DNA from: Ruegeria atlantica
GTDB lineage: Bacteria; Pseudomonadota; Alphaproteobacteria; Rhodobacterales; Rhodobacteraceae
Assembly (NCBI RefSeq): GCF_013032005.1
Contig: NZ_WQBE01000001.1
Coordinates: 186,001 to 250,000 of the forward strand
Direction: 5' to 3'
DNA: 64,000 bases
Below the pieces are notes generated by a model. The model did not search any database. It had not been told where the DNA came from and worked only from the letters and a program-made list of their open reading frames with translations. A program made the translations under genes and the position numbers. Positions 1-64,000 of this stretch are shown piece by piece. Each line of letters starts with the position of its first letter. Position 1 is the first letter of the stretch.

Positions 1-348
1 GGTGATTTTCTCCTGCATATCCGACAGGAATTTGGCGCGCTCAGCATCTGTGGTCAGTTGGTAATAGCGCAGACCGGCAAAGGACATGATGCGGCCCGCG
101 ATGGCGTTGATCTTTTCGTTGCGCTGCACGCAGTTCAGCAGGCTTTCGGCATCCAAATCGGCCAGCTTGCCTTCGTAGTCGGCGGCGAAGGACGCGCACT
201 CACCCTCAAGCCATTCCAGATCGCGGTCCAGTTCCGGCGCTTCTTCCGAGCTGTAGAGGTCAGTCAGATCCCATTCCGGCAGGTTGCCAAGATCGCCGGC
301 ACCTCCGGCTGCGTTTGCGTCACGGACGGGAAAGGGAAGGTCGCGCAT
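1..348 (-). CDS. M3-family oligoendopeptidase F, N-terminal part (cut by window edge)
   Basis: The 116 visible residues begin MRDLPFPVRDANAAGG and continue with the segment LPEWDLTDLY, the usual opening of PepF/M3 oligoendopeptidases. These are cytoplasmic zinc peptidases that digest short peptides. The HEXXH catalytic domain lies outside the window, so activity cannot be checked. The ATG at 348 is chosen because a GAGGTGAT ribosome-binding sequence sits five bases upstream. The gene runs off the left edge. Family assignment rests on the N-terminal helical domain only. Confidence 0.75.
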   Translation of the reverse strand, partial: MRDLPFPVRDANAAGGAGDLGNLPEWDLTDLYSSEEAPELDRDLEWLEGECASFAADYEGKLADLDAESLLNCVQRNEKINAIAGRIMSFAGLRYYQLTTDAERAKFLSDMQEKIT

Positions 349-430
349 GGATCACCTCGGAATATCTGCTTTGGCAAACATCTAGGCGCGGGCGGCCCGG
401 ATCACAAGCCGCCTTTGCGTGAGGTTTTGT

Positions 431-1408
431 TTAGCTGGAAAGAGCAGCCGAGGTCGGTGTGTCCGAATGGGCGGCCAAAAAATGTGCCGTCAGTTGATCG
501 AAGACGGGGCCGCGCACATCCGGTGCCTCCATCAGCACCTCATGTTCGCCATCGGGAATTTCAACCAGTGTGCCGCTGGGCCAGTTGGCCATCCGCGCCC
601 GGATCGCTTTGCGGTCAACGATTTGCTCGTGACTGCCAAGGAAGGTCAGGGCGGGCGTCGCGGGAGCGGTTTGTTCCATCAGCCAGGCGCATTCGTCCAG
701 TGCTTCGCGCAGCCAAATGGTCGAAGGCGCGCCAAGGGCCAGTTCCGGGTGCGCCTCAAGCTGGTCTTTCATCATTTGATACATCGCCGCATCGCGCGTC
801 AGCATGTTGCCTTCGAAGGGTTGTGAGGCGACGTAACTTTCCAGCGACGTGGTCGGAGGCGTTTTCTCACCCAGCCCAATTCGTGGCCCCCAATAGGCCG
901 TCAACCTGCTGAGCGGTTTCATGATCGGTGTGAAAAAGATCCCCCACATCGGGCCGGTAAAGGCGCAGGCTGCAAAAACGTCTCGCTCCAGCACCGCGCG
1001 CAGACCAATTGCGCCGCCCATCGAATGGCCGATCACGTACCAGGGTTTGGGCAAATCAAGTTGGGCGGCAAGTTCCAAGGCGGCATGCACGTCTTGTTGA
1101 TAGTCGGTGAACTGATCGACATGGCCGACCCGGGGATCGTCCAGCAAACGGTCTGCCAACCCCTGACCGCGCCAGTCAACGGCCAGAAAGGCAAACCCAC
1201 GGTCGATAAATTCAACCGCCGTGTTGCCGTATTTTTCGATGTATTCCGTCCGACCGGGGAACATCATCACCGTGCCGTTTGTTGCACCTTCGTGGTACCA
1301 GTGACCCACACGGATACGCGTATCGTCCGCAGTCGTCACCCAATGGGCCGCACCACCGGCAGGTCCGCCGGCCACGTCTTCAAAGAAAGGGGCCGGCGAG
1401 AACTTCAT
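431..1408 (-). CDS. alpha/beta hydrolase, lysophospholipase/monoacylglycerol lipase-like
   Basis: A 325-residue alpha/beta hydrolase of the PldB/Hydrolase_4 type. The nucleophile elbow GHSMGG is clear near residue 128, following an oxyanion-type segment (MMFPGRTEYIEKYG) near residue 50. A late GSHEQIVD and GEHEVLME supply the probable acid and histidine. No signal peptide is evident, so it is probably cytoplasmic and acts on lysophospholipids or monoglycerides. Its ATG shares one base with the stop of the SCP2 gene (TGATG), so the two are probably translationally coupled. The lipid-binding neighbour fits a lipid substrate, but this is inference. Confidence 0.85.
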   Translation of the reverse strand: MKFSPAPFFEDVAGGPAGGAAHWVTTADDTRIRVGHWYHEGATNGTVMMFPGRTEYIEKYGNTAVEFIDRGFAFLAVDWRGQGLADRLLDDPRVGHVDQFTDYQQDVHAALELAAQLDLPKPWYVIGHSMGGAIGLRAVLERDVFAACAFTGPMWGIFFTPIMKPLSRLTAYWGPRIGLGEKTPPTTSLESYVASQPFEGNMLTRDAAMYQMMKDQLEAHPELALGAPSTIWLREALDECAWLMEQTAPATPALTFLGSHEQIVDRKAIRARMANWPSGTLVEIPDGEHEVLMEAPDVRGPVFDQLTAHFLAAHSDTPTSAALSS

Positions 1409-1698
1409 CAGGCCAGCACCGAGGCGAGTTTCATGGCAATACCCATGTCTCCATCCACGCTCAGCTTGCCCGACATGAACGCACCGGTGGGGTTCAGGTC
1501 GCCGCTGAGGATTTGTTCGAACGTATCCGCATCTGCGCTCAGGGTGACATCTGCGTCGTCATCGCTGACACGTGCGCCGTCCGCGTCCAGTACGATAGCA
1601 CCCAGATCGGCGATGGCAAATTTGGCCGATGCGTCGAAATCGCCGCCGGACAGCTTTTCGTTCAGCGCGGCTGCGGCTTTTTCAAGAATGTCGCTCAT
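1408..1698 (-). CDS. SCP2 sterol-binding domain protein
   Basis: A 96-residue protein consisting only of an SCP2 domain. It has an N-terminal helix (DILEKAAAALNEKL) and beta strands, and ends in the family-typical segment PTGAFMSGKLSVDGDMGIAMKL. Such proteins bind lipids or acyl chains in a hydrophobic tunnel. The frame is open further upstream, but the ATG at 1698 gives the normal family length and N-terminus. It is the first gene of a two-gene unit with the downstream alpha/beta hydrolase, which suggests a shared role in lipid handling. Confidence 0.85.
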   Translation of the reverse strand: MSDILEKAAAALNEKLSGGDFDASAKFAIADLGAIVLDADGARVSDDDADVTLSADADTFEQILSGDLNPTGAFMSGKLSVDGDMGIAMKLASVLA

Positions 1699-1767
1699 GG
1701 TGTTCCTCATTTTGTTTCTGCGCCGTGAATGGACATCCCCGGTCGCAACGCTACACTGAACATTGTT

Positions 1768-2337
1768 ATGGGCATTGCAATCAACAATCTCAAACGTACC
1801 GTCACGGCACTTTTTGTCACGGTCATGTTTTCCACCAGTTCGGTGGCACAACAGGCGGATTCGCGTGACGAGGACGCCTTGCTACAGCAATTGGCGCTTT
1901 CCACGCCGGAACAGGCGATTGGTATCGACCGTCAACTCAAAGCTCTGTGGTCGCAATCGGGCTCGGCCTCGGCGGATTTGTTGCTGGAACGCGGGCGCGA
2001 GGCGCTGGATGACGGGGATGTGTTGACCGCGGTTGAACACCTTACGGCCCTGACCGACCATGCGCCCGGCTTTGCTGAAGGGTGGCACCTGCGTGCCTCG
2101 GCGTTTTTTGGAATGGACCGCTTTGGCATGGCCGCCGCTGATCTGGAACACGCGCTGACTCTGAACCCGAACAATTACGAGGCCATTTTCGGGCTTGGCT
2201 TGATTTTTGAGGTCATCGAACAGCCCGACAAGGCACTGGATGCGTATGAGCGTGCACTGGCTATACATCCTCATCATGAAGAAGTAACCAATGCGGTGAA
2301 TCGACTGAAGCCTCAGGTCGAGGGTTCGGCCCTCTAA
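1768..2337 (+). CDS. periplasmic TPR-repeat protein
   Basis: 189 residues. The N-terminus MGIAINNLKRTVTALFVTVMFSTSSVAQQA reads as a signal peptide with probable cleavage after SVAQ, so the product is likely periplasmic. At least three tetratricopeptide repeats follow (for example the block around DGDVLTAVEHLTALTDHAPGFAEGWHLRAS, then ADLEHALTLNPNNYEAIFGLG and KALDAYERALAIHPHHEE), which indicates a protein-binding scaffold. An upstream in-frame ATG at 1729 would precede the signal peptide with 13 extra residues, so 1768 is preferred. The partner is unknown. It lies 22 bp before the SUV3-like helicase and may be cotranscribed with it. Confidence 0.8.
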   Translation: MGIAINNLKRTVTALFVTVMFSTSSVAQQADSRDEDALLQQLALSTPEQAIGIDRQLKALWSQSGSASADLLLERGREALDDGDVLTAVEHLTALTDHAPGFAEGWHLRASAFFGMDRFGMAAADLEHALTLNPNNYEAIFGLGLIFEVIEQPDKALDAYERALAIHPHHEEVTNAVNRLKPQVEGSAL

Positions 2338-2359
2338 AGAACCGAGGCAGGGGGCAAAG

Positions 2360-5167
2360 GTGAGCGGGTCATCCCGAATTGTGGCCGTACTTGGCCCGAC
2401 CAACACAGGTAAAACCCATTACGCGATCGAGCGGATGCTGGGCTATCGGACCGGAGTGATCGGTCTGCCACTGCGTCTTTTGGCGCGAGAGGTTTATGAC
2501 AAGATCGTCGCCATTCGCGGCCCGTCTGTCGTGGCACTGGTCACGGGCGAGGAACGGATCGTGCCGCCCCGCGCCCAATATTGGGTCTGCACGGTCGAGG
2601 CGATGCCCGAAGGTATGGGCGCAGATTTCGTTGCCATCGACGAAATCCAACTGTGCGCCGATCCAGAACGCGGTCACGTCTTCACCGACCGCCTGCTGCG
2701 CGCACGCGGTACGAGCGAAACGCTGTTTCTGGGTTCGGACACCATGCGCGGTTCCATCGCGGCTTTGGTTCCAGAGGCACAGTTTGTTCGGCGCGAGCGG
2801 ATGTCGCAGCTGGTCTATGCAGGATCCAAAAAAATCAGCCGCATGCCATCGCGCAGCGCAATTGTCGGGTTCTCGGTTGATAATGTCTATGCGATTGCCG
2901 AGCTTTTGCGCCGCCAAAAGGGTGGTGCGGCCGTGGTCATGGGCGCCCTCAGCCCGCGCACACGGAACGCGCAGGTCGATTTGTATCAGAATGGCGAGGT
3001 CGACTATCTGGTCGCCACCGATGCCATCGGGATGGGGTTGAATCTGGATGTGAACCATGTGGCGTTCTCGTCCCTGAGCAAATTTGACGGACGCAGAATG
3101 CGCCCTCTAGCCCCGAACGAACTGGCGCAGATCGCAGGTCGGGCCGGGCGCGGCATGTCGGACGGCACTTTTGGCGTGACCGGTGAGGCCCCACCGCTGG
3201 AAGACGGCGTGGCGCAGGCGATCATGGACAGCCGCTTTACGCCGATGAAAAAGCTGAACTGGCGGAATGCTGCTTTGCGATTTGGCTCGATTGACGCACT
3301 GATCGACTCGCTTGAGGTCAGCCCGAATGACGAACACCTGGTCAAGGCGCGGCCTGCAGACGATCTGAATGTGCTGAAATCGCTCTCGCAAGTGACCGAG
3401 GTTGCCGCCCGTGCCAGTGATGGTCAATCGATCCGTTTGTTGTGGGATGTGTGCCGAATCCCCGATTTTCGCGGCATCAGCCACGCGGAACACGCCAGCC
3501 TGCTCGAAGTGATCTATGGCCACTTGCATGAACGCGGTTCGATCCCAGATGATTTCATGGCGCGGCAAATCCGCCGGATCGACAGAACCGACGGAGATAT
3601 CGATGCTTTGTCTAAAAGGTTGGCATATATTCGCACCTGGACATATGTTGCGCAGCGAAACGGTTGGGTGCATGACGAATCACATTGGCGTGACGAAACA
3701 CGCACTGTAGAAGACAGGCTGTCAGACGCATTGCATGATCGTTTGACTCAAAGATTTGTGGACCGGCGCACGTCAGTGTTGCTGCGCCGGCTCAAACAGA
3801 AGGAGGCCCTTTTGGCCGAAGTAAATGACAAGGGTGAAGTGACCGTCGAAGGCGAATTCGTCGGTCGTCTGGAAGGGTTCCGGTTTATCCCGGACAAAAG
3901 CGCGCAAGGAACCGAGGCGAAAGCTTTGAAATCGGCCTCTTTGCAAGCACTCGCGCCGCAATTCCATCTGCGCGCCGATCGCTTCTACAATGCGCCCGAT
4001 ACCGAAATTGATTTTACCGATCAGGGCGGCCTGATGTGGGGCGAATATGCCGTTGGCAAACTGGTTGCCGGGGCTGAACCGCTCAAGCCGATGGTCGAGG
4101 TGTTTGTGGATGAGGCCGCAGGCCCAGAGGTTGAGCAGAAAGTGCAGCGCCGTCTGCAGCATTTCATCGACCGTAAAGTGGCCGCGTTGTTCGAACCGTT
4201 GCTGAACCTGTCGCGGGACGAGGAACTGTCCGGAGTGGCCAAAGGCTTCGCCTTCCGCATGGTCGAGGCACTGGGCGTGCTGCCGCGTGCAGGCGTCGCG
4301 CAAGAGGTCAAGGATCTGGATCAGGACGCCCGCGGCGCGCTACGCAAGCACGGCATCCGGTTCGGTCAGTTCACCATCTTCATGCCGCTGCTGCTGAAAC
4401 CTGCGCCGACGCGTCTGCGTCTGGTTTTGTGGGCTCTGGCCAATGGGCTGCAGGAATTCCCCGAAGCACCGCCTCCGGGTCTTGTCACCGTACCGGTCGC
4501 GAAGGATGCACCCGAAGGGTACGACACCATGTGTGGCTACCGCGATGCGGGCGAGCGCTCGATCCGGATCGACATGCTGGAACGTCTGGCCGACATGTTG
4601 CGCGCCGAAGACAGCCGTGGCGGGTTTGAAGCCAAGCCCGACATGCTGTCGATCACCGGTATGACGCTGGAACAGTTCGCTGACCTTATGCAGGGGCTGG
4701 GCTATAAAGCCGAGCGTGGCGAGCGTGAAAAGGTGAAAGCGGCACCTGCCGAAACTCCTGAGACCAATGCGGTCGAGCAACCCGCTGTCGAAGAATCCCC
4801 GGCACCAGAATCGGCAACCGAAGAGGTCGCCACCCCCGCCGAGGCGCCAGCCGAGGCCACCGACAGCACCGAGGCGGCAGCCGAGGCTCCGGCAACGGAT
4901 GAACCCGAGGTCGAGGTGTTCTATACGTTCACTTGGGGTCGTCAGCGTCAGGCCAACCGTGGCCCGCGTCGTGAACAGAGGCAGGGGCAGGGCAAAGGCA
5001 AGCCGCGCGGTAAACCGCAGGATGGTCGCGGCAAACCGCAGGGCAAGAAGGGTGGCAAGCCGCAAGGGGCCAAGACCTTCTCCTCCCGACCGCCCAAGAA
5101 AGAAAAGGCGATCGACCCCGATAACCCGTTTGCAGCTGCGCTCATGGGTTTGAAAGACGGTAACTAA
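2360..5167 (+). CDS. SUV3/SUPV3L1-like superfamily 2 RNA helicase
   Basis: 935 residues with a GTG start preceded by a GAGGCAGGGGG purine run. Walker A is GPTNTGKTH (residues 12-20), the Walker B box is DEIQ near residue 94, and motif VI is QIAGRAGRG near residue 255. This is the DExH architecture of mitochondrial SUV3 helicases, which unwind RNA for degradation and are common in alphaproteobacteria. The last ~150 residues are first Glu/Ala/Pro-rich and then Lys/Gly/Arg/Gln-rich, so they look disordered and RNA-binding. The S4-domain gene begins 7 bp downstream, consistent with an RNA-metabolism operon. Strand polarity and degradosome partners cannot be read from the sequence. Confidence 0.9.
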   Translation: MSGSSRIVAVLGPTNTGKTHYAIERMLGYRTGVIGLPLRLLAREVYDKIVAIRGPSVVALVTGEERIVPPRAQYWVCTVEAMPEGMGADFVAIDEIQLCADPERGHVFTDRLLRARGTSETLFLGSDTMRGSIAALVPEAQFVRRERMSQLVYAGSKKISRMPSRSAIVGFSVDNVYAIAELLRRQKGGAAVVMGALSPRTRNAQVDLYQNGEVDYLVATDAIGMGLNLDVNHVAFSSLSKFDGRRMRPLAPNELAQIAGRAGRGMSDGTFGVTGEAPPLEDGVAQAIMDSRFTPMKKLNWRNAALRFGSIDALIDSLEVSPNDEHLVKARPADDLNVLKSLSQVTEVAARASDGQSIRLLWDVCRIPDFRGISHAEHASLLEVIYGHLHERGSIPDDFMARQIRRIDRTDGDIDALSKRLAYIRTWTYVAQRNGWVHDESHWRDETRTVEDRLSDALHDRLTQRFVDRRTSVLLRRLKQKEALLAEVNDKGEVTVEGEFVGRLEGFRFIPDKSAQGTEAKALKSASLQALAPQFHLRADRFYNAPDTEIDFTDQGGLMWGEYAVGKLVAGAEPLKPMVEVFVDEAAGPEVEQKVQRRLQHFIDRKVAALFEPLLNLSRDEELSGVAKGFAFRMVEALGVLPRAGVAQEVKDLDQDARGALRKHGIRFGQFTIFMPLLLKPAPTRLRLVLWALANGLQEFPEAPPPGLVTVPVAKDAPEGYDTMCGYRDAGERSIRIDMLERLADMLRAEDSRGGFEAKPDMLSITGMTLEQFADLMQGLGYKAERGEREKVKAAPAETPETNAVEQPAVEESPAPESATEEVATPAEAPAEATDSTEAAAEAPATDEPEVEVFYTFTWGRQRQANRGPRREQRQGQGKGKPRGKPQDGRGKPQGKKGGKPQGAKTFSSRPPKKEKAIDPDNPFAAALMGLKDGN

Positions 5168-5173
5168 ACGCCG

Positions 5174-5539
5174 ATGGCTGAGGCCAAGCTGCGGATCGAC
5201 AAATGGCTTTGGCAGGCGCGGTTCTTCAAGACCCGCAGCCTGGCCACTAAACAGGTCAGCGGCGGCCATGTTCGGTTGAACGGAAACCGGGTTCTGAAAC
5301 CAGCGCAAGCTGTAGAACCCGGTGATGTTCTGACCTTCCCGCAAGGGCGAGTTGTACGCGTCGTTCGCGTGGAAAAGCTGGGCGAACGACGCGGCCCTGC
5401 ACCCGAAGCGCAAACACTGTACTTCGATATGACCGAAAAGAAGGACGCGCCGCCCGGAAACCCCGGATTCGAAGGAAAAGGTCGTCCAACCAAGAAAGAT
5501 CGGCGCGCGCTTGATCTTTCTCGTACCACTAGGGGCTGA
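5174..5539 (+). CDS. S4-domain RNA-binding protein, Hsp15 (HslR)-like
   Basis: 121 residues with an S4 RNA-binding fold at the N-terminus (LRIDKWLWQARFFKTRSLATK ... GGHVRLNGNRV), matching Hsp15/HslR. In E. coli that protein rescues stalled 50S subunits carrying peptidyl-tRNA. The C-terminal third is basic and low in complexity. It begins 7 bp after the SUV3-like helicase stop and is very probably cotranscribed with it. A role in ribosome recycling is inferred from the family. Confidence 0.85.
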   Translation: MAEAKLRIDKWLWQARFFKTRSLATKQVSGGHVRLNGNRVLKPAQAVEPGDVLTFPQGRVVRVVRVEKLGERRGPAPEAQTLYFDMTEKKDAPPGNPGFEGKGRPTKKDRRALDLSRTTRG

Positions 5540-5553
5540 TCCGCCCTTGAAGA

Positions 5554-5566
5554 CAGTATAATACTG
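5554..5566 (+). promoter_or_regulatory. Candidate fdxA promoter: perfect -10 inside a 13-bp inverted repeat
   Basis: CAGTATAATACTG lies 40 bp before the fdxA ATG. It contains the consensus -10 hexamer TATAAT at 5557-5562, and its arms CAGTAT and ATACTG are exact inverted repeats about one central base. No convincing -35 hexamer is visible at 17 bp spacing, so an activator or relaxed -35 is possible. The overlap of symmetry and -10 would let a repressor occlude polymerase. That is inference. Confidence 0.5.
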
Positions 5567-5605
5567 GATTAGCTAAACGCCCAAACCGCAAACGGGATTC
5601 CCACT

Positions 5606-5944
5606 ATGACCTATGTTGTCACCGAAAACTGCATTGGCTGCAAATACACCGACTGCGTCGAAGTATGCCCGGTGGATTGTTTCTACGAAGGTGAGAACAC
5701 TTTGGTCATTCATCCCGATGAATGCATCGACTGCGGCGTGTGTGAGCCCGAGTGCCCCGCTGACGCCATTCGCCCTGACACTGAGCCGGGGATGGACCAG
5801 TGGGTGGAATTCAACCGGAAATACTCGGAACAATGGCCGGTGATCGTGACCAAGAAAGACCCGCTGCCCGAGGCCGAAGAGCGCGACGGCGAAGAGGGTA
5901 AAATGGAGAAGTATTTCTCGGAAGCGCCCGGCGAAGGCGGCTAA
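5606..5944 (+). CDS. fdxA: 7Fe ferredoxin FdxA
   Basis: 112 residues beginning [26 protein letters not shown], with a second motif [12 protein letters not shown]. The spacing of the first motif (CxxCxxxxxCxxxCP) is that of 7Fe ferredoxins with one [3Fe-4S] and one [4Fe-4S] cluster. The C-terminal extension ([14 protein letters not shown]...) is the usual FdxA tail. It is a cytoplasmic low-potential electron carrier. A strong -10-like element 40 bp upstream suggests its own promoter. The electron donor and acceptor cannot be inferred from position. Confidence 0.93.
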
Positions 5945-5956
5945 GCGATTCGCTCT

Positions 5957-5974
5957 CTGAACTTGTCGGTTCAG
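5957..5974. repeat. Small inverted repeat after fdxA
   Basis: CTGAAC and GTTCAG (6 bp) flank a 6-nt loop 12 bp past the fdxA stop. No T-tract follows, so it is a weak terminator candidate at best. The rest of the fdxA-carD gap (to 6226) holds a TATAAT at 6062-6067 that could serve a carD promoter with a ~150 nt leader. I see nothing else in it. Confidence 0.3.
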
Positions 5975-6226
5975 GTGTAGAAACAAGTTGCAACGCTTTG
6001 AAACTTATAAGGTTTCACGGCCATTTTTGGGCGTGCCCTTTCAGATGTCGTAATTTTGTGATATAATCGAAAGCTGAATGATGAATGAGATGGGGATGTA
6101 CTCCGTAAGTATGTGTGCTTTGGAGTTCTGATTTTTTGACAAACAAGCCACCTGACGGGGCCGAAATGGCACCGGCTAGGCTGTTTTGTTGTCCGCATCT
6201 TACTCTATAACCAAGGATGAACCTGT

Positions 6227-6742
6227 ATGTCTAAGTCGAAAAAGCTTGAGTTCCGCCCGAATGACTATGTTGTCTACCCTGCGCATGGCGTGGGTCAGAT
6301 TATCTCGATCGAAGAGCAGGAAGTCGCGGGATATTCGCTTGAGCTGTTCGTTATCTCCTTTGAAAAAGACAAAATGACCCTGCGGGTGCCGACCAACAAA
6401 GTCACCGAGTCCGGCTTGCGGTCACTCAGTTCGCCCGATGTCATCAGCCAGGCGATGAAGACGCTCAAGGGCAAGGCCAAGGTGAAACGCGCCATGTGGT
6501 CGCGCCGGGCGCAGGAATATGAACAAAAAATCAACTCGGGCGATCTGATTTCGATTGCCGAAGTGGTGCGCGACTTGCACCGCACAGACGATCAGCGCGA
6601 GCAGAGCTATTCCGAGCGTCAGCTGTACGAAGCCGCGCTAGAGCGTCTGACCCGCGAAGTGGCCGCTGTGTCCGGCGCCGGTGAGGTTTCGGCCGCCAAG
6701 CAAGTTGATGAGGTGCTGACCTCGCGCGCTGCTGCCGCCTGA
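6227..6742 (+). CDS. CarD/CdnL-family transcription factor
   Basis: 171 residues. The N-terminal CarD_TRCF RNA-polymerase-interaction domain begins at FRPNDYVVYPAHGVGQI, and a helical DNA-binding C-terminal domain follows (LKGKAKVKRAMWSRRAQEYEQKI ... LYEAALERL). CdnL proteins bind the RNAP beta subunit and stabilise open complexes at rRNA and other housekeeping promoters. Length matches alphaproteobacterial CdnL. AAGGA lies 9 nt before the ATG. A strong intrinsic terminator follows the gene, so it is probably a single transcription unit. Confidence 0.93.
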   Translation: MSKSKKLEFRPNDYVVYPAHGVGQIISIEEQEVAGYSLELFVISFEKDKMTLRVPTNKVTESGLRSLSSPDVISQAMKTLKGKAKVKRAMWSRRAQEYEQKINSGDLISIAEVVRDLHRTDDQREQSYSERQLYEAALERLTREVAAVSGAGEVSAAKQVDEVLTSRAAAA

Positions 6743-6764
6743 TATCTGGCAATTCTGAAATTGG

Positions 6765-6795
6765 GGCCGCTCCTGAAAAGGGGGCGGCCTTTTTT
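6765..6795 (+). terminator. Intrinsic terminator after carD
   Basis: GGCCGCTCCT (6765-6774) pairs with GGGGGCGGCC (6780-6789), including G-T pairs, over a 5-nt loop. Six T residues (6790-6795) follow at once. It lies 23 bp past the carD stop. Confidence 0.85.
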
Positions 6796-6856
6796 GTGTC
6801 TTGTCTTGGTGAAATCCGCTTTTGCCGCTAATTTTCCAGTAGTCAGAGGCGGATAC

Positions 6857-7627
6857 ATGACCAGGATAAAGCAAACCGTTAAGTTTCTGTACATCGCGCA
6901 TGACCCGATTTCGGTCTGGTTCCGCTATGGCTTGATCCTGTTTGACGCCGCGTCGATCGTGTTCTTCGTGTCCACGGCGAATGTGCCGCATGGGCCGGGG
7001 ATCACGCTTGCCAGTCTGTGCGTCGGGTTTCTCATCTTGCTGGATTTTTTGGCCCGGTTATGGATTTCGAAAGACCGCTGGAAACTTCTGTGCAAGATTT
7101 ACACACTGGCCGATATCGTCGTGATCGCCTCGCTGCTGCTTGAGCCGTTCTTGCCCGGAAACTTGGCCTTCGTGCGAATATTGCGCGCGTTGCGCCTGAT
7201 CCATTCCTATCACTTGCTGCGGGATTTGCGGCGTGACAGTCAGTTTTTCCGAACGCATGAGGATGCCGTCATCGCGGCGATCAATCTGCTTGTATTCGTA
7301 TTCGCGACCTCAACGGCGGTTCTGGTGTTCTTCATTCCTGATAGCAGCCCGCATGCCTATATTGATGCGCTTTATTTCACCATGGCGACGCTGACGACGA
7401 CAGGGTTCGGCGACATCACCTTGGCGACACCGGCAGGCAAGTTGTTCTCAGTTTTCATAATGGTTGTGGGTGTGGCGCTGTTCGTGCGTCTGGCGCAGGC
7501 CGTTTTCATGCCGCAGAAAGTGCGCCACAAGTGCCCCAGCTGTGGCCTTTATCGGCATGATCCTGACGCGGTACATTGCAAGCACTGCGGCGAAACGCTG
7601 CGTATCGAAACCGGTGGTACGGCCTAA
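6857..7627 (+). CDS. Voltage-gated-type K+ channel with C-terminal zinc ribbon
   Basis: 256 residues. Five hydrophobic segments precede the pore: WFRYGLILFDAASIVFF, LASLCVGFLILLDFLARLW, TLADIVVIASLLL, an S4-like segment with spaced arginines (FVRILRALRLIHSY), and INLLVFVFATSTAVLVFF. Then come the pore helix and filter TMATLTTTGFGD and a final transmembrane helix. This is a 6-TM potassium-channel layout with a GFG filter. The cytosolic tail carries CPSCG and CKHCG, a four-cysteine zinc ribbon (about residues 231-248). The start at 6857 is chosen for the GAGG before it, and the longer frame runs into the carD terminator. The channel's stimulus is unknown. Confidence 0.82.
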   Translation: MTRIKQTVKFLYIAHDPISVWFRYGLILFDAASIVFFVSTANVPHGPGITLASLCVGFLILLDFLARLWISKDRWKLLCKIYTLADIVVIASLLLEPFLPGNLAFVRILRALRLIHSYHLLRDLRRDSQFFRTHEDAVIAAINLLVFVFATSTAVLVFFIPDSSPHAYIDALYFTMATLTTTGFGDITLATPAGKLFSVFIMVVGVALFVRLAQAVFMPQKVRHKCPSCGLYRHDPDAVHCKHCGETLRIETGGTA

Positions 7628-8388
7628 AGCGCGGCTACGACCGCGGTCATGAATGTCAGTTCTGCCAATTGCTGCGAAGCCCCTAGGATATCACCGGTCT
7701 GACCACCGATTTTGGCCTTTGCGACCCCGGCGAGCACCGCAACAACCAGCGCAGCGACGAAAGTTGGTGGAATGGCCGCAGCGCCCATCAAAAGTACCGC
7801 GCCTAGCAAAGCCAATCCAAAACCCGATGCAACCGTCACACCTCGCGGCCCTCCGACCGAGTGGCTCAGACCACTATTGCGCGCATTTGGCAGGGCATTC
7901 ATCAGAACCGGCATAACCGCGCGGGACAAGATGCAGGCCGCAAGGATTGCGGCATAGTTGCTTGCCGTTAACAGGGTTGCAATCAAAGCGACGCGTATCA
8001 ACTGCGTGAAGATCAGAGCCAGAACACCATAGGCGCCAATATGGCTGTCCTTCATGATTTCTAATCGGCGCTCCTGGGTGAACCCACCCCAAAGTCCGTC
8101 TACGGTATCGGCCAAACCATCTTCGTGCATCGCACCGGTGGTCATGATCAGAACCGCAACCAGGAAAACCGCGCTGACCATAGCGGGTAAATTCAAAGCC
8201 ATCGTGGCCCAACCAACCGCGCAAGCCAGCAGCCCTATAGTCAAACCGACCACGGGAAACGCCCAGGCGGCGCTGGCCTGCCGTGCAAAGGTGTTTTCCG
8301 GTAGCCGCGGCAGCGGTAGGCGGGTCAGCAAGACCAGCGCTAGTGGTATATCCCACACGGAAAACAGCTTGGTGTCGTTTTTATGCAC
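7624..8388 (-). CDS. cobS: Adenosylcobinamide-GDP ribazoletransferase (cobalamin synthase) CobS
   Basis: 254 residues from a GTG start ([30 protein letters not shown]). The conserved acidic motif [18 protein letters not shown] (near residue 80) is the CobS signature, and several hydrophobic helices follow. CobS is an inner-membrane enzyme that joins adenosylcobinamide-GDP to alpha-ribazole in the last stage of B12 assembly. An in-frame ATG at 8436 is possible but would leave only 31 bp to the divergent cobT, so 8388 is preferred. Its stop overlaps the stop of the channel gene by 4 bp. Confidence 0.9.
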
Positions 8389-8467
8389 TCCCGCGCCTTT
8401 CGGGGTCTTGTTGGATCGGACGCTTCGGTTAAACACACAGGACCACTCTGATGCAACGAGGCTTTGG

Positions 8468-9481
8468 ATGCTGCCCGAACTTAATGACCTGAAAACACTC
8501 CGCGACGCCCTGAGTCAGGCGCCGGGTTCGAATGATGCCGCATTGCAGGGCGCGGCTGACCGGAACGGACAGCTCACCAAACCGCCCGGCGCGCTGGGGC
8601 GGCTTGAGGAATTGGCGATCTGGTATGCCGGTTGGCGTGGCGATGCCCGCCCGCAAATCTTGGCACCGCAGGTTATCGTGTTTGCAGGAAATCACGGGGT
8701 GACGGCGCAGGGTGTGTCGGCTTTTCCACCAGATGTGACCGTGCAGATGGTCATGAACTTTGAACATGGCGGTGCGGCAATCAACCAATTGGCCAAGGCC
8801 GCAGGGGCCACCATGGATGTGCATGCATTGGAATTGGACCGGCCAACGGCGGATTTCACCGCAGGCCCGGCGATGTCCGAGGAAGACCTGTTGTCCGCCT
8901 TGCGCGCCGGTTGGACAGCTGTTGACCCCAAGTCCGACCTGCTAGTCGTCGGAGAGATGGGGATCGGCAACACAACCCCGGCTGCTGCAATCGCGTGCGC
9001 TCTGTTCGGGGGAGAAGCCTCGGACTGGACAGGGCGTGGCACCGGTGTGGATGACGCCGGGTTGGCGAACAAAACCCGCGTGGTGGCCGAGGGCGTGGCC
9101 TTGCACGCTGCATCGGGTGACGGGCTTGAGATCCTACGCCGTCTGGGCGGGCGTGAGATTGCGGCCATGGCTGGAGCGATCGCAGCAGCCCGTGTTCTGT
9201 GTATTCCGGTCATTTTGGATGGCTTCATCTGCTCGGCTGCGGCGGCCTGTCTGGCCGATGTGTCTGCCGGGGCTTTGGATCACGCCGTAGCTGGCCATCA
9301 AAGTGCCGAGGGCGCACACGGTGCGGTATTAGAGAAGCTGGGCAAACAGCCACTGTTGAACCTTGGGCTGCGCCTGGGCGAAGGGTCGGGCGGTGCGCTG
9401 GCGATCAATATCCTCAAAAGCGCGGTTGCCTGTCATTCAGGTATGGCAACCTTTGCTGAAGCCGGCGTGTCCGGCGGCTGA
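8468..9481 (+). CDS. cobT: Nicotinate-nucleotide--dimethylbenzimidazole phosphoribosyltransferase CobT
   Basis: 337 residues. The motif [15 protein letters not shown] near residue 40, [16 protein letters not shown] near residue 75 and [12 protein letters not shown] near residue 160 are signatures of CobT, which makes alpha-ribazole phosphate, the lower ligand precursor of B12. C-terminal [17 protein letters not shown] carries the catalytic glutamate region. The start at 8468 is taken because upstream residues overlap the cobS coding strand and an ACGAGG site lies nearby. It is divergent from cobS, its pathway partner. No cobalamin riboswitch is visible in the short gap. Confidence 0.93.
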
Positions 9482-9509
9482 ACCGGACGGTTTGATCCGC
9501 CAAAAAGGA

Positions 9510-11390
9510 TCAGGCCGATTTCTGAGCGTGTTTCTCAGCCAGTTCCAGCAGTTCGGTTTCCAGGTCTTTCTCGAATTGCTGGGCGCGCTCGATGTATTTC
9601 TTGTTTTCCGCCGTCGGCATGCCGGGAATCCAAAGCTCGGCCAGATCCCGGATCGAGGCTCGGTCGTGATGATAAAAGGTCTGCTCGGCTTGTGCGGCCT
9701 CATATTCGCTGAGGCCGATATTCTCGAGCACATAGCGACCGGCGCGCAGTGAGCTGTCAAACATCTCGCGCACGATATCATTCGCGCCCGCCTGGTACAG
9801 TTCATACACATGGGTGCGGTCATGCGCGCGCGCGATGATGTGCAGATCCGGGCGTTGGCGACGTGCAAAGCTGACCAGACGGGTCACAGTCTTGCGGTCG
9901 TCCATTGCAGCAACCAGAACGGCGGCTTTATCAAGCCCCGCTGCACGCAACAACTCGGGCCGTGTCGGATCGCCCAAGAAGCCTTTGACGCCAAAGCGGC
10001 GCATAAGTTGAATGGTCTCGATATCATGATCCAGAACGATGGTCTTGAACCCACTGGCCCGCACCAACCGGTTCACGATCTGACCAAAACGTCCAATGCC
10101 CGCGATGATCACCGGGCCTTTTTCGTCGATCTCGTCAGGTTCGACCTGCGGGGTATTCTCCCTGATCCGACGGGACAGAAGGTCGTAGATGATGAACAAC
10201 AGCGGAGTGATCAGCATGGTCAGGGCGATAATCATCAGCAGTTTCTGCGACAAATCAGGTGGGATTACGTTCTGCTGCGTGGAAAAGGCCAGCAGGACAA
10301 ATCCGAACTCACCCGCCTGCGCCAGACCCAGCGTGAATAGCCAATGATCGCGCCCGCGCAGCTTGAAGGCGCGCCCGACCAAATACAGGATGGCCCCCTT
10401 TGTCAGAATGACCAGCAGCGCCAGTCCGATCAGCTCAAGCGGGTCGTTGAAGAAATAGGCGACGTCAATTCCGGCACCAACAGTGATGAAGAACAGGCCT
10501 AGGAACAAACCCTTAAAGGGCTCAAGGTCGCTTTCCATTTCGTGCCGAAATTCCGAGCTGGCCAGAACAACGCCTGCCAGGAAAGCGCCCAGGGCGGGGG
10601 ACAGACCAACAAGGGTCATCAAGAAGGATATCCCAACGACGATCATCAGGGCCAGCGCAGTATACATCTCGCGCAGGCGGGTGGCGTGGATGAAACGGAA
10701 CAGGGGGCGCGTCAGGTAGACGCCGGCAAGGATCACAAACGCGATGGCACCAAGGGTGACCAGCGTGACGGCCCAACCGGGCAGGCCCTCGACCAGAGAT
10801 AAGCTGTGATGCGCCGTGTCGTGCAAGTCCTTCGCGCCGCGGTCAATCGATCCGTCGCTTTCGATATGTGGCATGGCTGGCAGCGCCAACAGCGGCAGCA
10901 AGGCCAGAATGGGGATCACTGCGATATCCTGCGTCAGCAGCACGGAAAACGTGGCGCGGCCTCCGTTCGTCTGCATCAACCCTTTTTCGGACAGGGTCTG
11001 TAGCACAATCGCCGTCGAGGATAGCGATAGGGTCAGACCAACGGCCAACGCCACTGACCATGGGTGGTTCGCATAAATAGCAACAGCAGCAATGGCGGCA
11101 GTTGACAGACCGACCTGCAAGCCGCCTAGCCCCAAAAGTCTGTCGCGCATGTCCCAAAGCGCGCGCGGCTCAAGCTCCAGTCCGATCAGGAACAGCATCA
11201 TAACTACGCCGAACTCGGCCACATGCTGCAGGCTTTCTGTTTCCGCACCAACCAGCCCGAATATGGGTCCGATGACGATCCCGGCGGCCAGATATCCCAA
11301 CACCGACCCCAATCCCAGACGCGCCGATAACGGCACTGCGATCACGGCAGCTGCCAGATAGATCGAAGCCTGATAGAGGAAGTCGTCCAT
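9510..11390 (-). CDS. CPA2 monovalent cation:proton antiporter (KefB/KefC-like) with TrkA-N domain
   Basis: 626 residues. About twelve hydrophobic segments (residues 5-390) form the Na+/H+ exchanger domain, including SATIVLQTLSEKGLMQ. A Rossmann TrkA-N domain follows from VIIAGIGRFGQIVNRLVRASG (about residue 418). The C-terminal tail is charged. This is the KefB/KefC/YbaL layout: inner-membrane K+ or Na+ efflux gated by nucleotide or glutathione binding. AAAGGACCGAC precedes the ATG. It starts 19 bp after the stop of the Lrp gene and is probably cotranscribed with it. Ion specificity cannot be read. Confidence 0.88.
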   Translation of the reverse strand: MDDFLYQASIYLAAAVIAVPLSARLGLGSVLGYLAAGIVIGPIFGLVGAETESLQHVAEFGVVMMLFLIGLELEPRALWDMRDRLLGLGGLQVGLSTAAIAAVAIYANHPWSVALAVGLTLSLSSTAIVLQTLSEKGLMQTNGGRATFSVLLTQDIAVIPILALLPLLALPAMPHIESDGSIDRGAKDLHDTAHHSLSLVEGLPGWAVTLVTLGAIAFVILAGVYLTRPLFRFIHATRLREMYTALALMIVVGISFLMTLVGLSPALGAFLAGVVLASSEFRHEMESDLEPFKGLFLGLFFITVGAGIDVAYFFNDPLELIGLALLVILTKGAILYLVGRAFKLRGRDHWLFTLGLAQAGEFGFVLLAFSTQQNVIPPDLSQKLLMIIALTMLITPLLFIIYDLLSRRIRENTPQVEPDEIDEKGPVIIAGIGRFGQIVNRLVRASGFKTIVLDHDIETIQLMRRFGVKGFLGDPTRPELLRAAGLDKAAVLVAAMDDRKTVTRLVSFARRQRPDLHIIARAHDRTHVYELYQAGANDIVREMFDSSLRAGRYVLENIGLSEYEAAQAEQTFYHHDRASIRDLAELWIPGMPTAENKKYIERAQQFEKDLETELLELAEKHAQKSA

Positions 11391-11409
11391 GTCGGTCCTT
11401 TCGGTCGGG

Positions 11410-11865
11410 TCAGGTGGGCAACGGGGCGTCGCGTTTGAGTTGGTCCATCACGATTTGGCTTTGAACCCGCGCCACGGCAGGATGCGGCAGGATCACCTGG
11501 TGAAGCAAGCGGTTGAGCGCGGCTAGATCGTCGCAATAGACATGCAGCAGGTAATCTGCCTCACCTGTCATCGTCCAGGCGCTGGTGATCTCAGGCCGCG
11601 TGTCCACCATGCGTGCAAAGCTTTGCGATTGTTCGGGGCCGTGGGTGCCCAGATGTACTTGAACGAATCCCTGAACATGCAGCCCAAGTTTCAGCGGGTC
11701 CAGTCGCGCCGCGTATCCGGTGATGTATCCTTCGGCCTCCAGCCGTTGCCGCCGCCGCCCGGCCTGACTGGGCGACAGGTTCAGCATCTCACCCAGTTGA
11801 TGTGCAGTCAGATGGGCATCCACCTGCAAAGCGGATAACAGGCGCATATCGGTGGAATCCAACAT
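11410..11865 (-). CDS. Lrp/AsnC-family regulator, probable regulator of hppD
   Basis: 151 residues from MLDSTDMRLLSALQVDAHLT. The AsnC-type HTH (residues 1-60, with LGEMLNLSPSQAGRRRQRLEAEGYI) is followed by the RAM effector domain (GYAARLDPLKLGLHVQGFVQVHL ... VMTGEADYLL-like core seen as TMTGEADYLLHVYCDDL). Such proteins sense amino acids as octamers. It diverges from hppD across a 145-bp gap that holds a perfect 7-bp inverted repeat. Control of tyrosine/phenylalanine degradation is therefore likely. The frame extends upstream to 11913, but 11865 gives the family N-terminus. Confidence 0.88.
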   Translation of the reverse strand: MLDSTDMRLLSALQVDAHLTAHQLGEMLNLSPSQAGRRRQRLEAEGYITGYAARLDPLKLGLHVQGFVQVHLGTHGPEQSQSFARMVDTRPEITSAWTMTGEADYLLHVYCDDLAALNRLLHQVILPHPAVARVQSQIVMDQLKRDAPLPT

Positions 11866-11888
11866 ATGCGGAAAATCTCCAAAATTTC

Positions 11889-11911
11889 GCGCAAACATGC
11901 GGAATTTGCGC
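11889..11911. promoter_or_regulatory. Candidate Lrp operator between lrp and hppD
   Basis: GCGCAAA (11889-11895) and TTTGCGC (11905-11911) form a perfect 7-bp inverted repeat with a 9-bp spacer (centre to centre 16 bp), in the divergent control region of the regulator and hppD. Its size and position fit an Lrp-family site. The assignment is inference. Confidence 0.5.
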
Positions 11912-12010
11912 ACTCTTGCCTATTTTACACGAAAACTATGCGCAGAAACAGCGCCAGTTAAGGCATATTTTGGAATCAGCAAAGAAATTCCTGTTTTAAG
12001 GAGACGCGCC

Positions 12011-13108
12011 ATGGGTCCTTTCCCCCACAACGCCCCGAAATCTGTGATCAGCAAAGAAAATCCGGTCGGTACGGACGGGTTTGAATTTGTAGAGTTCGCC
12101 CACCCCGATCCGCAGGAGTTGCGCGACCTGTTTGCCAGAATGGGTTATGAAAAAGTTGGCCACCACAAGGACAAGCCTACGGTCGAGCTGTGGCAGCAAG
12201 GTGACGTGACCTATATCCTCAACGCTGACTCTGAAAGTTTTGCGGCCCGCTTTGCTGCAGAACATGGCCCCTGTGCTTCTGCGATGGGCTGGCGCGTTGT
12301 GGACGCGCAAAAAGCTTATGAACACGCTGTGGCCAAAGGTGCAGAACCCTATGATGCGGCGGACAAGGTCATGAATGTTCCGGCGATCAAGGGGATCGGT
12401 GGCTCGCTGATCTATTTCATCGATCAGTACCACGACACTTCGCCTTATAACCAAGAGTTCACCTGGACCACACAGTCCAAGCCGCGTGGCGATGGTTTCT
12501 ATTACCTCGATCATCTGACGCACAACGTCTATCGCGGGAATATGGATAAGTGGTTCGAATTCTACGAAACTCTGTTCAACTTCCGCGAAATCCGATTTTT
12601 TGACATTCAGGGCAAATTTACCGGCCTATTCAGCCGCGCCCTGACGTCGCCTTGTGGACGCATTCGCATTCCGATCAACGAAGATCGGGGCGAAACCGGG
12701 CAGATCGTGTCCTATCTCAACAAGTATAAAGGTGAGGGGATCCAGCATATCGCAGTGGGCAGCGAAGATATCTATGCCTCGACCGACGCGATTGCCGAGA
12801 AGGGTTTGAAATTCATGCCTGGCCCGAACAAATCCTATTACGAGATGTCCAAGGAACGGGTTGCCGACCACGACGAGCCGTTGGACCGTATGATGAAGCA
12901 CGGCATTCTGATTGACGGCGAAGGTGTTCTGGATGGCGGCGAGACCAGAATCTTGCTGCAAATCTTCTCGAAAACCGTGATCGGCCCGATCTTTTTCGAG
13001 TTCATTCAGCGAAAGGGCGACGATGGGTTTGGCGAGGGAAACTTTCAGGCCCTATTCGAATCTATCGAACGCGAACAGATCGAAAGCGGCGAAATTTCAG
13101 CGGCTTGA
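12011..13108 (+). CDS. hppD: 4-hydroxyphenylpyruvate dioxygenase
   Basis: 365 residues. HPPD converts 4-hydroxyphenylpyruvate to homogentisate in tyrosine catabolism. The iron ligands can be placed in YLDHLTHNV, GIQHIAVGSEDI and FFEFIQRKGD (His, His, Glu), within the typical two-domain vicinal-oxygen-chelate fold. The length is normal. The ATG at 12011 follows TAAGGAGACGCGCC, a strong ribosome-binding site. The longer open frame enters the promoter region. It is divergent from the Lrp regulator gene. The remaining homogentisate genes are not in the window. Confidence 0.95.
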   Translation: MGPFPHNAPKSVISKENPVGTDGFEFVEFAHPDPQELRDLFARMGYEKVGHHKDKPTVELWQQGDVTYILNADSESFAARFAAEHGPCASAMGWRVVDAQKAYEHAVAKGAEPYDAADKVMNVPAIKGIGGSLIYFIDQYHDTSPYNQEFTWTTQSKPRGDGFYYLDHLTHNVYRGNMDKWFEFYETLFNFREIRFFDIQGKFTGLFSRALTSPCGRIRIPINEDRGETGQIVSYLNKYKGEGIQHIAVGSEDIYASTDAIAEKGLKFMPGPNKSYYEMSKERVADHDEPLDRMMKHGILIDGEGVLDGGETRILLQIFSKTVIGPIFFEFIQRKGDDGFGEGNFQALFESIEREQIESGEISAA

Positions 13109-13129
13109 GTTCGTGTGTTAAAGCATAAT

Positions 13130-13147
13130 GCGGGCGTTCGCGTCCGC
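13130..13147. terminator. Hairpin with TTCG tetraloop between convergent genes
   Basis: GCGGGCG and CGTCCGC pair (one G-T) around a TTCG loop, 22 bp past the hppD stop and directly abutting the stop of the convergent gene. A stable cUUCGg-type hairpin without a T-tract: possible bidirectional terminator or 3'-end stabiliser. Confidence 0.4.
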
Positions 13148-13148
13148 G

Positions 13149-15044
13149 TTAGCTGCGCGGCATCTTCAGCGTCAGGTTCCTGCCTTTTTTCTGATAGCGC
13201 AATTCGCTGTCACCAATTGCGATGACCTTGCCGCCGTCCACCCTGTCACCGACCTTCAGCTTCTTATAACGACCGCTAGGCAGCCGCACCAGCGCGCGGC
13301 GGTTGGCGGGTGTTCCATAAACCCCGATCAGGTTCAGTTTGCGCAAGTTTAGCGCGTTGTCGATTGTCGCCTGACGCGCGACCGAAGCGGCAGACGGAAT
13401 CTTTGGAGCAACGGCTTTGGGTTGGAATGACCCGGCCTCGACCTGACCGATGGCCGCCGTTGACCCCAGATTGGCGGTTTGCGTCCCGGTAGGTGGTGCA
13501 AGACCTGCCGGGCGGGATTTTGGTCGCGGCACGCGCACCACCGCCAGCGCTGTGGGGGTATAGTCAATCTGGGGCTGTTGTTGCAGTGAGGCAGGGCGCA
13601 GTTTGGGGCGCCGTCCCGCCAGTTCTTCACGTGTTCGTCCGCCCAGCTGCTGACGTTCGAACTGTTCGATCAGATCGCTGGGGCGGGGCTTTGGGCGCAG
13701 CCCGGCCAACCTGTCAGGAGTTTCCTCAAGTGTGGGTTCCTCTTCGAACCGGACAGGTGGCTCGGGTGGTGTCTTCGAAGGACGCCCGAGATAGACGACA
13801 ATACCGTCCGGGTTCAGCGTCCCCTCAGCGCTGGGTGTGACCAGGCCGCGATCATCAAGCTCGAACTGGGCGCCGGCGGTGCTAGCCAGTGCAACCTGTT
13901 CAAAGGGTTCATCTGTGTCAAAGCTTTGTGCCGCGGGCAGGGCAACGGCGTCAGTCGACAGGTTGGAGTTGTCGACCGAAACCAGATACGGCTCATCCTG
14001 GGGGGGGAAAGCCGGGGGTAACAGGGGATCGGGCGCGATGATCTCAAGGCCGGGTTGGGCTGATGTTGCTTGGATCACAGGGTCGCGGGCAACCTCTTCC
14101 ACGATTGTCGGGGCGATGTTCAACGCCTCGAGAATGGCTGTGTCCGTGGGCGAAAGATCGGGTTGAATATTCTCGTTTTGGGCAGGTGCGTCCTGTTCAG
14201 AAAGGGTGGCGTCGGTATCAAGCTCAGCCGTTTCGGCAGGTGGCACTCCGGGCGTGGTCGGGTTCTCGGTTTCGACACTGGCCTGAGGGGTGGGTGCGGG
14301 CAGGGCGTCTTCTACCTGTGCCGTTTCCGGTTCGGCTGTTTGTGACTCGTCGTTTGATCCGATCAGCGCCCATGCGCCCAACACTGCCGCTATCCCCAGT
14401 GCGGCCGCGACTGGAACAACGTATTTTTTTGTAAATACCTCAGTGGGTATTTTGGTGGGGGCGGAGGCCGCCGGCGCAGATCGGAACACATCCGGGGCTG
14501 CTTCTGCGGCGATGGGATGTACATTTGGTTCTGCTGCGTCCGATTGAACCTCATCTTTGACCTCGGTCGCAAAGGGTACAGTTTCTGAAGCCCCAAACAA
14601 TGGCTCAGAAGGGAAAGAACTGGCGTCGGTATCTGTAGTGAAATGAACCGGTATGAAACCGTGTTCGGTTGCAAAGTCGCGTGCCTCATCCAGTGTTTGT
14701 TGCGTCACGGCGGCGACATAGGTGGTGGGGCCGACGGTCGTGGTGTCAAAAACTAAGTCTTCGACTGTATATGGCGTAGCCTCGGCCAGCTTTTCCTTTG
14801 CGTCTTCTCCAAAGGGTTGATTGTCAGTGTCCACCGACAAAAAACGCACCTGCTCGGTCGGGATTATGACCTTGCACCGTAGGTTGTTTTCCAAAGCAAA
14901 TGCTTTTTCCCGCAGGGCGTGAAGTTGCGCATTCAGGTCCGGCGCGTCCAATGCAACCTTACCAATGCAAAACCAATCATCATCGGATTGGTGGTGCACA
15001 GATATTCCGGTTGCAGAAAAAGACAGCGCAAAGGCGGGTTTCAT
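13149..15044 (-). CDS. Single-pass membrane protein with PilP/GspC-like C-terminal domain
   Basis: 631 residues, function not recognised. Residues 1-~140 form a mixed alpha/beta domain (SFSATGISVHHQSDDDWFCIGKVALD) reminiscent of the actin-like PilM/GspL fold. A single transmembrane helix (YVVPVAAALGIAAVLGAWALIG, about residue 210) is followed by a long Pro/Glu/Ala-rich linker with repeated RPKxRP motifs (LRPKPRPSDL, RRPKLRPASL, RVPRPKSRPAGL). The last ~65 residues (LNLIGVYGTPANRRALVRLPSGRYKKLKVGD ...) resemble the PilP/GspC periplasmic domain. This suggests an envelope-spanning adaptor. No pilus or secretion genes are adjacent. Similar proteins occur in Rhodobacterales as hypotheticals (recollection). 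Confidence 0.7.
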   Translation of the reverse strand: MKPAFALSFSATGISVHHQSDDDWFCIGKVALDAPDLNAQLHALREKAFALENNLRCKVIIPTEQVRFLSVDTDNQPFGEDAKEKLAEATPYTVEDLVFDTTTVGPTTYVAAVTQQTLDEARDFATEHGFIPVHFTTDTDASSFPSEPLFGASETVPFATEVKDEVQSDAAEPNVHPIAAEAAPDVFRSAPAASAPTKIPTEVFTKKYVVPVAAALGIAAVLGAWALIGSNDESQTAEPETAQVEDALPAPTPQASVETENPTTPGVPPAETAELDTDATLSEQDAPAQNENIQPDLSPTDTAILEALNIAPTIVEEVARDPVIQATSAQPGLEIIAPDPLLPPAFPPQDEPYLVSVDNSNLSTDAVALPAAQSFDTDEPFEQVALASTAGAQFELDDRGLVTPSAEGTLNPDGIVVYLGRPSKTPPEPPVRFEEEPTLEETPDRLAGLRPKPRPSDLIEQFERQQLGGRTREELAGRRPKLRPASLQQQPQIDYTPTALAVVRVPRPKSRPAGLAPPTGTQTANLGSTAAIGQVEAGSFQPKAVAPKIPSAASVARQATIDNALNLRKLNLIGVYGTPANRRALVRLPSGRYKKLKVGDRVDGGKVIAIGDSELRYQKKGRNLTLKMPRS

Positions 15045-15208
15045 ATTCCCGAGGAACCATAATTGTCAGCATCGATGCAAACGACTTTTCGTCCGCAGGC
15101 TGACATTAAAGCAGGATCTCGCCGAGGGAAAGAAAAAGCCAGCGCTTCCCCTTGTCTGATAAACCCTGGCGGCCCCATCTTGGTACAGAAGATATTGGAG
15201 GGAAGACC

Positions 15209-15904
15209 TTGAAGAAAATCGCTTTTCTGGCCGCAATGCTGGCCGTGACAGCCGCAGGTATGGCCCATGCGGAAGAACGTCGCATCTTGGTAGATGCAAC
15301 CGGCACCGTTCAGGCTGCACCGGATATGGCAACCATCACATTGGGTGTCACCAACGAGGATCCGCAGGCGTCAAATGCGATGCAGGCGACATCTGATGCG
15401 GTGGCGCAGATTCTGAAACGGCTTGAGGATATGGGCGTCGAATCCCGCGACGTTCAAACCCGCGATCTGTCGTTGTCGCCGGTTTGGTCCGGGCGCAACA
15501 ATCAAAGTGGCGAGCGGCCCGAGATTTCCGGCTTTGTGGCATCGAACAATGTGCAGGTCCGTGTCCGTGACCTGACACAGTTGGGCACGATCATGGATGG
15601 GGTCATTCAGGACGGTGCGAATGATTTCGGTGGGCTCAGCTTTGGTGTGCAGGACCCCGCACCGCTGCAGGCGCAGGCGCGAGCTAAAGCTGTTGCCGAA
15701 GCAACTGCAAAGGCGGAACAACTGGCACAGGCGGCCAATGTAACTCTGGGTCAGGTTCAGCAGATCAGCGAGCGGGTCGGAGGAATCAACCCCGCACCGC
15801 AGATGCGTGCGATGGCTATGGCCGAAGGGGGCGGTGTGCCTGTCGCGGGGGGTGAGATTTCAGTTTCGGTCAACGTGTCGATGGAATTCGGGATGGCCGA
15901 GTGA
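15209..15904 (+). CDS. Periplasmic SIMPL-domain (DUF541) protein
   Basis: 231 residues from a TTG start preceded by GGAGGGAAGA. The N-terminus LKKIAFLAAMLAVTAAGMAHAEE is a clear signal peptide. The mature part is one SIMPL domain (ILVDATGTVQAAPDMATITLGV ... VGGINPAPQMRAMAMAEGG ... ISVSVNVSMEFGM), related to E. coli YggE, linked to oxidative-stress tolerance. An ATG frame from 15152 would place 19 residues before the signal peptide, so the TTG is preferred. Its 3' end overlaps the convergent GNAT gene by 45 bp. Confidence 0.82.
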   Translation: MKKIAFLAAMLAVTAAGMAHAEERRILVDATGTVQAAPDMATITLGVTNEDPQASNAMQATSDAVAQILKRLEDMGVESRDVQTRDLSLSPVWSGRNNQSGERPEISGFVASNNVQVRVRDLTQLGTIMDGVIQDGANDFGGLSFGVQDPAPLQAQARAKAVAEATAKAEQLAQAANVTLGQVQQISERVGGINPAPQMRAMAMAEGGGVPVAGGEISVSVNVSMEFGMAE

Positions 15905-16618
15905 TCCTTTGCTTTGACTGCGGGCCTGCAGCGATTGCCGCTGTTGGCCCGTCTGGTCGAAATTGTCTGGCGAAAGCCAATCCTCAAACGCGGTCTTAAT
16001 CCGCGGCCATTCACTGTCGAGGATCGAATACCAGGCCGTATCCCGGTTCCGACCTTTGTAGTGGGTGGCCTGCCGAAAGATGCCTTCGAATGTAAAACCC
16101 AATCGTTCAGCCGAACGGCAGGAAGCAGCATTCAGGGCATCGCATTTCCACTCATAGCGGCGATAGCCCAACTCGTCGAAGACGCGGCGCATCATCAGAT
16201 ACATGGTCTCGGTCGATTTCGGGCTGCGCTGCAGCAGGGGTGAAAAGTGAATGTGGCCGACCTCGATCACACCTGCCGCGGGTTCGATCCGCAAAAATGA
16301 AGCCATGCCAATCGGCGTTTCGTCTTCGTCTAAGACCGTGTGGAACATCGGATCGGCATCCATGCATGTGGCGCGGGTCCAATCCTCGAAATCCTGCTCC
16401 CTGTCGAAGGGACCGTAGGGCAGATAGGTCCAGTTGTGCCCATCCGCGTCGTTGGCAAACGCCCGGTAAAGTCCGGGCGCATGCCGGTTCACGTCCAGCG
16501 GCACGACGGAACAATACTGACCTGCCATCGGTGTATAGGGCGGCGTGGGACGCGGGAATTCGCCCGAAACCGGCAGACCGATTGGTTGACCCAGTTCGTT
16601 GGTATCGTGGCCGCTCAT
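15860..16618 (-). CDS. GNAT-family N-acetyltransferase (RimJ/RimL type)
   Basis: 252 residues. The Acetyltransf_3 fold is visible: VPLDVNRHAPGLYRAFANDADGHNWTYL, then GMASFLRIEPAAGVIEVGHIHFSP, and the acetyl-CoA region LNAASCRSAERLGFTFEGIFRQA, followed by YKGRNRDTAWYSILDSEWP. This pattern matches the RimJ-like acetyltransferases that modify protein N-termini or small molecules. The C-terminal ~25 residues are outside the domain and lie in the convergent overlap with the SIMPL gene. It starts 3 bp downstream of the metY stop, so the two are probably cotranscribed. The substrate is unknown. Confidence 0.85.
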   Translation of the reverse strand: MSGHDTNELGQPIGLPVSGEFPRPTPPYTPMAGQYCSVVPLDVNRHAPGLYRAFANDADGHNWTYLPYGPFDREQDFEDWTRATCMDADPMFHTVLDEDETPIGMASFLRIEPAAGVIEVGHIHFSPLLQRSPKSTETMYLMMRRVFDELGYRRYEWKCDALNAASCRSAERLGFTFEGIFRQATHYKGRNRDTAWYSILDSEWPRIKTAFEDWLSPDNFDQTGQQRQSLQARSQSKGSLGHPEFHRHVDRN

Positions 16619-16621
16619 GAC

Positions 16622-17914
16622 TCAGGCCGTTGCCTTGGCCAGCGCCTGATCCAGATCGGCGATCAGGTCGTCTGCGTCTTCGATGCCGATAGAGACGCGG
16701 ACTACGCCGGGGCCTGCACCTGCGGCCTCTTGCTGTTCAGGCGTCAACTGACGGTGGGTGGTCGAGGCTGAGTGAATGATCAGCGACCGCGCATCGCCAA
16801 GGTTGGCGACATGGCTGAAAATCTCAAGCGCGTTCACCAGTTTGACACAGGCGTCATAACCACCCTTGACCGCAAAGGTGAACAATGCGCCGGCACCCTT
16901 TTTATAGTGTGCTTTCACCCGGTCATGATAGGGCGAGGAGGGCAGACCCGCATAGGTCACATAGTCCACGCGGTCGTCTGCTTCGAGCCAGGCAGCGATC
17001 TTTTGGGCGTTTTCCACGTGGCGTTCCATCCGAAGGGATAGGGTTTCAACCCCCATCAGCGTGTAATGCGCGGCTTGCGGGTTCATGGTCATGCCCAGAT
17101 CGCGCAGGCCAATGGCGATACCGTGAAAGGTAAAAGCCAGCGGGCCAAAGGTCTCGTGGAACTTCAGTCCGTGATAGGCTTGTTCCGGTTCGCTGAGCGA
17201 AGGGAACTTGTCATTCGCCGACCAGTCGAACTTGCCCGAATCCACGATACAGCCGCCGGTGACCGTGCCATTGCCGGTCAGGTACTTGGTCGTCGAATGC
17301 ACAACCAGCGTCGCGCCCTGTTCGATGGGGCGGCATAGGTAAGGTGTGGCCGAGGTGTTGTCGACGATCAGGGGGATACCTGCTGCGTCAGCGATATCCG
17401 CCATGGCCTGAATGTCGGTCACATACCCACCCGGATTGGCAATTGATTCACAGAATATCGCCCGGGTGTTTTCGTCGATGGCATTCTTTACGGCATCCAG
17501 ATCATCGGTGTCGACAAACTTGGCCGACCAGCCAAAGCGTTTGATCGTCTGGCTGAATTGCGTGACCGTGCCGCCGTAAAGGCGCGTCGAGGACACCACG
17601 TTGCAGCCCGGTCCCATCAGCGGGAACAGCGCCATGATCTGTGCCGCATGACCAGAAGAACAGCAGACTGCGCCCACTCCGCCTTCCAGTGTGGCGATAC
17701 GTTCTTGCAATACGGCCACAGTAGGGTTGGTCAGGCGGGAATAGATGAAGCCAACCTCTTGCAAGTTGAACAGCGCCGCCGCGTGATCGGCATCGCGAAA
17801 CACATAAGCTGTTGTTTGATAAATCGGAGTCTGACGCGCGCCCGTTGCCGGATCGGGCCGTGCGCCCGCGTGAATCTGAAGTGTGTCAAAACCGTAGGTA
17901 GGGCCGTCAGACAT
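16622..17914 (-). CDS. metY: O-acetylhomoserine sulfhydrylase / aminocarboxypropyltransferase
   Basis: 430 residues of the Cys/Met-metabolism PLP enzyme family. The N-terminus YGFDTLQIHAGARPDPATGARQTPIYQTTAYVFRD and the long subtype insert around KFPSLSEPEQAYHGLKFHETFG are typical of MetY. The PLP lysine lies in VVHSTTKYLTGNG. It makes homocysteine from O-acetylhomoserine and sulfide (or methionine with methanethiol). CAGGAGATTTTAGCG precedes the ATG. The 72-bp upstream gap was inspected for a SAM-II riboswitch and none was convincing. Confidence 0.93.
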   Translation of the reverse strand: MSDGPTYGFDTLQIHAGARPDPATGARQTPIYQTTAYVFRDADHAAALFNLQEVGFIYSRLTNPTVAVLQERIATLEGGVGAVCCSSGHAAQIMALFPLMGPGCNVVSSTRLYGGTVTQFSQTIKRFGWSAKFVDTDDLDAVKNAIDENTRAIFCESIANPGGYVTDIQAMADIADAAGIPLIVDNTSATPYLCRPIEQGATLVVHSTTKYLTGNGTVTGGCIVDSGKFDWSANDKFPSLSEPEQAYHGLKFHETFGPLAFTFHGIAIGLRDLGMTMNPQAAHYTLMGVETLSLRMERHVENAQKIAAWLEADDRVDYVTYAGLPSSPYHDRVKAHYKKGAGALFTFAVKGGYDACVKLVNALEIFSHVANLGDARSLIIHSASTTHRQLTPEQQEAAGAGPGVVRVSIGIEDADDLIADLDQALAKATA

Positions 17915-17986
17915 CGCTAAAATCTCCTGTTGGAATGTTTGTTGCTGAATCTCTAGGCGATTGAGCGCGCGTGCACAACAATCCTG

Positions 17987-18982
17987 TCAGCGCATCCACA
18001 GGCCCTTGTTCTTGATTGTATTGCGAATGACCTGTTCGCGCTGGGGCAGGTTATCACGGTCGAACAGGTCCCGGATCTTGTGGCCCTTACGCTGCAAAAC
18101 CAGCTTTTTGATCGGGTCATATCCCTTGAGAACCTTCTTGACCCGGTTGGGGGCCACGACGGTTTCAAGCACCTCAATCACATGGTCGCTTTCGCGGGCA
18201 TAGAGCAGGGGGAACAGACGATAGTGGCAGCTGACCGATCCATCCAGCAGGCCCGGGGGCAGGGTATCCCGCCCGCCACCGAAGGAATGGACAACCAACG
18301 GCAGCGCGGCCTGATCCAGCCATGGGTCAAGGTTCTGCCCGGCCAGTTCGGGGATATTCCCATCCCGGATCGTGCGGGCAAAGTCCAGAAAACGCGTGCC
18401 GAACTTGCGCGGGCAGGAATAATAGAAATAGCCCGCGTTGAAGTACAAATACCGCCGCCAGTAATTCTCGGGCTGGCTGGTATCCAATGAGCTTTCGAAG
18501 TCCAGTTCGAACCGGTGATAGAGGGCGCTCCAGATACCATCGAAACCAGGGCCATACAGGGTGGGTTTGGGCCACGTCCCTTCGACCTTTTGTGAGGCAC
18601 CAGGTCGGTCAAAATCAAACGGTACCGAAGCCAGATCTCCGGTGATCAGCGTATCGCTGTCAAAGAACACGAAAGGCTCGCCTTCTGGCAGCGCCAGCAA
18701 TGCCTCGATCTTGTTGCCGTGGGGATAGCTGTTGCCGAAGACATGGTTGTCGAATGGCAGGATTTCCGCATCCAGTTGCCGCAACGCTTTCAGAACGTCC
18801 TCGTTCCGGATGCTTGGGTCTTGCGGCCAGCGCTGGCCGGGCTGTGGGACCGCCACAAACAGCCGACCCTCGAAATTCGGTGAGCTATGGCGCAGAGAGG
18901 CGGCAAACAGCAGTGCCTCATACTGTAGCCGGTTGTTTTGCCCGATGATGACGATGTTGAACTTCGGGTGGGTGGCCTGCAT
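17987..18982 (-). CDS. Putative glycosyltransferase, GT8-like fold
   Basis: 331 residues. The N-terminus FNIVIIGQNNRLQYEALLFAASLRHSSP resembles the opening of GT-A enzymes. A DxD-type motif occurs in FVFFDSDTLITGDL (about residue 113), and a NAGYFYYSCPRKFGTRFLDFA segment recalls the GT8 NSGVL-like motif. The C-terminal part is basic (RVKKVLKGYDPIKKLVLQRKGHKIRD). No membrane segment. Probably transfers a sugar, but donor, acceptor and pathway are unknown and no polysaccharide genes are near. The 312-bp gap upstream of it (to 19294) is described separately. Confidence 0.6.
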   Translation of the reverse strand: MQATHPKFNIVIIGQNNRLQYEALLFAASLRHSSPNFEGRLFVAVPQPGQRWPQDPSIRNEDVLKALRQLDAEILPFDNHVFGNSYPHGNKIEALLALPEGEPFVFFDSDTLITGDLASVPFDFDRPGASQKVEGTWPKPTLYGPGFDGIWSALYHRFELDFESSLDTSQPENYWRRYLYFNAGYFYYSCPRKFGTRFLDFARTIRDGNIPELAGQNLDPWLDQAALPLVVHSFGGGRDTLPPGLLDGSVSCHYRLFPLLYARESDHVIEVLETVVAPNRVKKVLKGYDPIKKLVLQRKGHKIRDLFDRDNLPQREQVIRNTIKNKGLWMR

Positions 18983-19143
18983 CGAATGACTTTCAGGTAT
19001 CTGGCCGTTGACCGGCGCTGCTCGGGTTGAGTTTGACCTACATTACGCAGCTGGCTCCGTCAAAACCAGATGCCGGAAAAACCGGAATACGTGGCTGCAG
19101 TCTGCCCTGCGCAATCGGTCTTTGGGCACAACAGGAGTATCGA

Positions 19144-19209
19144 ATGCCAATAAAACAGGCGATTTCCTCAGTAAAACGGGCGGAATTTTCCGGTTTTTTG
19201 ATTTTTTGA
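19144..19209 (+). CDS. Possible 21-residue leader ORF upstream of preT
   Basis: ATG at 19144 is preceded by AGGAG with six spacer bases. It opens a 21-codon frame (MPIKQAISSVKRAEF, then SGFLIF) ending at TGA 19209. The reading frame runs through the hairpin and T-tract at 19181-19199. It could be a leader peptide coupled to an attenuator, or chance. No homologue is known to me. Confidence 0.25.
   Translation: MPIKQAISSVKRAEFSGFLIF
19181..19199 (+). terminator. Terminator-like hairpin in the preT leader region
   Basis: CGGAA and TTCCG form a short stem with a very small loop, followed by G and six T. No plus-strand gene precedes it except the possible 21-codon ORF, so an attenuator role is conceivable. 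The stem is weak. Confidence 0.3.
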
Positions 19210-19222
19210 TGATTTTCTAAAT

Positions 19223-19238
19223 TTTACCAATTGATAAA
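19223..19238. promoter_or_regulatory. Degenerate RutR-type operator upstream of preT
   Basis: TTTACCAATTGATAAA matches the RutR consensus TTGACCAnnTGGTCAA at 11 of 14 fixed positions and lies 57 bp before the preT start, a plausible operator position. The perfect copy upstream of pydC supports control of both units by the same regulator. Confidence 0.45.
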
Positions 19239-19294
19239 AAATCAGATTGTGGCAAGCTGAGAACATAACGAACATATCTACAGGGAGTAGAGCG

Positions 19295-20629
19295 ATGGCA
19301 CAGGGCCAGATTGCCCCCGGCATTGTCTCCGGGCGGCTTTCCAGCGATGAGCTGACATCGAATTTCACGGACTTGCACCCGCCATTGGCCAAGCACGAGG
19401 CCGCAGTGGCCGCAGATCGGTGCTATTTCTGTTATGACGCGCCATGTGTGACGGCCTGTCCGACGGATATCGATATTCCGTTGTTCATGCGTCAGATTCA
19501 GGCAGGGCAACCTGAGGCGGCGGGTGAAACCATTCTGGCACAAAACATTCTGGGCGGCATGTGCGCCCGTGTCTGTCCGACCGAGACATTGTGCGAAGAG
19601 GCCTGCGTACGTGAAACGGCCGAAGGGGCCCCGGTCGAGATTGGCCGCCTTCAGCGGTATGCGACGGACAGCGTGATGGTTTCCGGGGATCACCCGTTTG
19701 AACGCGCCGCGTCAACTGGCAAGACTGTTGCTGTGATCGGGGCAGGGCCTGCTGGTCTGGCCTGCGCGCACCGCCTGGCGATGTTTGGGCATGACGTGGT
19801 GATCCACGAGGGCAAACCCAAGCCGGGCGGTCTGAACGAATATGGCATCGCTGCTTATAAGTCGACCAATGACTTTGCGCAGGCCGAGGTGGACTGGCTG
19901 CTAAAGATCGGCGGTATCACGATCGAGACCGGCTCGGTTCTGGGTGAGGGTATCTCGCTGGACGGTCTGGTCGAAAATTACGACGCTGTCTTTTTGTCCA
20001 TCGGTTTGGCCGGCGTGAACGCCCTGCGCGCACAAGGGGCTGATCTGGATGGCGTGCGCTTTGCCGTCGATTTCATCTCGGATGTGCGCCAGGCTTCTGA
20101 TCTGGCGCATTTGCCGGTTGGTCGCAACGTCGTGGTGATCGGTGGCGGAATGACGGCCGTTGACGCCGCAGTGAAATCAAAACTGCTGGGGGCCGAGCAT
20201 GTCACTATCGCTTATCGGCGTGGCCGCGATGCGATGGGGGCCAGCCGATATGAACAGGACCTCGCCTCATCCCACGGCGTCAAGATCATGACCAACGTGC
20301 AACCCGTTGCCGTTCATGGAAACGGTGCAGCGGCAGAGATTGAGCTGGAGTACACATCCAGCCATGACGGCCAGCTGTCGGGGACCGGAGAAATCATCCG
20401 CGTGCCCGCCGATCAGGTCCTCAAGGCGATTGGCCAGACGCTGGATGGCGCACCGGATGGATTGACGCTGGACGGCAACAAGATCGCTGTTACCGGCGCT
20501 GGGCGTACCTCGATGGATGGCGTCTGGGCCGGGGGCGATTGCTCAGCTGGTGGCGAAGACCTGACCGTAACCGCCGTGGCCGAAGGCCGCGATGCGGCGA
20601 TGGACATCCACGCAACGCTTGTTTCGTGA
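19295..20629 (+). CDS. preT: NAD-dependent dihydropyrimidine dehydrogenase subunit PreT
   Basis: 444 residues. The N-terminal Fe-S domain (CYFCYDAPCVTACPTDIDIPLFM ... CARVCPTETLCEEAC) precedes an FAD-binding Rossmann motif VIGAGPAGLACAHRLA (about residue 145) and an NAD(P)H motif VVIGGGMTAVDAAVKS (about residue 285). This is the GltD/PreT layout: the subunit feeds electrons from NADH to PreA, which reduces uracil and thymine. The ATG at 19295 follows CAGGGAGTAGAGCG. The preA partner lies downstream, separated by a methyltransferase gene. Confidence 0.92.
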   Translation: MAQGQIAPGIVSGRLSSDELTSNFTDLHPPLAKHEAAVAADRCYFCYDAPCVTACPTDIDIPLFMRQIQAGQPEAAGETILAQNILGGMCARVCPTETLCEEACVRETAEGAPVEIGRLQRYATDSVMVSGDHPFERAASTGKTVAVIGAGPAGLACAHRLAMFGHDVVIHEGKPKPGGLNEYGIAAYKSTNDFAQAEVDWLLKIGGITIETGSVLGEGISLDGLVENYDAVFLSIGLAGVNALRAQGADLDGVRFAVDFISDVRQASDLAHLPVGRNVVVIGGGMTAVDAAVKSKLLGAEHVTIAYRRGRDAMGASRYEQDLASSHGVKIMTNVQPVAVHGNGAAAEIELEYTSSHDGQLSGTGEIIRVPADQVLKAIGQTLDGAPDGLTLDGNKIAVTGAGRTSMDGVWAGGDCSAGGEDLTVTAVAEGRDAAMDIHATLVS

Positions 20630-20675
20630 TAGGATGGGGCATTCACCCCATCCCATTCGCTGCTGAGGTATTCTC

Positions 20676-21512
20676 ATGTCCCAGATCGAAAAAGCTGTTG
20701 CACAACACTATACCACTGGCGCCCTCACAGAGCGTATGCGTGAGGCGCTTAAGGCAAGTGGCATTGACCCAAACGCGGCCACGGTTGCAGACCTCAAGGC
20801 TGGTGATGAGTTCCACACAGGCGGGGTTCTGGCAACGGACAACCTGTTTGCCCAGCTTTCGCCGACCCATGCGACCCGTGTGCTGGATGTCGGGAGCGGC
20901 ATCGGCGGGACGTCGCGCTACATCGTGGATCGCTATGACTCGACAGTGACCGGGGTCGACCTGACGCCTGAATTTGTCGAAACGGCCACTGCATTGAGTG
21001 AACTTGTCGGGCATTCCGACAAAACAAGTTTTCTGGTGGGTAGCGCACTGGATATGCCCGTGCCCGATGCGGGTTTTGATCTTGCCGTTATGATGCACGT
21101 TGGGATGAACATCGAAGACAAGGCGGGTCTTTTTGCAGAAGTGTCGCGCGCTCTGGCCTGGGATGGTTCCTTTGCCCTGTTTGATGTGATGGGAGGGGAC
21201 GTGGACGAACCGCTGGCCTTTCCTCTGCCCTGGTCAACTGTTGCCGAGACCTCATTTGTAGATATGCCGGAGGTTTACAAGAACGCGGCGGCCTCGGCGG
21301 GTCTTGAGCTGGTAGCCGAGACAGACCGGACCGAGTTCGCGCTTGCTTTTTTCGAAGAAGTTTTCGCGCGCATCGCCGAGAGCGGCCCGCCCCCATTGGG
21401 CATCCACCTTATGATGGGCGAGACGGCGCCCGAAAAGTTTCAAAACTACGTCATGAACCTCAAGGCTGGGCGCATTCGCCCGACCGAAATGATATTCAAG
21501 AAATCCGGCTGA
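20676..21512 (+). CDS. Class I SAM-dependent methyltransferase
   Basis: 278 residues. SAM-binding motif I is VLDVGSGIGGTSRYI (about residue 68), motif II is VTGVDLTPEFVETA, and DMPVPDAGFDLAVMMHVGMNIEDKAGLF follows. The layout matches Methyltransf_11/ubiE-type enzymes acting on small molecules (glycine/sarcosine or tocopherol methyltransferase-like). It sits 46 bp after preT and 18 bp before preA, on the same strand, so it is in the pyrimidine reductase operon. Its role there is not obvious. The start ATG is at the first in-frame position. Confidence 0.85.
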   Translation: MSQIEKAVAQHYTTGALTERMREALKASGIDPNAATVADLKAGDEFHTGGVLATDNLFAQLSPTHATRVLDVGSGIGGTSRYIVDRYDSTVTGVDLTPEFVETATALSELVGHSDKTSFLVGSALDMPVPDAGFDLAVMMHVGMNIEDKAGLFAEVSRALAWDGSFALFDVMGGDVDEPLAFPLPWSTVAETSFVDMPEVYKNAAASAGLELVAETDRTEFALAFFEEVFARIAESGPPPLGIHLMMGETAPEKFQNYVMNLKAGRIRPTEMIFKKSG

Positions 21513-21530
21513 GCCGGGAAGGGAGTAGCT

Positions 21531-22835
21531 ATGGCCGATCTGACAACAAACTTTCTGGGGATTTCCAGCCCCAACCCATACTGGTTGGCCTCGGCGCCAC
21601 CGACGGATAAGGAATATAACGTCCGCCGTGCTTTTGAGGCCGGATGGGGCGGAGTTGTGTGGAAAACGCTCGGGGCCGAGGGGCCTCCGGTCGTAAACGT
21701 CAACGGGCCGCGCTACGGCGCGATTTATGGCGCTGATCGTCGGCTTTTGGGCCTGAACAACATCGAACTGATCACCGATCGCCCGCTTGAGGTGAACCTT
21801 GAAGAAATGGCGCGGGTCAAGGCAGATTACCCGGACCGTGCGCTGATCGCTTCGATCATGGTGCCGTGCGAAGAAGAGGCATGGAAAGCCATCTTGCCGC
21901 GTGTGGCAGAAACCGGCGCAGACGGGATCGAGTTGAACTTCGGTTGCCCGCATGGGATGAGCGAGCGCGGTATGGGCTCGGCCGTGGGGCAGGTGCCGGA
22001 ATATATCGAAATGGTGACCCGCTGGTGTAAGCAGTACTACGACCGACCAGTTATCGTAAAGTTGACGCCGAACATCACCGATATCCGCAAGCCAGCTGAG
22101 GCGGCTAGAAATGGCGGCGCGGACGCGGTGTCGTTGATCAACACGATCAACTCGATCACCAGCGTCAATCTGGACACATTCAGCCCCGAGCCGTCGATTG
22201 ATGGCAAGGGCAGCCACGGCGGGTATTGTGGCCCGGCGGTAAAGCCGATTGCCTTGTCGATGGTGTCCGAAATTGCCCGTGCCCAAGCCACGCAAGGCCT
22301 GCCGATATCCGGTATCGGTGGCGTGACCACGTGGCGCGATGCGGCTGAATTCATGGCGTTGGGATGTGGTACCGTGCAGGTGTGTACCGCCGCAATGACC
22401 TATGGGTTCAAGATTATCGACGAACTGACTGCCGGACTGTCCAAGTGGATGGATGAAAAGGGCTATACAGACGTATCGCAAGTCGTAGGTCTTGCTGTGC
22501 CGAATGTGACCGACTGGCAGTATCTGAACCTGAACTACGTTGCCAAGGCCAAGATCGACCAGGATCAGTGCATCAAATGCGGTCGCTGCTATGCTGCGTG
22601 TGAAGACACCAGCCATCAGGCGATTTCAATGTCCGAAGATCGGGTTTTTGAGGTCATGGATGACGAATGCGTCGCCTGTAATCTGTGCGTGGATGTCTGC
22701 CCGGTGGACGGGTGTATCTCAATGGAGCCGATGGCAGCCGGTGAGGTCGATCCGCGTACCGGAGATGAAGTGCAGCCTGGCTATGCCAACTGGACGACGC
22801 ATCCTAATAATCCAATGGCGAAAGCGGCCGAGTAG
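21531..22835 (+). CDS. preA: NAD-dependent dihydropyrimidine dehydrogenase subunit PreA
   Basis: 434 residues. The N-terminal FMN-binding TIM barrel (LTTNFLGISSPNPYWLASAPPT ... GIELNFGCPHGMSERGMG ... VIVKLTPNITDI) is of the dihydroorotate dehydrogenase-like DPD type. The C-terminus carries two [4Fe-4S] motifs, CIKCGRCYAAC and CVACNLCVDVCPVDGC. With PreT it catalyses NADH-dependent reduction of uracil and thymine, step one of the reductive pathway. GGGAAGGGAG precedes the ATG. A hairpin with a T-tract follows the stop. Confidence 0.94.
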   Translation: MADLTTNFLGISSPNPYWLASAPPTDKEYNVRRAFEAGWGGVVWKTLGAEGPPVVNVNGPRYGAIYGADRRLLGLNNIELITDRPLEVNLEEMARVKADYPDRALIASIMVPCEEEAWKAILPRVAETGADGIELNFGCPHGMSERGMGSAVGQVPEYIEMVTRWCKQYYDRPVIVKLTPNITDIRKPAEAARNGGADAVSLINTINSITSVNLDTFSPEPSIDGKGSHGGYCGPAVKPIALSMVSEIARAQATQGLPISGIGGVTTWRDAAEFMALGCGTVQVCTAAMTYGFKIIDELTAGLSKWMDEKGYTDVSQVVGLAVPNVTDWQYLNLNYVAKAKIDQDQCIKCGRCYAACEDTSHQAISMSEDRVFEVMDDECVACNLCVDVCPVDGCISMEPMAAGEVDPRTGDEVQPGYANWTTHPNNPMAKAAE

Positions 22836-22856
22836 ATTGGTTAACTGAAACAAAGA

Positions 22857-22885
22857 AAAGGGGCTAGTATAGGCCAGCCCTTTTC
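22857..22885 (+). terminator. Intrinsic terminator after preA
   Basis: An A/G-rich left arm ending in GGGCT pairs with AGCCCTTTT across a ~10-nt loop. The T-run is part of the right arm. It lies 22 bp past the preA stop and ends the preT-methyltransferase-preA unit. Confidence 0.7.
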
Positions 22886-23047
22886 AAATGGCTCAGAAAA
22901 TTTGAGCGATCCTGCAGGTCTGGTCAATGTTCGCTCTCGATAGGCTATCGGGGTTCAAATACGACCGAAGCCCCTCTGAAACGCGCACGCTCTTAAAGCC
23001 AAAGCTGTCCATTGGGAATCGCGAACTAGATGGAAAATCGCCGTAAG

Positions 23048-23344
23048 CTAACTGTCGACAAGCTCATAATGCTTGATTGAGCGCGACTCGACCAGTTCAG
23101 CTTCCATAGGATCAATATGAGGGCTGGAAATATCGTCACCTACAAAAGCCTTCAGAGACTCAAGGTCTTCCCAAACCATAACAAAACTAAACTCTCTGGG
23201 TGTATCGGCACGCGGCGCCCCAGGTATGACCTGAACTATCCCTTTCGTTCCCTTCATGAGCGGGATCGCCGTCTCGTGAAAGAACTTCCCGAACTCTTCT
23301 TCTTTGCCGGGGCGTGTAACGACCTGAAATATGCGAATGATCAT
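23048..23344 (-). CDS. Antibiotic biosynthesis monooxygenase (ABM)-like small protein
   Basis: 98 residues from MIIRIFQVVTRPGKEEEFGKFFHETAIPLMKG. The ferredoxin-like alpha/beta barrel ABM fold is recognisable, with the strand FSFVMVWEDLESLKAFVGDD. AAGGAAGGTGACTGC precedes the ATG at 23344, while the 14 residues open upstream lack a site. Such proteins are cofactor-free monooxygenases or binding proteins. It lies between preA and the RutR-type regulator, so a link to pyrimidine degradation is possible but unproven. Confidence 0.75.
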   Translation of the reverse strand: MIIRIFQVVTRPGKEEEFGKFFHETAIPLMKGTKGIVQVIPGAPRADTPREFSFVMVWEDLESLKAFVGDDISSPHIDPMEAELVESRSIKHYELVDS

Positions 23345-23452
23345 GCAGTCACCTTCCTTTCGGTGTTGCTGCCGCATGAAAGTCACCTCAATTGACCCAG
23401 TATATCATGGCAAGATGGAATGGTCTGCCAAGGGTTCTGTGAGACTGTTTTT

Positions 23453-24061
23453 CTAGGGTGTCAGAAGTTTGCGATAAAGCGTATCAATAAACGGTTCAGC
23501 ACCTGCGAACGGATCCTCGTTGCCCAGAATGGCACGGACCTGCACATCGAAATCGGCGTAGTGCTGCGTCAGAGCCCAGATTGAAAAGATCAGGTGATAG
23601 GGATGCAGGCGCGCAATTTTGCCCTCATCCATCCATTGCGTCAGGATCGTGGTTTTATCGTCCACCAGCGCCTTAAGATCATTCGACAAAGCCTCGTGAA
23701 TGCGCGGCGCGCCCTGAACAAGCTCGTTCGCGAACAGGCGGCTTTCACGCGGCAACTCACGGCTCATCTGCAATTTGCGGCGGATGTAGGACAGGATTTC
23801 CTCCATCGGGTCTCCGTCGGCATCCAACTCGTGTAAGGGGGCCAACCATGTGTCCAACAGCCCCGAAAGCAGGGCAGTATGGATCGCCTCTTTCGACGGG
23901 AAATAATACAGTAAATTCGGTTTGCTTAGCCCAGCTTCGGCAGCAATCTGATCAACAGTTGCGCCGCGAAATCCGTGGGCGGAAAACACGTTCAGTGCGG
24001 CCTCGAGAATCGCAGCGCGGTTCTTTTTCTGAATTCGGGTCGGGGCGCGATCCTTGGGCAT
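23453..24061 (-). CDS. rutR: TetR-family regulator, RutR-like (pyrimidine sensing)
   Basis: 202 residues from MPKDRAPTRIQKKNRAAILEAALNVFSAHG. The TetR HTH (FRGATVDQIAAEAGLSKPNLLYYFPSKEAIHTALL) is very close in style to E. coli RutR, and the C-terminal domain (WLAPLHELDADGDPMEEILSYIRRKLQMSRELPRESRLFANE) is the TetR_C_13 ligand domain. E. coli RutR senses uracil and thymine. A perfect RutR palindrome lies 106 bp upstream in the divergent gap with pydC. The start at 24061 is chosen as the usual family N-terminus, since the frame extends 13 codons further. Confidence 0.88.
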   Translation of the reverse strand: MPKDRAPTRIQKKNRAAILEAALNVFSAHGFRGATVDQIAAEAGLSKPNLLYYFPSKEAIHTALLSGLLDTWLAPLHELDADGDPMEEILSYIRRKLQMSRELPRESRLFANELVQGAPRIHEALSNDLKALVDDKTTILTQWMDEGKIARLHPYHLIFSIWALTQHYADFDVQVRAILGNEDPFAGAEPFIDTLYRKLLTP

Positions 24062-24166
24062 GTTTCCAGCGTGTCTCTTTTTTTGCCATGCGGGGGCCAA
24101 TTATGCCGAAAATTCCGGCGGCACCATGCAATTTCTTGACTGATCTCGAACCCGTGATAGCGTGAG

Positions 24167-24184
24167 TTTGACCAGATGGTCAAA
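24167..24184. promoter_or_regulatory. RutR operator (perfect palindrome) upstream of pydC
   Basis: TTTGACCAGATGGTCAAA is a full match to the RutR consensus TTGACCAnnTGGTCAA extended by one base on each side, 49 bp upstream of the pydC start and in the divergent gap with the rutR-like gene. It overlaps the first possible ATG of the pydC frame (24176), which shows that ATG is not used. Confidence 0.87.
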
Positions 24185-24232
24185 TCAAGACACCAAAAGC
24201 GAGCCAACTCGCAAGCAACAGGGAAGACACCA

Positions 24233-25483
24233 ATGGCAGCTCCGGCGCAAAACCTCAGGATCAATGGCGACAGACTTTGGGACAGCCTGATGGAGATGGC
24301 AAAGATTGGCCCCGGTGTTGCAGGGGGCAACAACCGCCAGACCCTGACGGATGAGGATGCTGAAGGGCGCGCCTTGTTCCAGAAATGGTGCAAGGACGCG
24401 GGCTGTACAATGGGCCTGGATCAAATGGGCAATATGTTTGCTCGCCGAGAGGGGACTGACCCCGAGGCTCTGCCGGTTTATGTAGGTTCACATCTGGATA
24501 CGCAGCCGACCGGCGGGAAATATGACGGCGTGCTGGGCGTGCTGGGCGGGTTAGAGATCATACGGACGCTGAATGATCTGGACATCAAAACCAAACATCC
24601 CATCGTGGCGACCAACTGGACCAACGAAGAGGGCACACGTTACGCGCCGGCTATGTTGTCTTCGGGCGTTTTTGCTGGAATGCACACGCAGGATTGGGCC
24701 TATGATCGCGAGGATGCCGAGGGCAAAAAGTTTGGCGATGAATTGAATCGCATCGGCTGGCGGGGCGACGAAGAGGTCGGCGCACGCAAGATGCACGCTT
24801 TCTTTGAGCTGCATATCGAACAAGGACCGATCCTTGAGGCCGAGGGTAAGGATATTGGCGTTGTCACACATGGGCAGGGCCTAAGCTGGACGCAAATCAC
24901 CGTGACGGGCAAGGATTCCCATACTGGGTCGACCCCGATGCCAATGCGCAAGAATGCTGGCCTTGCGATGGCACGCATCCTTGAGAAAGTGGATGAAATC
25001 GCCTGGTCGCATGCGCCCCATGCGGTCGGTGCAGCAGGGCATATCGATGTCTATCCGAACTCGCGCAACGTGATCCCCGGCAAGGCTGTTTTCACGGTCG
25101 ATTTCCGCTCACCCGAATTGGACGTGATCACCGACATGGTTAACCGCCTGCGTGTTGCTGCCGAAGATATCGTCGAAGAGATGGGCCTGCAGATCGAATT
25201 CGAGAAAGTTGGCGGCTTTGACCCTGTGACGTTCGACGAGGGGTGCGTAAAGGCGGTTCGCGATGCGGCCGAGAGGTTGGGGTATTCGCACACCGACATC
25301 ATCTCGGGTGCAGGACATGATGCGTGCTGGATCAACCGAGTGGCACCAACCGCGATGGTGATGTGCCCGTGCGTTGATGGGCTGAGCCACAACGAGGCCG
25401 AAGAGATCAGTAAAGACTGGGCGGCCGCCGGGGCGGATGTTCTGTTTCATGCGGTCGTCGAAACCGCAGAGATTGTGGAGTAA
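24233..25483 (+). CDS. pydC: Beta-ureidopropionase / N-carbamoyl amino acid hydrolase (M20 type)
   Basis: 416 residues of the M20/M28 amidase-hydantoinase family. Metal-site motifs include VGSHLDTQPTGGKYDG (about residue 85) and TNWTNEEGTRYAP (about residue 130). The dimerisation domain is the middle third. It hydrolyses N-carbamoyl-beta-alanine or N-carbamoyl-beta-aminoisobutyrate, the last step before beta-amino acids, and fits the pathway with preTA and pydB. The ATG at 24233 follows CAGGGAAGACACCA. The upstream ATG at 24176 lies inside the operator. Confidence 0.9.
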   Translation: MAAPAQNLRINGDRLWDSLMEMAKIGPGVAGGNNRQTLTDEDAEGRALFQKWCKDAGCTMGLDQMGNMFARREGTDPEALPVYVGSHLDTQPTGGKYDGVLGVLGGLEIIRTLNDLDIKTKHPIVATNWTNEEGTRYAPAMLSSGVFAGMHTQDWAYDREDAEGKKFGDELNRIGWRGDEEVGARKMHAFFELHIEQGPILEAEGKDIGVVTHGQGLSWTQITVTGKDSHTGSTPMPMRKNAGLAMARILEKVDEIAWSHAPHAVGAAGHIDVYPNSRNVIPGKAVFTVDFRSPELDVITDMVNRLRVAAEDIVEEMGLQIEFEKVGGFDPVTFDEGCVKAVRDAAERLGYSHTDIISGAGHDACWINRVAPTAMVMCPCVDGLSHNEAEEISKDWAAAGADVLFHAVVETAEIVE

Positions 25484-25574
25484 GGGACGCTGCCCCTGTC
25501 GCCCGAAAAGCGACTCACCCGAGGTATTTTGGCCAGATGAAGCAAGCGGCGCAGACCGCGTCAGGGAGATTAAA

Positions 25575-27029
25575 ATGAGCACTGTTATCAAAAACGGAAC
25601 CGTCGTGACCGCCGATCTTTCCTATAAGGCGGATGTGCTGGTCGAAGGCGGTGTGATCACCGAGATCGGAATGGATCTTAAGGGCGACAAAGTGCTTGAT
25701 GCGACGGGGTGTTACGTGATGCCGGGTGGGATTGACCCGCACACGCATCTTGAGATGCCGTTCATGGGAACCTATTCCAGCGATGATTTCGAAAGCGGGA
25801 CGCGAGCGGCGCTGGCCGGGGGCACCACGATGGTGGTCGATTTCGCGCTGCCAAACCCCGGTGAGGGTCTGCTTGATGCCTTGAAGCGCTGGGATAACAA
25901 GTCGACCCGTGCAAACTGCGATTACTCCTTCCATATGGCGGTGACCTGGTGGGGTGAACAGGTGTTTGACGACATCAAAACGGTGATCGAGACGCGCGGC
26001 ATCAATACGTTCAAGCACTTCATGGCCTACAAGGGCGCACTGATGGTGAATGACGATGAGTTGTTTGCCTCGTTCAAGCGATTGGCTGAGTTGGGTGGCA
26101 TCGCGATGGTGCATGCTGAAAACGGCGATGTCGTGGCTGAGTTAAGCGCCAAGCTGCTGGCCGAAGGAAATACAGGCCCCGAAGCGCATGCGTATTCGCG
26201 ACCGCCACAGGTTGAAGGCGAGGCAACCAACCGGGCCATTATGATTGCCGATATGGCGGGCGTGCCGCTTTATGTGGTGCATACATCCTGTGAAGAGGCG
26301 CATGAAGCCATTCGCCGGGCCAAGATGAATGGAAAGCGAGTGTGGGGAGAACCCCTGATCCAGCATCTGACGTTGGATGAAAGCGAATATTTCCACCAAG
26401 ATTGGGATCACGCGGCGCGGCGCGTCATGAGCCCCCCGTTCCGGAACAAACAGCATCAGGACAGTCTGTGGAACGGGTTGCATTCTGGGACATTGAGCGT
26501 TGTGGCCACAGATCATTGCGCCTTTACCACCGACCAAAAGCGTTTTGGCGTCGGTGACTTTACCAAGATACCGAATGGGACCGGTGGGCTGGAGGATCGG
26601 ATGCCGATGCTGTGGACCCATGGTGTGAATACGGGGCGTTTGACGATGAATGAGTTTGTGGCCGTGACTTCAACAAACATCGCCAAAATATTGAATTGCT
26701 ATCCTAAAAAGGGTGCGATTCTTGTGGGGGCGGATGCCGATATCGTTGTATGGGACCCTGAGAAAGCCAAAACGATCAGCGCTGATACCCAGCAATCCTC
26801 GATCGATTACAACGTGTTCGAGGGTAAAGAGGTCAAAGGTCTGCCGCGCTTTACCCTGACCCGTGGACAGGTGGCCGTGCATGACGGTGAAATCCGCACG
26901 CAGGAAGGGCATGGAGAGTTTGTAGCGCGCGAGCCCAATGGTCACGTGAACAAGGCGCTGAGTACGTGGAAAGAGCTGACTGCGCCGCGCCCGGTTGAGC
27001 GGACGGGCATTCCGGCGACGGGTGTCTGA
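25575..27029 (+). CDS. pydB: Dihydropyrimidinase / D-hydantoinase
   Basis: 484 residues. The amidohydrolase metal motif is GGIDPHTHLEMPFMG (about residue 55), and the carbamylated lysine lies in FKHFMAYKG (about residue 155). Further metal ligands appear in VVHTSCEEAHEA and VVATDHCAF. It opens dihydrouracil and dihydrothymine to N-carbamoyl beta-amino acids. The start ATG at 25575 follows CAGGGAGATTAAA. It is placed between pydC and the ABC importer on the same strand, so transport, ring opening and carbamoyl removal are probably one transcript under RutR. Confidence 0.94.
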   Translation: MSTVIKNGTVVTADLSYKADVLVEGGVITEIGMDLKGDKVLDATGCYVMPGGIDPHTHLEMPFMGTYSSDDFESGTRAALAGGTTMVVDFALPNPGEGLLDALKRWDNKSTRANCDYSFHMAVTWWGEQVFDDIKTVIETRGINTFKHFMAYKGALMVNDDELFASFKRLAELGGIAMVHAENGDVVAELSAKLLAEGNTGPEAHAYSRPPQVEGEATNRAIMIADMAGVPLYVVHTSCEEAHEAIRRAKMNGKRVWGEPLIQHLTLDESEYFHQDWDHAARRVMSPPFRNKQHQDSLWNGLHSGTLSVVATDHCAFTTDQKRFGVGDFTKIPNGTGGLEDRMPMLWTHGVNTGRLTMNEFVAVTSTNIAKILNCYPKKGAILVGADADIVVWDPEKAKTISADTQQSSIDYNVFEGKEVKGLPRFTLTRGQVAVHDGEIRTQEGHGEFVAREPNGHVNKALSTWKELTAPRPVERTGIPATGV

Positions 27030-27085
27030 TTGCGCAGGGATTGTCACCAAGGCACCCTAAAGCCAAACCTTTTCAAGGCAATGGA

Positions 27086-27880
27086 ATGAATACTGACAGC
27101 ACTACCCAGCCCGTAATCGAGGCAAGGCAGTTGGACCTTACCTTCCAAACAAACGACGGGCCAATCCATGCGCTCAAGGATGTGAATCTGACAGTCGACA
27201 AAGGCGATTTCGTCAGCTTCATCGGCCCCTCGGGCTGTGGAAAAACCACCTTTCTGCGCTGTATCGCGGCGCTGGAAACACCGACAGGGGGAATGTTAAC
27301 CGTCAACGGAATGACCCCGGATGAGGCGCGGCGGAACCGGGCCTATGGCTATGTGTTTCAGGCGGCGGGGCTATATCCTTGGCGGACCATTGCCAAGAAC
27401 ATTAAACTACCCTTGGAAATCATGGGTTATTCCGCCAGCGAGCAGGAAGAGAGGGTTAAAAAAGTTCTGGAACTTGTTGATCTAGAGGGATTTGGCGGGA
27501 AATTCCCCTGGCAGCTTTCTGGCGGCATGCAGCAACGTGCCAGCATTGCGCGGGCGCTGGCTTTTGACGCCGATATCCTTTTGATGGATGAGCCCTTTGG
27601 CGCGCTGGATGAGATCGTGCGCGATCACCTGAACGAACAGCTTCTGGCACTTTGGGCGCGCACTGAAAAGACCATCGGTTTCGTGACGCACTCGATCCCC
27701 GAGGCGGTGTATCTCAGCACAAAGATCGTGGTGATGAGCCCGCGACCGGGTCGGATCACTGATGTGATCGACAGCCCTCTGCCAAAGGAACGGCCGCTGG
27801 ATATCCGCGACACGCCTGAATTCATCGAAGTAGCCCATCGTGTGCGCGAGGGGCTGCGGGCGGGGCATACGGATGACTAG
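27086..27880 (+). CDS. ABC importer ATPase, nitrate/sulfonate/pyrimidine (TauB/SsuB/ThiZ) type
   Basis: 264 residues. Walker A is GPSGCGKTT (about residue 48), the Q-loop is VFQAAGLYPWRT, the signature is LSGGMQQRASIARAL, and Walker B is ILLMDEPFGALD. The length and FTVDKGDF-like insert match TauB-type ATPases. It powers the importer formed with the two following permeases and the NMT1-type binding protein. The start is the ATG at 27086 with AAGG upstream. It overlaps the next gene by 8 bp. Its position after pydB suggests pyrimidine uptake. Confidence 0.9.
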   Translation: MNTDSTTQPVIEARQLDLTFQTNDGPIHALKDVNLTVDKGDFVSFIGPSGCGKTTFLRCIAALETPTGGMLTVNGMTPDEARRNRAYGYVFQAAGLYPWRTIAKNIKLPLEIMGYSASEQEERVKKVLELVDLEGFGGKFPWQLSGGMQQRASIARALAFDADILLMDEPFGALDEIVRDHLNEQLLALWARTEKTIGFVTHSIPEAVYLSTKIVVMSPRPGRITDVIDSPLPKERPLDIRDTPEFIEVAHRVREGLRAGHTDD

Positions 27881-28805
27881 TGCAGGGATCAAAGCTGTCT
27901 GGGCCGTCTTGACTGTTGTAGGCGTCATTATCCTGTTCTGGTATGCCGCCAGCGTGCCGATGAACATCAAAGGTGTTCTGACTGAATTCGAACGAGCCGG
28001 GGAACAGGTCGATCCGCCCAAAGCTGTTGACCGCCGCGACATGAGCGAGTTCGAGTTGGTCATCGACAACCCCTATGCCATTGATGAGACCTGGGAACAG
28101 GACCGACCGCGTTTGCCCGCACCGCATCAGGTGGCCGAAGAGCTGTGGGACACCACGGTCGAGAAGAAAATCACCTCGAAAAGATCATTGATCTATCATT
28201 CCTGGGTGACACTCAGCGCCACTATTCTGGGTTTTGCGATTGGCACCGGGTTGGGCATTCTGCTGGCAGTGGGAATTGTACACAGCCGAGTGATGGACCT
28301 GTCGGTCATGCCCTGGGCCATTGTTAGCCAAACCATTCCAATCATCGCGCTGGCCCCGATGATCATTGTGGTGCTGTATTCGATAGGTATTCAGGGGATC
28401 ATCCCCAAGGCGATCATCTCGGCCTACCTTAGCTTTTTCCCCGTCGTGGTCGGTATGGTGAAGGGGCTGCGCAGCCCCGATGCGATGCAATTGGACCTGT
28501 TGCGCACGTATAACGCCAGTCGGTCTCAGGGATTCTGGAAGCTGCGCTTACCAGCGTCGATGCCGTATCTGTTTACTTCGCTGAAGATTGGTATCGCAGC
28601 CTCACTGGTCGGGGCTATCGTCGGAGAGCTGCCGACAGGGGCCGTGGCTGGTTTGGGTGCGCGGCTACTGGCCGGCAGCTATTACGGTCAGACCGTGCAA
28701 ATCTGGTCGGCGTTGTTTGCGGCTGCCATCCTGGCGGCCTGTCTGGTCGGGCTATTGGGTCTGATCGAACGGACGGTCCTGAAACGGATGGGGATGGCGC
28801 AATGA
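27873..28805 (+). CDS. ABC importer permease 1
   Basis: 310 residues from MTSAGIKAVWAVLTVVGVIILFWYAAS. It has an unusual long hydrophilic stretch after the first membrane helix (residues ~25-100), then the BPD_transp_1 core, with EAA-loop region LRTYNASRSQGFWKLRLPASMPYLF. The stop TGA overlaps the ATG of the second permease (ATGA). Both permeases belong to the SsuC/TauC type and probably form a heterodimer in the inner membrane. The extended N-terminal region is larger than usual for the family. Confidence 0.87.
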   Translation: MTSAGIKAVWAVLTVVGVIILFWYAASVPMNIKGVLTEFERAGEQVDPPKAVDRRDMSEFELVIDNPYAIDETWEQDRPRLPAPHQVAEELWDTTVEKKITSKRSLIYHSWVTLSATILGFAIGTGLGILLAVGIVHSRVMDLSVMPWAIVSQTIPIIALAPMIIVVLYSIGIQGIIPKAIISAYLSFFPVVVGMVKGLRSPDAMQLDLLRTYNASRSQGFWKLRLPASMPYLFTSLKIGIAASLVGAIVGELPTGAVAGLGARLLAGSYYGQTVQIWSALFAAAILAACLVGLLGLIERTVLKRMGMAQ

Positions 28806-29647
28806 TATCTGTTCTTGGTGCAATTGGCGTCTGGCTGTTTGGCTGGTGGTTGAACAGCCGCCTGGCCAGTGGCCCCTATGCCGATACAAAGACAGTGCGG
28901 TTTTTGGCGCCGCTGATCTTTGGCCTGACCGTGATTGCAATTTGGGAACTGCTGGTGCGCGGACTTGATGTGCCGTTGGTCATTTTGCCCGCACCGTCAG
29001 TGATTGCTGTGCGCTTTGCGGACAGCCTGCCAATCCTGTGGGCGGATTTCGTGCAAACCATCATCAAAGGCGCGCTGAGCGGTTACATTATCGGTTGCGG
29101 AACGGCCTTCCTGATGGCGATTGCCGTGGATCGCTGGGATTTCCTGCGCCTCGGATTGTTGCCAGTCGGGAACTTTGTGGCGGCCCTGCCTATTGTCGGG
29201 ACGGCCCCCATTCTGGTGATGTGGTTCGGGTTCGACTGGCACTCCAAGGCAGCAGTGGTCGTGGTGATGGTGTTCTTTCCCATGCTGGTGAACACCGTTG
29301 CCGGTCTGCGCGAAGCGACCACCATGCAGCGCGACCTGATGGAGACCTATGCCGCGACCTATTGGCAGAGCTTTCTGAAACTGCGCTTGCCCGCTGCGAT
29401 GCCGTTTGTTTTCAATGGGCTAAAGATTTCTACCACTCTGGCGCTGATCGGCGCTATCGTGGCCGAGTTCTTTGGCTCTCCAACTCTGGGCATGGGCTTT
29501 CGGATATCGACCAGTGTCGGGCAACTGTCACTGGATATGGTCTGGGCCGAGATTGTCGTGGCTGCTTTGGCCGGGACGGCGTTTTATGGGCTGGTCGCCA
29601 TGATCGAAAAGGGGGTGACATTCTGGCACCCGTCGCAACGCGGATAA
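28802..29647 (+). CDS. ABC importer permease 2
   Basis: 281 residues with six predicted membrane helices and the EAA motif METYAATYWQSFLKLRLPAAMPFVF. Typical SsuC/TauC-type subunit without the long N-terminal insertion of its partner. It starts inside the stop codon of permease 1, consistent with coupled translation and 1:1 assembly. Confidence 0.88.
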   Translation: MISVLGAIGVWLFGWWLNSRLASGPYADTKTVRFLAPLIFGLTVIAIWELLVRGLDVPLVILPAPSVIAVRFADSLPILWADFVQTIIKGALSGYIIGCGTAFLMAIAVDRWDFLRLGLLPVGNFVAALPIVGTAPILVMWFGFDWHSKAAVVVVMVFFPMLVNTVAGLREATTMQRDLMETYAATYWQSFLKLRLPAAMPFVFNGLKISTTLALIGAIVAEFFGSPTLGMGFRISTSVGQLSLDMVWAEIVVAALAGTAFYGLVAMIEKGVTFWHPSQRG

Positions 29648-29703
29648 ATGGAAATTAACAGACCCCCAAAATGGGGCGCCAACAACAACTAGGAGATATG
29701 AAG

Positions 29704-30693
29704 ATGAACAAGCTACTCAGCGGGGTGATCGCTGCCTTTAGCCTGACTGCCGGCGCAGCGCTGGCCGCAGATGAGGTGACTTTGCAACTCAAGTGGGTCA
29801 CTCAGGCGCAGTTCGCGGGTTATTATGTGGCCAAAGACAAAGGGTTCTACGAGGAAGAGGGACTGGACGTCACCATTTTGCCTGGCGGCCCGGATATCGC
29901 ACCGACTCAGGTCATTGCCGGCGGTGGTGCGGATGTGACCGTCGAATGGATGCCCGCCGCACTGGCCGCACGCGAAAAGGGTCTGCCCCTCGTGAATATC
30001 GCGCAGCCGTTCAAAAGCTCAGGCATGATGTTGACCTGCTGGAAAGATGCCGGGATTTCCTCGCCCGAGGATCTAAAGAACCGCACGCTGGGTGTTTGGT
30101 TTTTTGGTAATGAATTCCCGTTCATGAGCTGGATGAGCCAGTTGGGTATCGACACCGGTGGCAAAAGTGAAAACGGCGTCGAGGTTCTGAAACAGGGCTT
30201 CAACGTTGATCCTTTGCTGCAGCGTCAGGCCGATTGCATTAGCACCATGACCTATAATGAATATTGGCAGGTCATCGATGCTGGCGTCAGCCCGGATGAG
30301 CTGGTCACTTTTAAGTACGAAGACCAGGGCGTGGCGACGCTGGAGGACGGTTTGTATGTGCTTGAGGAAAACTTGGGTGACGCGGCCTTTGTTGAAAAAA
30401 TGGAGCGTTTTGTTCGTGCTTCGATGAAAGGCTGGAAATACGCTGAAGAACACCCTGATGAGGCAGCCGACATCGTGCTTGAGAATGACGCGACCGGTGC
30501 CCAGACCGAAGAGCATCAGAAGCGCATGATGGGCGAGATCGCCAAACTGACCGCGGGTTCGAATGGCGCGTTGGATCCGGCCGATTTTGAACGTACCGTG
30601 GGTACCTTGCTGGCAGGTGGGTCTGACCCAGTGATCACCAAGCAGCCCGACGGGGCCTGGACACATCAGATCACAGATGCGGCGCTGAACTGA
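29704..30693 (+). CDS. ABC substrate-binding protein, NMT1/THI5-like
   Basis: 329 residues. The signal peptide is MNKLLSGVIAAFSLTAGAALAA. The mature start DEVTLQLKWVTQAQFAGYYVAKDKGFYEEEGLDVTILPGG is characteristic of the NMT1/THI5 family, which binds pyrimidine-like precursors (for example HMP or formylaminopyrimidine in ThiY). AGGAG at 29691 lies 8 nt before the ATG at 29704 and only 2 nt before an upstream ATG at 29698, so 29704 is chosen. Downstream of pydB this suggests uptake of a pyrimidine or its degradation intermediate. No TPP riboswitch was seen. An intrinsic terminator follows. Confidence 0.9.
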   Translation: MNKLLSGVIAAFSLTAGAALAADEVTLQLKWVTQAQFAGYYVAKDKGFYEEEGLDVTILPGGPDIAPTQVIAGGGADVTVEWMPAALAAREKGLPLVNIAQPFKSSGMMLTCWKDAGISSPEDLKNRTLGVWFFGNEFPFMSWMSQLGIDTGGKSENGVEVLKQGFNVDPLLQRQADCISTMTYNEYWQVIDAGVSPDELVTFKYEDQGVATLEDGLYVLEENLGDAAFVEKMERFVRASMKGWKYAEEHPDEAADIVLENDATGAQTEEHQKRMMGEIAKLTAGSNGALDPADFERTVGTLLAGGSDPVITKQPDGAWTHQITDAALN

Positions 30694-30717
30694 TCCCAGT
30701 TCAATTGCCTGAACACG

Positions 30718-30743
30718 CGCGGCTCCAATTGGGGCCGCGTTTT
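30718..30743 (+). terminator. Intrinsic terminator after the ABC importer
   Basis: CGCGGCTCC (30718-30726) pairs with GGGGCCGCG (30731-30739) around AATT, followed by TTTT. It ends the pydC-pydB-ABC unit. Confidence 0.8.
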
Positions 30744-30813
30744 CGTTTGGGGATGTCGGAATCGTGTCTGTACTTGGTGAGTAAATGGTCTAGTATCTTT
30801 ATGAAATTAGGCG

Positions 30814-30829
30814 CATTTTGTACGAAATG
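30814..30829. promoter_or_regulatory. Palindromic candidate operator upstream of tupB
   Basis: CATTTTGTACGAAATG is symmetric except at one pair, with a GTAC core, and lies 19 bp before the tupB ATG. A dedicated repressor of the tungstate uptake operon could bind here. The HTH-PBP regulator facing the operon is the natural candidate, but that is inference. Confidence 0.4.
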
Positions 30830-30847
30830 TTCGATATGTGGTAGAAA

Positions 30848-31561
30848 ATGCAGGGATTTGCATCAGAATTCAACTCGGCAATGACTCTGATCCTCAATGG
30901 GGATGCAGAGTTGTGGGCGATTGTGTTGCTGTCCCTGGAAGTTTCCATCTTTGCCGTGCTGATTTCTGCGTTGATTGGCATGCCCGTTGGTGCGGCTTTG
31001 GCGGTCGCTCGGTTTCCGGGACGTCGAATTCTGATCGTGCTGATGAATGCTTTGATGGGGTTCCCACCGGTCGTTGTCGGGCTGCTGGTCTATCTGATGC
31101 TGTCGCGTTCAGGGCCGTTGGGTGTGCTTGAGTTACTGTATACACCGACCGCGATGATCATTGCGCAGGTGGTTCTAGTTACCCCCATCATCGCAGCGTT
31201 GACCCGGCAAGTGGTCGAATTGCTGGCCGAGGAGTATTCGGAACAGCTCCGCTCACTGGGGGTGTCCCGGCTGGCATCGGTTCCGGTGCTGTTGTGGGAT
31301 GCGCGATTGGCGCTGGTGACCGCACTGCTAGCTGGGTTTGGTCGGGCCATTGCCGAGGTCGGTGCGGTGATCATAGTTGGCGGCAACATCAATCACGTGA
31401 CGCGTGTTATGACGACGACCATTGCTTTGGAGACCTCTAAGGGCAATCTGGCGCTGGCGTTGGCACTGGGGGCGATCCTGATCGGTATCGCGGTGGCGGT
31501 GAACGCCATGGTCAGCACGCTCAGCCTGCGAGCCGAGCAGGAGGGGTTGCGCCATGCGTGA
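30848..31561 (+). CDS. tupB: Tungstate ABC transporter permease TupB
   Basis: 237 residues of a BPD_transp_1 permease with about six membrane helices. The segment MNALMGFPPVVVGLLVYLMLSRSGPLG and the EAA region YSEQLRSLGVSRLASVPVLLWDARLAL, then FGRAIAEVGAVIIVGGNI, are typical of TupB. The adjacent TTTSTQ-type binding protein supports tungstate (possibly molybdate) specificity. Overlaps tupC by 8 bp. The transporter supplies W or Mo for the formate dehydrogenase encoded next door. Confidence 0.9.
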   Translation: MQGFASEFNSAMTLILNGDAELWAIVLLSLEVSIFAVLISALIGMPVGAALAVARFPGRRILIVLMNALMGFPPVVVGLLVYLMLSRSGPLGVLELLYTPTAMIIAQVVLVTPIIAALTRQVVELLAEEYSEQLRSLGVSRLASVPVLLWDARLALVTALLAGFGRAIAEVGAVIIVGGNINHVTRVMTTTIALETSKGNLALALALGAILIGIAVAVNAMVSTLSLRAEQEGLRHA

Positions 31562-32288
31562 TTTGACTTTGCAGTTGGCCAGTTGTTTGTCGGTTGATGG
31601 GATGCGGATCACCCGTAAAGGCAAGGCCTTGTTGGATGTGCCGCAGCTTATCCTTGATGGTCCGGGGCCAACCTTGATCCTTGGGCCGAATGGATCGGGC
31701 AAAAGCCTGCTGCTGCGCTGTCTGCATGGGCTAATTGTGCCGGATCGCGGGCAGGTCCGGCAGGATGGTGTCGAGCTGAATGCTGACCACAAGGCGCGGC
31801 AGGCGATGGTGTTTCAGCAGCCCGTGCTGTTGCGCCGGACCGTTGCTTCCAACCTGGATTTTGTGCTGAAGCGCCAGGGGATGCCGCGCAGCACGCGCAA
31901 GTCCCGGATCGAGGAATTGCTGACCGAAGGCGGCCTGGATGGCAAAGCCCGCCAATCCGCCCGGTCCCTGTCAGGGGGAGAAGCACAGCGGCTGGCCATT
32001 CTACGCGCCCTCGCGCTGGACCCAGAGACGTTGTTTCTGGATGAACCCACCAGCGCGCTTGATCCCAATGCCACGCAGATGATCGAAAGGATGATCCTGC
32101 GCGCCTCAACCCGGGGTGTCCGCATCGTTATGGTGACGCATGACATCGGGCAGGCCCGGCGGTTAGCCGCCGATATCGTGATGATGCAGGGCGGTCACGT
32201 GGTTGAACATGGGGCGGCCAAACAGGTACTGGATGCCCCCAAAAGCGACGCCGCACGCCGATATCTGGCTGGCGGGCTAGTCACTTAA
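31554..32288 (+). CDS. tupC: Tungstate ABC transporter ATPase TupC
   Basis: 244 residues. Walker A GPNGSGKS (about residue 44), Q-loop VFQQPVLLRR, signature LSGGEAQRLAILRAL and Walker B TLFLDEPTSALDP are all present. The ATG overlaps tupB by 8 bp. It energises tungstate uptake with TupB and the periplasmic TupA. The subunit order B-C-A differs from the frequent A-B-C order, but all three are adjacent. Confidence 0.9.
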   Translation: MRDLTLQLASCLSVDGMRITRKGKALLDVPQLILDGPGPTLILGPNGSGKSLLLRCLHGLIVPDRGQVRQDGVELNADHKARQAMVFQQPVLLRRTVASNLDFVLKRQGMPRSTRKSRIEELLTEGGLDGKARQSARSLSGGEAQRLAILRALALDPETLFLDEPTSALDPNATQMIERMILRASTRGVRIVMVTHDIGQARRLAADIVMMQGGHVVEHGAAKQVLDAPKSDAARRYLAGGLVT

Positions 32289-32306
32289 ACAATAACGGAG
32301 ATCTAA

Positions 32307-33122
32307 ATGATCCGAACTTTTTTTCGAGCAGCTCTTTTCGCCGTTGGTTTGACCGCTGCGTCCGCCAACGCCGAGGAACCCTTTATCGTGGTGCAATCGA
32401 CGACGTCCACTCAGAATTCGGGTTTGCTGGATTACATCCTGCCGGGGTTCGAGGCCGAGACGGGTATTGACGTACGTGTTGTTGCCGTGGGCACCGGTCA
32501 GGCGATCCGCAATGCCATCAACGGGGATGGGGACGTGTTGCTGGTGCATTCCAGACCAGCCGAGGAACAATTCGTTGACGACGGTTGGGGGGTCGAGCGG
32601 TTTGACGTGATGTACAACGATTTTGTTCTGGTCGGGCCAAAATCCGATCCGGCCAAGGTGCGGGGTGGCATGGATATCGTTGAGGCGCTGGTTGCGGTGT
32701 CCGAAGCCGAAGCGCCCTTTGCCTCGCGCGGAGATGACAGCGGAACGCACAAGGCCGAGATGCGCCTCTGGGATTGGGCGGGTGCCGATCCGACCGCCGC
32801 ATCGGGGACGTGGTACCGCGAGACCGGCTCGGGCATGGGGGCGACTTTGAACGTGGCCAGCGGGATGGGGGCCTATGTGCTGACGGATCGCGCCACGTGG
32901 CAATCCTTTGGCAACAGGGGGGATCTAGAGGTTCTGGTCGAGGGTGACCCGCGTCTATTCAATCAGTACGGTATCATCCTTGTGAACCCGGATAAGCATC
33001 CGCAGGTCCGGGCCGCAGCGGGTCAACGATTCATTGACTGGCTGATCGGCCCCGACGGGCAGGCGGCCATTGCGTCTTACAAGCTGGATGGCGAGCAATT
33101 GTTCTTTCCCAACGCCGAGTGA
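32307..33122 (+). CDS. tupA: Tungstate-binding periplasmic protein TupA
   Basis: 271 residues with signal peptide (MIRTFFRAALFAVGLTAASANAEE). The mature start FIVVQSTTSTQNSGLLDYILPGFEAETGIDVRVVAVGTGQA contains the TTSTQ oxyanion motif typical of TupA. ASRGDDSGTHKAEMRLW and GSGMGATLNVASGMGAYVLTDRATW are further family segments. TupA binds tungstate with very high selectivity in known cases. GGAG lies 9 nt before the ATG. The convergent regulator gene ends 6 bp downstream. Its shortened relative at 44895-45623 copies its first and last thirds. Confidence 0.93.
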   Translation: MIRTFFRAALFAVGLTAASANAEEPFIVVQSTTSTQNSGLLDYILPGFEAETGIDVRVVAVGTGQAIRNAINGDGDVLLVHSRPAEEQFVDDGWGVERFDVMYNDFVLVGPKSDPAKVRGGMDIVEALVAVSEAEAPFASRGDDSGTHKAEMRLWDWAGADPTAASGTWYRETGSGMGATLNVASGMGAYVLTDRATWQSFGNRGDLEVLVEGDPRLFNQYGIILVNPDKHPQVRAAAGQRFIDWLIGPDGQAAIASYKLDGEQLFFPNAE

Positions 33123-33128
33123 TCGGGG

Positions 33129-34001
33129 TCAGCCGCTTGCGCCGTTGTGGTGGATCGTGCCCAACTCGGACAAGTTATATCCACCGAATTCGGCAGCACG
33201 GTTGGCAAAACGTTCAGACTGAAAAAAGCTGAGAAGTTTCAGCATAGGGTCATCAAAATAAGCGCGGCGCCAGATGGCCAGGTCCAACCGTTCAGTATGG
33301 GTGGGCGCGAAGCCCAGATTGTATAGGCTGGCCAGGGCACCCAACCCAAACCCGGCTTCGGCCTTGCTGTCATGCAGGGCAATGGCCAGTTCTTCTTCGG
33401 TCCGGGCGCAGGCGGGTAGGGCGTCCAGATCGTCGCGTGTCAGATCGTGGGCTTCTAGCTGTGCGTCGAACAGCCGTTGGCTGGCGGCGCTGTCCTGCCG
33501 CAGGATCACCCGCCGTCCTTTCAGATCGGCAAAGCCGGTGATGCCGGAGACACCTGGTGCCAACAGCAATCCGCGTTGTCGCTGCGCGATTTCATACAAA
33601 ACCACCGGGGCTTCACCCAGGTTGGCGCGCAGGGATTGCGTATTGAACCCCTGATCCTCATGAATATGCAGTGCCGCAGCTTGCGCGCTGCGGTCCTTCA
33701 GACGGGTCAGCCCGTCGAAGGAACCGTCATAATACGTGGCCAGACCCGAACCGCTTTCGCGCAAAGCCCAATCAAGCAGCGGATCATGGCTGCCAGCAAT
33801 GATCGGGGGCAGGGCCGGTTCCGCCACTTGCGGACCCGACCGGGATGCGTTCAGCCAGGCGATGACCTCTGCCCGTGGAAACAGCAGCTTGCCCATGGCG
33901 CGCACGCACGGGACTTCGCCGGATGAGGCCAGATCATAGGCCTTGCGCTCGCCAATGCGAAGCAGGTCGGCCAGCTCTTTGGTGGTTAGATATTCGGACA
34001 T
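33129..34001 (-). CDS. HTH (excisionase-type) regulator fused to a PBP-like sensor domain
   Basis: 290 residues. Residues 1-55 (MSEYLTTKELADLLRIGERKAYDLASSGEVPCVRAMGKLLFPRAEVIAWL) are an HTH_17/MerR-like domain. The rest (IIAGSHDPLLDWALRESGSGLATYYDGSFDGLTRL ... GVSGITGFADLKGRRVILRQDSAASQRLFDAQL ... AEAGFGLGALASLYNLGFAP) is the PBP-like PF12727 domain also seen with molybdate regulation and molybdopterin genes. It is the last gene of the formate dehydrogenase operon and abuts the small membrane peptide (TGA next to ATG). Likely senses molybdate, tungstate or a cofactor intermediate and controls the operon or tup. Ligand is inferred. Confidence 0.8.
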   Translation of the reverse strand: MSEYLTTKELADLLRIGERKAYDLASSGEVPCVRAMGKLLFPRAEVIAWLNASRSGPQVAEPALPPIIAGSHDPLLDWALRESGSGLATYYDGSFDGLTRLKDRSAQAAALHIHEDQGFNTQSLRANLGEAPVVLYEIAQRQRGLLLAPGVSGITGFADLKGRRVILRQDSAASQRLFDAQLEAHDLTRDDLDALPACARTEEELAIALHDSKAEAGFGLGALASLYNLGFAPTHTERLDLAIWRRAYFDDPMLKLLSFFQSERFANRAAEFGGYNLSELGTIHHNGASG

Positions 34002-34127
34002 TCAGTCGAGACGCACAGCCGAACCGGTTCCCGCTTCAGCAGCGCTGAAGCCGACCTGTTGCAGTGCATAGGGCGCAGCGACGGTGATTACGACCATTAC
34101 GGCCACAGCGGCAAGAAAGGCTTTCAT
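34002..34127 (-). CDS. 41-residue single-pass membrane peptide in the formate dehydrogenase operon
   Basis: The frame starts MKAFLAAVAVMVVITVAAPYAL, a single hydrophobic helix (or a signal-like segment), then QQVGFSAAEAGTGSAVRLD. GGAGGAGACCA precedes the ATG, and the ATG overlaps the TGA of the WD40-cytochrome gene (ATGA), so it is translated with it. The stop is immediately followed by the regulator ATG. The precise nesting between two coupled genes argues it is real. Likely anchors or matures the cytochrome complex. No homologue is known to me. Confidence 0.7.
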   Translation of the reverse strand: MKAFLAAVAVMVVITVAAPYALQQVGFSAAEAGTGSAVRLD

Positions 34128-35401
34128 TGGTCTCCTCCGGTCTTATTCTCCGGTGCCGTTGCGCGGCGCAAAAAGGCAATCAGGTCATCGCGATCCTGGG
34201 CCTGAGTGATCCGCTGCATCGGCATCTTCGATCCCGGTATGTAGTGGTCTGGCCCCTCGTCGAAAAGGGCATTTATCGTTTCGTCATTCCAAACGATATC
34301 AGAGTCTTGCAGCGTATCCGAGTAGAAATATCCCGCCAGCGTACCGGCCTTGCGTCCGAAGACTCCATACAAAGTCGGCCCGGCACGCCTTTGCCCGTCG
34401 GGCGTCAGGCTGTGGCAGATCGAACATTTGCGGGAAAATTGCCGTTCCCCGTTGCTCATTTCTTCGGGGTTCTTCAGGAAACTGGGCTCGGCCGCTGCCA
34501 TCTGTTCGCGATCGCCGAAGGATGAAACCGGCCAGCTATACATCGCCTCATCAATGCCTCCCGCGTGGATGTTCTGACCGTCCGCAGAAAAGGCCAGCGC
34601 CCAAACCGGCCCGCGCAGAGTGGCGCGGAAATCCTGCGCGATGTGCCATTCGACTGTGTCGATCACCATGATGTAGCCCTCACCGTCACCCACGGCCAAA
34701 AGGCTACGATCCGGGCTGAGTGCCAGCGCCAGAATAGGACGGCGATCCAGGGTAAAGTCGCGTTCTTCGCCGGTGGTCAGGTCCAAAATGCGGGTCACAC
34801 CGTCGACTGCACCATAGGCAATCCAGTTGTCGGCGACGTTCAGAACCAATTCATTGATCCCGAACCCGTGTTCGACCAGTCGCTGGATTTCCTTTCCACT
34901 GGCTACATCCCACACCCGCAGAGTTCCATCTATGCCAGCCGAGTACAGTGTTGCACCATCTGGTGAAAAAGTGACGGCGTTCACACCGCTGCCCGCGGTA
35001 AGCGTTTGTGCGGCTGACCCATCTTCGGGCCAAAGTCCAATAGTGCCGTCCCAACTGGCAGTGGCGACATGCGTTTTCGAGGCCGCGATCCCCACGATCT
35101 TGCCTTTGTGCTGGCCAACAACCTCTCCGCCCGGCCAGCGGCGCAGGGTGAAATCATCGCCTGCTGAATAGATCGCGCGCCCGTTGAACGCGACCGAGTT
35201 TACGGCTGCCTCGTGCCCTTCCAGCCATTCGGGCCTGCGGTTCGACCACAAACCGACCGAGTTGTCGAAACTGGCGGTGGCGATCCGTCCGTCTGGCGCG
35301 GTGGCGATCCCCATGATCGGCCCACCGTGACCCTTGAGCGTGTAAAACTCGGACATGGCGGGCAGTGGGGCCAGCGCCAGGGCCAGGACCAGCCCGCGCA
35401 T
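34124..35401 (-). CDS. WD40-repeat protein with C-terminal cytochrome c domain
   Basis: 425 residues with a signal peptide (MRGLVLALALAPLPAMS). Residues ~20-295 hold about seven WD40-type blades (for example RIATASFDNSVGLW, HVATASWDGTIGLW, TLYSAGIDGTLRVWD). A haem-binding CSICH lies at residues 326-330 and a probable axial methionine in GSKMPM (M393), giving a class I cytochrome c. The product is periplasmic. It directly follows fdhI (TAG next to ATG), so it is a candidate electron acceptor or assembly partner of the formate dehydrogenase. WD40 plus cytochrome c is an uncommon pairing in this enzyme class. Confidence 0.85.
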   Translation of the reverse strand: MRGLVLALALAPLPAMSEFYTLKGHGGPIMGIATAPDGRIATASFDNSVGLWSNRRPEWLEGHEAAVNSVAFNGRAIYSAGDDFTLRRWPGGEVVGQHKGKIVGIAASKTHVATASWDGTIGLWPEDGSAAQTLTAGSGVNAVTFSPDGATLYSAGIDGTLRVWDVASGKEIQRLVEHGFGINELVLNVADNWIAYGAVDGVTRILDLTTGEERDFTLDRRPILALALSPDRSLLAVGDGEGYIMVIDTVEWHIAQDFRATLRGPVWALAFSADGQNIHAGGIDEAMYSWPVSSFGDREQMAAAEPSFLKNPEEMSNGERQFSRKCSICHSLTPDGQRRAGPTLYGVFGRKAGTLAGYFYSDTLQDSDIVWNDETINALFDEGPDHYIPGSKMPMQRITQAQDRDDLIAFLRRATAPENKTGGDQ

Positions 35402-36601
35402 CTATTCCGCGGGTGAGGCCGCTGCCTTACTGGCCCCTTTTTCTTGTACCTCTTCCAACCACAGCGAGTGATGCTCGCGTGCCCATTGCTCTTCGACTTC
35501 GCCGGTACCCATTGCGTCAAAGGCACCTTCCATGCCCACTGAACCCAAATAGATATGGGCGATAATGATGGCGATGAACACATAGGCGATCATCACGTGC
35601 CAAACCTGCGCGTATTGCATCTCCTCTTGCGGTGACATCTGAGTTGGCAAATTCAGGCCAAACATCTGTGGAATGCCGGTGGAATTAGCGACCGAGAAGG
35701 TCTTGGCGAACATCGGCAGTTCGAACGGGAACAGCAGCGACAGCCCGGACAGGCTGATCGAAACGCCCAGCAGGATACAGGCCCAGAAGATGACCTTTTG
35801 TCCTGCGTTAAACTTCCTGGCAGGCGGATGGCTGCCCTTGGTGAAAAGGCCCCCACCGGCGGCCAGCCATTTCAGGTCCACCCGGTTGGGGATGTTGTGG
35901 GCGATCCAGTTCACGGTGACGATGATCAGACCCAGCATAAATGCCCATGCGAGATTGTTGTGTAACCATTTGCAGCCTTGCGCGATGGTGGCAAACCCTT
36001 CTTTCCCGAAAAGCGGGATCAGGAAATCACGGCCATAAAGGGTCAGCAGGCCGGTCAGGCCAAGTACAAGGAAAGACCCGGCGAACAGCCAGTGCCCGAA
36101 CCGCTCAAAACCGTTGAAGCGGGTTACGGTGCGGCCGGTTTTTTCCCCGTCGATGCGGATTTTTCCGCGGATCAGAAAAAACAACACGATGATGGCCGCC
36201 ATTCCGCCCAGGATATACGTTCCGTATTCGCGCAAGGGGCCTGTGCGGAAGTTCAGCCACCACATGCCACCGTCCTGGATTAGAACGCCAGCCGCAGGCC
36301 CCTTGGATGAAACTGTTGTATCGGCCGAGCCGTATCGGATCGCGCGATAGACATCACTGTCTGAGGCAACGCCGCGTGTTCCCAACTGGCCCAGCAGACC
36401 TTCGGCATTGCCTTGACCGGTGTTGTCCGAGCGATAACGATTGTCGACCTTTTCACCGCGCTGACGGGCCAGAATGTCTTCCAGTGTCGTGGCGCCGCCA
36501 GTGGTGCTGCGTTCGGATTCAGTCGGGACATCCGCACTTTCTTGAGCCAAGGCGACACTGGTGAGGAATAGGGGGATCAGCAGCATTAAGATCAGGCGCA
36601 T
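35402..36601 (-). CDS. fdhI: Formate dehydrogenase cytochrome b556 (gamma) subunit
   Basis: 399 residues with a cleavable signal (MRLILMLLIPLFLTSVALAQ) and a ~110-residue periplasmic N-domain before the cytochrome b core. Four to five membrane helices follow (TYILGGMAAIIVLFFLI, HWLFAGSFLVLGLTGLLTLYG, LAWAFMLGLIIVTVNWIAHN, FWACILLGVSISLSGLSLLFPF, HVMIAYVFIAIIIAHIYLGS). Histidines in RFGHWLF and ARFN-HNLAWAF flank the haems in family members. It hands electrons from the FdhAB module to the quinone pool or to the adjacent cytochrome c. The long N-terminal domain is characteristic of the alphaproteobacterial type. Confidence 0.88.
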   Translation of the reverse strand: MRLILMLLIPLFLTSVALAQESADVPTESERSTTGGATTLEDILARQRGEKVDNRYRSDNTGQGNAEGLLGQLGTRGVASDSDVYRAIRYGSADTTVSSKGPAAGVLIQDGGMWWLNFRTGPLREYGTYILGGMAAIIVLFFLIRGKIRIDGEKTGRTVTRFNGFERFGHWLFAGSFLVLGLTGLLTLYGRDFLIPLFGKEGFATIAQGCKWLHNNLAWAFMLGLIIVTVNWIAHNIPNRVDLKWLAAGGGLFTKGSHPPARKFNAGQKVIFWACILLGVSISLSGLSLLFPFELPMFAKTFSVANSTGIPQMFGLNLPTQMSPQEEMQYAQVWHVMIAYVFIAIIIAHIYLGSVGMEGAFDAMGTGEVEEQWAREHHSLWLEEVQEKGASKAAASPAE

Positions 36602-36628
36602 CTGTCGAATCTCCTGTGTCGTTCGTGT

Positions 36629-36979
36629 CTATCGGTCAAAGCCGCTGACTTGTTTGTGAAAGACCGCTCCAACCGGCGTAAGCGCCGCGTGCAGGTCTTC
36701 TTTAGCGGGGCCGTAAACGTCCAGCTGAGTTGGTGTCAGAATTGCCAGAAAACGATCTGCGAAATTTGCCCCGAAGTTTTGCATGTGGATCATCGCATCA
36801 TCAGAACTGGCGTATCGTTCAAATATGTGAACTGCCGATCCGCTGCGGTGCCATTCATAGGACTTCGCACCGCTTTCATTCAGTGTTGCATCCACCATTT
36901 CAGCCATTAGCGCATCGAATATGTCATCCTGATCTGCTTGCAGGTCAAGTTTCAGCAGCCAATAAACGTCTTCGGTCAT
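36629..36979 (-). CDS. ABM/YgiN-like small protein in the formate dehydrogenase operon
   Basis: 116 residues. A dimeric alpha/beta-barrel ABM fold can be read from strands KSYEWHRSGSAVHIFERYASSDDAM, and a helix-rich C-terminus follows. No signal peptide. It lies between fdhB and fdhI, 109 bp after fdhB and 27 bp before fdhI. Quinol monooxygenase-like proteins are sometimes found with redox genes, but its function here is not known to me. Confidence 0.65.
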   Translation of the reverse strand: MTEDVYWLLKLDLQADQDDIFDALMAEMVDATLNESGAKSYEWHRSGSAVHIFERYASSDDAMIHMQNFGANFADRFLAILTPTQLDVYGPAKEDLHAALTPVGAVFHKQVSGFDR

Positions 36980-37014
36980 GAAATACTCCGTTCAGGTTGG
37001 TCACGCCAACTTAT

Positions 37015-37072
37015 GCCCGGCCAAGTGGTTTGGCCGGGCTGGGACGGTCCCGTAGCTGACACTACGAGACCG
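37015..37072 (-). repeat. Two tandem hairpins between fdhB and the ABM-like gene
   Basis: In transcript order the first hairpin is CGGTC-x-CGTAG / CTACG-x-GACCG (37045-37072, one mismatch, 6-nt loop). The second is GCCCGGCCAA / TTGGCCGGGC (37015-37039, perfect, 5-nt loop). Neither is followed by a T-tract. They may lower read-through or protect the upstream fdhAB message from 3' exonucleases. Confidence 0.6.
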
Positions 37073-37089
37073 CCAATTTCAAAACGGGA

Positions 37090-37683
37090 CTAACCGTCTT
37101 TCTGGTCGTAGGCCGTGCCCCAACCCCAGGCGCCCGAGCCAAACCCGCGCGCCACGACGCGTTCGCGGTAGATGGCCGAAACCACGTCGCCATCACCGGC
37201 GAGCAGGGCCTTGGTGGAACACATCTCGGCGCAGATGGGCAGTTTGCCCTCGGCGATCCGATTGCGACCGTATTTGGCGAACTCTGCGGTCGAGTGCGTT
37301 TCCTCGGGACCACCGGCGCAGAAGGTACATTTGTCCATCTTGCCGCGTGATCCGAAGTTTCCGGCCTGCGGATACTGCGGCGCGCCGAATGGGCACGCAT
37401 AGAAGCAATAGCCGCAACCGATGCACAGGTCCTTGGAGTGCAGGACGACGCCTTCTTCGTTCTGATAGAAGCAGTCGACCGGGCACACCGCCATGCAAGG
37501 CGCATCCGAGCAATGCATGCAGGCCACCGAGATTGAGCGTTCGCCCGGGTTGCCGTCATTGATCGTCACCACCCTGCGGCGGTTGATGCCCCATGGGACC
37601 TCGTGCTCGTTCTTGCACGCAGTGACGCAGGCGTTGCACTCGATGCAGCGTTCAGCGTCGCAGAGAAACTTTGCTCTAGCCAT
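37090..37683 (-). CDS. fdhB: Formate dehydrogenase iron-sulfur (beta) subunit
   Basis: 197 residues with four [4Fe-4S] motifs: [54 protein letters not shown], and the paired CTFCAG / [10 protein letters not shown]. This is the short soluble-domain type (no C-terminal membrane helix), which connects FdhA to cytochrome b FdhI on the periplasmic side. It starts 12 bp after the fdhA stop and ends before a pair of tandem hairpins. Assembly probably requires co-export with FdhA. Confidence 0.93.
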
Positions 37684-37695
37684 AAATCGTCCTCC

Positions 37696-40590
37696 TTACG
37701 CTGCCGAGATTTTGCAGAGAGTACATTTCGTCTCCTGCATCTGGGTCACTGAATCGTAGCCATAGGTCTGGGCGGTGTTGGAGCTTTCACCCAGAACGTA
37801 GGGATCAGCGCCAGCGGGGTATTTGTCCCGCAAGTCCTGTCCCTGGAAATGGCCGCCGAAATGGAATGGCATGAAGGCCACGCCGGCACCGACCCTGTTG
37901 GTCAGCATCGCCATCACCTTGACTTTGCCGCCCTCGGGACCTTCGACCCAGACCTGAGACCCATCACGAATACCAAGGTTGTTGGCATCTCGCGGGTTGA
38001 TCTCGACGAACATGTCCTGTTGCAGTTCGGCCAGCCACGGGTTCGATCGGCTTTCCTCGCCGCCACCCTCATATTCGACCAGACGACCAGACGTCAGGAT
38101 TAGCGGGTAATCCTTGGAAAAGTCGTTCTTCTGGATCGAAGCGTAAAGGGTAGGCAGGCGATAGGCCTGACGGTCTTCGTAAGTCGGATAGTCCTCCACC
38201 AGATCGCGCCGGTTGGTATATAGCGGTTCGCGATGCAGTGGGATCGGGTCCGGGAAGGTCCAGACGACCGCACGGGCTTTGGCGTTCCCAAAGGGCGCAC
38301 AACCATGCTCGATCGCGACCCGTTGGATGCCGCCGCTAAGGTCGGTTTTCCAGTTGGTCTTCGGACCCGCAACAGCGTCGATTGCTGCGCGTTCCTCATC
38401 CGTCAGATCGCCATCCCAACCAAGATCCATCAGCATCTGCATCGTGAATTCGGGATATCCATCCTGAATTTCCGACCCAACGCTATAGACCCCTTCGGCC
38501 AGCAGGTTGTCGCCATCGCGTTCCACCCCGAAACGGGCGCGGAAGGTCAGGCCACCCTCGGCCACCGGTTTGGACATGTCATAGAGGTTTGGAGTCCCCG
38601 TATGACCCATCTCGGCCGTGCCCCAGCAGGGCCATGGCAGACCATAGTATTCGCCGTCGTTTGGTCCACCAACAGCCTGCAACGTCGTTCTGTCGAACGT
38701 GTGCTGGTTGGCCATATGGCTTTTCAGACGTTCCGGCGACTGACCGGTATAGCCGATGGTCCAGAGGCCCGAGTTGAACTCACGCGTGATGCTTTCAACA
38801 TTCGGGGTTTCGGCGTCTTCCATTTCGATATTGCGGAAGAACCGGTCCGCCCAGCCGAACTTGTTGGCAAACTTGGCCATGATGACCTCGTCCGGCAAGC
38901 TTTCGAACAGCGGATCAACCACCTTGTCGCGCCACTGCAGCGAGCGGTTCGAGGCCGTGACCGAGCCACGGGTTTCGAACTGCGTACAGGCAGGCAACAG
39001 GTAAACGCCATCGGTGCGGTCATGCAGAACGGCCGAGACGGTGGGGTACGGGTCGATCACGACCAGCATATCCAGCTTCTCCATCGCCGTCTTCATTTCC
39101 GGCCCACGCGTTTGCGAGTTCGGCGCGTGACCCCACAGAACCATGGCGCGAACGTTGTTGTCCTGATCCATGTTTGCTGGGTCTTCCAGAACACCGTCGA
39201 TCCAGCGAGAGACAGGGATACCGCGCTCGTTCTGAAGCGGTTTATCCTTGCCTTCCTTGTCCTTGATCGTGGCGAACTGACCAGCCAGCCATTCGGGTTC
39301 TTCACCCCAGACACGTGCCCAGTGACCCCATGCACCTGCGGACAGGCCGTAATAGCCGGGCAGGGTATGAGACAGAACACCAAGGTCCGTCGCGCCCTGC
39401 ACATTGTCGTGACCGCGGAAGATGTTGGTGCCACCACCCGAGGTGCCCATGTTGCCAAGCGCAAGCTGCAGCACGCAGTAGGCGCGGGTGTTGTTGTTGC
39501 CGTTGGTGTGCTGGGTCCCACCCATACACCAGACGACTGTGCCGGGCCGGTTGTTGGCCATGGTGCGGGCAACGCGCTTCAGCTGCGAACCGGGCGTACC
39601 GGTGACACGCTCGACCTCTTCCGGGTTCCACTTGGCAACCTCTTCCTGGATCTGGTCCATACCCCAGACACGGGTGCGGATGAACTCTTTGTCCTCCCAG
39701 CCGTTGTCGAAGATGTGCCACAGGATGCCCCAGATTAGCGCAACGTCTGTGCCGGGGCGGAAGCGGACATATTCATCTGCATGGGCCGCGGTGCGCGTAA
39801 AACGCGGGTCGCAGACAATAAGCGGTGCGTTGTTCTGCTCTTTCGCACGCAATATATGCAGCAGCGAGACAGGATGCGCCTCAGCCGGGTTACCGCCGAT
39901 GATAAAGATCGCCTTACTGTTGTGCATGTCGTTATACGAATTGGTCATGGCGCCGTAGCCCCATGTATTCGCAACACCCGCAACAGTGGTCGAGTGGCAG
40001 ATACGCGCCTGATGGTCCACGTTGTTCGTGCCCCAGTAGGCGGCGAACTTGCGGAACAGATAGGCCTGTTCGTTATTGTGCTTCGCGGAACCCAGCCAAT
40101 AAACACTGTCTGGCCCCGACTCTTCGCGGATGCTCATCATGCCGTCGCCGATCTCGTTGATCGCTTCTTCCCAGCTGATGCGTTTCCACTCTCCACCTTC
40201 CTTTTTCATCGGGTATTTCAGCCGGCGCTCGCCATGGGCGTGCTCGCGAACCGAGGCCCCCTTGGCGCAGTGCGCACCCAGGTTGAACGGACTGTCCCAA
40301 CCGGGTTCCTGCCCGATCCAGACGCCGTCCTGCACTTCGGCGACGACTGTACAGCCGACCGAACAATGGGTGCATACGGATTTGATGTTTTCAACGGCCT
40401 GATTGGCCGCTGTCTGGGCGCTGGCTGGCGTCACGGTTCCACCCGTGGCGCTGATCGCGGCAAGGCCGCCGATCGTCAGGCCCGATCCACGCAGGAATGC
40501 GCGGCGATCGACGGTTTTCTCGCCGACCTGGGACAGGATACTTGTCCGCTGGGGGCGTCTCGCAACCCCGTTGGTCTTTTTCCTTAGCAT
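37696..40590 (-). CDS. fdhA: Formate dehydrogenase catalytic (alpha) subunit, Cys-type, Tat-exported
   Basis: 964 residues. The Tat motif RRAFLRGSG is near residues 29-37. The [4Fe-4S] cysteines are 73, 76, 80 and 108. The metal ligand is Cys198 in RICHSTTVAG, followed by His199, so the enzyme is a Cys-type and no UGA codon is needed. The bis-MGD binding segments (WLGSAKHNNEQAYLFRKF, GGNPAEAHPVSLLHI, CMGGTQHTNGNNNTR) fit formate dehydrogenase. It oxidises formate in the periplasm with W or Mo; the tup genes alongside favour tungsten or flexible use. The ATG is preceded by GGGAGGAAAAC. Confidence 0.95.
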   Translation of the reverse strand: MLRKKTNGVARRPQRTSILSQVGEKTVDRRAFLRGSGLTIGGLAAISATGGTVTPASAQTAANQAVENIKSVCTHCSVGCTVVAEVQDGVWIGQEPGWDSPFNLGAHCAKGASVREHAHGERRLKYPMKKEGGEWKRISWEEAINEIGDGMMSIREESGPDSVYWLGSAKHNNEQAYLFRKFAAYWGTNNVDHQARICHSTTVAGVANTWGYGAMTNSYNDMHNSKAIFIIGGNPAEAHPVSLLHILRAKEQNNAPLIVCDPRFTRTAAHADEYVRFRPGTDVALIWGILWHIFDNGWEDKEFIRTRVWGMDQIQEEVAKWNPEEVERVTGTPGSQLKRVARTMANNRPGTVVWCMGGTQHTNGNNNTRAYCVLQLALGNMGTSGGGTNIFRGHDNVQGATDLGVLSHTLPGYYGLSAGAWGHWARVWGEEPEWLAGQFATIKDKEGKDKPLQNERGIPVSRWIDGVLEDPANMDQDNNVRAMVLWGHAPNSQTRGPEMKTAMEKLDMLVVIDPYPTVSAVLHDRTDGVYLLPACTQFETRGSVTASNRSLQWRDKVVDPLFESLPDEVIMAKFANKFGWADRFFRNIEMEDAETPNVESITREFNSGLWTIGYTGQSPERLKSHMANQHTFDRTTLQAVGGPNDGEYYGLPWPCWGTAEMGHTGTPNLYDMSKPVAEGGLTFRARFGVERDGDNLLAEGVYSVGSEIQDGYPEFTMQMLMDLGWDGDLTDEERAAIDAVAGPKTNWKTDLSGGIQRVAIEHGCAPFGNAKARAVVWTFPDPIPLHREPLYTNRRDLVEDYPTYEDRQAYRLPTLYASIQKNDFSKDYPLILTSGRLVEYEGGGEESRSNPWLAELQQDMFVEINPRDANNLGIRDGSQVWVEGPEGGKVKVMAMLTNRVGAGVAFMPFHFGGHFQGQDLRDKYPAGADPYVLGESSNTAQTYGYDSVTQMQETKCTLCKISAA

Positions 40591-40608
40591 TGTTTTCCTC
40601 CCTTGCGC

Positions 40609-40706
40609 GCCGTGTAAGCCACGGCTGGCTTGGTACTGCTGATGCCGACGTCAGGGCCAATCGCAACCGTCAGTCGGTTGGTGACATCGTCCGGTCGGTA
40701 AACCGG
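40609..40706 (-). repeat. Three small hairpins between the Tat-leader gene and fdhA
   Basis: GCCGTG/CACGGC (40609-40625), CAACCG/CGGTTG (40664-40680) and CCGGT/ACCGG (40691-40706) form short inverted repeats in the 132-bp gap. None has a T-tract. Their function is unknown; they could set the ratio of upstream to downstream expression. Confidence 0.35.
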
Positions 40707-40722
40707 GCGCAGTCGAGGCGGC

Positions 40723-40911
40723 TTAGAAGCGCGCGCTGTCCAGGTAAGCGCGGGTGTGCGCTGTGTCCTGCATCCGGGTTTCGTCCGTGGGCAGCTCGGC
40801 TGCTTCGGCTTTTCCGCTTAGTGTGGCTGCGGCAACAGCAGCGGGCGCTGCGGTTCCGGCCAGTTTGAGGAAGTCGCGGCGCGAGGCGCCTTCTTCCTTG
40901 GTCTTGCTCAT
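40723..40911 (-). CDS. Small Tat-leader protein of the formate dehydrogenase operon
   Basis: 62 residues with a twin-arginine motif (ASRRDFLKLAG) and a following alanine-rich hydrophobic stretch. The remainder is a short hydrophilic tail (ETRMQDTAHTRAYLDSARF). The start at 40911 follows AAAGGAGAAGCCC. It lies between torD and fdhA. Short Tat-signal proteins occur in such clusters (FdhX-like), perhaps as small subunits or Tat passengers helping assembly. Function is inferred from context. Confidence 0.8.
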   Translation of the reverse strand: MSKTKEEGASRRDFLKLAGTAAPAAVAAATLSGKAEAAELPTDETRMQDTAHTRAYLDSARF

Positions 40912-40972
40912 GGGCTTCTCCTTTCCCATTTGCGATCTAGCGCCAATTCGGGCACTGGCGAGTTGCGGTGGT

Positions 40973-41584
40973 TCACACCGCCGTCATTCGGAAGGCCTCG
41001 CGTTCGATTTCCATAAACACCCGACCGGCTGTGCCGACCGAGGCATAGAGAACCGACGCTTCGGCTGCTTCCAAATCAGAATAGAAATGTGTGGCCCAGG
41101 GGCCGATATGTTTGTTCCAGAACGCCTTTTGATCCTCGACCGTGGCGGGTGCGCCAAAACGGCCAACGATCATGCCTGCCATCATTTCCATCAGCGAGGC
41201 AATGTTGTCTTCAGGCTCGAATACGTTCTGCGCTCTGGTGATCCCGCGGACGGCCATGTCATTGCGCAACTGCGCCAGTGGTTTCTCGTTCAAAAAACCG
41301 GTCAGGTAATAGCTGCCATAGGGCAGCAGCTCACCCCGGCCCAGTCCGATGAACAGCGCATTGAATTCCCGTTCCGCGGCGGCGGGTTTGGTGACTTTGG
41401 CCACCCGCGCCATGGCTTGAATGGCTTGACCCAGGTCTGTGCCATCCCCGGTCAGACCCGCGACCTGATCCAGCAGCATCTGATCTGGTGGGCCTGACAG
41501 AAGCAGACCCAGAAAATTGTAGAAATCCGCGCGCAGGCGATCTTCGGCCGAGACTTCCAGATTTTGCGCATTGCCTGCGGTCAT
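40973..41584 (-). CDS. TorD-family chaperone for formate dehydrogenase
   Basis: 203 residues, all-helical, with RLRADFYNFLGLLLSGPPDQMLLDQVAGL near the N-terminus and NALFIGLGRGELLPYGSYYLTGFLNEKPLAQLRNDMA in the middle, the TorD/DmsD pattern (E.PDH-like segment present as PEDN). TorD proteins bind the Tat signal peptide and cofactor-free catalytic subunit until bis-MGD is inserted. AAGGATGACGAA overlaps the previous stop, and the ATG at 41584 is chosen. Dedicated partner: FdhA. Confidence 0.88.
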   Translation of the reverse strand: MTAGNAQNLEVSAEDRLRADFYNFLGLLLSGPPDQMLLDQVAGLTGDGTDLGQAIQAMARVAKVTKPAAAEREFNALFIGLGRGELLPYGSYYLTGFLNEKPLAQLRNDMAVRGITRAQNVFEPEDNIASLMEMMAGMIVGRFGAPATVEDQKAFWNKHIGPWATHFYSDLEAAEASVLYASVGTAGRVFMEIEREAFRMTAV

Positions 41585-41588
41585 TTCG

Positions 41589-42176
41589 TCATCCTTCGAA
41601 TTCAAATTTCATGCGGCGCGGGGCAACCTGCGGCGCTGTCTCGTCCACCTCATCGGTAAATGCCACGGCCACCTGGGCAGGGGCTGGGGTTGGAACCACT
41701 TCCGGTTCCTCTTCGGCTGCCAGGGTTTCACCTTCATCCACCAAGGGTTCGATTTCAGGGGCATCCTCTTCGGCCTCTGCAGCCAATGTTTCGATGTGGC
41801 TAAGCATTCCTTTGCCAACTTGATAGGCGGTCTGGATGTTCTCGATCACACAGGCCGCGTCGGTATAGTCCTCGCCATAGTCGACAAGCCCGTCCACATT
41901 GGCCAATACCGGGTTCAGCCGCCACAGCCGCCGCAAGGCACGGCGGCGCAACCGGTCAGGGACGGCCTTTGCCATAAACCCCGAGACATCATCCCCAGCC
42001 TGCAACTGATCGGGGTCGGGCAAGTTGAACTGTGCCAAAATCTCGGCGTCGCTCTTTTCTTCCAACTCGGCGTGTTGCGTGGCGATGACCTGTTCTTCAC
42101 TCGCGATGACCTCGGCCTCGGCTTCGGCCTGAACGGCAGCTTTGCGGCGGGACCAGAAATCGCGAGCTTGGGTCAT
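41589..42176 (-). CDS. DUF3306 protein of the formate dehydrogenase cluster
   Basis: 195 residues. The N-terminus RDFWSRRKAAVQAEAEAEV and RLRRRALRRLWRLNPVLANVDGLVDYGEDYTDAACVIENIQTAYQVGKGML are the DUF3306 pattern. The C-terminal half is acidic, with a Pro/Ala/Val-rich tail ending in KFEFEG. It overlaps the DUF3305 gene by ATGA. These families appear almost only with formate dehydrogenases of this type. Function is unknown, probably maturation or cofactor handling. Confidence 0.85.
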   Translation of the reverse strand: MTQARDFWSRRKAAVQAEAEAEVIASEEQVIATQHAELEEKSDAEILAQFNLPDPDQLQAGDDVSGFMAKAVPDRLRRRALRRLWRLNPVLANVDGLVDYGEDYTDAACVIENIQTAYQVGKGMLSHIETLAAEAEEDAPEIEPLVDEGETLAAEEEPEVVPTPAPAQVAVAFTDEVDETAPQVAPRRMKFEFEG

Positions 42177-42727
42177 TGCAACAGCCTCCGCGGTGCGCGG
42201 TAAACGTCCGAGGTCTGCCGGATACGCGCATCCCCCTTGCCGTCCTCTACAAGGTCCGTCCGTTTCTTGTCGCGGCGGCGTTTAACGAAAACCTCATCAC
42301 GGTGGTGTTCCAGCGCGAAATCCCGAACCCAGGCAATCAGCCCTTCAGTCATCGGGATTTTTTCGACAATCTCTTCGCCGGTATCTGCATAATCCTGTCC
42401 TTCGAACGGGGACGCCGTGACCAGCACCGCATCCATCGGGCGTTCGCCATCCAGCGCATCGCGAAGAACAAGGTAGATCGAAGGTTGTCCGTCGGACAGG
42501 TTGACCATGTAGGCCTCAGTTTCATCAGCCCAAAGCGTCAAGGGAAGGGTGGCGGCGTGGTACTCCACGGCTTCACCCTCGCGACGCATCTCAAGCCAAT
42601 CCGCTGGCCCGGCACCGGGTAGCACGGCAACGGCGCGCCAGTTCCACTTCGCCCAGCGGGTTACACCGGGTGTTTTGCGCACGACGACGCCGATTGGCAT
42701 TTCAATCTGGCTTGCGGCCTTGGCCAC
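42173..42727 (-). CDS. DUF3305 protein, first gene of the formate dehydrogenase operon
   Basis: 184 residues, DUF3305: MPIGVVVRKTPGVTRWAKWNWRAVAVLPG near the N-terminus, then WADETEAYMVNLSDGQPSIYLVLRD. The C-terminal ~50 residues are charged and basic (FVKRRRDKKRTDLVEDG). It is the first gene of the operon, so its upstream region holds the operon promoter shared with the divergent Fe-S gene. Function unknown; linked genetically to formate dehydrogenase assembly. Confidence 0.85.
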   Translation of the reverse strand: MAKAASQIEMPIGVVVRKTPGVTRWAKWNWRAVAVLPGAGPADWLEMRREGEAVEYHAATLPLTLWADETEAYMVNLSDGQPSIYLVLRDALDGERPMDAVLVTASPFEGQDYADTGEEIVEKIPMTEGLIAWVRDFALEHHRDEVFVKRRRDKKRTDLVEDGKGDARIRQTSDVYRAPRRLLQ

Positions 42728-42774
42728 TTAGTCCTCCCCGGAAGGCTCTCCCCTGCCTTCCCCTGGGTCTACTA

Positions 42775-42799
42775 TGGTACACAAAGCAACCATGTGCCA
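42775..42799. promoter_or_regulatory. Inverted repeat in the divergent formate dehydrogenase promoter region
   Basis: TGGTACAC (42775-42782) and ATGTGCCA (42792-42799) are inverted repeats with 6 of 8 matches. They lie 48 bp upstream of the DUF3305 start and about 150 bp before the divergent Fe-S gene. The rest of the 221-bp gap shows no recognisable riboswitch (a molybdenum-cofactor RNA was not seen). Binding factor unknown. Confidence 0.35.
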
Positions 42800-42948
42800 A
42801 GTCTGAATTGCTGGGCTAATGATCTGATCACCGATTGTTTACGAACCCGAGAGGCATTGAAGACCCGGCCATACCGAAAGATTTGCCATGGGGCATTGCC
42901 ACTTTTCCAAGACACCCTAAGCTGAAACCAAGATGGGGAGGGGATGCC

Positions 42949-44901
42949 ATGGGCACAAAACTAATACTATGCGATTGCGCCGGAACGCAGGATCTGGAAG
43001 CCGAGAAAATCGCATCCGCTTGTGGGATCGCTTGCTCAAAGGTTCATACGGCCCTGTGTACGGCTGAGTTGGAGACTGCTGTATCCCTGATGCAGGACGG
43101 GGATACGGTGATTGCCTGCGGGCAGGAGCAAGATGTGTTCCGGGACCTTGCAGACGAATTGAAAATAGACATGCCGGGGTTTGTCGACTTGCGTGACCGC
43201 GCCGGTTGGTCAGAGCAGAGCAGCGATGCGACCCCCAAGATGGCCGCTTTGGCGGCTGAGGCGTTGCTGCCTCAGCCCATCACGCCCAGCGTTGACGTCT
43301 TTAGCGAAGGCACCTGTTTCATTGTCGGGGCAGGTGAGGTGAGTTTTGATCTGGCGGCCCGGCTGTCGGACACTTTGGCGGTGACGGTGCTGGTGACCGA
43401 TGACGCGTCGCCGGTTTCGCGGTCTTTTGACGTAGTGCGCGGCCAGCTTCGGTCGCTGAACGGCGCACTGGGCGGGTTCACATTGCGGCTGGACGCCTTG
43501 CAACAGCTAAAGCCGGGCGGCCGTGGGGTGTTTACCTGGACCGAGGCTCGTGATGGGGCGCACTCGGCCTGCGATATCATCATCGACCTGACCGGCGGCA
43601 CTGCGTTCGTGCAGGCCCCGGCCAAGCGCGAAGGCTATTTGCGCGCAGATCCCAAGGACCCGCTTGCCGTGGAACGGTTGGCCTATGAGGCGGTGCAACT
43701 GGTTGGCACGTTTGAAAAGCCGCTTTACGTGCGGCTCGAGGAAACGCTGTGTGCCCATTCCCGTGCCGAGCAGGTCGCCTGTACCAACTGTCTGGATATT
43801 TGTCCGACGGGTGCGATCGTGCCGGCGAAGGAACATGTGTCCATTGACCCAATGGTCTGCGCCGGATGCGGGGAATGTGCGGCGGTGTGCCCATCGACCG
43901 CTATCACATACGAGGACCCGCCAGTTTCTGCCCTGTTGTCACGCATGCACATTCTGGCGCGGACCTATCGGCGGGCCGGGGGGACGTCGCCCCGTTTGTT
44001 GGTCCACGATGCCCACGGGGCTGAGATGATCCGGCTGGCCGCCCGGTTCGGGCGCGGCTTACCCGCAGATGTCATCCCGCTTGAGTTAAACGTGATTTCG
44101 GGGTTCGGCCACGCCGAAATGCTGGCCGCATTGGCGCATGGGTTCGCACGTGTCGATATCCTTGTGGCCCCAACCACCGAACGCGACGCGCTGGATCGCG
44201 AATTGGTTCTGGCGCAGGCAATTGCAGGACCGGATGGTTTGTCCTTGATTGATCAGGCCGACCCCGATGCGATGGCAGACCTGCTATATGCGCAGGATGT
44301 TCCGTCACCGCTGTCCGATCCGGTGCTGCCGCTGGGCAACCGCAGACAAATCGCGCGCTTGTCCGCACAGGCGTTGAATCCGCAGGCGGATACACCTTTA
44401 TCATTACCCGAAAATGCTCCGTACGGGGCGGTGGCGGTGAATACGGACGCCTGTACATTGTGCCTCAGCTGCGTGTCGCTATGCCCGTCAGGTGCGTTGG
44501 CTGACAACCCGGACAAACCGCAGCTGAACTTTCAGCAGGACGCCTGTTTGCAATGTGGCTTGTGCAAGGGCGTTTGCCCCGAGGATGCGATTACCCTTGT
44601 CCCGCAACTGGACCTGAGCGACGCAGCCTTGTCTCAGCAGGTGCTGAATGAGGAAGAACCCTTTGCCTGCGTTGAATGCGGTGCGTTGTTCGGCGTGAAA
44701 TCTACGGTCGAACGGATCATGGAAAAGCTGTCTGGCACGCATCCGATGTTTGCCACCTCGGACAAGGCACGGATGATCCAGATGTGCGACAATTGCCGGG
44801 TGAACGCGCAGTTTCAACAATCAGACAATCCGTTCCAGTCCAACCCAAGACCCAAGGTTGTCACGACCGAGGATTATTTCTCAAAGCGAAAGGATCACTG
44901 A
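42949..44901 (+). CDS. Multi-cluster Fe-S protein with HdrA-like and MvhD-like parts
   Basis: 650 residues. Residues 1-105 resemble the HdrA N-terminal domain (ILCDCAG ... VIACGQEQDVFRDL ... FVDLRDRAGW). A degenerate nucleotide-fold segment FIVGAGEVSFDLAARLSD follows at 124. Ferredoxin cysteines are 268/278/281/285 and 304/307/310/314, then 502/505/508/512 and 533/536/539/543. Between them (350-430) is an MvhD-like stretch (LELNVISGFGHAEMLAALAHGFARVDILVAP). The C-terminus has CVEC (574/577) and CDNC (613/616). No signal peptide, so it is cytoplasmic. It diverges from the formate dehydrogenase operon; possible electron carrier or maturation factor. Start at 42949 follows GGGGAGGGG. Confidence 0.8.
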   Translation: MGTKLILCDCAGTQDLEAEKIASACGIACSKVHTALCTAELETAVSLMQDGDTVIACGQEQDVFRDLADELKIDMPGFVDLRDRAGWSEQSSDATPKMAALAAEALLPQPITPSVDVFSEGTCFIVGAGEVSFDLAARLSDTLAVTVLVTDDASPVSRSFDVVRGQLRSLNGALGGFTLRLDALQQLKPGGRGVFTWTEARDGAHSACDIIIDLTGGTAFVQAPAKREGYLRADPKDPLAVERLAYEAVQLVGTFEKPLYVRLEETLCAHSRAEQVACTNCLDICPTGAIVPAKEHVSIDPMVCAGCGECAAVCPSTAITYEDPPVSALLSRMHILARTYRRAGGTSPRLLVHDAHGAEMIRLAARFGRGLPADVIPLELNVISGFGHAEMLAALAHGFARVDILVAPTTERDALDRELVLAQAIAGPDGLSLIDQADPDAMADLLYAQDVPSPLSDPVLPLGNRRQIARLSAQALNPQADTPLSLPENAPYGAVAVNTDACTLCLSCVSLCPSGALADNPDKPQLNFQQDACLQCGLCKGVCPEDAITLVPQLDLSDAALSQQVLNEEEPFACVECGALFGVKSTVERIMEKLSGTHPMFATSDKARMIQMCDNCRVNAQFQQSDNPFQSNPRPKVVTTEDYFSKRKDH

Positions 44902-45623
44902 AGCTGTAGCGGCGCGCCTAAATCAGCAGCCTGGATGGCTGAGACAAACGCCAGAATGGCCTCCAGCTCTTCCAGCGTCATCTCGACCGGGTAAATGGGC
45001 GAGGGGCGTTCTGGGTCAAACGGCGGTGTTAGCCCGTCAATTTGTGTGAAGGCGGGATGGGGGTTGAGGGCAAAGAACGCCTCAAACCGTTCAGACCAGT
45101 CCGGCATGGCGCGCAATACCGCGAATGATGGGGTTGAGCCCAGACCGTTCATCCGGTTCTGCGGCCCAATCACATGACACCGGCCGCAATGGGTCATCGA
45201 CAGTTCCGCGCCCCGGGCAGCGTCGCCTTCGATCACGGTTTCCTGCTGGGTTGCCGTTACTTCGAAACTCGCAGAGAAGGGTGCCCCTTGGTCAGGGACA
45301 AAGCTTTCGACCGTATTCTTGCCGATATCGGACAGCAGCCAGTCGCGGAACCGTTCGTGCCGGGCGTTGTCTTCGATCCGTAGATGGTACACCACACCGC
45401 CGCGTGCAAAGACTGGATCGCCCGGCGGGGAGGTTTCGAGCACCAAAATGCCCCCGTCATCCGCAATAACGCGTATCCCGGTCTTGAGAGAGAAGCGAGG
45501 AAGGATATGTTGCAGCAGACCTGAGTCTGTTACTTCCGTCGGGGCGGCAAGGCCAATGGCCTCCTGCGACCAAGAGGGACTGGCAGAGAGCGACAGGCTC
45601 AGGCACAAAAGGACAACGCGCAT
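44895..45623 (-). CDS. Shortened TupA-like domain fused to cytochrome c
   Basis: 242 residues with a signal peptide (MRVVLLCLSLSLSASPSWSQ). Residues 28-52 (PTEVTDSGLLQHILPRFSLKTGIRVI) copy the start of TupA (STTSTQNSGLLDYILPGF), and residues 85-115 (DNARHERFRDWLLSDIGKNTVESFVPDQGAPF) copy its end, but the central ~150 residues are missing. A cytochrome c domain follows with CGRCH at 146-150. Probably a periplasmic haem protein that kept part of an oxyanion-binding fold. It overlaps the convergent Fe-S gene by 7 bp. A longer open frame upstream is rejected because the signal peptide starts here. Confidence 0.75.
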   Translation of the reverse strand: MRVVLLCLSLSLSASPSWSQEAIGLAAPTEVTDSGLLQHILPRFSLKTGIRVIADDGGILVLETSPPGDPVFARGGVVYHLRIEDNARHERFRDWLLSDIGKNTVESFVPDQGAPFSASFEVTATQQETVIEGDAARGAELSMTHCGRCHVIGPQNRMNGLGSTPSFAVLRAMPDWSERFEAFFALNPHPAFTQIDGLTPPFDPERPSPIYPVEMTLEELEAILAFVSAIQAADLGAPLQLQ

Positions 45624-45731
45624 GGCCCAACCTAACGGTCTGGTCCCGATTGCGTCAAATGAACTGAATGAGACGGAGACACATGCAATGAAACGCAACC
45701 TCATCGTGGGTGGAATTAAAGGGGTAATGGC

Positions 45732-46793
45732 ATGAGTGTTCGTGATGCGGTTCTGGCAAACCTGAAAAAGATCACTGACCCTGTATCGGGGCAGGATATC
45801 GTCAGCGCCGGAGTGGTGCGCGCGCTGAATGTCGAAGGTGACACCGTTCGGTTCGTACTTGAGATTGATCCGAAACAGGCCGAGCGAATGGAGCCCGTTC
45901 GTGCCGCCGCCGAGCAGGCCGCAAAGTTGGCAGACGGTGTGGCCAATGTGTCTGCTCTGCTGACCGCGCATTCGGAAAAGGCTCCGCCAGATCTGAAACC
46001 GAAACCCAAGCCATCGCAAACCGGCCCGCAGGCCGTACCGGGGGTGGATCGAATAATCGCCATTGCCTCGGGTAAGGGCGGAGTAGGCAAATCCACCGTG
46101 TCTGCCAACCTCGCCTGTGCGCTGGCGGCCGAGGGTCGTCGTGTCGGCCTGTTGGACGCAGATGTTTATGGCCCGTCGCAGCCCCGGATGCTGGGTGTCT
46201 CGGGCCGTCCAGCCAGCCCCGATGGCAAGACGATCCTGCCGCTGCGCAATCACGGCGTCACCATGATGTCGATGGGTCTGATGACCAATGAAGGGCAAGC
46301 GGTTGTCTGGCGCGGCCCAATGCTGATGGGCGCGCTGCAACAGATGATGAGCCAGGTTCAGTGGGGAGCTTTGGACGTGCTGATCGTGGACTTGCCGCCG
46401 GGCACCGGTGACGTGCAACTGACGCTGAGCCAAAAGTTCAAGGTGGACGGTGCCATTGTTGTATCTACCCCGCAGGACGTGGCCTTGATCGATGCCCGCA
46501 AAGGGATCGACATGTTCAACCAGCTCAAGACTCCTATCGTCGGCATGATCGAAAACATGTCGACCCATATCTGCTCCAACTGCGGGCATGAGGAACACGT
46601 GTTCGGCCACGGAGGTGTGAAATCTGAGGCCGAAGCGCTGGGTGTTCCGCTGCTGGGTGAAATCCCCCTGCATCTGGATATCCGGGTCGCTTCGGACGGG
46701 GGCGCGCCCATCGTGGTCAGCAAACCCGACAGCCCGCAGGCTGAGGCATTCCGCAAAGTCGCCCGCGATATGATCGCCAAGGGTAAAGCATGA
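45732..46793 (+). CDS. Mrp/NBP35-family ATPase, Fe-S cluster carrier
   Basis: 353 residues. The N-terminal DUF59-like domain (SVRDAVLANLKKITDPVSGQDIVSAGVVRALN) precedes the deviant Walker A ASGKGGVGKSTVSANLACAL (about residue 115), and CSNCGHEEHVF carries the CxxC pair that binds a [4Fe-4S] cluster between subunits. It delivers Fe-S clusters to apo-targets. The ATGA overlap with the following gene links it to the DUF4444 and DUF6505-like genes. Context suggests use for the Fe-S-rich formate dehydrogenase proteins, though Mrp is usually general. Confidence 0.92.
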   Translation: MSVRDAVLANLKKITDPVSGQDIVSAGVVRALNVEGDTVRFVLEIDPKQAERMEPVRAAAEQAAKLADGVANVSALLTAHSEKAPPDLKPKPKPSQTGPQAVPGVDRIIAIASGKGGVGKSTVSANLACALAAEGRRVGLLDADVYGPSQPRMLGVSGRPASPDGKTILPLRNHGVTMMSMGLMTNEGQAVVWRGPMLMGALQQMMSQVQWGALDVLIVDLPPGTGDVQLTLSQKFKVDGAIVVSTPQDVALIDARKGIDMFNQLKTPIVGMIENMSTHICSNCGHEEHVFGHGGVKSEAEALGVPLLGEIPLHLDIRVASDGGAPIVVSKPDSPQAEAFRKVARDMIAKGKA

Positions 46794-47485
46794 ACCTACC
46801 GGTCTTTCCGCCTTTGCTAACGGGCCATCCTGTGCAGGGCGGGGAAGACCCGTTCGACCGCGCCCAAGCCATGGCCGCGCTGGGCTGCGACGCGGGGACG
46901 GTGGTTTACAACATTCAGGCCGACCGCTTGCGCGTTGCCATCGTTTTTGCGCCCGAGGTGCCTTTGCAGGATGCTATGGCGATGCTGCCTTTGTGCGCCG
47001 TGGGGTTTCAGAACGCGCTGGGCGCGCTGGCTCCGCCCGAGGTTGCCGTGCATTTGGGCTGGGATGGACTGATTTGCGTGAACGGGGCGAAGTGTGGAAT
47101 GTTCCGCACCGCCGCCTCAGGCCGCGATCCCGGGCAAGAACCCGATTGGCTGGTGGTCAGTTGGGAACTGGCGTTGCTGCAAACCGGGGATGATCCGGGG
47201 AAAACGCCGGATGTCACCGCACTGTATGACGAAGGGTGCGCCGATGTCTCAGCAGCACAACTGGTTGAAAGCTGGTCGCGGCATATGCTGACCTGGCTCA
47301 ATCGCTGGCAAGAGGACGGCAACGCCCCTTTGCACGGCGAATGGATGGGGCTGCTGCGCGGCGTCGGAGAGCCCTACGGAGAGACGGGCGTGTTTCTGGG
47401 CACCGATGAGCGGTTCGGTATGCTGATCCGTGACGGCGATGAAACACGTTTACGCCCGCTGACCGAACTGTTGGAGAACCGATGA
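46790..47485 (+). CDS. DUF4444 / biotin-lipoate-ligase-like protein
   Basis: 231 residues. The core resembles the BPL/LPL catalytic fold: FQNALGALAPPEVAVHLGWDGLICVNGAKCGMFRTA mirrors the KWPND...NGKKVGGI motif, with the lysine in NGAKCG. The C-terminal ~60 residues (GEWMGLLRGVGEPYGETGVFLGTDERFGMLIRDGDETRLRPLTELL) match my recollection of DUF4444. It overlaps mrp by 4 bp and the next gene by 4 bp, so the three are a tight unit. A ligase-like activity is possible. Function is unknown; these genes recur with formate dehydrogenase clusters (recollection). Confidence 0.72.
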   Translation: MNLPVFPPLLTGHPVQGGEDPFDRAQAMAALGCDAGTVVYNIQADRLRVAIVFAPEVPLQDAMAMLPLCAVGFQNALGALAPPEVAVHLGWDGLICVNGAKCGMFRTAASGRDPGQEPDWLVVSWELALLQTGDDPGKTPDVTALYDEGCADVSAAQLVESWSRHMLTWLNRWQEDGNAPLHGEWMGLLRGVGEPYGETGVFLGTDERFGMLIRDGDETRLRPLTELLENR

Positions 47486-47964
47486 TGAAACTGGCCCGTG
47501 CGATCCATTTCGATGAAAGCGACATGAACGTGTTCCATTCCCCGGCGCGGACGGGGGAATGGTGCATATCAGGCGGGTTTGAATTCTCGAACTGGGGTGA
47601 GGCCGATCTAGAAGGTAAGGCGCGGCAGGCGTTTTCAAACGGTTGGTTGGGCGTCGAAACCTTTGGGCGCGTGACATTTGTCGCCGTGACCCAGATCGAA
47701 CAGGCCGAGTTGGACCAGATCGTGCAAACTCTGGCCGAGCATTTTGTGCAATTCTACGGTGCGCCTTCAGTCGAAGCGGCCTTGGGTGTGGCACAGGCCG
47801 AAATCGTCCATATGAGTGAGCTTTGCGAAGAACACGCCCCGAACACACTGTTGACGGTAGCGCGTGAGTTGTCCGACACGGGTGTGCACGAAGCGTTCCG
47901 TATTATCACCCCACAGGAAACACAGCTTGAGGCGTTGGCCGTTCACGGCTCGCTTGATGAATGA
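47482..47964 (+). CDS. DUF6505-like protein
   Basis: 160 residues. MKLARAIHFDESDMNVFHSPARTGEWCISGGFEFSNWGEADLEGKARQAFSNGWLG at the N-terminus, then LAEHFVQFYGAPSVEAALGVAQAEIVHMSELCEEHAPNTLLTVARELSDTGVHEAFR. Soluble, no motifs I can assign to catalysis. It ends the mrp-DUF4444 unit with a 4-bp overlap. The family name is recalled, not searched. Its stop is 3 bp from the convergent flavin reductase stop. Confidence 0.68.
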   Translation: MMKLARAIHFDESDMNVFHSPARTGEWCISGGFEFSNWGEADLEGKARQAFSNGWLGVETFGRVTFVAVTQIEQAELDQIVQTLAEHFVQFYGAPSVEAALGVAQAEIVHMSELCEEHAPNTLLTVARELSDTGVHEAFRIITPQETQLEALAVHGSLDE

Positions 47965-47967
47965 AGG

Positions 47968-48468
47968 TTACAGCAGGTCCGCGAAGCCGCCGAACTGACC
48001 GCGTTTGAAAATCAGGCCTTTGCCTGTGCGATACATCACCTGTTCGACCTCACCAACCAAGATCAGGTGATCCCCGGCCTCGTGCTTGGCATGTAATTGG
48101 CAATCGAACCGGGCCAGACACTCGTTCAGTTGCGGTCTGCCTTTGTGATCCGTATCCCATTCCACGTGCGAGAAATCCAACCCATCACGCGCGAACTGCA
48201 GTGCCTGATCCTGCTGTTCCTGTGCCATCACGTGAATGGAATAGTGTTGGCAGGCATTAAAGGAATTAAACCGGAACGAGTCTTTTGCCAGGCACCAAAG
48301 CACCAGCGGTGGGTCCAGCGAGACCGATGAGAACGAATTGACGGTTATCGCACGCGGTCCGTTTTCGGTGTTCGTCGTGATGACGGTGACACCTGTGCCG
48401 AAACACCCCAGCGCTTCGCGAAAAGCGGTACTTTGGTCAGGAGTTGGGGTGAAGGTCTTTTCAGTCAT
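47968..48468 (-). CDS. Flavin reductase-like protein (FMN-binding split barrel)
   Basis: 166 residues from MTEKTFTPTPDQSTAFREALGCFGTGVTVITT. The segment GPRAITVNSFSSVSLDPPLVLWCLAKDSFRFNSF and GDHLILVGEVEQV are the flavin reductase family pattern. It reduces FMN or FAD with NAD(P)H for a partner monooxygenase. The partner is not adjacent. The frame extends 12 codons upstream, but GAGCGGAC before 48468 and family alignment support this start. Confidence 0.85.
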   Translation of the reverse strand: MTEKTFTPTPDQSTAFREALGCFGTGVTVITTNTENGPRAITVNSFSSVSLDPPLVLWCLAKDSFRFNSFNACQHYSIHVMAQEQQDQALQFARDGLDFSHVEWDTDHKGRPQLNECLARFDCQLHAKHEAGDHLILVGEVEQVMYRTGKGLIFKRGQFGGFADLL

Positions 48469-48557
48469 TGTCCGCTCGTGCAGTGGCCGCGCATCAGGTG
48501 CCACGGTCTGCCGGAATTGTCCATGAAAAGCTGAATCTTGAGCGAATATTTTGACGT

Positions 48558-49970
48558 TCAGTTCAAATCTTCCAGCAGGCGGCCATGCTGACGGGTTGCC
48601 TCGATGACTGCGCCAAAGGTTGTCATGCCACGGGCTTGCAGCATAGGCAGCATCTTGACCAGTGCTTGCGCTGTGGCGACAGCGTCGCCAAGGGCGGTGT
48701 GGCGCAGGTCGTGCGGAATGGCAATCTCTAACCTGTCACACAACGCATCCAGGGTGTGCTTGTCGCTGGCGCCGAACAGAACGGCAGATAGCAAAACGGT
48801 GTCGAGGATGGGGTGATCCCAGTCGACATCCATGCGTTTTGCATGGCGCCGCAGAAAGGCCATGTCGAAAGGCGCGTTATGGGCCACGATCACCGCATCC
48901 CGCGCGAATTGGTGGAACGTGCGCCCCGCCGCAGCAATATCCGGTGCGCCCTGAACCATGTGGTCGCTGATATGATGAACTTTGGTCGAAGCCGGCGGGA
49001 TCGGCATGCCAGGATCAACCAACATATCAAACCGCTCGCCCTGAACGATGCGTCCATTCACAACCCTGACCGCGCCGATCTGGACGATTTCGTCCTTGTG
49101 CGGCAGTAGTCCCGTGGTTTCGGTGTCAAACACCACAAAACACAGATCGCGAAGGGCGAGAGATTCGAACTCGCCCGCGACCGCGCTGTTCAGCAAGTCA
49201 AAGTCGTATACCAGTGGGCGCGCAGCCTCGGGTGCGATATTAGCGGCGCTTTCGTCGAATATCAGCAGATAGCCGGGCGCGTCGCCCAGCGGCTTCATGC
49301 GGGCGGAATAGGTTTGCGCGCCGTCGATGCTGGTCAGGGTGCAATCGACCTCAAGCCCGGTTTTTGACAGTTTCTCGTAGGCTTGTTGCAGTGGCACGGG
49401 TTGCAGGTATTCGTAAAGCGAGGCGTTCAAGCGGGGATGGGCGATTTGGGCCAGCACTCCGGCGGCCTGCCCATCGTACAGCACGATTTTGTGGGTGGGG
49501 CTGGCCAGCACCATCGCCACCGGAATCTCGGTCAGCAGGGCCGTCAGTCTTTGTTTTTCAGCAGACAGATGCGCAGTCTCAGCAGCCACGGCCTGAGCCA
49601 CATCCATGGTCTTGCCTGACAGCTGATCCGCCAACCCGGCTGCCGCTGGGGCCAGGTCGCCCAGATAACGCGCGGCCTGCATGTCCATATCCGTGCTGAC
49701 GCCCGCATGTGCGCGGGCGCGCAGCTGGGCCGATAGACGTTCGATGGGCTTTGCCACGTTGTCGTCAAACAGCAGCCAGACGGCAATGATCAAGGCGATG
49801 AAGCCGAAACCCATAAGGATTTCAGCCAGGATAAAAGCACTTGCTAACGCAGGATCAGCGACACGCAGATAGCTTACCCAAAGTGCCACAGAGCTAACGG
49901 CCAGTGCGCCCACTGCCATCAAGCAGAAGAACAGAAAAATTCGGACGCGCAGGCTTAGCCGGGTCAGCAT
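48558..49970 (-). CDS. Membrane-anchored HAMP-PAS-like DnaQ exonuclease
   Basis: 470 residues. Two N-terminal membrane helices (residues 9-33 and 44-68), a HAMP-like linker (69-~140), a PAS-like domain (~145-240; ASPTHKIVLYDGQAAGVLAQ), and a DEDDh 3'-5' exonuclease domain (276-~450) with FDTETTGL (D282, E284), HNAPFDMAFL and HTALGDA. Sensor-like front and epsilon-type exonuclease back are unusual. It follows a small membrane protein by one base and a DUF294 protein in the operon downstream of actP. A role in acetate signalling through a second messenger is conceivable; DNA or RNA substrate is unknown. Confidence 0.85.
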   Translation of the reverse strand: MLTRLSLRVRIFLFFCLMAVGALAVSSVALWVSYLRVADPALASAFILAEILMGFGFIALIIAVWLLFDDNVAKPIERLSAQLRARAHAGVSTDMDMQAARYLGDLAPAAAGLADQLSGKTMDVAQAVAAETAHLSAEKQRLTALLTEIPVAMVLASPTHKIVLYDGQAAGVLAQIAHPRLNASLYEYLQPVPLQQAYEKLSKTGLEVDCTLTSIDGAQTYSARMKPLGDAPGYLLIFDESAANIAPEAARPLVYDFDLLNSAVAGEFESLALRDLCFVVFDTETTGLLPHKDEIVQIGAVRVVNGRIVQGERFDMLVDPGMPIPPASTKVHHISDHMVQGAPDIAAAGRTFHQFARDAVIVAHNAPFDMAFLRRHAKRMDVDWDHPILDTVLLSAVLFGASDKHTLDALCDRLEIAIPHDLRHTALGDAVATAQALVKMLPMLQARGMTTFGAVIEATRQHGRLLEDLN

Positions 49971-49971
49971 G

Positions 49972-50490
49972 TTACACTCCGCAGGTGGCCTCGACTATGG
50001 GGTCCTCGGCGTTGACGGTCAGCCAGTCGGCATTCAGCAATTGGCCGTCGTCACCGAACTCGGCTCCATCGGCCAGGCTGGCACGGCTGTTGGTGGCGCA
50101 GTCGACGGCCACCGGCAGTTTCGAGATCGGGGACCAGCGACCGAAGAAATACATGTCCACAAGGCGTTGATCCGGCACCTGCTCGTTGGTCCGGACCGAG
50201 GCGGTGTCGATCGCGGCAAAGCGATTGACGAACGGTACGGCGTAGGTCCACGGGCGATAGAAGGCCCGGCTTTCAACCTCTTGCACGATTTCCATTTCTT
50301 CCGGCAGCGTTTCAGTGGTTCGGTCGTACCAGGAATACTCGCTGGCGATGGTCATGCCGATCATACCCAACCCAGCCGCGACCGGAGCGGCCCAGCGGGG
50401 CAGGCGGCCACCCGTCAGTTTGTTCACTCCCATCACCACACCTGCAAAGGCGATCCCTGCAAAGATGGTGCCGATCAGTTCCAGAAACAT
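49972..50490 (-). CDS. Uncharacterised membrane-anchored protein of the actP region
   Basis: 172 residues. A hydrophobic N-terminus (MFLELIGTIFAGIAFAGVVMGVNKLTG) and a second helix (WAAPVAAGLGMIGMTIASEY) are followed by a soluble C-terminal half (YRPWTYAVPFVNRFAAIDTASVRTNEQVPDQRLVDMYFFGRWSPISKLP). CCAGGAGAAAAAC precedes the ATG. It lies between the DUF294 gene and the exonuclease gene. Not recognised; conserved context suggests it works with them. Confidence 0.7.
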   Translation of the reverse strand: MFLELIGTIFAGIAFAGVVMGVNKLTGGRLPRWAAPVAAGLGMIGMTIASEYSWYDRTTETLPEEMEIVQEVESRAFYRPWTYAVPFVNRFAAIDTASVRTNEQVPDQRLVDMYFFGRWSPISKLPVAVDCATNSRASLADGAEFGDDGQLLNADWLTVNAEDPIVEATCGV

Positions 50491-50533
50491 GTTTTTCTCC
50501 TGGTTTAACGCTTTTGCGCCCGTTTGGGTCTGC

Positions 50534-52357
50534 CTAGTTCAGCATACCTTTGCCATGGCCCACCGCCGACTGCATTGTTTTTACGACGACAAAGGCGTCT
50601 CGCAGATGACTTCGCTCAAAGTCAGACAAAGTCGATGGTGGAAGATAGTTGTCGGGGTTTTTGCCGGATTTGACCAGCCTCACCTGATGTTCCAGCCGTG
50701 TTTCAGCGATCAAGTCATAGGCGTCCAGAATATCCCGCGCGCCCGAGGGGCTAAGAACCTGGGCCGCTTCGGCGGCTTTCAAGCGGGCGCGGGTATTGGC
50801 CTCGGGCAACTGACCCTGAAGGCTGTAGATGCGGGCCAGATCAACCACCGGCACAACGCCGTTATGTTTCAGATCAAGCGTGTTGCGATGTTCGCCCGAA
50901 CGGATGGTGGCAAAACCTCGTAACAGGCCGAGCGGGGGCGTGTGCTTTAGTGAATTGGAAATCATGTGCGCCACGAAGATCGAATTCGAGTTGGCTGCAG
51001 CCAGCGTGTCGGCTTGCAGATCCTCGAACAGCTCGAACGCGCCGCCGATGGGGCGCAGGTCGAACATGACCGAGGCCAGCATTTGCGCCTCGGGGTTCGG
51101 TTTGGCGATCCAGCCGTTGAAATAATCCCGCCATATCCGCACCGGCTGACACCAGCGGGGATTGGTCGCCATCATGTCGCCCGGGCAATAGAAATACCCG
51201 CAAGTGTCCAACCCGTCCGAAACATATTTTGCCAGTTCGCTGAAATAGGCCATGTCGCCGTCAGACATGTTGTCGTCCAGCATCAGGCAATTGTCCTGAT
51301 CCGATACGCCGGTCTGCTCTTGCCGCCCTTGCGAACCACAGGCTAGCCACAGATAAGGCACGGGCGGCGGGCCTAATTTCTTTTCTGCCAGTGCCAGCAG
51401 ACGGCGGGTCACAGTATCGGCGATGTCGGTGATCAGACGGGTAACGATCTCATGCCGGTTACCGCTGGCCACCAGCTGCACCAGAAGTTGAGGAATTTCA
51501 GCCGTGACCAGTGCCATTTCACCCGCAGAGTTGGCATGAGCGATCCGCCGAACCAGTTCGGCCGAGTTTACGGCCTGATAGTGGGTCAGATCGGTCTGCG
51601 TGACGATACCGACCAGCTTGCCGCCTTCACAGATCGGGATATGGCCGATCCCGCGCTCCATCATCACATGCAACACGTCCGATCCGATATCGGAGGGTGA
51701 AAGAGTGATGGGATCATGTGTCATGATCGCTGAAACGGGTGTTGTTTCGGGCATGTTGTCCGCCACGTATTTTCCGGCTACGTCCCGCAGCGTTGCGATG
51801 CCCAGCAGCGTGTCGTCTTGGGTCACGCACAGAGACGAGATATGGCGATCGCGCATCACCCGCGCGGCTTTTTGAACTTGCATGTCCGGAGGACAGGTGG
51901 CCGGGTTGTGGGCCATCAAAACGTCAATCGCGCTGGTGGCCAAGCTTTGCGGACCGGCACGTTCCCCGCGCGTACGGTTGAAGAAGTTGGCGACAACATC
52001 ATGGCCGTCGATCAGCCCGCGCACCACGTTGGGGGGCAGAACCATCAGAACGGACGGCGTATGCGTATGTGCATGGGTTGCAGCTTTGCCGTCCTTCAGA
52101 AGACCACGTTCCCCAAAGGAATTGCGCAGTCCCAGATGCGAAACGACAGCGCCGTTTTCATCCGTGATCTCAACCTGTCCTTCATAGATCACAAATATGC
52201 CGGGTAGGGTGTTTCCCAGCTCATACACGGGAAACCCTTCATCGACCTCCCACACCTCGATCTGGTTGGCCAGATCGTCCAGCGTGTCAGGCGGCAAGGC
52301 GTCATAGGGGTGTACGGATTTCAGAAACCGGGTGATCTGGTCATGGGACAGGGGCAT
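50534..52357 (-). CDS. cNMP-binding, CBS and DUF294 nucleotidyltransferase-like protein
   Basis: 607 residues. An N-terminal cyclic-nucleotide-binding domain (~1-130; VYELGNTLPGIFVIYEGQVEITDENG) is followed by two CBS domains (~150-275) and a DUF294 nucleotidyltransferase-like domain with the motif GSQGRQEQTGVSDQDNCLM (about residue 350), then DUF294_C. It resembles the regulator-like proteins that accompany ActP symporters. The ATG at 52357 has CAGGA eight bases upstream. An ATG at 52378 lies immediately after the actP terminator T-run. Probably a sensor that controls acetate uptake. Confidence 0.88.
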   Translation of the reverse strand: MPLSHDQITRFLKSVHPYDALPPDTLDDLANQIEVWEVDEGFPVYELGNTLPGIFVIYEGQVEITDENGAVVSHLGLRNSFGERGLLKDGKAATHAHTHTPSVLMVLPPNVVRGLIDGHDVVANFFNRTRGERAGPQSLATSAIDVLMAHNPATCPPDMQVQKAARVMRDRHISSLCVTQDDTLLGIATLRDVAGKYVADNMPETTPVSAIMTHDPITLSPSDIGSDVLHVMMERGIGHIPICEGGKLVGIVTQTDLTHYQAVNSAELVRRIAHANSAGEMALVTAEIPQLLVQLVASGNRHEIVTRLITDIADTVTRRLLALAEKKLGPPPVPYLWLACGSQGRQEQTGVSDQDNCLMLDDNMSDGDMAYFSELAKYVSDGLDTCGYFYCPGDMMATNPRWCQPVRIWRDYFNGWIAKPNPEAQMLASVMFDLRPIGGAFELFEDLQADTLAAANSNSIFVAHMISNSLKHTPPLGLLRGFATIRSGEHRNTLDLKHNGVVPVVDLARIYSLQGQLPEANTRARLKAAEAAQVLSPSGARDILDAYDLIAETRLEHQVRLVKSGKNPDNYLPPSTLSDFERSHLRDAFVVVKTMQSAVGHGKGMLN

Positions 52358-52381
52358 CAGACAATCCTGGGCTTCCATTTG

Positions 52382-52412
52382 AAAAATCCCGCCCGGTGGA
52401 ATGCCGGGCGGG
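52382..52412 (-). terminator. Terminator after actP
   Basis: On the minus strand CCCGCCCGG and CCGGGCGGG form a perfect 9-bp stem with a 7-nt loop, then ATTTTT. It sits 55 bp past the actP stop and 25 bp before the DUF294 start, so some read-through or a promoter inside the gap must serve the DUF294 gene. Confidence 0.8.
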
Positions 52413-52466
52413 AACAGTAGGTCGAAAGACGCGGCACACGGGTGTTATCCATATGCCGCATCATGC

Positions 52467-54251
52467 TCATTTATTCTGAGCTGCGCCAGCGCCACGGGGA
52501 ATGCGAACGCTTTCGACCAATTCCACGATCTCCTGCGGGGTCTCTTTGGTCATACCAGCGACCACGTAAGCGACACCGAAGTTGATCATCGCACCGATTG
52601 CACCGAACGAGGTCGACTTGATCGGACCCAGCAGCGGATCAGCATCGGTGAACGAGTTGGTGCCCGGAATGAACAGCCAGCCCTTGTGCAGGAAGATGTA
52701 GACCAGGGTCACGGTCAGACCAGCCAGCATACCAGCAACCGCGCCGGTGTTGTTGATGCGGGTCGAGAAGATCCCCATCATCAGCGCCGGGAAGATCGAG
52801 GCTGCCGCCAGACCGAAGGCCAAGGCCACAGTTTGCGCTGCAAAGCCCGGGGGGTTCAGACCCAGATAGGTTGCAACAACGATGGCCACGGCCATTGCGA
52901 TCCGCGCCGCCATAAGCTCTCCTTTTTCCGAGATCTGCGGGTTGATCGCGCCTTTGACAAGGTCGTGGGACACAGCCGACGAGATCGCCAGCAACAGACC
53001 CGCAGCGGTCGACAGAGCAGCCGCAAGACCACCGGCAGCGACCAGACCGATCACCCAACCTGGCAGGTTGGCGATCTCGGGGTTGGCCAAAACCAGGATG
53101 TCGCGGTTGAACTTGGTCAACTCGTTACCAACCCAGCCTTTTTCTTCGGCAAGCACCTGCATGTCTGCATTCTGATCGTTGTAGTACTGGATTTTACCGT
53201 CGCCGTTCTTGTCTTCCCAATCCAGCAGCCCGGTTTTCTGCCATGTCTGCATCCAATCATAACGCGGATCCGTGTCGATTTCCTCGACCGAAACGGCACC
53301 ACCTTCGATGCCACCATTGGGCCACATCATGTCGGTGATGTTCAGGCGGGCCATTGCGCCAACCGCAGGGGCGGTCAGATACAGCAGCGCGATGAAGACC
53401 AGCGTCCAGCCAGCCGACCAACGGGCGTCAGCCACGCGAGGCACGGTGAAAAAGCGCATGATCACGTGCGGCAGACCAGCAGTACCGATCATCAGCGACA
53501 GCGTGAACAACACCATGTTCAACGTGTTCGAATGGTGCGCTGTGTAGTCGGCAAAGCCCAGCTCGGTCACGATTGCGTCCAGCTTGGTCAGCAGAGGCTC
53601 ACCACTGGCGGTATCACTGAAAAGACCCAGCGCCGGAATCGGCGTGCCGGTCAGCTGCAGCGAGATAAAGATTGCCGGGATGGTATAGGCTGTGATCAGC
53701 ACGCAGTACTGAGCGACCTGAGTATAGGTCACACCCTTCATCCCTCCGAACACCGCGTAAGCAAACACGACACAGGCACCGATCAGCAGACCGGATGTGT
53801 TGGACACCTCGAGGAAGCGGCCAAAGGCCACGCCAACGCCGGTCATCTGACCGATTACGTAAGTCACAGAGGCCACGATCAGACAGATCACCGCAACGAT
53901 ACGTGCGGTCTGGCTGTAGAAGCGGTCGCCGATGAATTCCGATACTGTGTACTTGCCGAATTTACGCAAGTAAGGCGCAAGCAACAGTGCCAGCAGCACG
54001 TAGCCACCGGTCCACCCCATCAGGAAGGTCGAGTTGTCATAGCCGGTAAAGGCAATCAGACCCGCCATCGAGATGAACGAAGCCGCCGACATCCAGTCGG
54101 CCGCTGTTGCCATACCGTTGGTGACCGGGTGAACGCCGCGACCGGCGGCGTAAAATTCCGATGTGGAACCCGCCCGGGCCCAGATCGCGATGCCGATGTA
54201 CAGCGCAAAGGACGCGCCGACAAACAGCAGGTTGATAGTAAACTGGTCCAT
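52467..54251 (-). CDS. actP: Sodium:solute symporter, acetate permease (ActP/SSS family)
   Basis: 594 residues with ~13 membrane helices of the SSS family, including GIAIWARAGSTSEFYAAGRGVHPVTNGMATAADWMSAASFISMAG near the N-terminus. It is of the VC_2705 subfamily, distinguished by a long soluble loop (about residues 310-380) between helices. Na+-coupled uptake of acetate or other short carboxylates into the cytoplasm is expected. It lies 5 bp after the DUF4212 small subunit gene, its usual partner. Confidence 0.88.
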   Translation of the reverse strand: MDQFTINLLFVGASFALYIGIAIWARAGSTSEFYAAGRGVHPVTNGMATAADWMSAASFISMAGLIAFTGYDNSTFLMGWTGGYVLLALLLAPYLRKFGKYTVSEFIGDRFYSQTARIVAVICLIVASVTYVIGQMTGVGVAFGRFLEVSNTSGLLIGACVVFAYAVFGGMKGVTYTQVAQYCVLITAYTIPAIFISLQLTGTPIPALGLFSDTASGEPLLTKLDAIVTELGFADYTAHHSNTLNMVLFTLSLMIGTAGLPHVIMRFFTVPRVADARWSAGWTLVFIALLYLTAPAVGAMARLNITDMMWPNGGIEGGAVSVEEIDTDPRYDWMQTWQKTGLLDWEDKNGDGKIQYYNDQNADMQVLAEEKGWVGNELTKFNRDILVLANPEIANLPGWVIGLVAAGGLAAALSTAAGLLLAISSAVSHDLVKGAINPQISEKGELMAARIAMAVAIVVATYLGLNPPGFAAQTVALAFGLAAASIFPALMMGIFSTRINNTGAVAGMLAGLTVTLVYIFLHKGWLFIPGTNSFTDADPLLGPIKSTSFGAIGAMINFGVAYVVAGMTKETPQEIVELVESVRIPRGAGAAQNK

Positions 54252-54256
54252 GGGGT

Positions 54257-54541
54257 TTACTCCTCATCCACGCCGTATTCGGCGTCCAGCTTGTTCATGC
54301 GCCAGGCGTAGTTGAAGATCAGCACCAGAAAGACCAGGATTGATCCCTGCTGAGCGAACCAAAAGCCCAGATCGGTGCCGCCAACGGCGATACCGGACAG
54401 CAGCGGACGCAGCAGAATGCCGAATCCAAAAGACACCAGCGCCCAGATCACGAGGCTGATGTAGATGAGACGCAGGTTGGCCTGCCAATAGCCCTTGTCG
54501 GCCTCGGCAGCCTGCGCGGAGTTTGTTGATTGATCCGCCAT
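54257..54541 (-). CDS. DUF4212 small subunit of the sodium:solute symporter
   Basis: 94 residues with two membrane helices (LRLIYISLVIWALVSFGFGILL and LGFWFAQQGSILVFLVLIFNYAWRM). DUF4212 proteins are the small partner of VC_2705-type symporters. The tail MNKLDAEYGVDEE is typical. It precedes actP by 5 bp and opens the operon. The upstream gap (54542-54725) holds the promoter and the weak hairpin below. Confidence 0.88.
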   Translation of the reverse strand: MADQSTNSAQAAEADKGYWQANLRLIYISLVIWALVSFGFGILLRPLLSGIAVGGTDLGFWFAQQGSILVFLVLIFNYAWRMNKLDAEYGVDEE

Positions 54542-54697
54542 TGCGGGTTCCTCCTTCGCTTCCTCGTTGGGCGGCCCGTGCCCAACTCCTCCAGTGACTT
54601 GGGCCGCTTCTCGATTGTGCCTGGCACCAGCATGATGTCAGGCAAGACTCCTCTGGTCCGCCAAGGCGGGTCCATTGAAGTATTCTCTTGTTGGATC

Positions 54698-54716
54698 AAA
54701 GCCTTGGGGGGCTTTT
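54698..54716 (-). terminator. Weak terminator candidate after adk
   Basis: AAAGCC and GGCTTT flank a ~6-nt loop ten bases past the adk stop (minus strand). No clean T-run follows on that strand, so termination may be partial. Confidence 0.35.
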
Positions 54717-54725
54717 CTCCTCCCC

Positions 54726-55409
54726 TTAACTCATCGCGTGACCCACGATATTCTTGAGGTCGCTCGCGATGTCTTCGATCTTGCCCATTGCGTTAGTGCG
54801 TTGCAGAACACCGTGGGATTCATAGTAAGTGATCAGCGGCGCGGTTTGGGCGTGATAGGCAGCAAGGCGCGAGGCAACGGTTTCGGCGTTGTCGTCGGCG
54901 CGGCGTTTGAACTCGGTATAGCCGCATTTGTCGCATTTGCCTTCGACCGCGGGGACCTTGAACGTGTCATGAAATCCTTCACCGCAGCCTGCGCAGGTGT
55001 AGCGGCCCGAGATGCGGGTGACCATTTCGGCGTCTTCGACCTCAAGGCTGATTGCGGCGCTGATCTTCTGGCCGTTTTCCGACAGCAATCCGTCCAGCGC
55101 CTCGGCCTGCACGGTCGTGCGCGGGAAGCCGTCCAGAATGACACCTTTGGCGCAGTCCGGTTCATCCAGCCGGTCGCGCAAGATAGCGATGACGATCTCG
55201 TCGCTGACCAGATCGCCAGCTTCCATAACGGCCTTTGCAGCAAGTCCGGCCTCGGTCTCGGCGGCAACGGCGGCACGCAACAGGTCGCCGGTGCTGAGTT
55301 GTACAAGCCCGAACGTGTCTTCGAGCATCCGCGCCTGCGTGCCCTTCCCGGCGCCCGGAGGGCCGAGAAGGATCAGAACGGCGGGGGTGGTGGTCGTGGC
55401 AGCGTCCAT
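54726..55409 (-). CDS. adk: Adenylate kinase (zinc-LID type)
   Basis: 227 residues. P-loop GPPGAGKGTQA (about residue 18), NMP-binding STGDLLRAAV, GFPRTTVQAEAL and the LID with CAGC and CDKC (Zn-binding type) are present. It interconverts ATP + AMP and 2 ADP in the cytoplasm. A GTG directly precedes the ATG (GTGATG), and GAGG is 5 bases before the ATG, so 55409 is used. It follows acsA by 7 bp; AcsA produces AMP, so the coupling makes metabolic sense. Confidence 0.95.
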   Translation of the reverse strand: MDAATTTTPAVLILLGPPGAGKGTQARMLEDTFGLVQLSTGDLLRAAVAAETEAGLAAKAVMEAGDLVSDEIVIAILRDRLDEPDCAKGVILDGFPRTTVQAEALDGLLSENGQKISAAISLEVEDAEMVTRISGRYTCAGCGEGFHDTFKVPAVEGKCDKCGYTEFKRRADDNAETVASRLAAYHAQTAPLITYYESHGVLQRTNAMGKIEDIASDLKNIVGHAMS

Positions 55410-55416
55410 CACATCC

Positions 55417-57381
55417 TCACTTACTTGCGCGGTTTTCGATCAGATCTTCGACCACCGACGGATCGGCCAAGGTCGAAGTGTCACCCAGCGAGCCAAAGTC
55501 GTTTTCGGCGATCTTGCGCAGGATACGGCGCATGATTTTGCCGGAACGGGTCTTGGGCAGGCCGGGGGCCCATTGGATCACATCGGGGCTGGCAATCGGG
55601 CCAATTTCTGTGCGAACCCAAGTGCGCAGCTCTTTCAGAAGCTCATCCGAAGGCTCGCGATCGTTCATCAGAGTGACATAGCAATAGATGCCTTGCCCTT
55701 TGATATCATGGGGATAACCGACAACAGCAGCTTCGGCCACGGCGGCGTGCGCCACCAGCGCGCTTTCTACCTCGGCCGTACCCATACGGTGGCCCGAGAC
55801 ATTGATCACGTCATCGACACGGCCAGTGATCCAGTAGTCGCCATCCTCATCCCGGCGGCAACCGTCGCCCGTGAAGTAATAGCCTTTGTAGTCGGCAAAA
55901 TAGGTTTTCTCGAACCGCTCGTGATCGCCCCAGACGGTGCGCATCTGACCGGGCCAGCTGTCTTTGATGCACAGCACGCCCTCGACCCCGTTTCCTGTGA
56001 TTTCGACACCCGATTGCGGGTCAAGAACGACAGGCTGAATTCCAAAGAACGGTTTCATCGCCGAGCCGGGCTTCATCGCATGTGCGCCGGGCAGGGGGGT
56101 CATCAGGTGACCGCCGGTTTCGGTCTGCCACCATGTGTCGACGATGGGGCAATTGCCTTGGCCGACAACCTCGTTATACCAGTTCCACGCTTCGGGGTTG
56201 ATCGGTTCACCCACGGTGCCCAGCACTTTCAGATCGCTCAGATCGTGCTTTTCGACCCATTCGGTACCCTGTCCCATCAATGCGCGGATCGCCGTGGGGG
56301 CGGTATAGAACTGGTTTACTTTGTGCTTGGCGCAGACTTCCCAAAAACGGCCAGCGTCGGGATAGGTCGGCACGCCTTCGAACATCAGGGTCGTCGCACC
56401 ATTGGCCAGCGGGCCATAGACGATATAGCTGTGGCCGGTGACCCAGCCTACGTCTGCGGTACACCAATAGATGTCGCCATCGTGGTAATCGAAGGTGATC
56501 TGATGCGTCATGGCTGCGTAGACCAGATAGCCACCAGTGGTATGCACCACGCCTTTGGGCTGACCGGTTGAGCCGGAAGTATACAGGATGAACAAAGGGT
56601 CTTCGGCGTTCATCTCGGCGGGTGCGCAATAGTCATCCGCTTCAAGCGCCATTTCGTTGTAATCGAAATCGCGGCCGTCAACCCATGTGGTCTGGCCGCC
56701 GGTGCGCTTGACCACCAGACATTTCACGGTGTCTTTACAGTGCAGCAGAGCGGCATCCGCATTGGACTTAAGAGGGGTCTTGCGACCGCCGCGCGGGGCC
56801 TCATCCGCCGTGATAACCACCTTGGCATCGCAGCCGTTGATCCGCGCTGCCAGCGCGTCGGGCGAAAAGCCCGCGAAAACGATGGAATGGATCGCGCCAA
56901 TACGCGCACAGGCCAGCATCGCATAGGCTGCCTCGGGGATCATCGGCAGATAGATCACCACCCGGTCACCTTTGCGAACGCCCAGAGATTCCAGAATATT
57001 GGCCATTCGGCAGGTGCGGCGGTGCAGCTCGGCATAGGTTATGTGCTGGGCGTCGTCGTTCGGGTCGTCCGGCTCCCAGATGATCGCGGTCTGGTCGCCG
57101 CGTGTTTTCAGATGGCGGTCCAGACAGTTGGCTGCCACATTCAGTGTGCCGTCGGCATACCAGTTTATTCCAACCGAGCCGAAATCATAGCTGACATCTT
57201 TGACTTGTGTATACGGTTTGATCCAATCTACTCGCTTGCCTTGCTCATCCCAGAACGCCACAGGATTTTCGATCGAGGCGTTGTACATCTGGGTGTATGC
57301 GTCGGCATCGACATGGGCGCGGGCAACGGTTTCTGCGGATGGCGGATAGACCTTGGCATCTGCTTGAGCAGCGGTTGTCAT
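55417..57381 (-). CDS. acsA: Acetyl-CoA synthetase
   Basis: 654 residues of the ANL family. Motif [20 protein letters not shown] (about residue 258), the [10 protein letters not shown] motif and the C-terminal [23 protein letters not shown] hinge are visible. The acetylatable lysine is in [15 protein letters not shown]. It forms acetyl-CoA from acetate, ATP and CoA, releasing AMP and pyrophosphate. GGGAGGAGCC precedes the ATG at 57381. Together with actP upstream in the region it makes an acetate assimilation unit; adk follows 7 bp on. Confidence 0.95.
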
Positions 57382-57795
57382 TCTGAGGCTCCTCCCTCTG
57401 GACTTTATTTCACTGGGCCAAATCTTGCCCGCGGAACGGGCGATGTCGACCCGTTTCCTCCCCACGTCAAATAATAAGCGAAACTGAAAACAATTAAATA
57501 AATTACCGATATCTTTAGATTTGTTTGTAAAGAAATTTTGTTAGCGTGCAAATAATAGTAAATAAAGCTACTATGAACTTCAAAAAAACAAATAAAAACA
57601 AATTAGTAAGTGTCATGAAATTTTGATTGGTGGATGCAGATGATCAACCGCAATTTTTGAATCTTGGATACACCTATTGGTTGTTAGCGCTGTCTTCTGG
57701 TGCTTGGTGAATTTGACCGGGGTTGGCACACATCAATGTTGGCGCTAGCTTTGATCGCAAGCGCTTGGAGAAGAAGCGCAACAAAGGGAGAATTC
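57382..57795. other. 414-bp AT-rich divergent gap between acsA and the TRAP operon
   Basis: 57470-57660 is unusually AT-rich for this genome, with A/T runs and only tiny unrelated ORFs. It must hold the acsA promoter (minus) and the dctP promoter (plus). No riboswitch, RNA gene or strong palindrome was recognised. Confidence 0.6.
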
Positions 57796-58815
57796 ATGAT
57801 GAAAAAGATGTTGAGCGGCGCGGCCGTCGCCGCCTTGGGTGTTGCATTCGTCTCAGAGGCTGCGGCAACCGAATGGAATGCCTCGGTTTGGGGCAAGCGG
57901 CGCGCCTTTACTGAACATGTCGAAAAGTTGTCCGAACTGGTGAGTGAAAAGACAGATGGAGAGTTCACCATCAACGTCAGTTATGGTGGCCTGTCAAAGC
58001 CCAAGGAAAATCTGGACGGCATTGAAATCGGTGCTTTTGAAATGGCTCAATTCTGCGCCGGGTATCACCGCGACAAGAACCGAGCGATCACCGTGCTTGA
58101 GCTGCCGTTTTTGGGTGTGAACAATCTTGACGAAGAAGTGGCTGTCAGCCACGCGGTCTACGATCACCCGGCAGTCAAGGATGAGATGGCGCAGTGGAAC
58201 GCGCGCATAATCATGACCTCACCAATGCCGCAGTACAACCTGGTCGGCACCGGTGATCCGCGCGACGAATTGGCGGATTTTGACGGGATGCGTGTACGTG
58301 CCACTGGTGGCCTGGGGCAGGCGTTCGAGGCTGTGGGCGGTGTGCCGACCTCTGTCCCAGCAACAGAAGCGTTCAACGCGATGGAATCGGGTGTTGTCGA
58401 CACGGTTGCCTTTGCCCAACACGCTCACCTGTCTTTCGGCACCATCAATGAAGCCGACTGGTGGACCGCTAACCTGAACCCCGGCACGGTCAACTGCCCG
58501 GTGGTGGTGAATATCGAAGCCTATGAAGCGCTGCCTGCGGAGCACAAGGAGGCGCTGAACAGTTCGATCGACGAGGCGATTGATCATTACCTTGCGAACT
58601 ACGGCGGGCTGCTTGAGCAGTGGGATAGCGTTTTGTCTGAGAAGGGCGTTGAAAAAGTTGAGATCGACGATGCCGTTCTTGAAGAATTCCGTGCTAAGGC
58701 AGCCGATCCGATCCGTGAACAGTGGATTGCGGATATGTCCGCACAGGGTCTGCCAGCGCAGGACCTCTATGATCTGGTTCAGGCGACGCTGAAACAGCAG
58801 CGTGGCGGCAACTGA
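57796..58815 (+). CDS. TRAP transporter substrate-binding protein DctP-type
   Basis: 339 residues with a signal peptide (MMKKMLSGAAVAALGVAFVSEAAATE). The mature part (FTEHVEKLSELVSEKTDGEFTINVSYGGLSKPKENLDGIEIGAFEMAQF) and the arginine in DGMRVRATGGLGQAFEAVGGVPTSVPATEAF (carboxylate-binding pattern) fit the DctP family. AAAGGGAG precedes the ATG at 57796. It captures an organic acid in the periplasm; the exact ligand is unknown, though the acetate genes next door make small acids plausible. Confidence 0.88.
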   Translation: MMKKMLSGAAVAALGVAFVSEAAATEWNASVWGKRRAFTEHVEKLSELVSEKTDGEFTINVSYGGLSKPKENLDGIEIGAFEMAQFCAGYHRDKNRAITVLELPFLGVNNLDEEVAVSHAVYDHPAVKDEMAQWNARIIMTSPMPQYNLVGTGDPRDELADFDGMRVRATGGLGQAFEAVGGVPTSVPATEAFNAMESGVVDTVAFAQHAHLSFGTINEADWWTANLNPGTVNCPVVVNIEAYEALPAEHKEALNSSIDEAIDHYLANYGGLLEQWDSVLSEKGVEKVEIDDAVLEEFRAKAADPIREQWIADMSAQGLPAQDLYDLVQATLKQQRGGN

Positions 58816-58878
58816 TTGCCCTATCCGGGTGCCTGACCGGGCACCCGGAAACCAATCATAAAACAGGGGAACACCGGA

Positions 58879-59508
58879 ATGGCAGGACAGGCCACGGTGC
58901 TTGAGGACGGCAGTCGGCTCAGTTGGCTGGATCGTCAGCTCTTGAGGTTAGAGCAGTTTTTGGCATTGATCAGCGGGCTTGCCGTCTTTGGCTTGATGGT
59001 GCTGGCAGTGGTTTCGGTCAGTGGCCGCAACGCGATTAACGCGCCTTTGCCCGGTTATGTGGACTGGATCGAACAGGCCATGCCGCTGATTGCCTTCCTT
59101 GGAATCTCATACGTGCAGCGCGAAGGCGGTCATATTCGTATGGATATCGTGATCGCGCGTCTGCACGGGCGGGCGCTGTGGCTGTTCGAACTGATCTCGG
59201 TAGTTTTGATCCTTGTGCTTATGCTGGCACTGGTCTGGGGCAGCTGGTCCCATTTCGACCGCTCTTTCGATTTTGGCGCACCGCTGTGGAGCCGTGACAG
59301 TTCAATTGACATCGGCATTCCGCTTTGGCCTGCCAAGCTGCTGGCGCCAGTGGCGTTTTCGGTCCTGTGCGCGCGGCTGGTGTTGCAGGTCTGGGGATAT
59401 GGGCGTGCTTTTGTGCTGGGACTCGAACATCCGGTGGCCGTGCCGTTGATCCAGGATGCGGCGGCGCAGGCCGCTGCCGAGGCCGAGCAATTCGAAGGGC
59501 AGGACTAA
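58879..59508 (+). CDS. TRAP transporter small permease (DctQ-type)
   Basis: 209 residues with four membrane helices (LALISGLAVFGLMVLAVVSVS, LPGYVDWIEQAMPLIAFLGIS, LWLFELISVVLILVLMLALVW, LLAPVAFSVLCARLVLQVWG) and a charged tail. Typical DctQ. It pairs with the large permease 3 bp downstream. Confidence 0.88.
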   Translation: MAGQATVLEDGSRLSWLDRQLLRLEQFLALISGLAVFGLMVLAVVSVSGRNAINAPLPGYVDWIEQAMPLIAFLGISYVQREGGHIRMDIVIARLHGRALWLFELISVVLILVLMLALVWGSWSHFDRSFDFGAPLWSRDSSIDIGIPLWPAKLLAPVAFSVLCARLVLQVWGYGRAFVLGLEHPVAVPLIQDAAAQAAAEAEQFEGQD

Positions 59509-59511
59509 CGC

Positions 59512-60915
59512 ATGGACACAATAGATATTGGTCTGTGGGTTACAGGTGGCCTGCTTGTATTGGTCGTCACAGGGATGCGGGTCGCCTTTGCCGCTGGGCT
59601 TGCCGGGTTGGTCGGGCTGGTCTGGATCTTCTGGGCCAAGTTCGGATATGACCCGGATCGGTTTGGCAAAGCATTGACGGTGGCTGTCAAAACAGCCGGG
59701 CAGGTGCCGCATTCCAAAGTCGCGGCGCATACGCTTAGCCTGATACCGACTTTTATCCTGATCGGATACTTGGCCTATTACGCGGGCCTGACCAAGGCCT
59801 TGTTCGAGGCGGCCAAACGCTGGGTGGCGTGGGTGCCGGGTGGGCTGGCAGTTTCAACCGTGTTCGCGACAGCCGGGTTTGCCGCCGTGTCGGGCGCGTC
59901 GGTCGCCACATCCGCGGTTTTCGCCCGCATCGCCATCCCCGAGATGCTGAAAGTCGGTTACAACAAGCAATTCGCTGCTGGAGTCGTTGCTGCCGGGGGT
60001 ACGCTGGCCTCGTTGATCCCGCCTTCGGCCATTCTTGTGATCTATGCCATCATCGTTGAACAGGACGTGGGTAAGCTGCTGTTGGCCGGGTTCATCCCGG
60101 GGGCGTTTTCGGCAGTTATCTATGGCCTGCTTATTGTGGGAATAGCGGTGATTTTCAAAACCGTTGGGCCTCCGGTCACGGGGTTTACATGGAAACAGCG
60201 CTTTGCGTCCTTGCCCGGTGCCTTGCCGATTGTGGCTGTGATCCTGATCATCATCTGCTTTGTCTATAACCCGTTCGGAGAAAAGGCCTGGGGCACGCCA
60301 ACCGAGGGTGGTGCCATCGGCGCCTTCATTGTCTTCTGTTTTGCCCTGTTCCACGGCATGCGCTGGACCGAGCTGAAATCCGCGTTGCTTGAAACCGCCA
60401 AACTGACCGCGATGATCTTTTCGATCATCTGGGGCGTGCTGATCTACGTGCGGTTCCTTGGTTTCGCCGACCTGCCGGGCGCGTTTTCGGACTGGATCAC
60501 CTCGCTTGAGATGTCGCCGATGCTTATCCTGATTTGCATCCTGCTGGCCTATGCGGTGTTGGGCATGTTCATGGATGCCATCGGAATGCTGCTGCTGACG
60601 CTACCGGTCGTGTACCCGGCCGTCATGGCTCTCAACGGTGGGGAAGCCGTCAGCGCCGCTGAAAGTGCCTTTGGCATGTCGGGGCCGATGTGTGCGATCT
60701 GGTTCGGTATTCTGGTTGTGAAAATGGCCGAATTCTGCCTGATCACGCCGCCGATTGGCCTGAACTGCTTTGTCGTCGCTGGCGTGCGCCCGGACCTGAG
60801 CGTTCAGGACGTCTTCAAAGGCGTGACACCGTTCTTCATCGCCGACGCGATTACCATCGCGTTGCTTGTGGCGTTCCCGGCCATCGTCCTCTACTTGCCG
60901 TCACTGGCCGGATAG
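59512..60915 (+). CDS. TRAP transporter large permease (DctM-type)
   Basis: 467 residues with ~12 membrane helices of the DctM family (for example FAAVSGASVATSAVFARIAIPEMLKVGYNKQFAAGVVAAGGTLASLIPPSAILVIYAIIVEQDVGKLLLAGFIPG). Na+-coupled transport across the inner membrane with DctP and DctQ. It starts 3 bp after dctQ and ends the operon. Confidence 0.9.
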   Translation: MDTIDIGLWVTGGLLVLVVTGMRVAFAAGLAGLVGLVWIFWAKFGYDPDRFGKALTVAVKTAGQVPHSKVAAHTLSLIPTFILIGYLAYYAGLTKALFEAAKRWVAWVPGGLAVSTVFATAGFAAVSGASVATSAVFARIAIPEMLKVGYNKQFAAGVVAAGGTLASLIPPSAILVIYAIIVEQDVGKLLLAGFIPGAFSAVIYGLLIVGIAVIFKTVGPPVTGFTWKQRFASLPGALPIVAVILIIICFVYNPFGEKAWGTPTEGGAIGAFIVFCFALFHGMRWTELKSALLETAKLTAMIFSIIWGVLIYVRFLGFADLPGAFSDWITSLEMSPMLILICILLAYAVLGMFMDAIGMLLLTLPVVYPAVMALNGGEAVSAAESAFGMSGPMCAIWFGILVVKMAEFCLITPPIGLNCFVVAGVRPDLSVQDVFKGVTPFFIADAITIALLVAFPAIVLYLPSLAG

Positions 60916-60943
60916 AAAAAGCCCCCGGTGATGAACCGGGGGC
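60915..60943 (-). terminator. Terminator downstream of ocd, minus strand
   Basis: GCCCCCGG and CCGGGGGC (60921-60928, 60936-60943) form a perfect stem with a 7-nt loop. On the minus strand it is followed by TTTTTC, so it terminates the ocd operon; on the plus strand it lacks a T-run. Confidence 0.85.
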
Positions 60944-60967
60944 GAGGTAATGCCATTTGCGGGTTCT

Positions 60968-62008
60968 TTAGCTTGCCCGCATCAGCATTCCAAATAGATC
61001 GCGCGGATCGTCAGGATCGGCCAACATGTCCAAAGGTTCAAAGAAATCAGTGTCCTCGATAGCGGACTTGATGTAGCGGAGGGCCGAGAAATCCTCGATC
61101 GCAAAGCCGACGCTGTCGAACAGAGTAATTTGACGATCATCGCTGCGCCCTTTGGCCTGGCCTGTCATGACCTGCCACATTTCTGTCACCGGATGGGTGT
61201 CGTCCAGTGCCTGAATCTCGCCTTCGATACGGGTCTGCTCGGGGTATTCCACGAAGATTTCCGACCGCAACAGGATATCACGATGCAATTCGGTTTTGCC
61301 GGGACAGTCTCCGCCGATGGCGTTGATATGAACGCCGGGGCCGACCATGTTGTCAGTCAGGATCGTGGCGTATTTCTTGTCGGCGGTGCAGGTCGTGATG
61401 ATGTGTGCGCCTTCGATGGCCTCTTCGGCGGTTTTGCAGGGCACTACTGTCAGACCTTTGCCTTGAAGGTTCGCGGCACATTTCTTGGTGGCATTCGGAT
61501 CGGTGTCATACAAACGAACCGTATCAATCCCGCACATGGCCTTGAAAGCCAGGCACTGGAACTCTGATTGCGCGCCGTTGCCGATCATGGCCATAACCGA
61601 CGAAGATTTTGGCGCCAGATAGCTGCCCACAAGGGCCGAGGTCGCCGCCGTACGCAGTGCCGTCAGCATCGTCATCTCGGTCAGCAGGGTGGGGTAACCG
61701 GTGTAGACATCAGCCAGCAGGCCAAAAGCGGTCACGGTCTGCAACCCTTCGGAGGTGTTCTTGGGGTGACCGTTCACGTATTTGAATCCGTAGGCCTCAC
61801 CATCCGATGTGGGCATCAATTCGATCACGCCATGCGGCGAGTGGGCCGGGATGCGTGGGGTTTTGTCGAAGCTCTCCCAACGCTTGAAATCGGCTTCGAT
61901 CTGGGCCGCGATTTGGGTGATCATCTTCTCAAGCCCGACGTGATGCACCAGACGCATCATGTTGTCGACGGATACAAAGGGCACAAGCGCCTTTTCAGAT
62001 GGTTGCAT
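60968..62008 (-). CDS. Ornithine cyclodeaminase
   Basis: 346 residues of the OCD/mu-crystallin family. The NAD motif is in SSVMAMIGNGAQSEFQCLAFKAMCGI (about residue 130), and the substrate segment EMTMLTALRTAATSALVGSYL precedes it. It converts ornithine to proline with release of ammonia. It is the last gene of the arginase operon, so arginine can be degraded to proline. TAGGAGACCCCA precedes the ATG. Confidence 0.92.
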   Translation of the reverse strand: MQPSEKALVPFVSVDNMMRLVHHVGLEKMITQIAAQIEADFKRWESFDKTPRIPAHSPHGVIELMPTSDGEAYGFKYVNGHPKNTSEGLQTVTAFGLLADVYTGYPTLLTEMTMLTALRTAATSALVGSYLAPKSSSVMAMIGNGAQSEFQCLAFKAMCGIDTVRLYDTDPNATKKCAANLQGKGLTVVPCKTAEEAIEGAHIITTCTADKKYATILTDNMVGPGVHINAIGGDCPGKTELHRDILLRSEIFVEYPEQTRIEGEIQALDDTHPVTEMWQVMTGQAKGRSDDRQITLFDSVGFAIEDFSALRYIKSAIEDTDFFEPLDMLADPDDPRDLFGMLMRAS

Positions 62009-62017
62009 TGGGGTCTC

Positions 62018-62938
62018 CTATCGACGGGACAGGTGGATGCCTGCAATCATGCAGCGCACGGATCCACCGGCAGTTTCAATTGTGGGAACCGACAGCGGCA
62101 GCGGCGTTGCGCTGGCTTCGATTTTTGCGAGTTGATCCGGGGTCAGGGCGGCAAGCGCGCGGCTCGACAGCGCCAAAACCAGGCCATCCCGACCGCTAAG
62201 TTCGATGGCGTTGCCCGCAAATTCGGCGATCTGTTCGTGGGTCAGGTCAATGACCGTGCGACCGGATTCTTCCAACCGGGCTTTTACGGTCGCGCGCCGT
62301 TCCGGATCGGTGATCATGTCCAGACAGATCAGCGCGTACTCGCTGCCGATGCCCATCAGAACATTGGTGTGATAGACATCTCGCCCTTCGGCATCATGTG
62401 CTTCGAACACAATAGGCTCATAATTGAAATGGGTGCAGAAACGCTCCAACAAAACGGGATCGGCACGGTTGGATTTGACTGTGTAAGCGACGCGGCCGAC
62501 GTGGTCCAGAACCATTGCTCCGGTGCCTTCCAGCGCCAGTTTGTCCTGCTCAAGCCCGGAATAGTCAATCACGTCCTGAACACGGTATTCCTGTTTCAGC
62601 ATCTCAATGACGTCCGCGCGGCGTTCCCGCCTGCGCGACGGTACAAACATCGGATAGATCGCCACATGCCCGCCGGGATGGGTCGAGAACCAGTTGTTCG
62701 GAAATACGCTGTCGGGTGTGTCGAGGTCCCCGTGATCGTCGAAGACATGAACCTTTACACCTGCATCGCGCAGCAATGCGACCGCCTGGTCATGTTCATC
62801 GCGCGCCTGAGCAGATGTGGCTTCGGCCGAGCGGTTGGCCAATGTCTGAAACGCATTGTCGTCGCGCGTCTCAGGGTTAGAAGCAAACGCATGGGGCCGG
62901 ATCATCACGACGGCAGGGGGAGCTTGCAGAGAGTGCAT
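62018..62938 (-). CDS. Amidinotransferase-like hydrolase CtlX (citrulline/dimethylarginine type)
   Basis: 306 residues of the pentein superfamily. DSVFPNNWFSTHPGGHVAIYPM and LEGTGAMVLDHVGRVAY carry the acid and substrate contacts, H near DVYHTNVLMGIGSEYALI and the catalytic cysteine in GSVRCMIAG near the C-terminus. CtlX is annotated as a citrulline-using hydrolase, usually beside arginase and ornithine cyclodeaminase. It releases ornithine-type products from citrulline or methylated arginine. Its start shares one base with the arginase stop. Confidence 0.85.
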   Translation of the reverse strand: MHSLQAPPAVVMIRPHAFASNPETRDDNAFQTLANRSAEATSAQARDEHDQAVALLRDAGVKVHVFDDHGDLDTPDSVFPNNWFSTHPGGHVAIYPMFVPSRRRERRADVIEMLKQEYRVQDVIDYSGLEQDKLALEGTGAMVLDHVGRVAYTVKSNRADPVLLERFCTHFNYEPIVFEAHDAEGRDVYHTNVLMGIGSEYALICLDMITDPERRATVKARLEESGRTVIDLTHEQIAEFAGNAIELSGRDGLVLALSSRALAALTPDQLAKIEASATPLPLSVPTIETAGGSVRCMIAGIHLSRR

Positions 62939-63858
62939 CAGAAGCTCCGTGTTGGGCGGTCAAAAATGCGGCGGCCCAACAATGAGGCGGCCAGATCGAC
63001 CATCAGTTTTGCGGTACGGCCGCGTTCGTCCAGAAACGGGTTCAGCTCGACCAGGTCCAAAGAGCAGACATGGCCGCTCTCGTGCAGCAGCTCCATCACC
63101 AGATGCGCCTCGCGTTCGGTCGCGCCGCCGGGGACGGTGGTGCCGACGGCAGGGGCGATCGAGGGATCAAGAAAGTCGACATCCAGCGAGACATGCAGGA
63201 TGCCATTCTCCGCCCGGACCCGATCAAGAAACGCGTTCAATGGGGCTTTGATTCCGTGTTCGTCAATGCTGCGCATATCGGCCAGCATGGCGTGATCTTC
63301 CTCAAGCCGTGCGCGCTCGGCAGGATCGACCGAGCGCAAGCCAATCATGCCCACGCGATCTGTTGGAACCGGGGCGGGTACGGTTGGGAAATTATCAAAA
63401 CCCGCCTGGCCGGTGAAATAGGCGACAGGAGTACCGTGCAGGTTGCCGCTGCCAGTGCTGTCGGGGGTGTGAAAGTCGCTATGGGCATCCAGCCAAAGCA
63501 CGAACAGAGGGCGTCCGATCTGCTGGGCATGGGCGGCCATCCCTGCAACGGTTCCCATCGACAGCGCGTGGTCGCCGCCCATAAAGATCGGCAGACCCTT
63601 GGGGGCAGTTTCCTGCGCCGCACGGCTTAGCGCGTTGGTCCAGCCGATAACCTCGGGCAGGGCGAACAGATGTGTGTCCTCAGCCACATCCGTGCTGTCC
63701 GGCTGGACATCGCCAATGTCTGAAACCTGATGACCCAGATTGGCCAAAGCCTGATCCAGACCGGCCACTCGATAGGCGTCAGGCCCCATTCGGCAGCCCT
63801 GACGACGCTTGCCAGCGTCCATCGGGGCGCCGACCAATATAACGTGTTTGTTGTCCAT
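62938..63858 (-). CDS. rocF: Arginase
   Basis: 306 residues of the ureohydrolase family. Metal-binding motifs are FMGGDHALSMG (about residue 93), WLDAHSDFHTP (about residue 125) and VSLDVDFLDPSIAPAVGTTVPGG (about residue 225). It hydrolyses arginine to ornithine and urea using Mn2+. First gene of the arginine degradation operon. The Lrp-family regulator is divergent. Confidence 0.94.
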   Translation of the reverse strand: MDNKHVILVGAPMDAGKRRQGCRMGPDAYRVAGLDQALANLGHQVSDIGDVQPDSTDVAEDTHLFALPEVIGWTNALSRAAQETAPKGLPIFMGGDHALSMGTVAGMAAHAQQIGRPLFVLWLDAHSDFHTPDSTGSGNLHGTPVAYFTGQAGFDNFPTVPAPVPTDRVGMIGLRSVDPAERARLEEDHAMLADMRSIDEHGIKAPLNAFLDRVRAENGILHVSLDVDFLDPSIAPAVGTTVPGGATEREAHLVMELLHESGHVCSLDLVELNPFLDERGRTAKLMVDLAASLLGRRIFDRPTRSF

Positions 63859-63884
63859 ATGTTTGTTTAGTTCCGCAGGGTGGG

Positions 63885-63901
63885 TTGCGAAAAGAGAGCA
63901 A
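63885..63901. promoter_or_regulatory. Possible Lrp site in the rocF-lrp divergent gap
   Basis: TTGC and GCAA are short inverted repeats with a 9-bp spacer in an AT-rich stretch between the arginase gene and the divergent Lrp gene. The arms are too short for a firm call. Confidence 0.3.
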
Positions 63902-63944
63902 AATGTTCAAAATGAAACCTCAATAAGCGAAATGAGAAATGACT

Positions 63945-64000
63945 ATGGACGATTTGGACAGTAGGTTGCTGAATGCGCTGCACCGGGACGCGCGGGCCTC
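63945..64000 (+). CDS. Lrp/AsnC-family regulator, N-terminal fragment (cut by window edge)
   Basis: The visible residues MDDLDSRLLNALHRDARA are the standard N-terminal helix of Lrp/AsnC regulators (compare D.. LL..L..DAR). An ATG two codons upstream (63939) is also in frame. Divergent from the arginase operon, so it probably activates arginine or ornithine catabolism. The rest lies beyond the window. Confidence 0.75.
   Translation, partial: MDDLDSRLLNALHRDARA

Follow-up and report, generated by a model that had tools for sequence, protein, structure and literature searches.

Within the window (i.e. the whole 64,000-nt stretch of Ruegeria atlantica DNA analysed here) we identified a complete gene (44895..45623, - strand) whose 242-aa product, as judged from its sequence and its relatives, comprises a signal-like start, a domain corresponding to lobe A of the tungstate-binding protein TupA, a linker and a c-type cytochrome domain; that the protein has this architecture and has lost the TupA anion site we regard as practically certain. 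The initial annotation had described a truncated TupA domain on a c-type cytochrome adjoining formate dehydrogenase, and this layout is confirmed by homology, by structure modelling and by a survey of loci. The signal peptide that it had placed ahead of the fusion is matched by a signal-peptide-like N-terminus (residues 1-19, 45567..45623, - strand; sequence alone), which is followed by the TupA lobe-A domain (residues 20-120, 45264..45566, - strand; homology and structure model), a variable linker (residues 121-132, 45228..45263, - strand; dN/dS 0.53) and the cytochrome domain (residues 133-242, 44898..45227, - strand; PF00034 search). The nearest named relatives that we found belong to Ruegeria.

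Genomic context of the fusion gene

The fusion gene is convergent with the gene of a 4Fe-4S protein (42835..44901, + strand; 7 bp overlap, family search) and divergent from that of an Mrp-type P-loop protein (45732..46793, + strand; named by sequence, its position being conserved). Family searches assigned further genes, all on the - strand, to a DUF3305 protein (42173..42727), a DUF3306 protein (41589..42176) that serves as marker of the formate dehydrogenase cluster, a TorD/NarJ-type chaperone (40973..41605), the formate dehydrogenase catalytic subunit FdhA (37696..40590; best family TIGR01591 at 478.5 bits, below its cut-off of 666.25), FdhB (37090..37683) and the cytochrome b subunit FdhC (35402..36601). 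The locus carries an FDH3 beta subunit, FdhB matching FDH3_beta (NF038355) at 343.8 bits against a cut-off of 240, and as compared with FDH3-type clusters it adds the lobe-bearing cytochrome and a WD40-cytochrome. The latter (34124-35401, - strand), which joins a WD40 propeller to a cytochrome c domain at the C-terminus and adjoins FdhC, is a second unusual cytochrome fusion in this locus and is annotated in plasmid records as c-type cytochrome. Between FdhC and FdhB lies a 116-aa protein (36629-36979, - strand) for which neither Pfam nor NCBIfam gave a match at E 1e-5. Some 12 kb from the fusion gene are the genes of the TupB permease and TupC ATPase (30848..32288, + strand; named by sequence and position) and of a full-length TupA (32307..33122, + strand; family search), whose type is, by profile comparison, the one nearest to the fused lobe. 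Beside tupA, a helix-turn-helix protein that also carries a PBP_like domain (PF12728, PF12727; 33129-34001, - strand) is perhaps a tungstate regulator.

Origin of the lobe from TupA

On the evidence of sequence comparison and model superposition, the N-terminal lobe is derived from TupA. The structure model predicts the single-lobe topology of a type II periplasmic-binding-protein fold, with residues 20-120 superposing on lobe A of TupA, as the proposal of a TupA-like lobe had implied; the part of TupA said to be missing corresponds to lobe B, which is deleted, so that the two-lobed cleft is absent. Profile comparison placed the fused lobe closest to tungstate-type TupA, the VTTSF TupA-like type (16 sequences) being rejected as its source on account of a weaker match (P 6.3e-6). 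Chance resemblance was ruled out by 100 column shuffles together with an open PDB sequence search, in which four of the top five matches were TupAs, the other being the related 3cvg (putative metal-binding protein), and the sixth was a maltose-binding protein at E 0.047. Foldseek alone gave a weak signal (3muq on top at E 0.011, nothing <0.001). The TupA model NF041772 matched 22 of 50 lobe members at E <=10 (best 0.0014), and its curated cut-off of 400 bits was not reached by the lobe, a weak test because the full TupA of the window itself falls short of it with 220.8 bits. Across the same number of members Pfam returned no TupA family and touched SBP_bac_11 in 4/50 (best E 0.039); the window's own lobe had no match in Pfam or NCBIfam. 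These comparisons drew on 84 fusions retained out of 115 after thinning to <80% identity, 50 of which entered the lobe alignment (A2), and the structure-model alignments comprised the window and related-locus sequences only (37 and 30 rows).

Loss of the anion site and new constraint on the lobe

According to PMC5517513, the proposed ligands of TupA are a lobe-A TTTS motif together with the lobe-B residues R118, T124 and D170. The latter three are missing from the fusion along with their lobe, and in the aligned stretch the TT(S/T) core occurs in 0/84 fusions, the window carrying APTEV (residues 27-31, 45531..45545, - strand) in place of STTST. That motif is present in 49/49 tungstate-type TupAs (a set picked by that very motif), and the TT pair in every, or almost every, one of the 74 TupA rows of any type. 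TupA-style oxyanion binding by the fusion is thus probably not to be expected.

On the other hand, the TupA frame is retained (G35 83/84, P42 84/84, F44 83/84, W95 84/84 and G101 83/84 fusions), with W95 (45339..45341, - strand) common to all fusions and to 49/49 tungstate-type TupAs. Within PRFSLK (residues 42-47, 45483..45500, - strand), R43 and K47 are each found in 84/84 fusions and L46 in 75/84, at positions that are all mixed in TupA; in the structure model the three lie about one helix turn apart in a predicted helix (residues 36-48). Median dN/dS over 37 Ruegeria-set sequences was 0.137 for the lobe, 0.528 for the linker and 0.047 for the cytochrome (649, 452 and 578 usable pairs, respectively, each of 666), values that are rough because dS comes close to saturation and the pairs that had reached it were discarded. 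The lobe is, by these substitution estimates, under purifying selection, i.e. maintained and not decaying.

The haem domain

The haem site CGRCH (residues 146-150, 45174..45188, - strand) provides C146, C149 and H150, which are conserved as CxxCH in 96/96 sequences (12 lobe-less relatives among them), and His189 (45057..45059, - strand) is equally present in 96/96, the same relatives included. None of the methionine columns is invariant, the best being M158 (63/96; 8 residues past CxxCH) and M215 (28/96). From this pattern we infer that the second haem ligand would be His189, or else that the site is open, and the fusion cytochrome possibly holds a bis-His haem. PF00034 matched 51/53 cytochrome-domain sequences at E <=1, and the cytochrome alignment (A4) contained 41 of the 84 fusions plus the 12 lobe-less relatives. 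The domain was modelled poorly, with block-mean pLDDT of 41-75 in the full model and 43-78 when modelled alone.

Distribution and linkage to formate dehydrogenase genes

In the family sample (198 genomes), 88 had any match: 74 carried the fusion, 2 (G004 and G054) the cytochrome alone, and 12 weak matches only. The 74 fusion genomes come nearly all from different genera. Matches were present in 78 of the 385 genomes of the class sample, where 2 genomes from a different family also carried the fusion and 8 had lobe-less cytochromes at E <1e-20, while in the phylum sample (398 genomes) 17/17 matches at E 1e-5 belonged to the same class. Since only part of the candidates in each genome is scored in these samples, members can be missed.

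The DUF3306 marker was found in 98/198 family genomes and in 73/74 fusion genomes (the sole exception being 82% complete); the fusion gene is linked to this cluster. The fusion was present in 73/98 DUF3306-positive genomes vs 1/100 negative ones, and absent from 25/98 of the positive. A TupA match was present as a separate gene in 74/74 fusion genomes (where such matches were complete or near-complete), in 98/98 DUF3306-positive genomes and in 40/100 negative ones, a distribution that fits a tungsten enzyme.

Gene order around the fusion is conserved as 4Fe-4S / fusion / Mrp. Within the family, 40 loci with the fusion were compared (L100-L119, L138-L157): the 4Fe-4S gene occupied its usual side in 39 (the sequence of L102 ends first) and Mrp was found in 38 (L109 ends first, and L147 shows no Mrp). 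The order is less regular in the two fusion loci from the other family: L132 has the formate dehydrogenase genes and a 3 kb gap, and L133 has Mrp but no formate dehydrogenase genes within its 13 kb. Fusion-less DUF3306-positive loci were examined in 20 of the 25 genomes concerned: in 11 the 4Fe-4S and Mrp genes are adjacent with no fusion gene between them, and the remaining 9 show an early end, no Mrp or a different gene order. A TupA of any type lay within 19/40 fusion loci (12 VTTSF, 6 tungstate type and 1 with another motif), counts that are lower bounds as most stretches covered ~10 kb on each side.

The VTTSF TupA-like type, which is about half identical to the TupA of the window, is accompanied by TupBC-like genes and, in those 12 loci, lies on the DUF6505 side of the cluster (e.g. 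L138:724-1440, L140:13019-13816 and L142:6400-7116). Furthermore, the fusion gene is also found on plasmids in Sulfitobacter, Sagittula and Tateyamaria (NZ_CP081121.1, NZ_CP021914.1, NZ_CP155732.1, NZ_CP126148.1 and NZ_CP019316.1).

Evolutionary history of the fusion

The comparative analyses indicate that the cytochrome is the older part, its lobe-less relatives adjoining formate dehydrogenase or tup genes in other alphaproteobacteria. In the 12 lobe-less cytochrome loci examined, such genes were nearby in 7 and absent in 5. In the FdhA tree (62 rows; 5 short rows omitted, and L215 labelled ‘none’ by hand as the cytochrome of that genome lies elsewhere), the lobe-less L122, L126 and L128 form the outgroup and the deepest ingroup branches carry the fusion. 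The suggestion that an acceptor evolved from the uptake protein is therefore reversed: lobe-less cytochromes occupy the outgroup loci and the fusion comes later in the tree, from which we conclude that a cytochrome gained a TupA lobe, and not that TupA was turned into an acceptor.

Since the lobe-less cytochromes of L121, L122 and L124 lie only ~1.0 to 1.15 kb from an STTS-type tupA, a donor next door is plausible, and the lobe was perhaps donated by the neighbouring tupA gene. The notion that the source tupA usually still stands beside the fusion was rejected, the tungstate type being present in only 6/40 loci (a lower bound).

Given its starred branches, the FdhA tree requires the fusion label to change at least 7 times (losses or transfers); 15 rows lack the gene altogether, and one ingroup row lacks the lobe alone. 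This concerns L120, which retains the cytochrome in its formate dehydrogenase cluster without the lobe and sits well inside the ingroup, a placement that favours lobe loss. In the cytochrome-domain tree, L120, L130 and L131 (all lobe-less) fall within the fusions, and an AU test (L128 and L129 omitted) did not reject the fusions as a single clade (p 0.786), the constrained tree having the higher likelihood; this tree fits both a single gain with loss and a plain single gain. The lobe-less cytochromes of L130 (9514-9852) and L131 (5313-5645) lie outside the formate dehydrogenase cluster in the family members G004 and G054, whose DUF3306 loci (L215 and L214, respectively) are without the fusion. 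These gene trees are best read as a single graft, after which the lobe was lost once (L120) and the gene as a whole was lost, or transferred, several times.

Proposed function

We read the protein as a monohaem, apparently exported cytochrome that belongs to FDH3-type formate dehydrogenase loci and has as its N-terminal domain a tungstate-type TupA lobe A stripped of lobe B and of the known anion ligands; this lobe was presumably grafted once onto an older single-domain cytochrome. The lobe may dock on a periplasmic partner and so keep the haem close to it, the most likely candidates being the FdhABC complex and the electron acceptor of that complex: with lobe B gone, it would expose the face of the old cleft, and an acidic partner would fit the new patch of R43, L46 and K47. 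Such a protein, docking through its lobe and working as accessory electron carrier or redox switch (possibly with a bis-His haem) and not as tungstate binder, is a quite possible reading that we hold tentatively. It is nonetheless our first choice, ahead of a role in maturation, as a spacer or in docking on a transporter, because the gene tracks the formate dehydrogenase cluster, which in turn also occurs without it. The absence from 25/98 DUF3306-positive genomes and the label changes in the FdhA tree likewise indicate that the fusion is not essential to formate dehydrogenase.

The same absence speaks against a maturation or protection factor that would, for example, reduce or guard the enzyme during assembly instead of serving as respiratory carrier. 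Such a role would accord with the position of the fusion, closer to the likely assembly genes (TorD-type chaperone, DUF3305, DUF3306 and 4Fe-4S) than to FdhC, but the protein looks exported, whereas the cofactor of formate dehydrogenase is inserted in the cytoplasm, before Tat export; we find this explanation unlikely. Just as unlikely is an accidental fusion in which the cytochrome alone works, with the lobe as no more than an inert spacer or an aid to folding. That L120 and the outgroup cytochromes exist without the lobe, and that the lobe evolves faster than the cytochrome, would be in keeping with this, but P42, R43, K47 and W95 are invariant in the fusions (R43 and K47 being new with respect to TupA), and in the FdhA tree the gene is missing as a whole in far more rows than the lobe by itself.

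A broader version of docking, in which the excised TupA lobe is a redox-controlled module through which the haem protein engages either the tungstate permease or formate dehydrogenase, appears improbable to us; if true, it would couple metal supply to formate respiration. A narrower one, with the lobe docking on the TupB permease or on TupA and coupling the redox state of the haem to tungstate uptake, draws on the closeness of the lobe to tungstate-type TupA and on the separate TupA of every fusion genome; as TupA is found in 98/98 DUF3306-positive genomes, whether they carry the fusion or not, this co-occurrence does not single out TupB, and we deem the idea still more doubtful. The redox-linked oxyanion sensor of the TupA kind put forward in the initial annotation, for which the match to a tungstate/molybdate-binding fold could be adduced, falls with the loss of the binding motif and of lobe B and is highly improbable.

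Relation to known systems and implications

As compared with the TupA of TupABC systems (5my5, 3lr1, 3muq; NF041772), the carrier or redox-switch candidate described here has no lobe B and neither the TTTS motif nor the remaining oxyanion ligands, and adds a cytochrome and the invariant R43 and K47. With class I c-type cytochromes (PF00034) it has CxxCH and the domain matches in common, and differs from them in having no invariant methionine, an invariant His189 and a binding-protein lobe. The single-domain cytochromes of L121, L122, L123, L124, L126 and L128 (other alphaproteobacteria) belong to the same family (CxxCH, STPSF-like motif, PH motif) and lie near formate dehydrogenase or tup genes but, unlike the fusion, carry no TupA lobe. 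Pfam and NCBIfam hold no model with the layout of TupA lobe plus cytochrome, the literature searched (in which few subscription papers were covered) yielded no description of such a family, and the word ‘cytochrome’ is absent from the main text of PMC13197769; within these sources, the claim that no family of this layout has been described stands.

As the tungstate-binding parts are gone from the lobe, it seems that a protein of transport was pared down and put to another use. The fusion thus offers a clear case in which half of a two-lobed binding protein persists as a domain of its own, with a complete or nearly complete TupA match remaining in each fusion genome. It also corrects annotation, the fusion being recorded as hypothetical protein in 4/5 plasmid records and as c-type cytochrome in 1/5. 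The gene adjoins those of a formate-oxidising enzyme in many marine bacteria, and provides a handle on how these bacteria wire a formate dehydrogenase of the periplasmic type.
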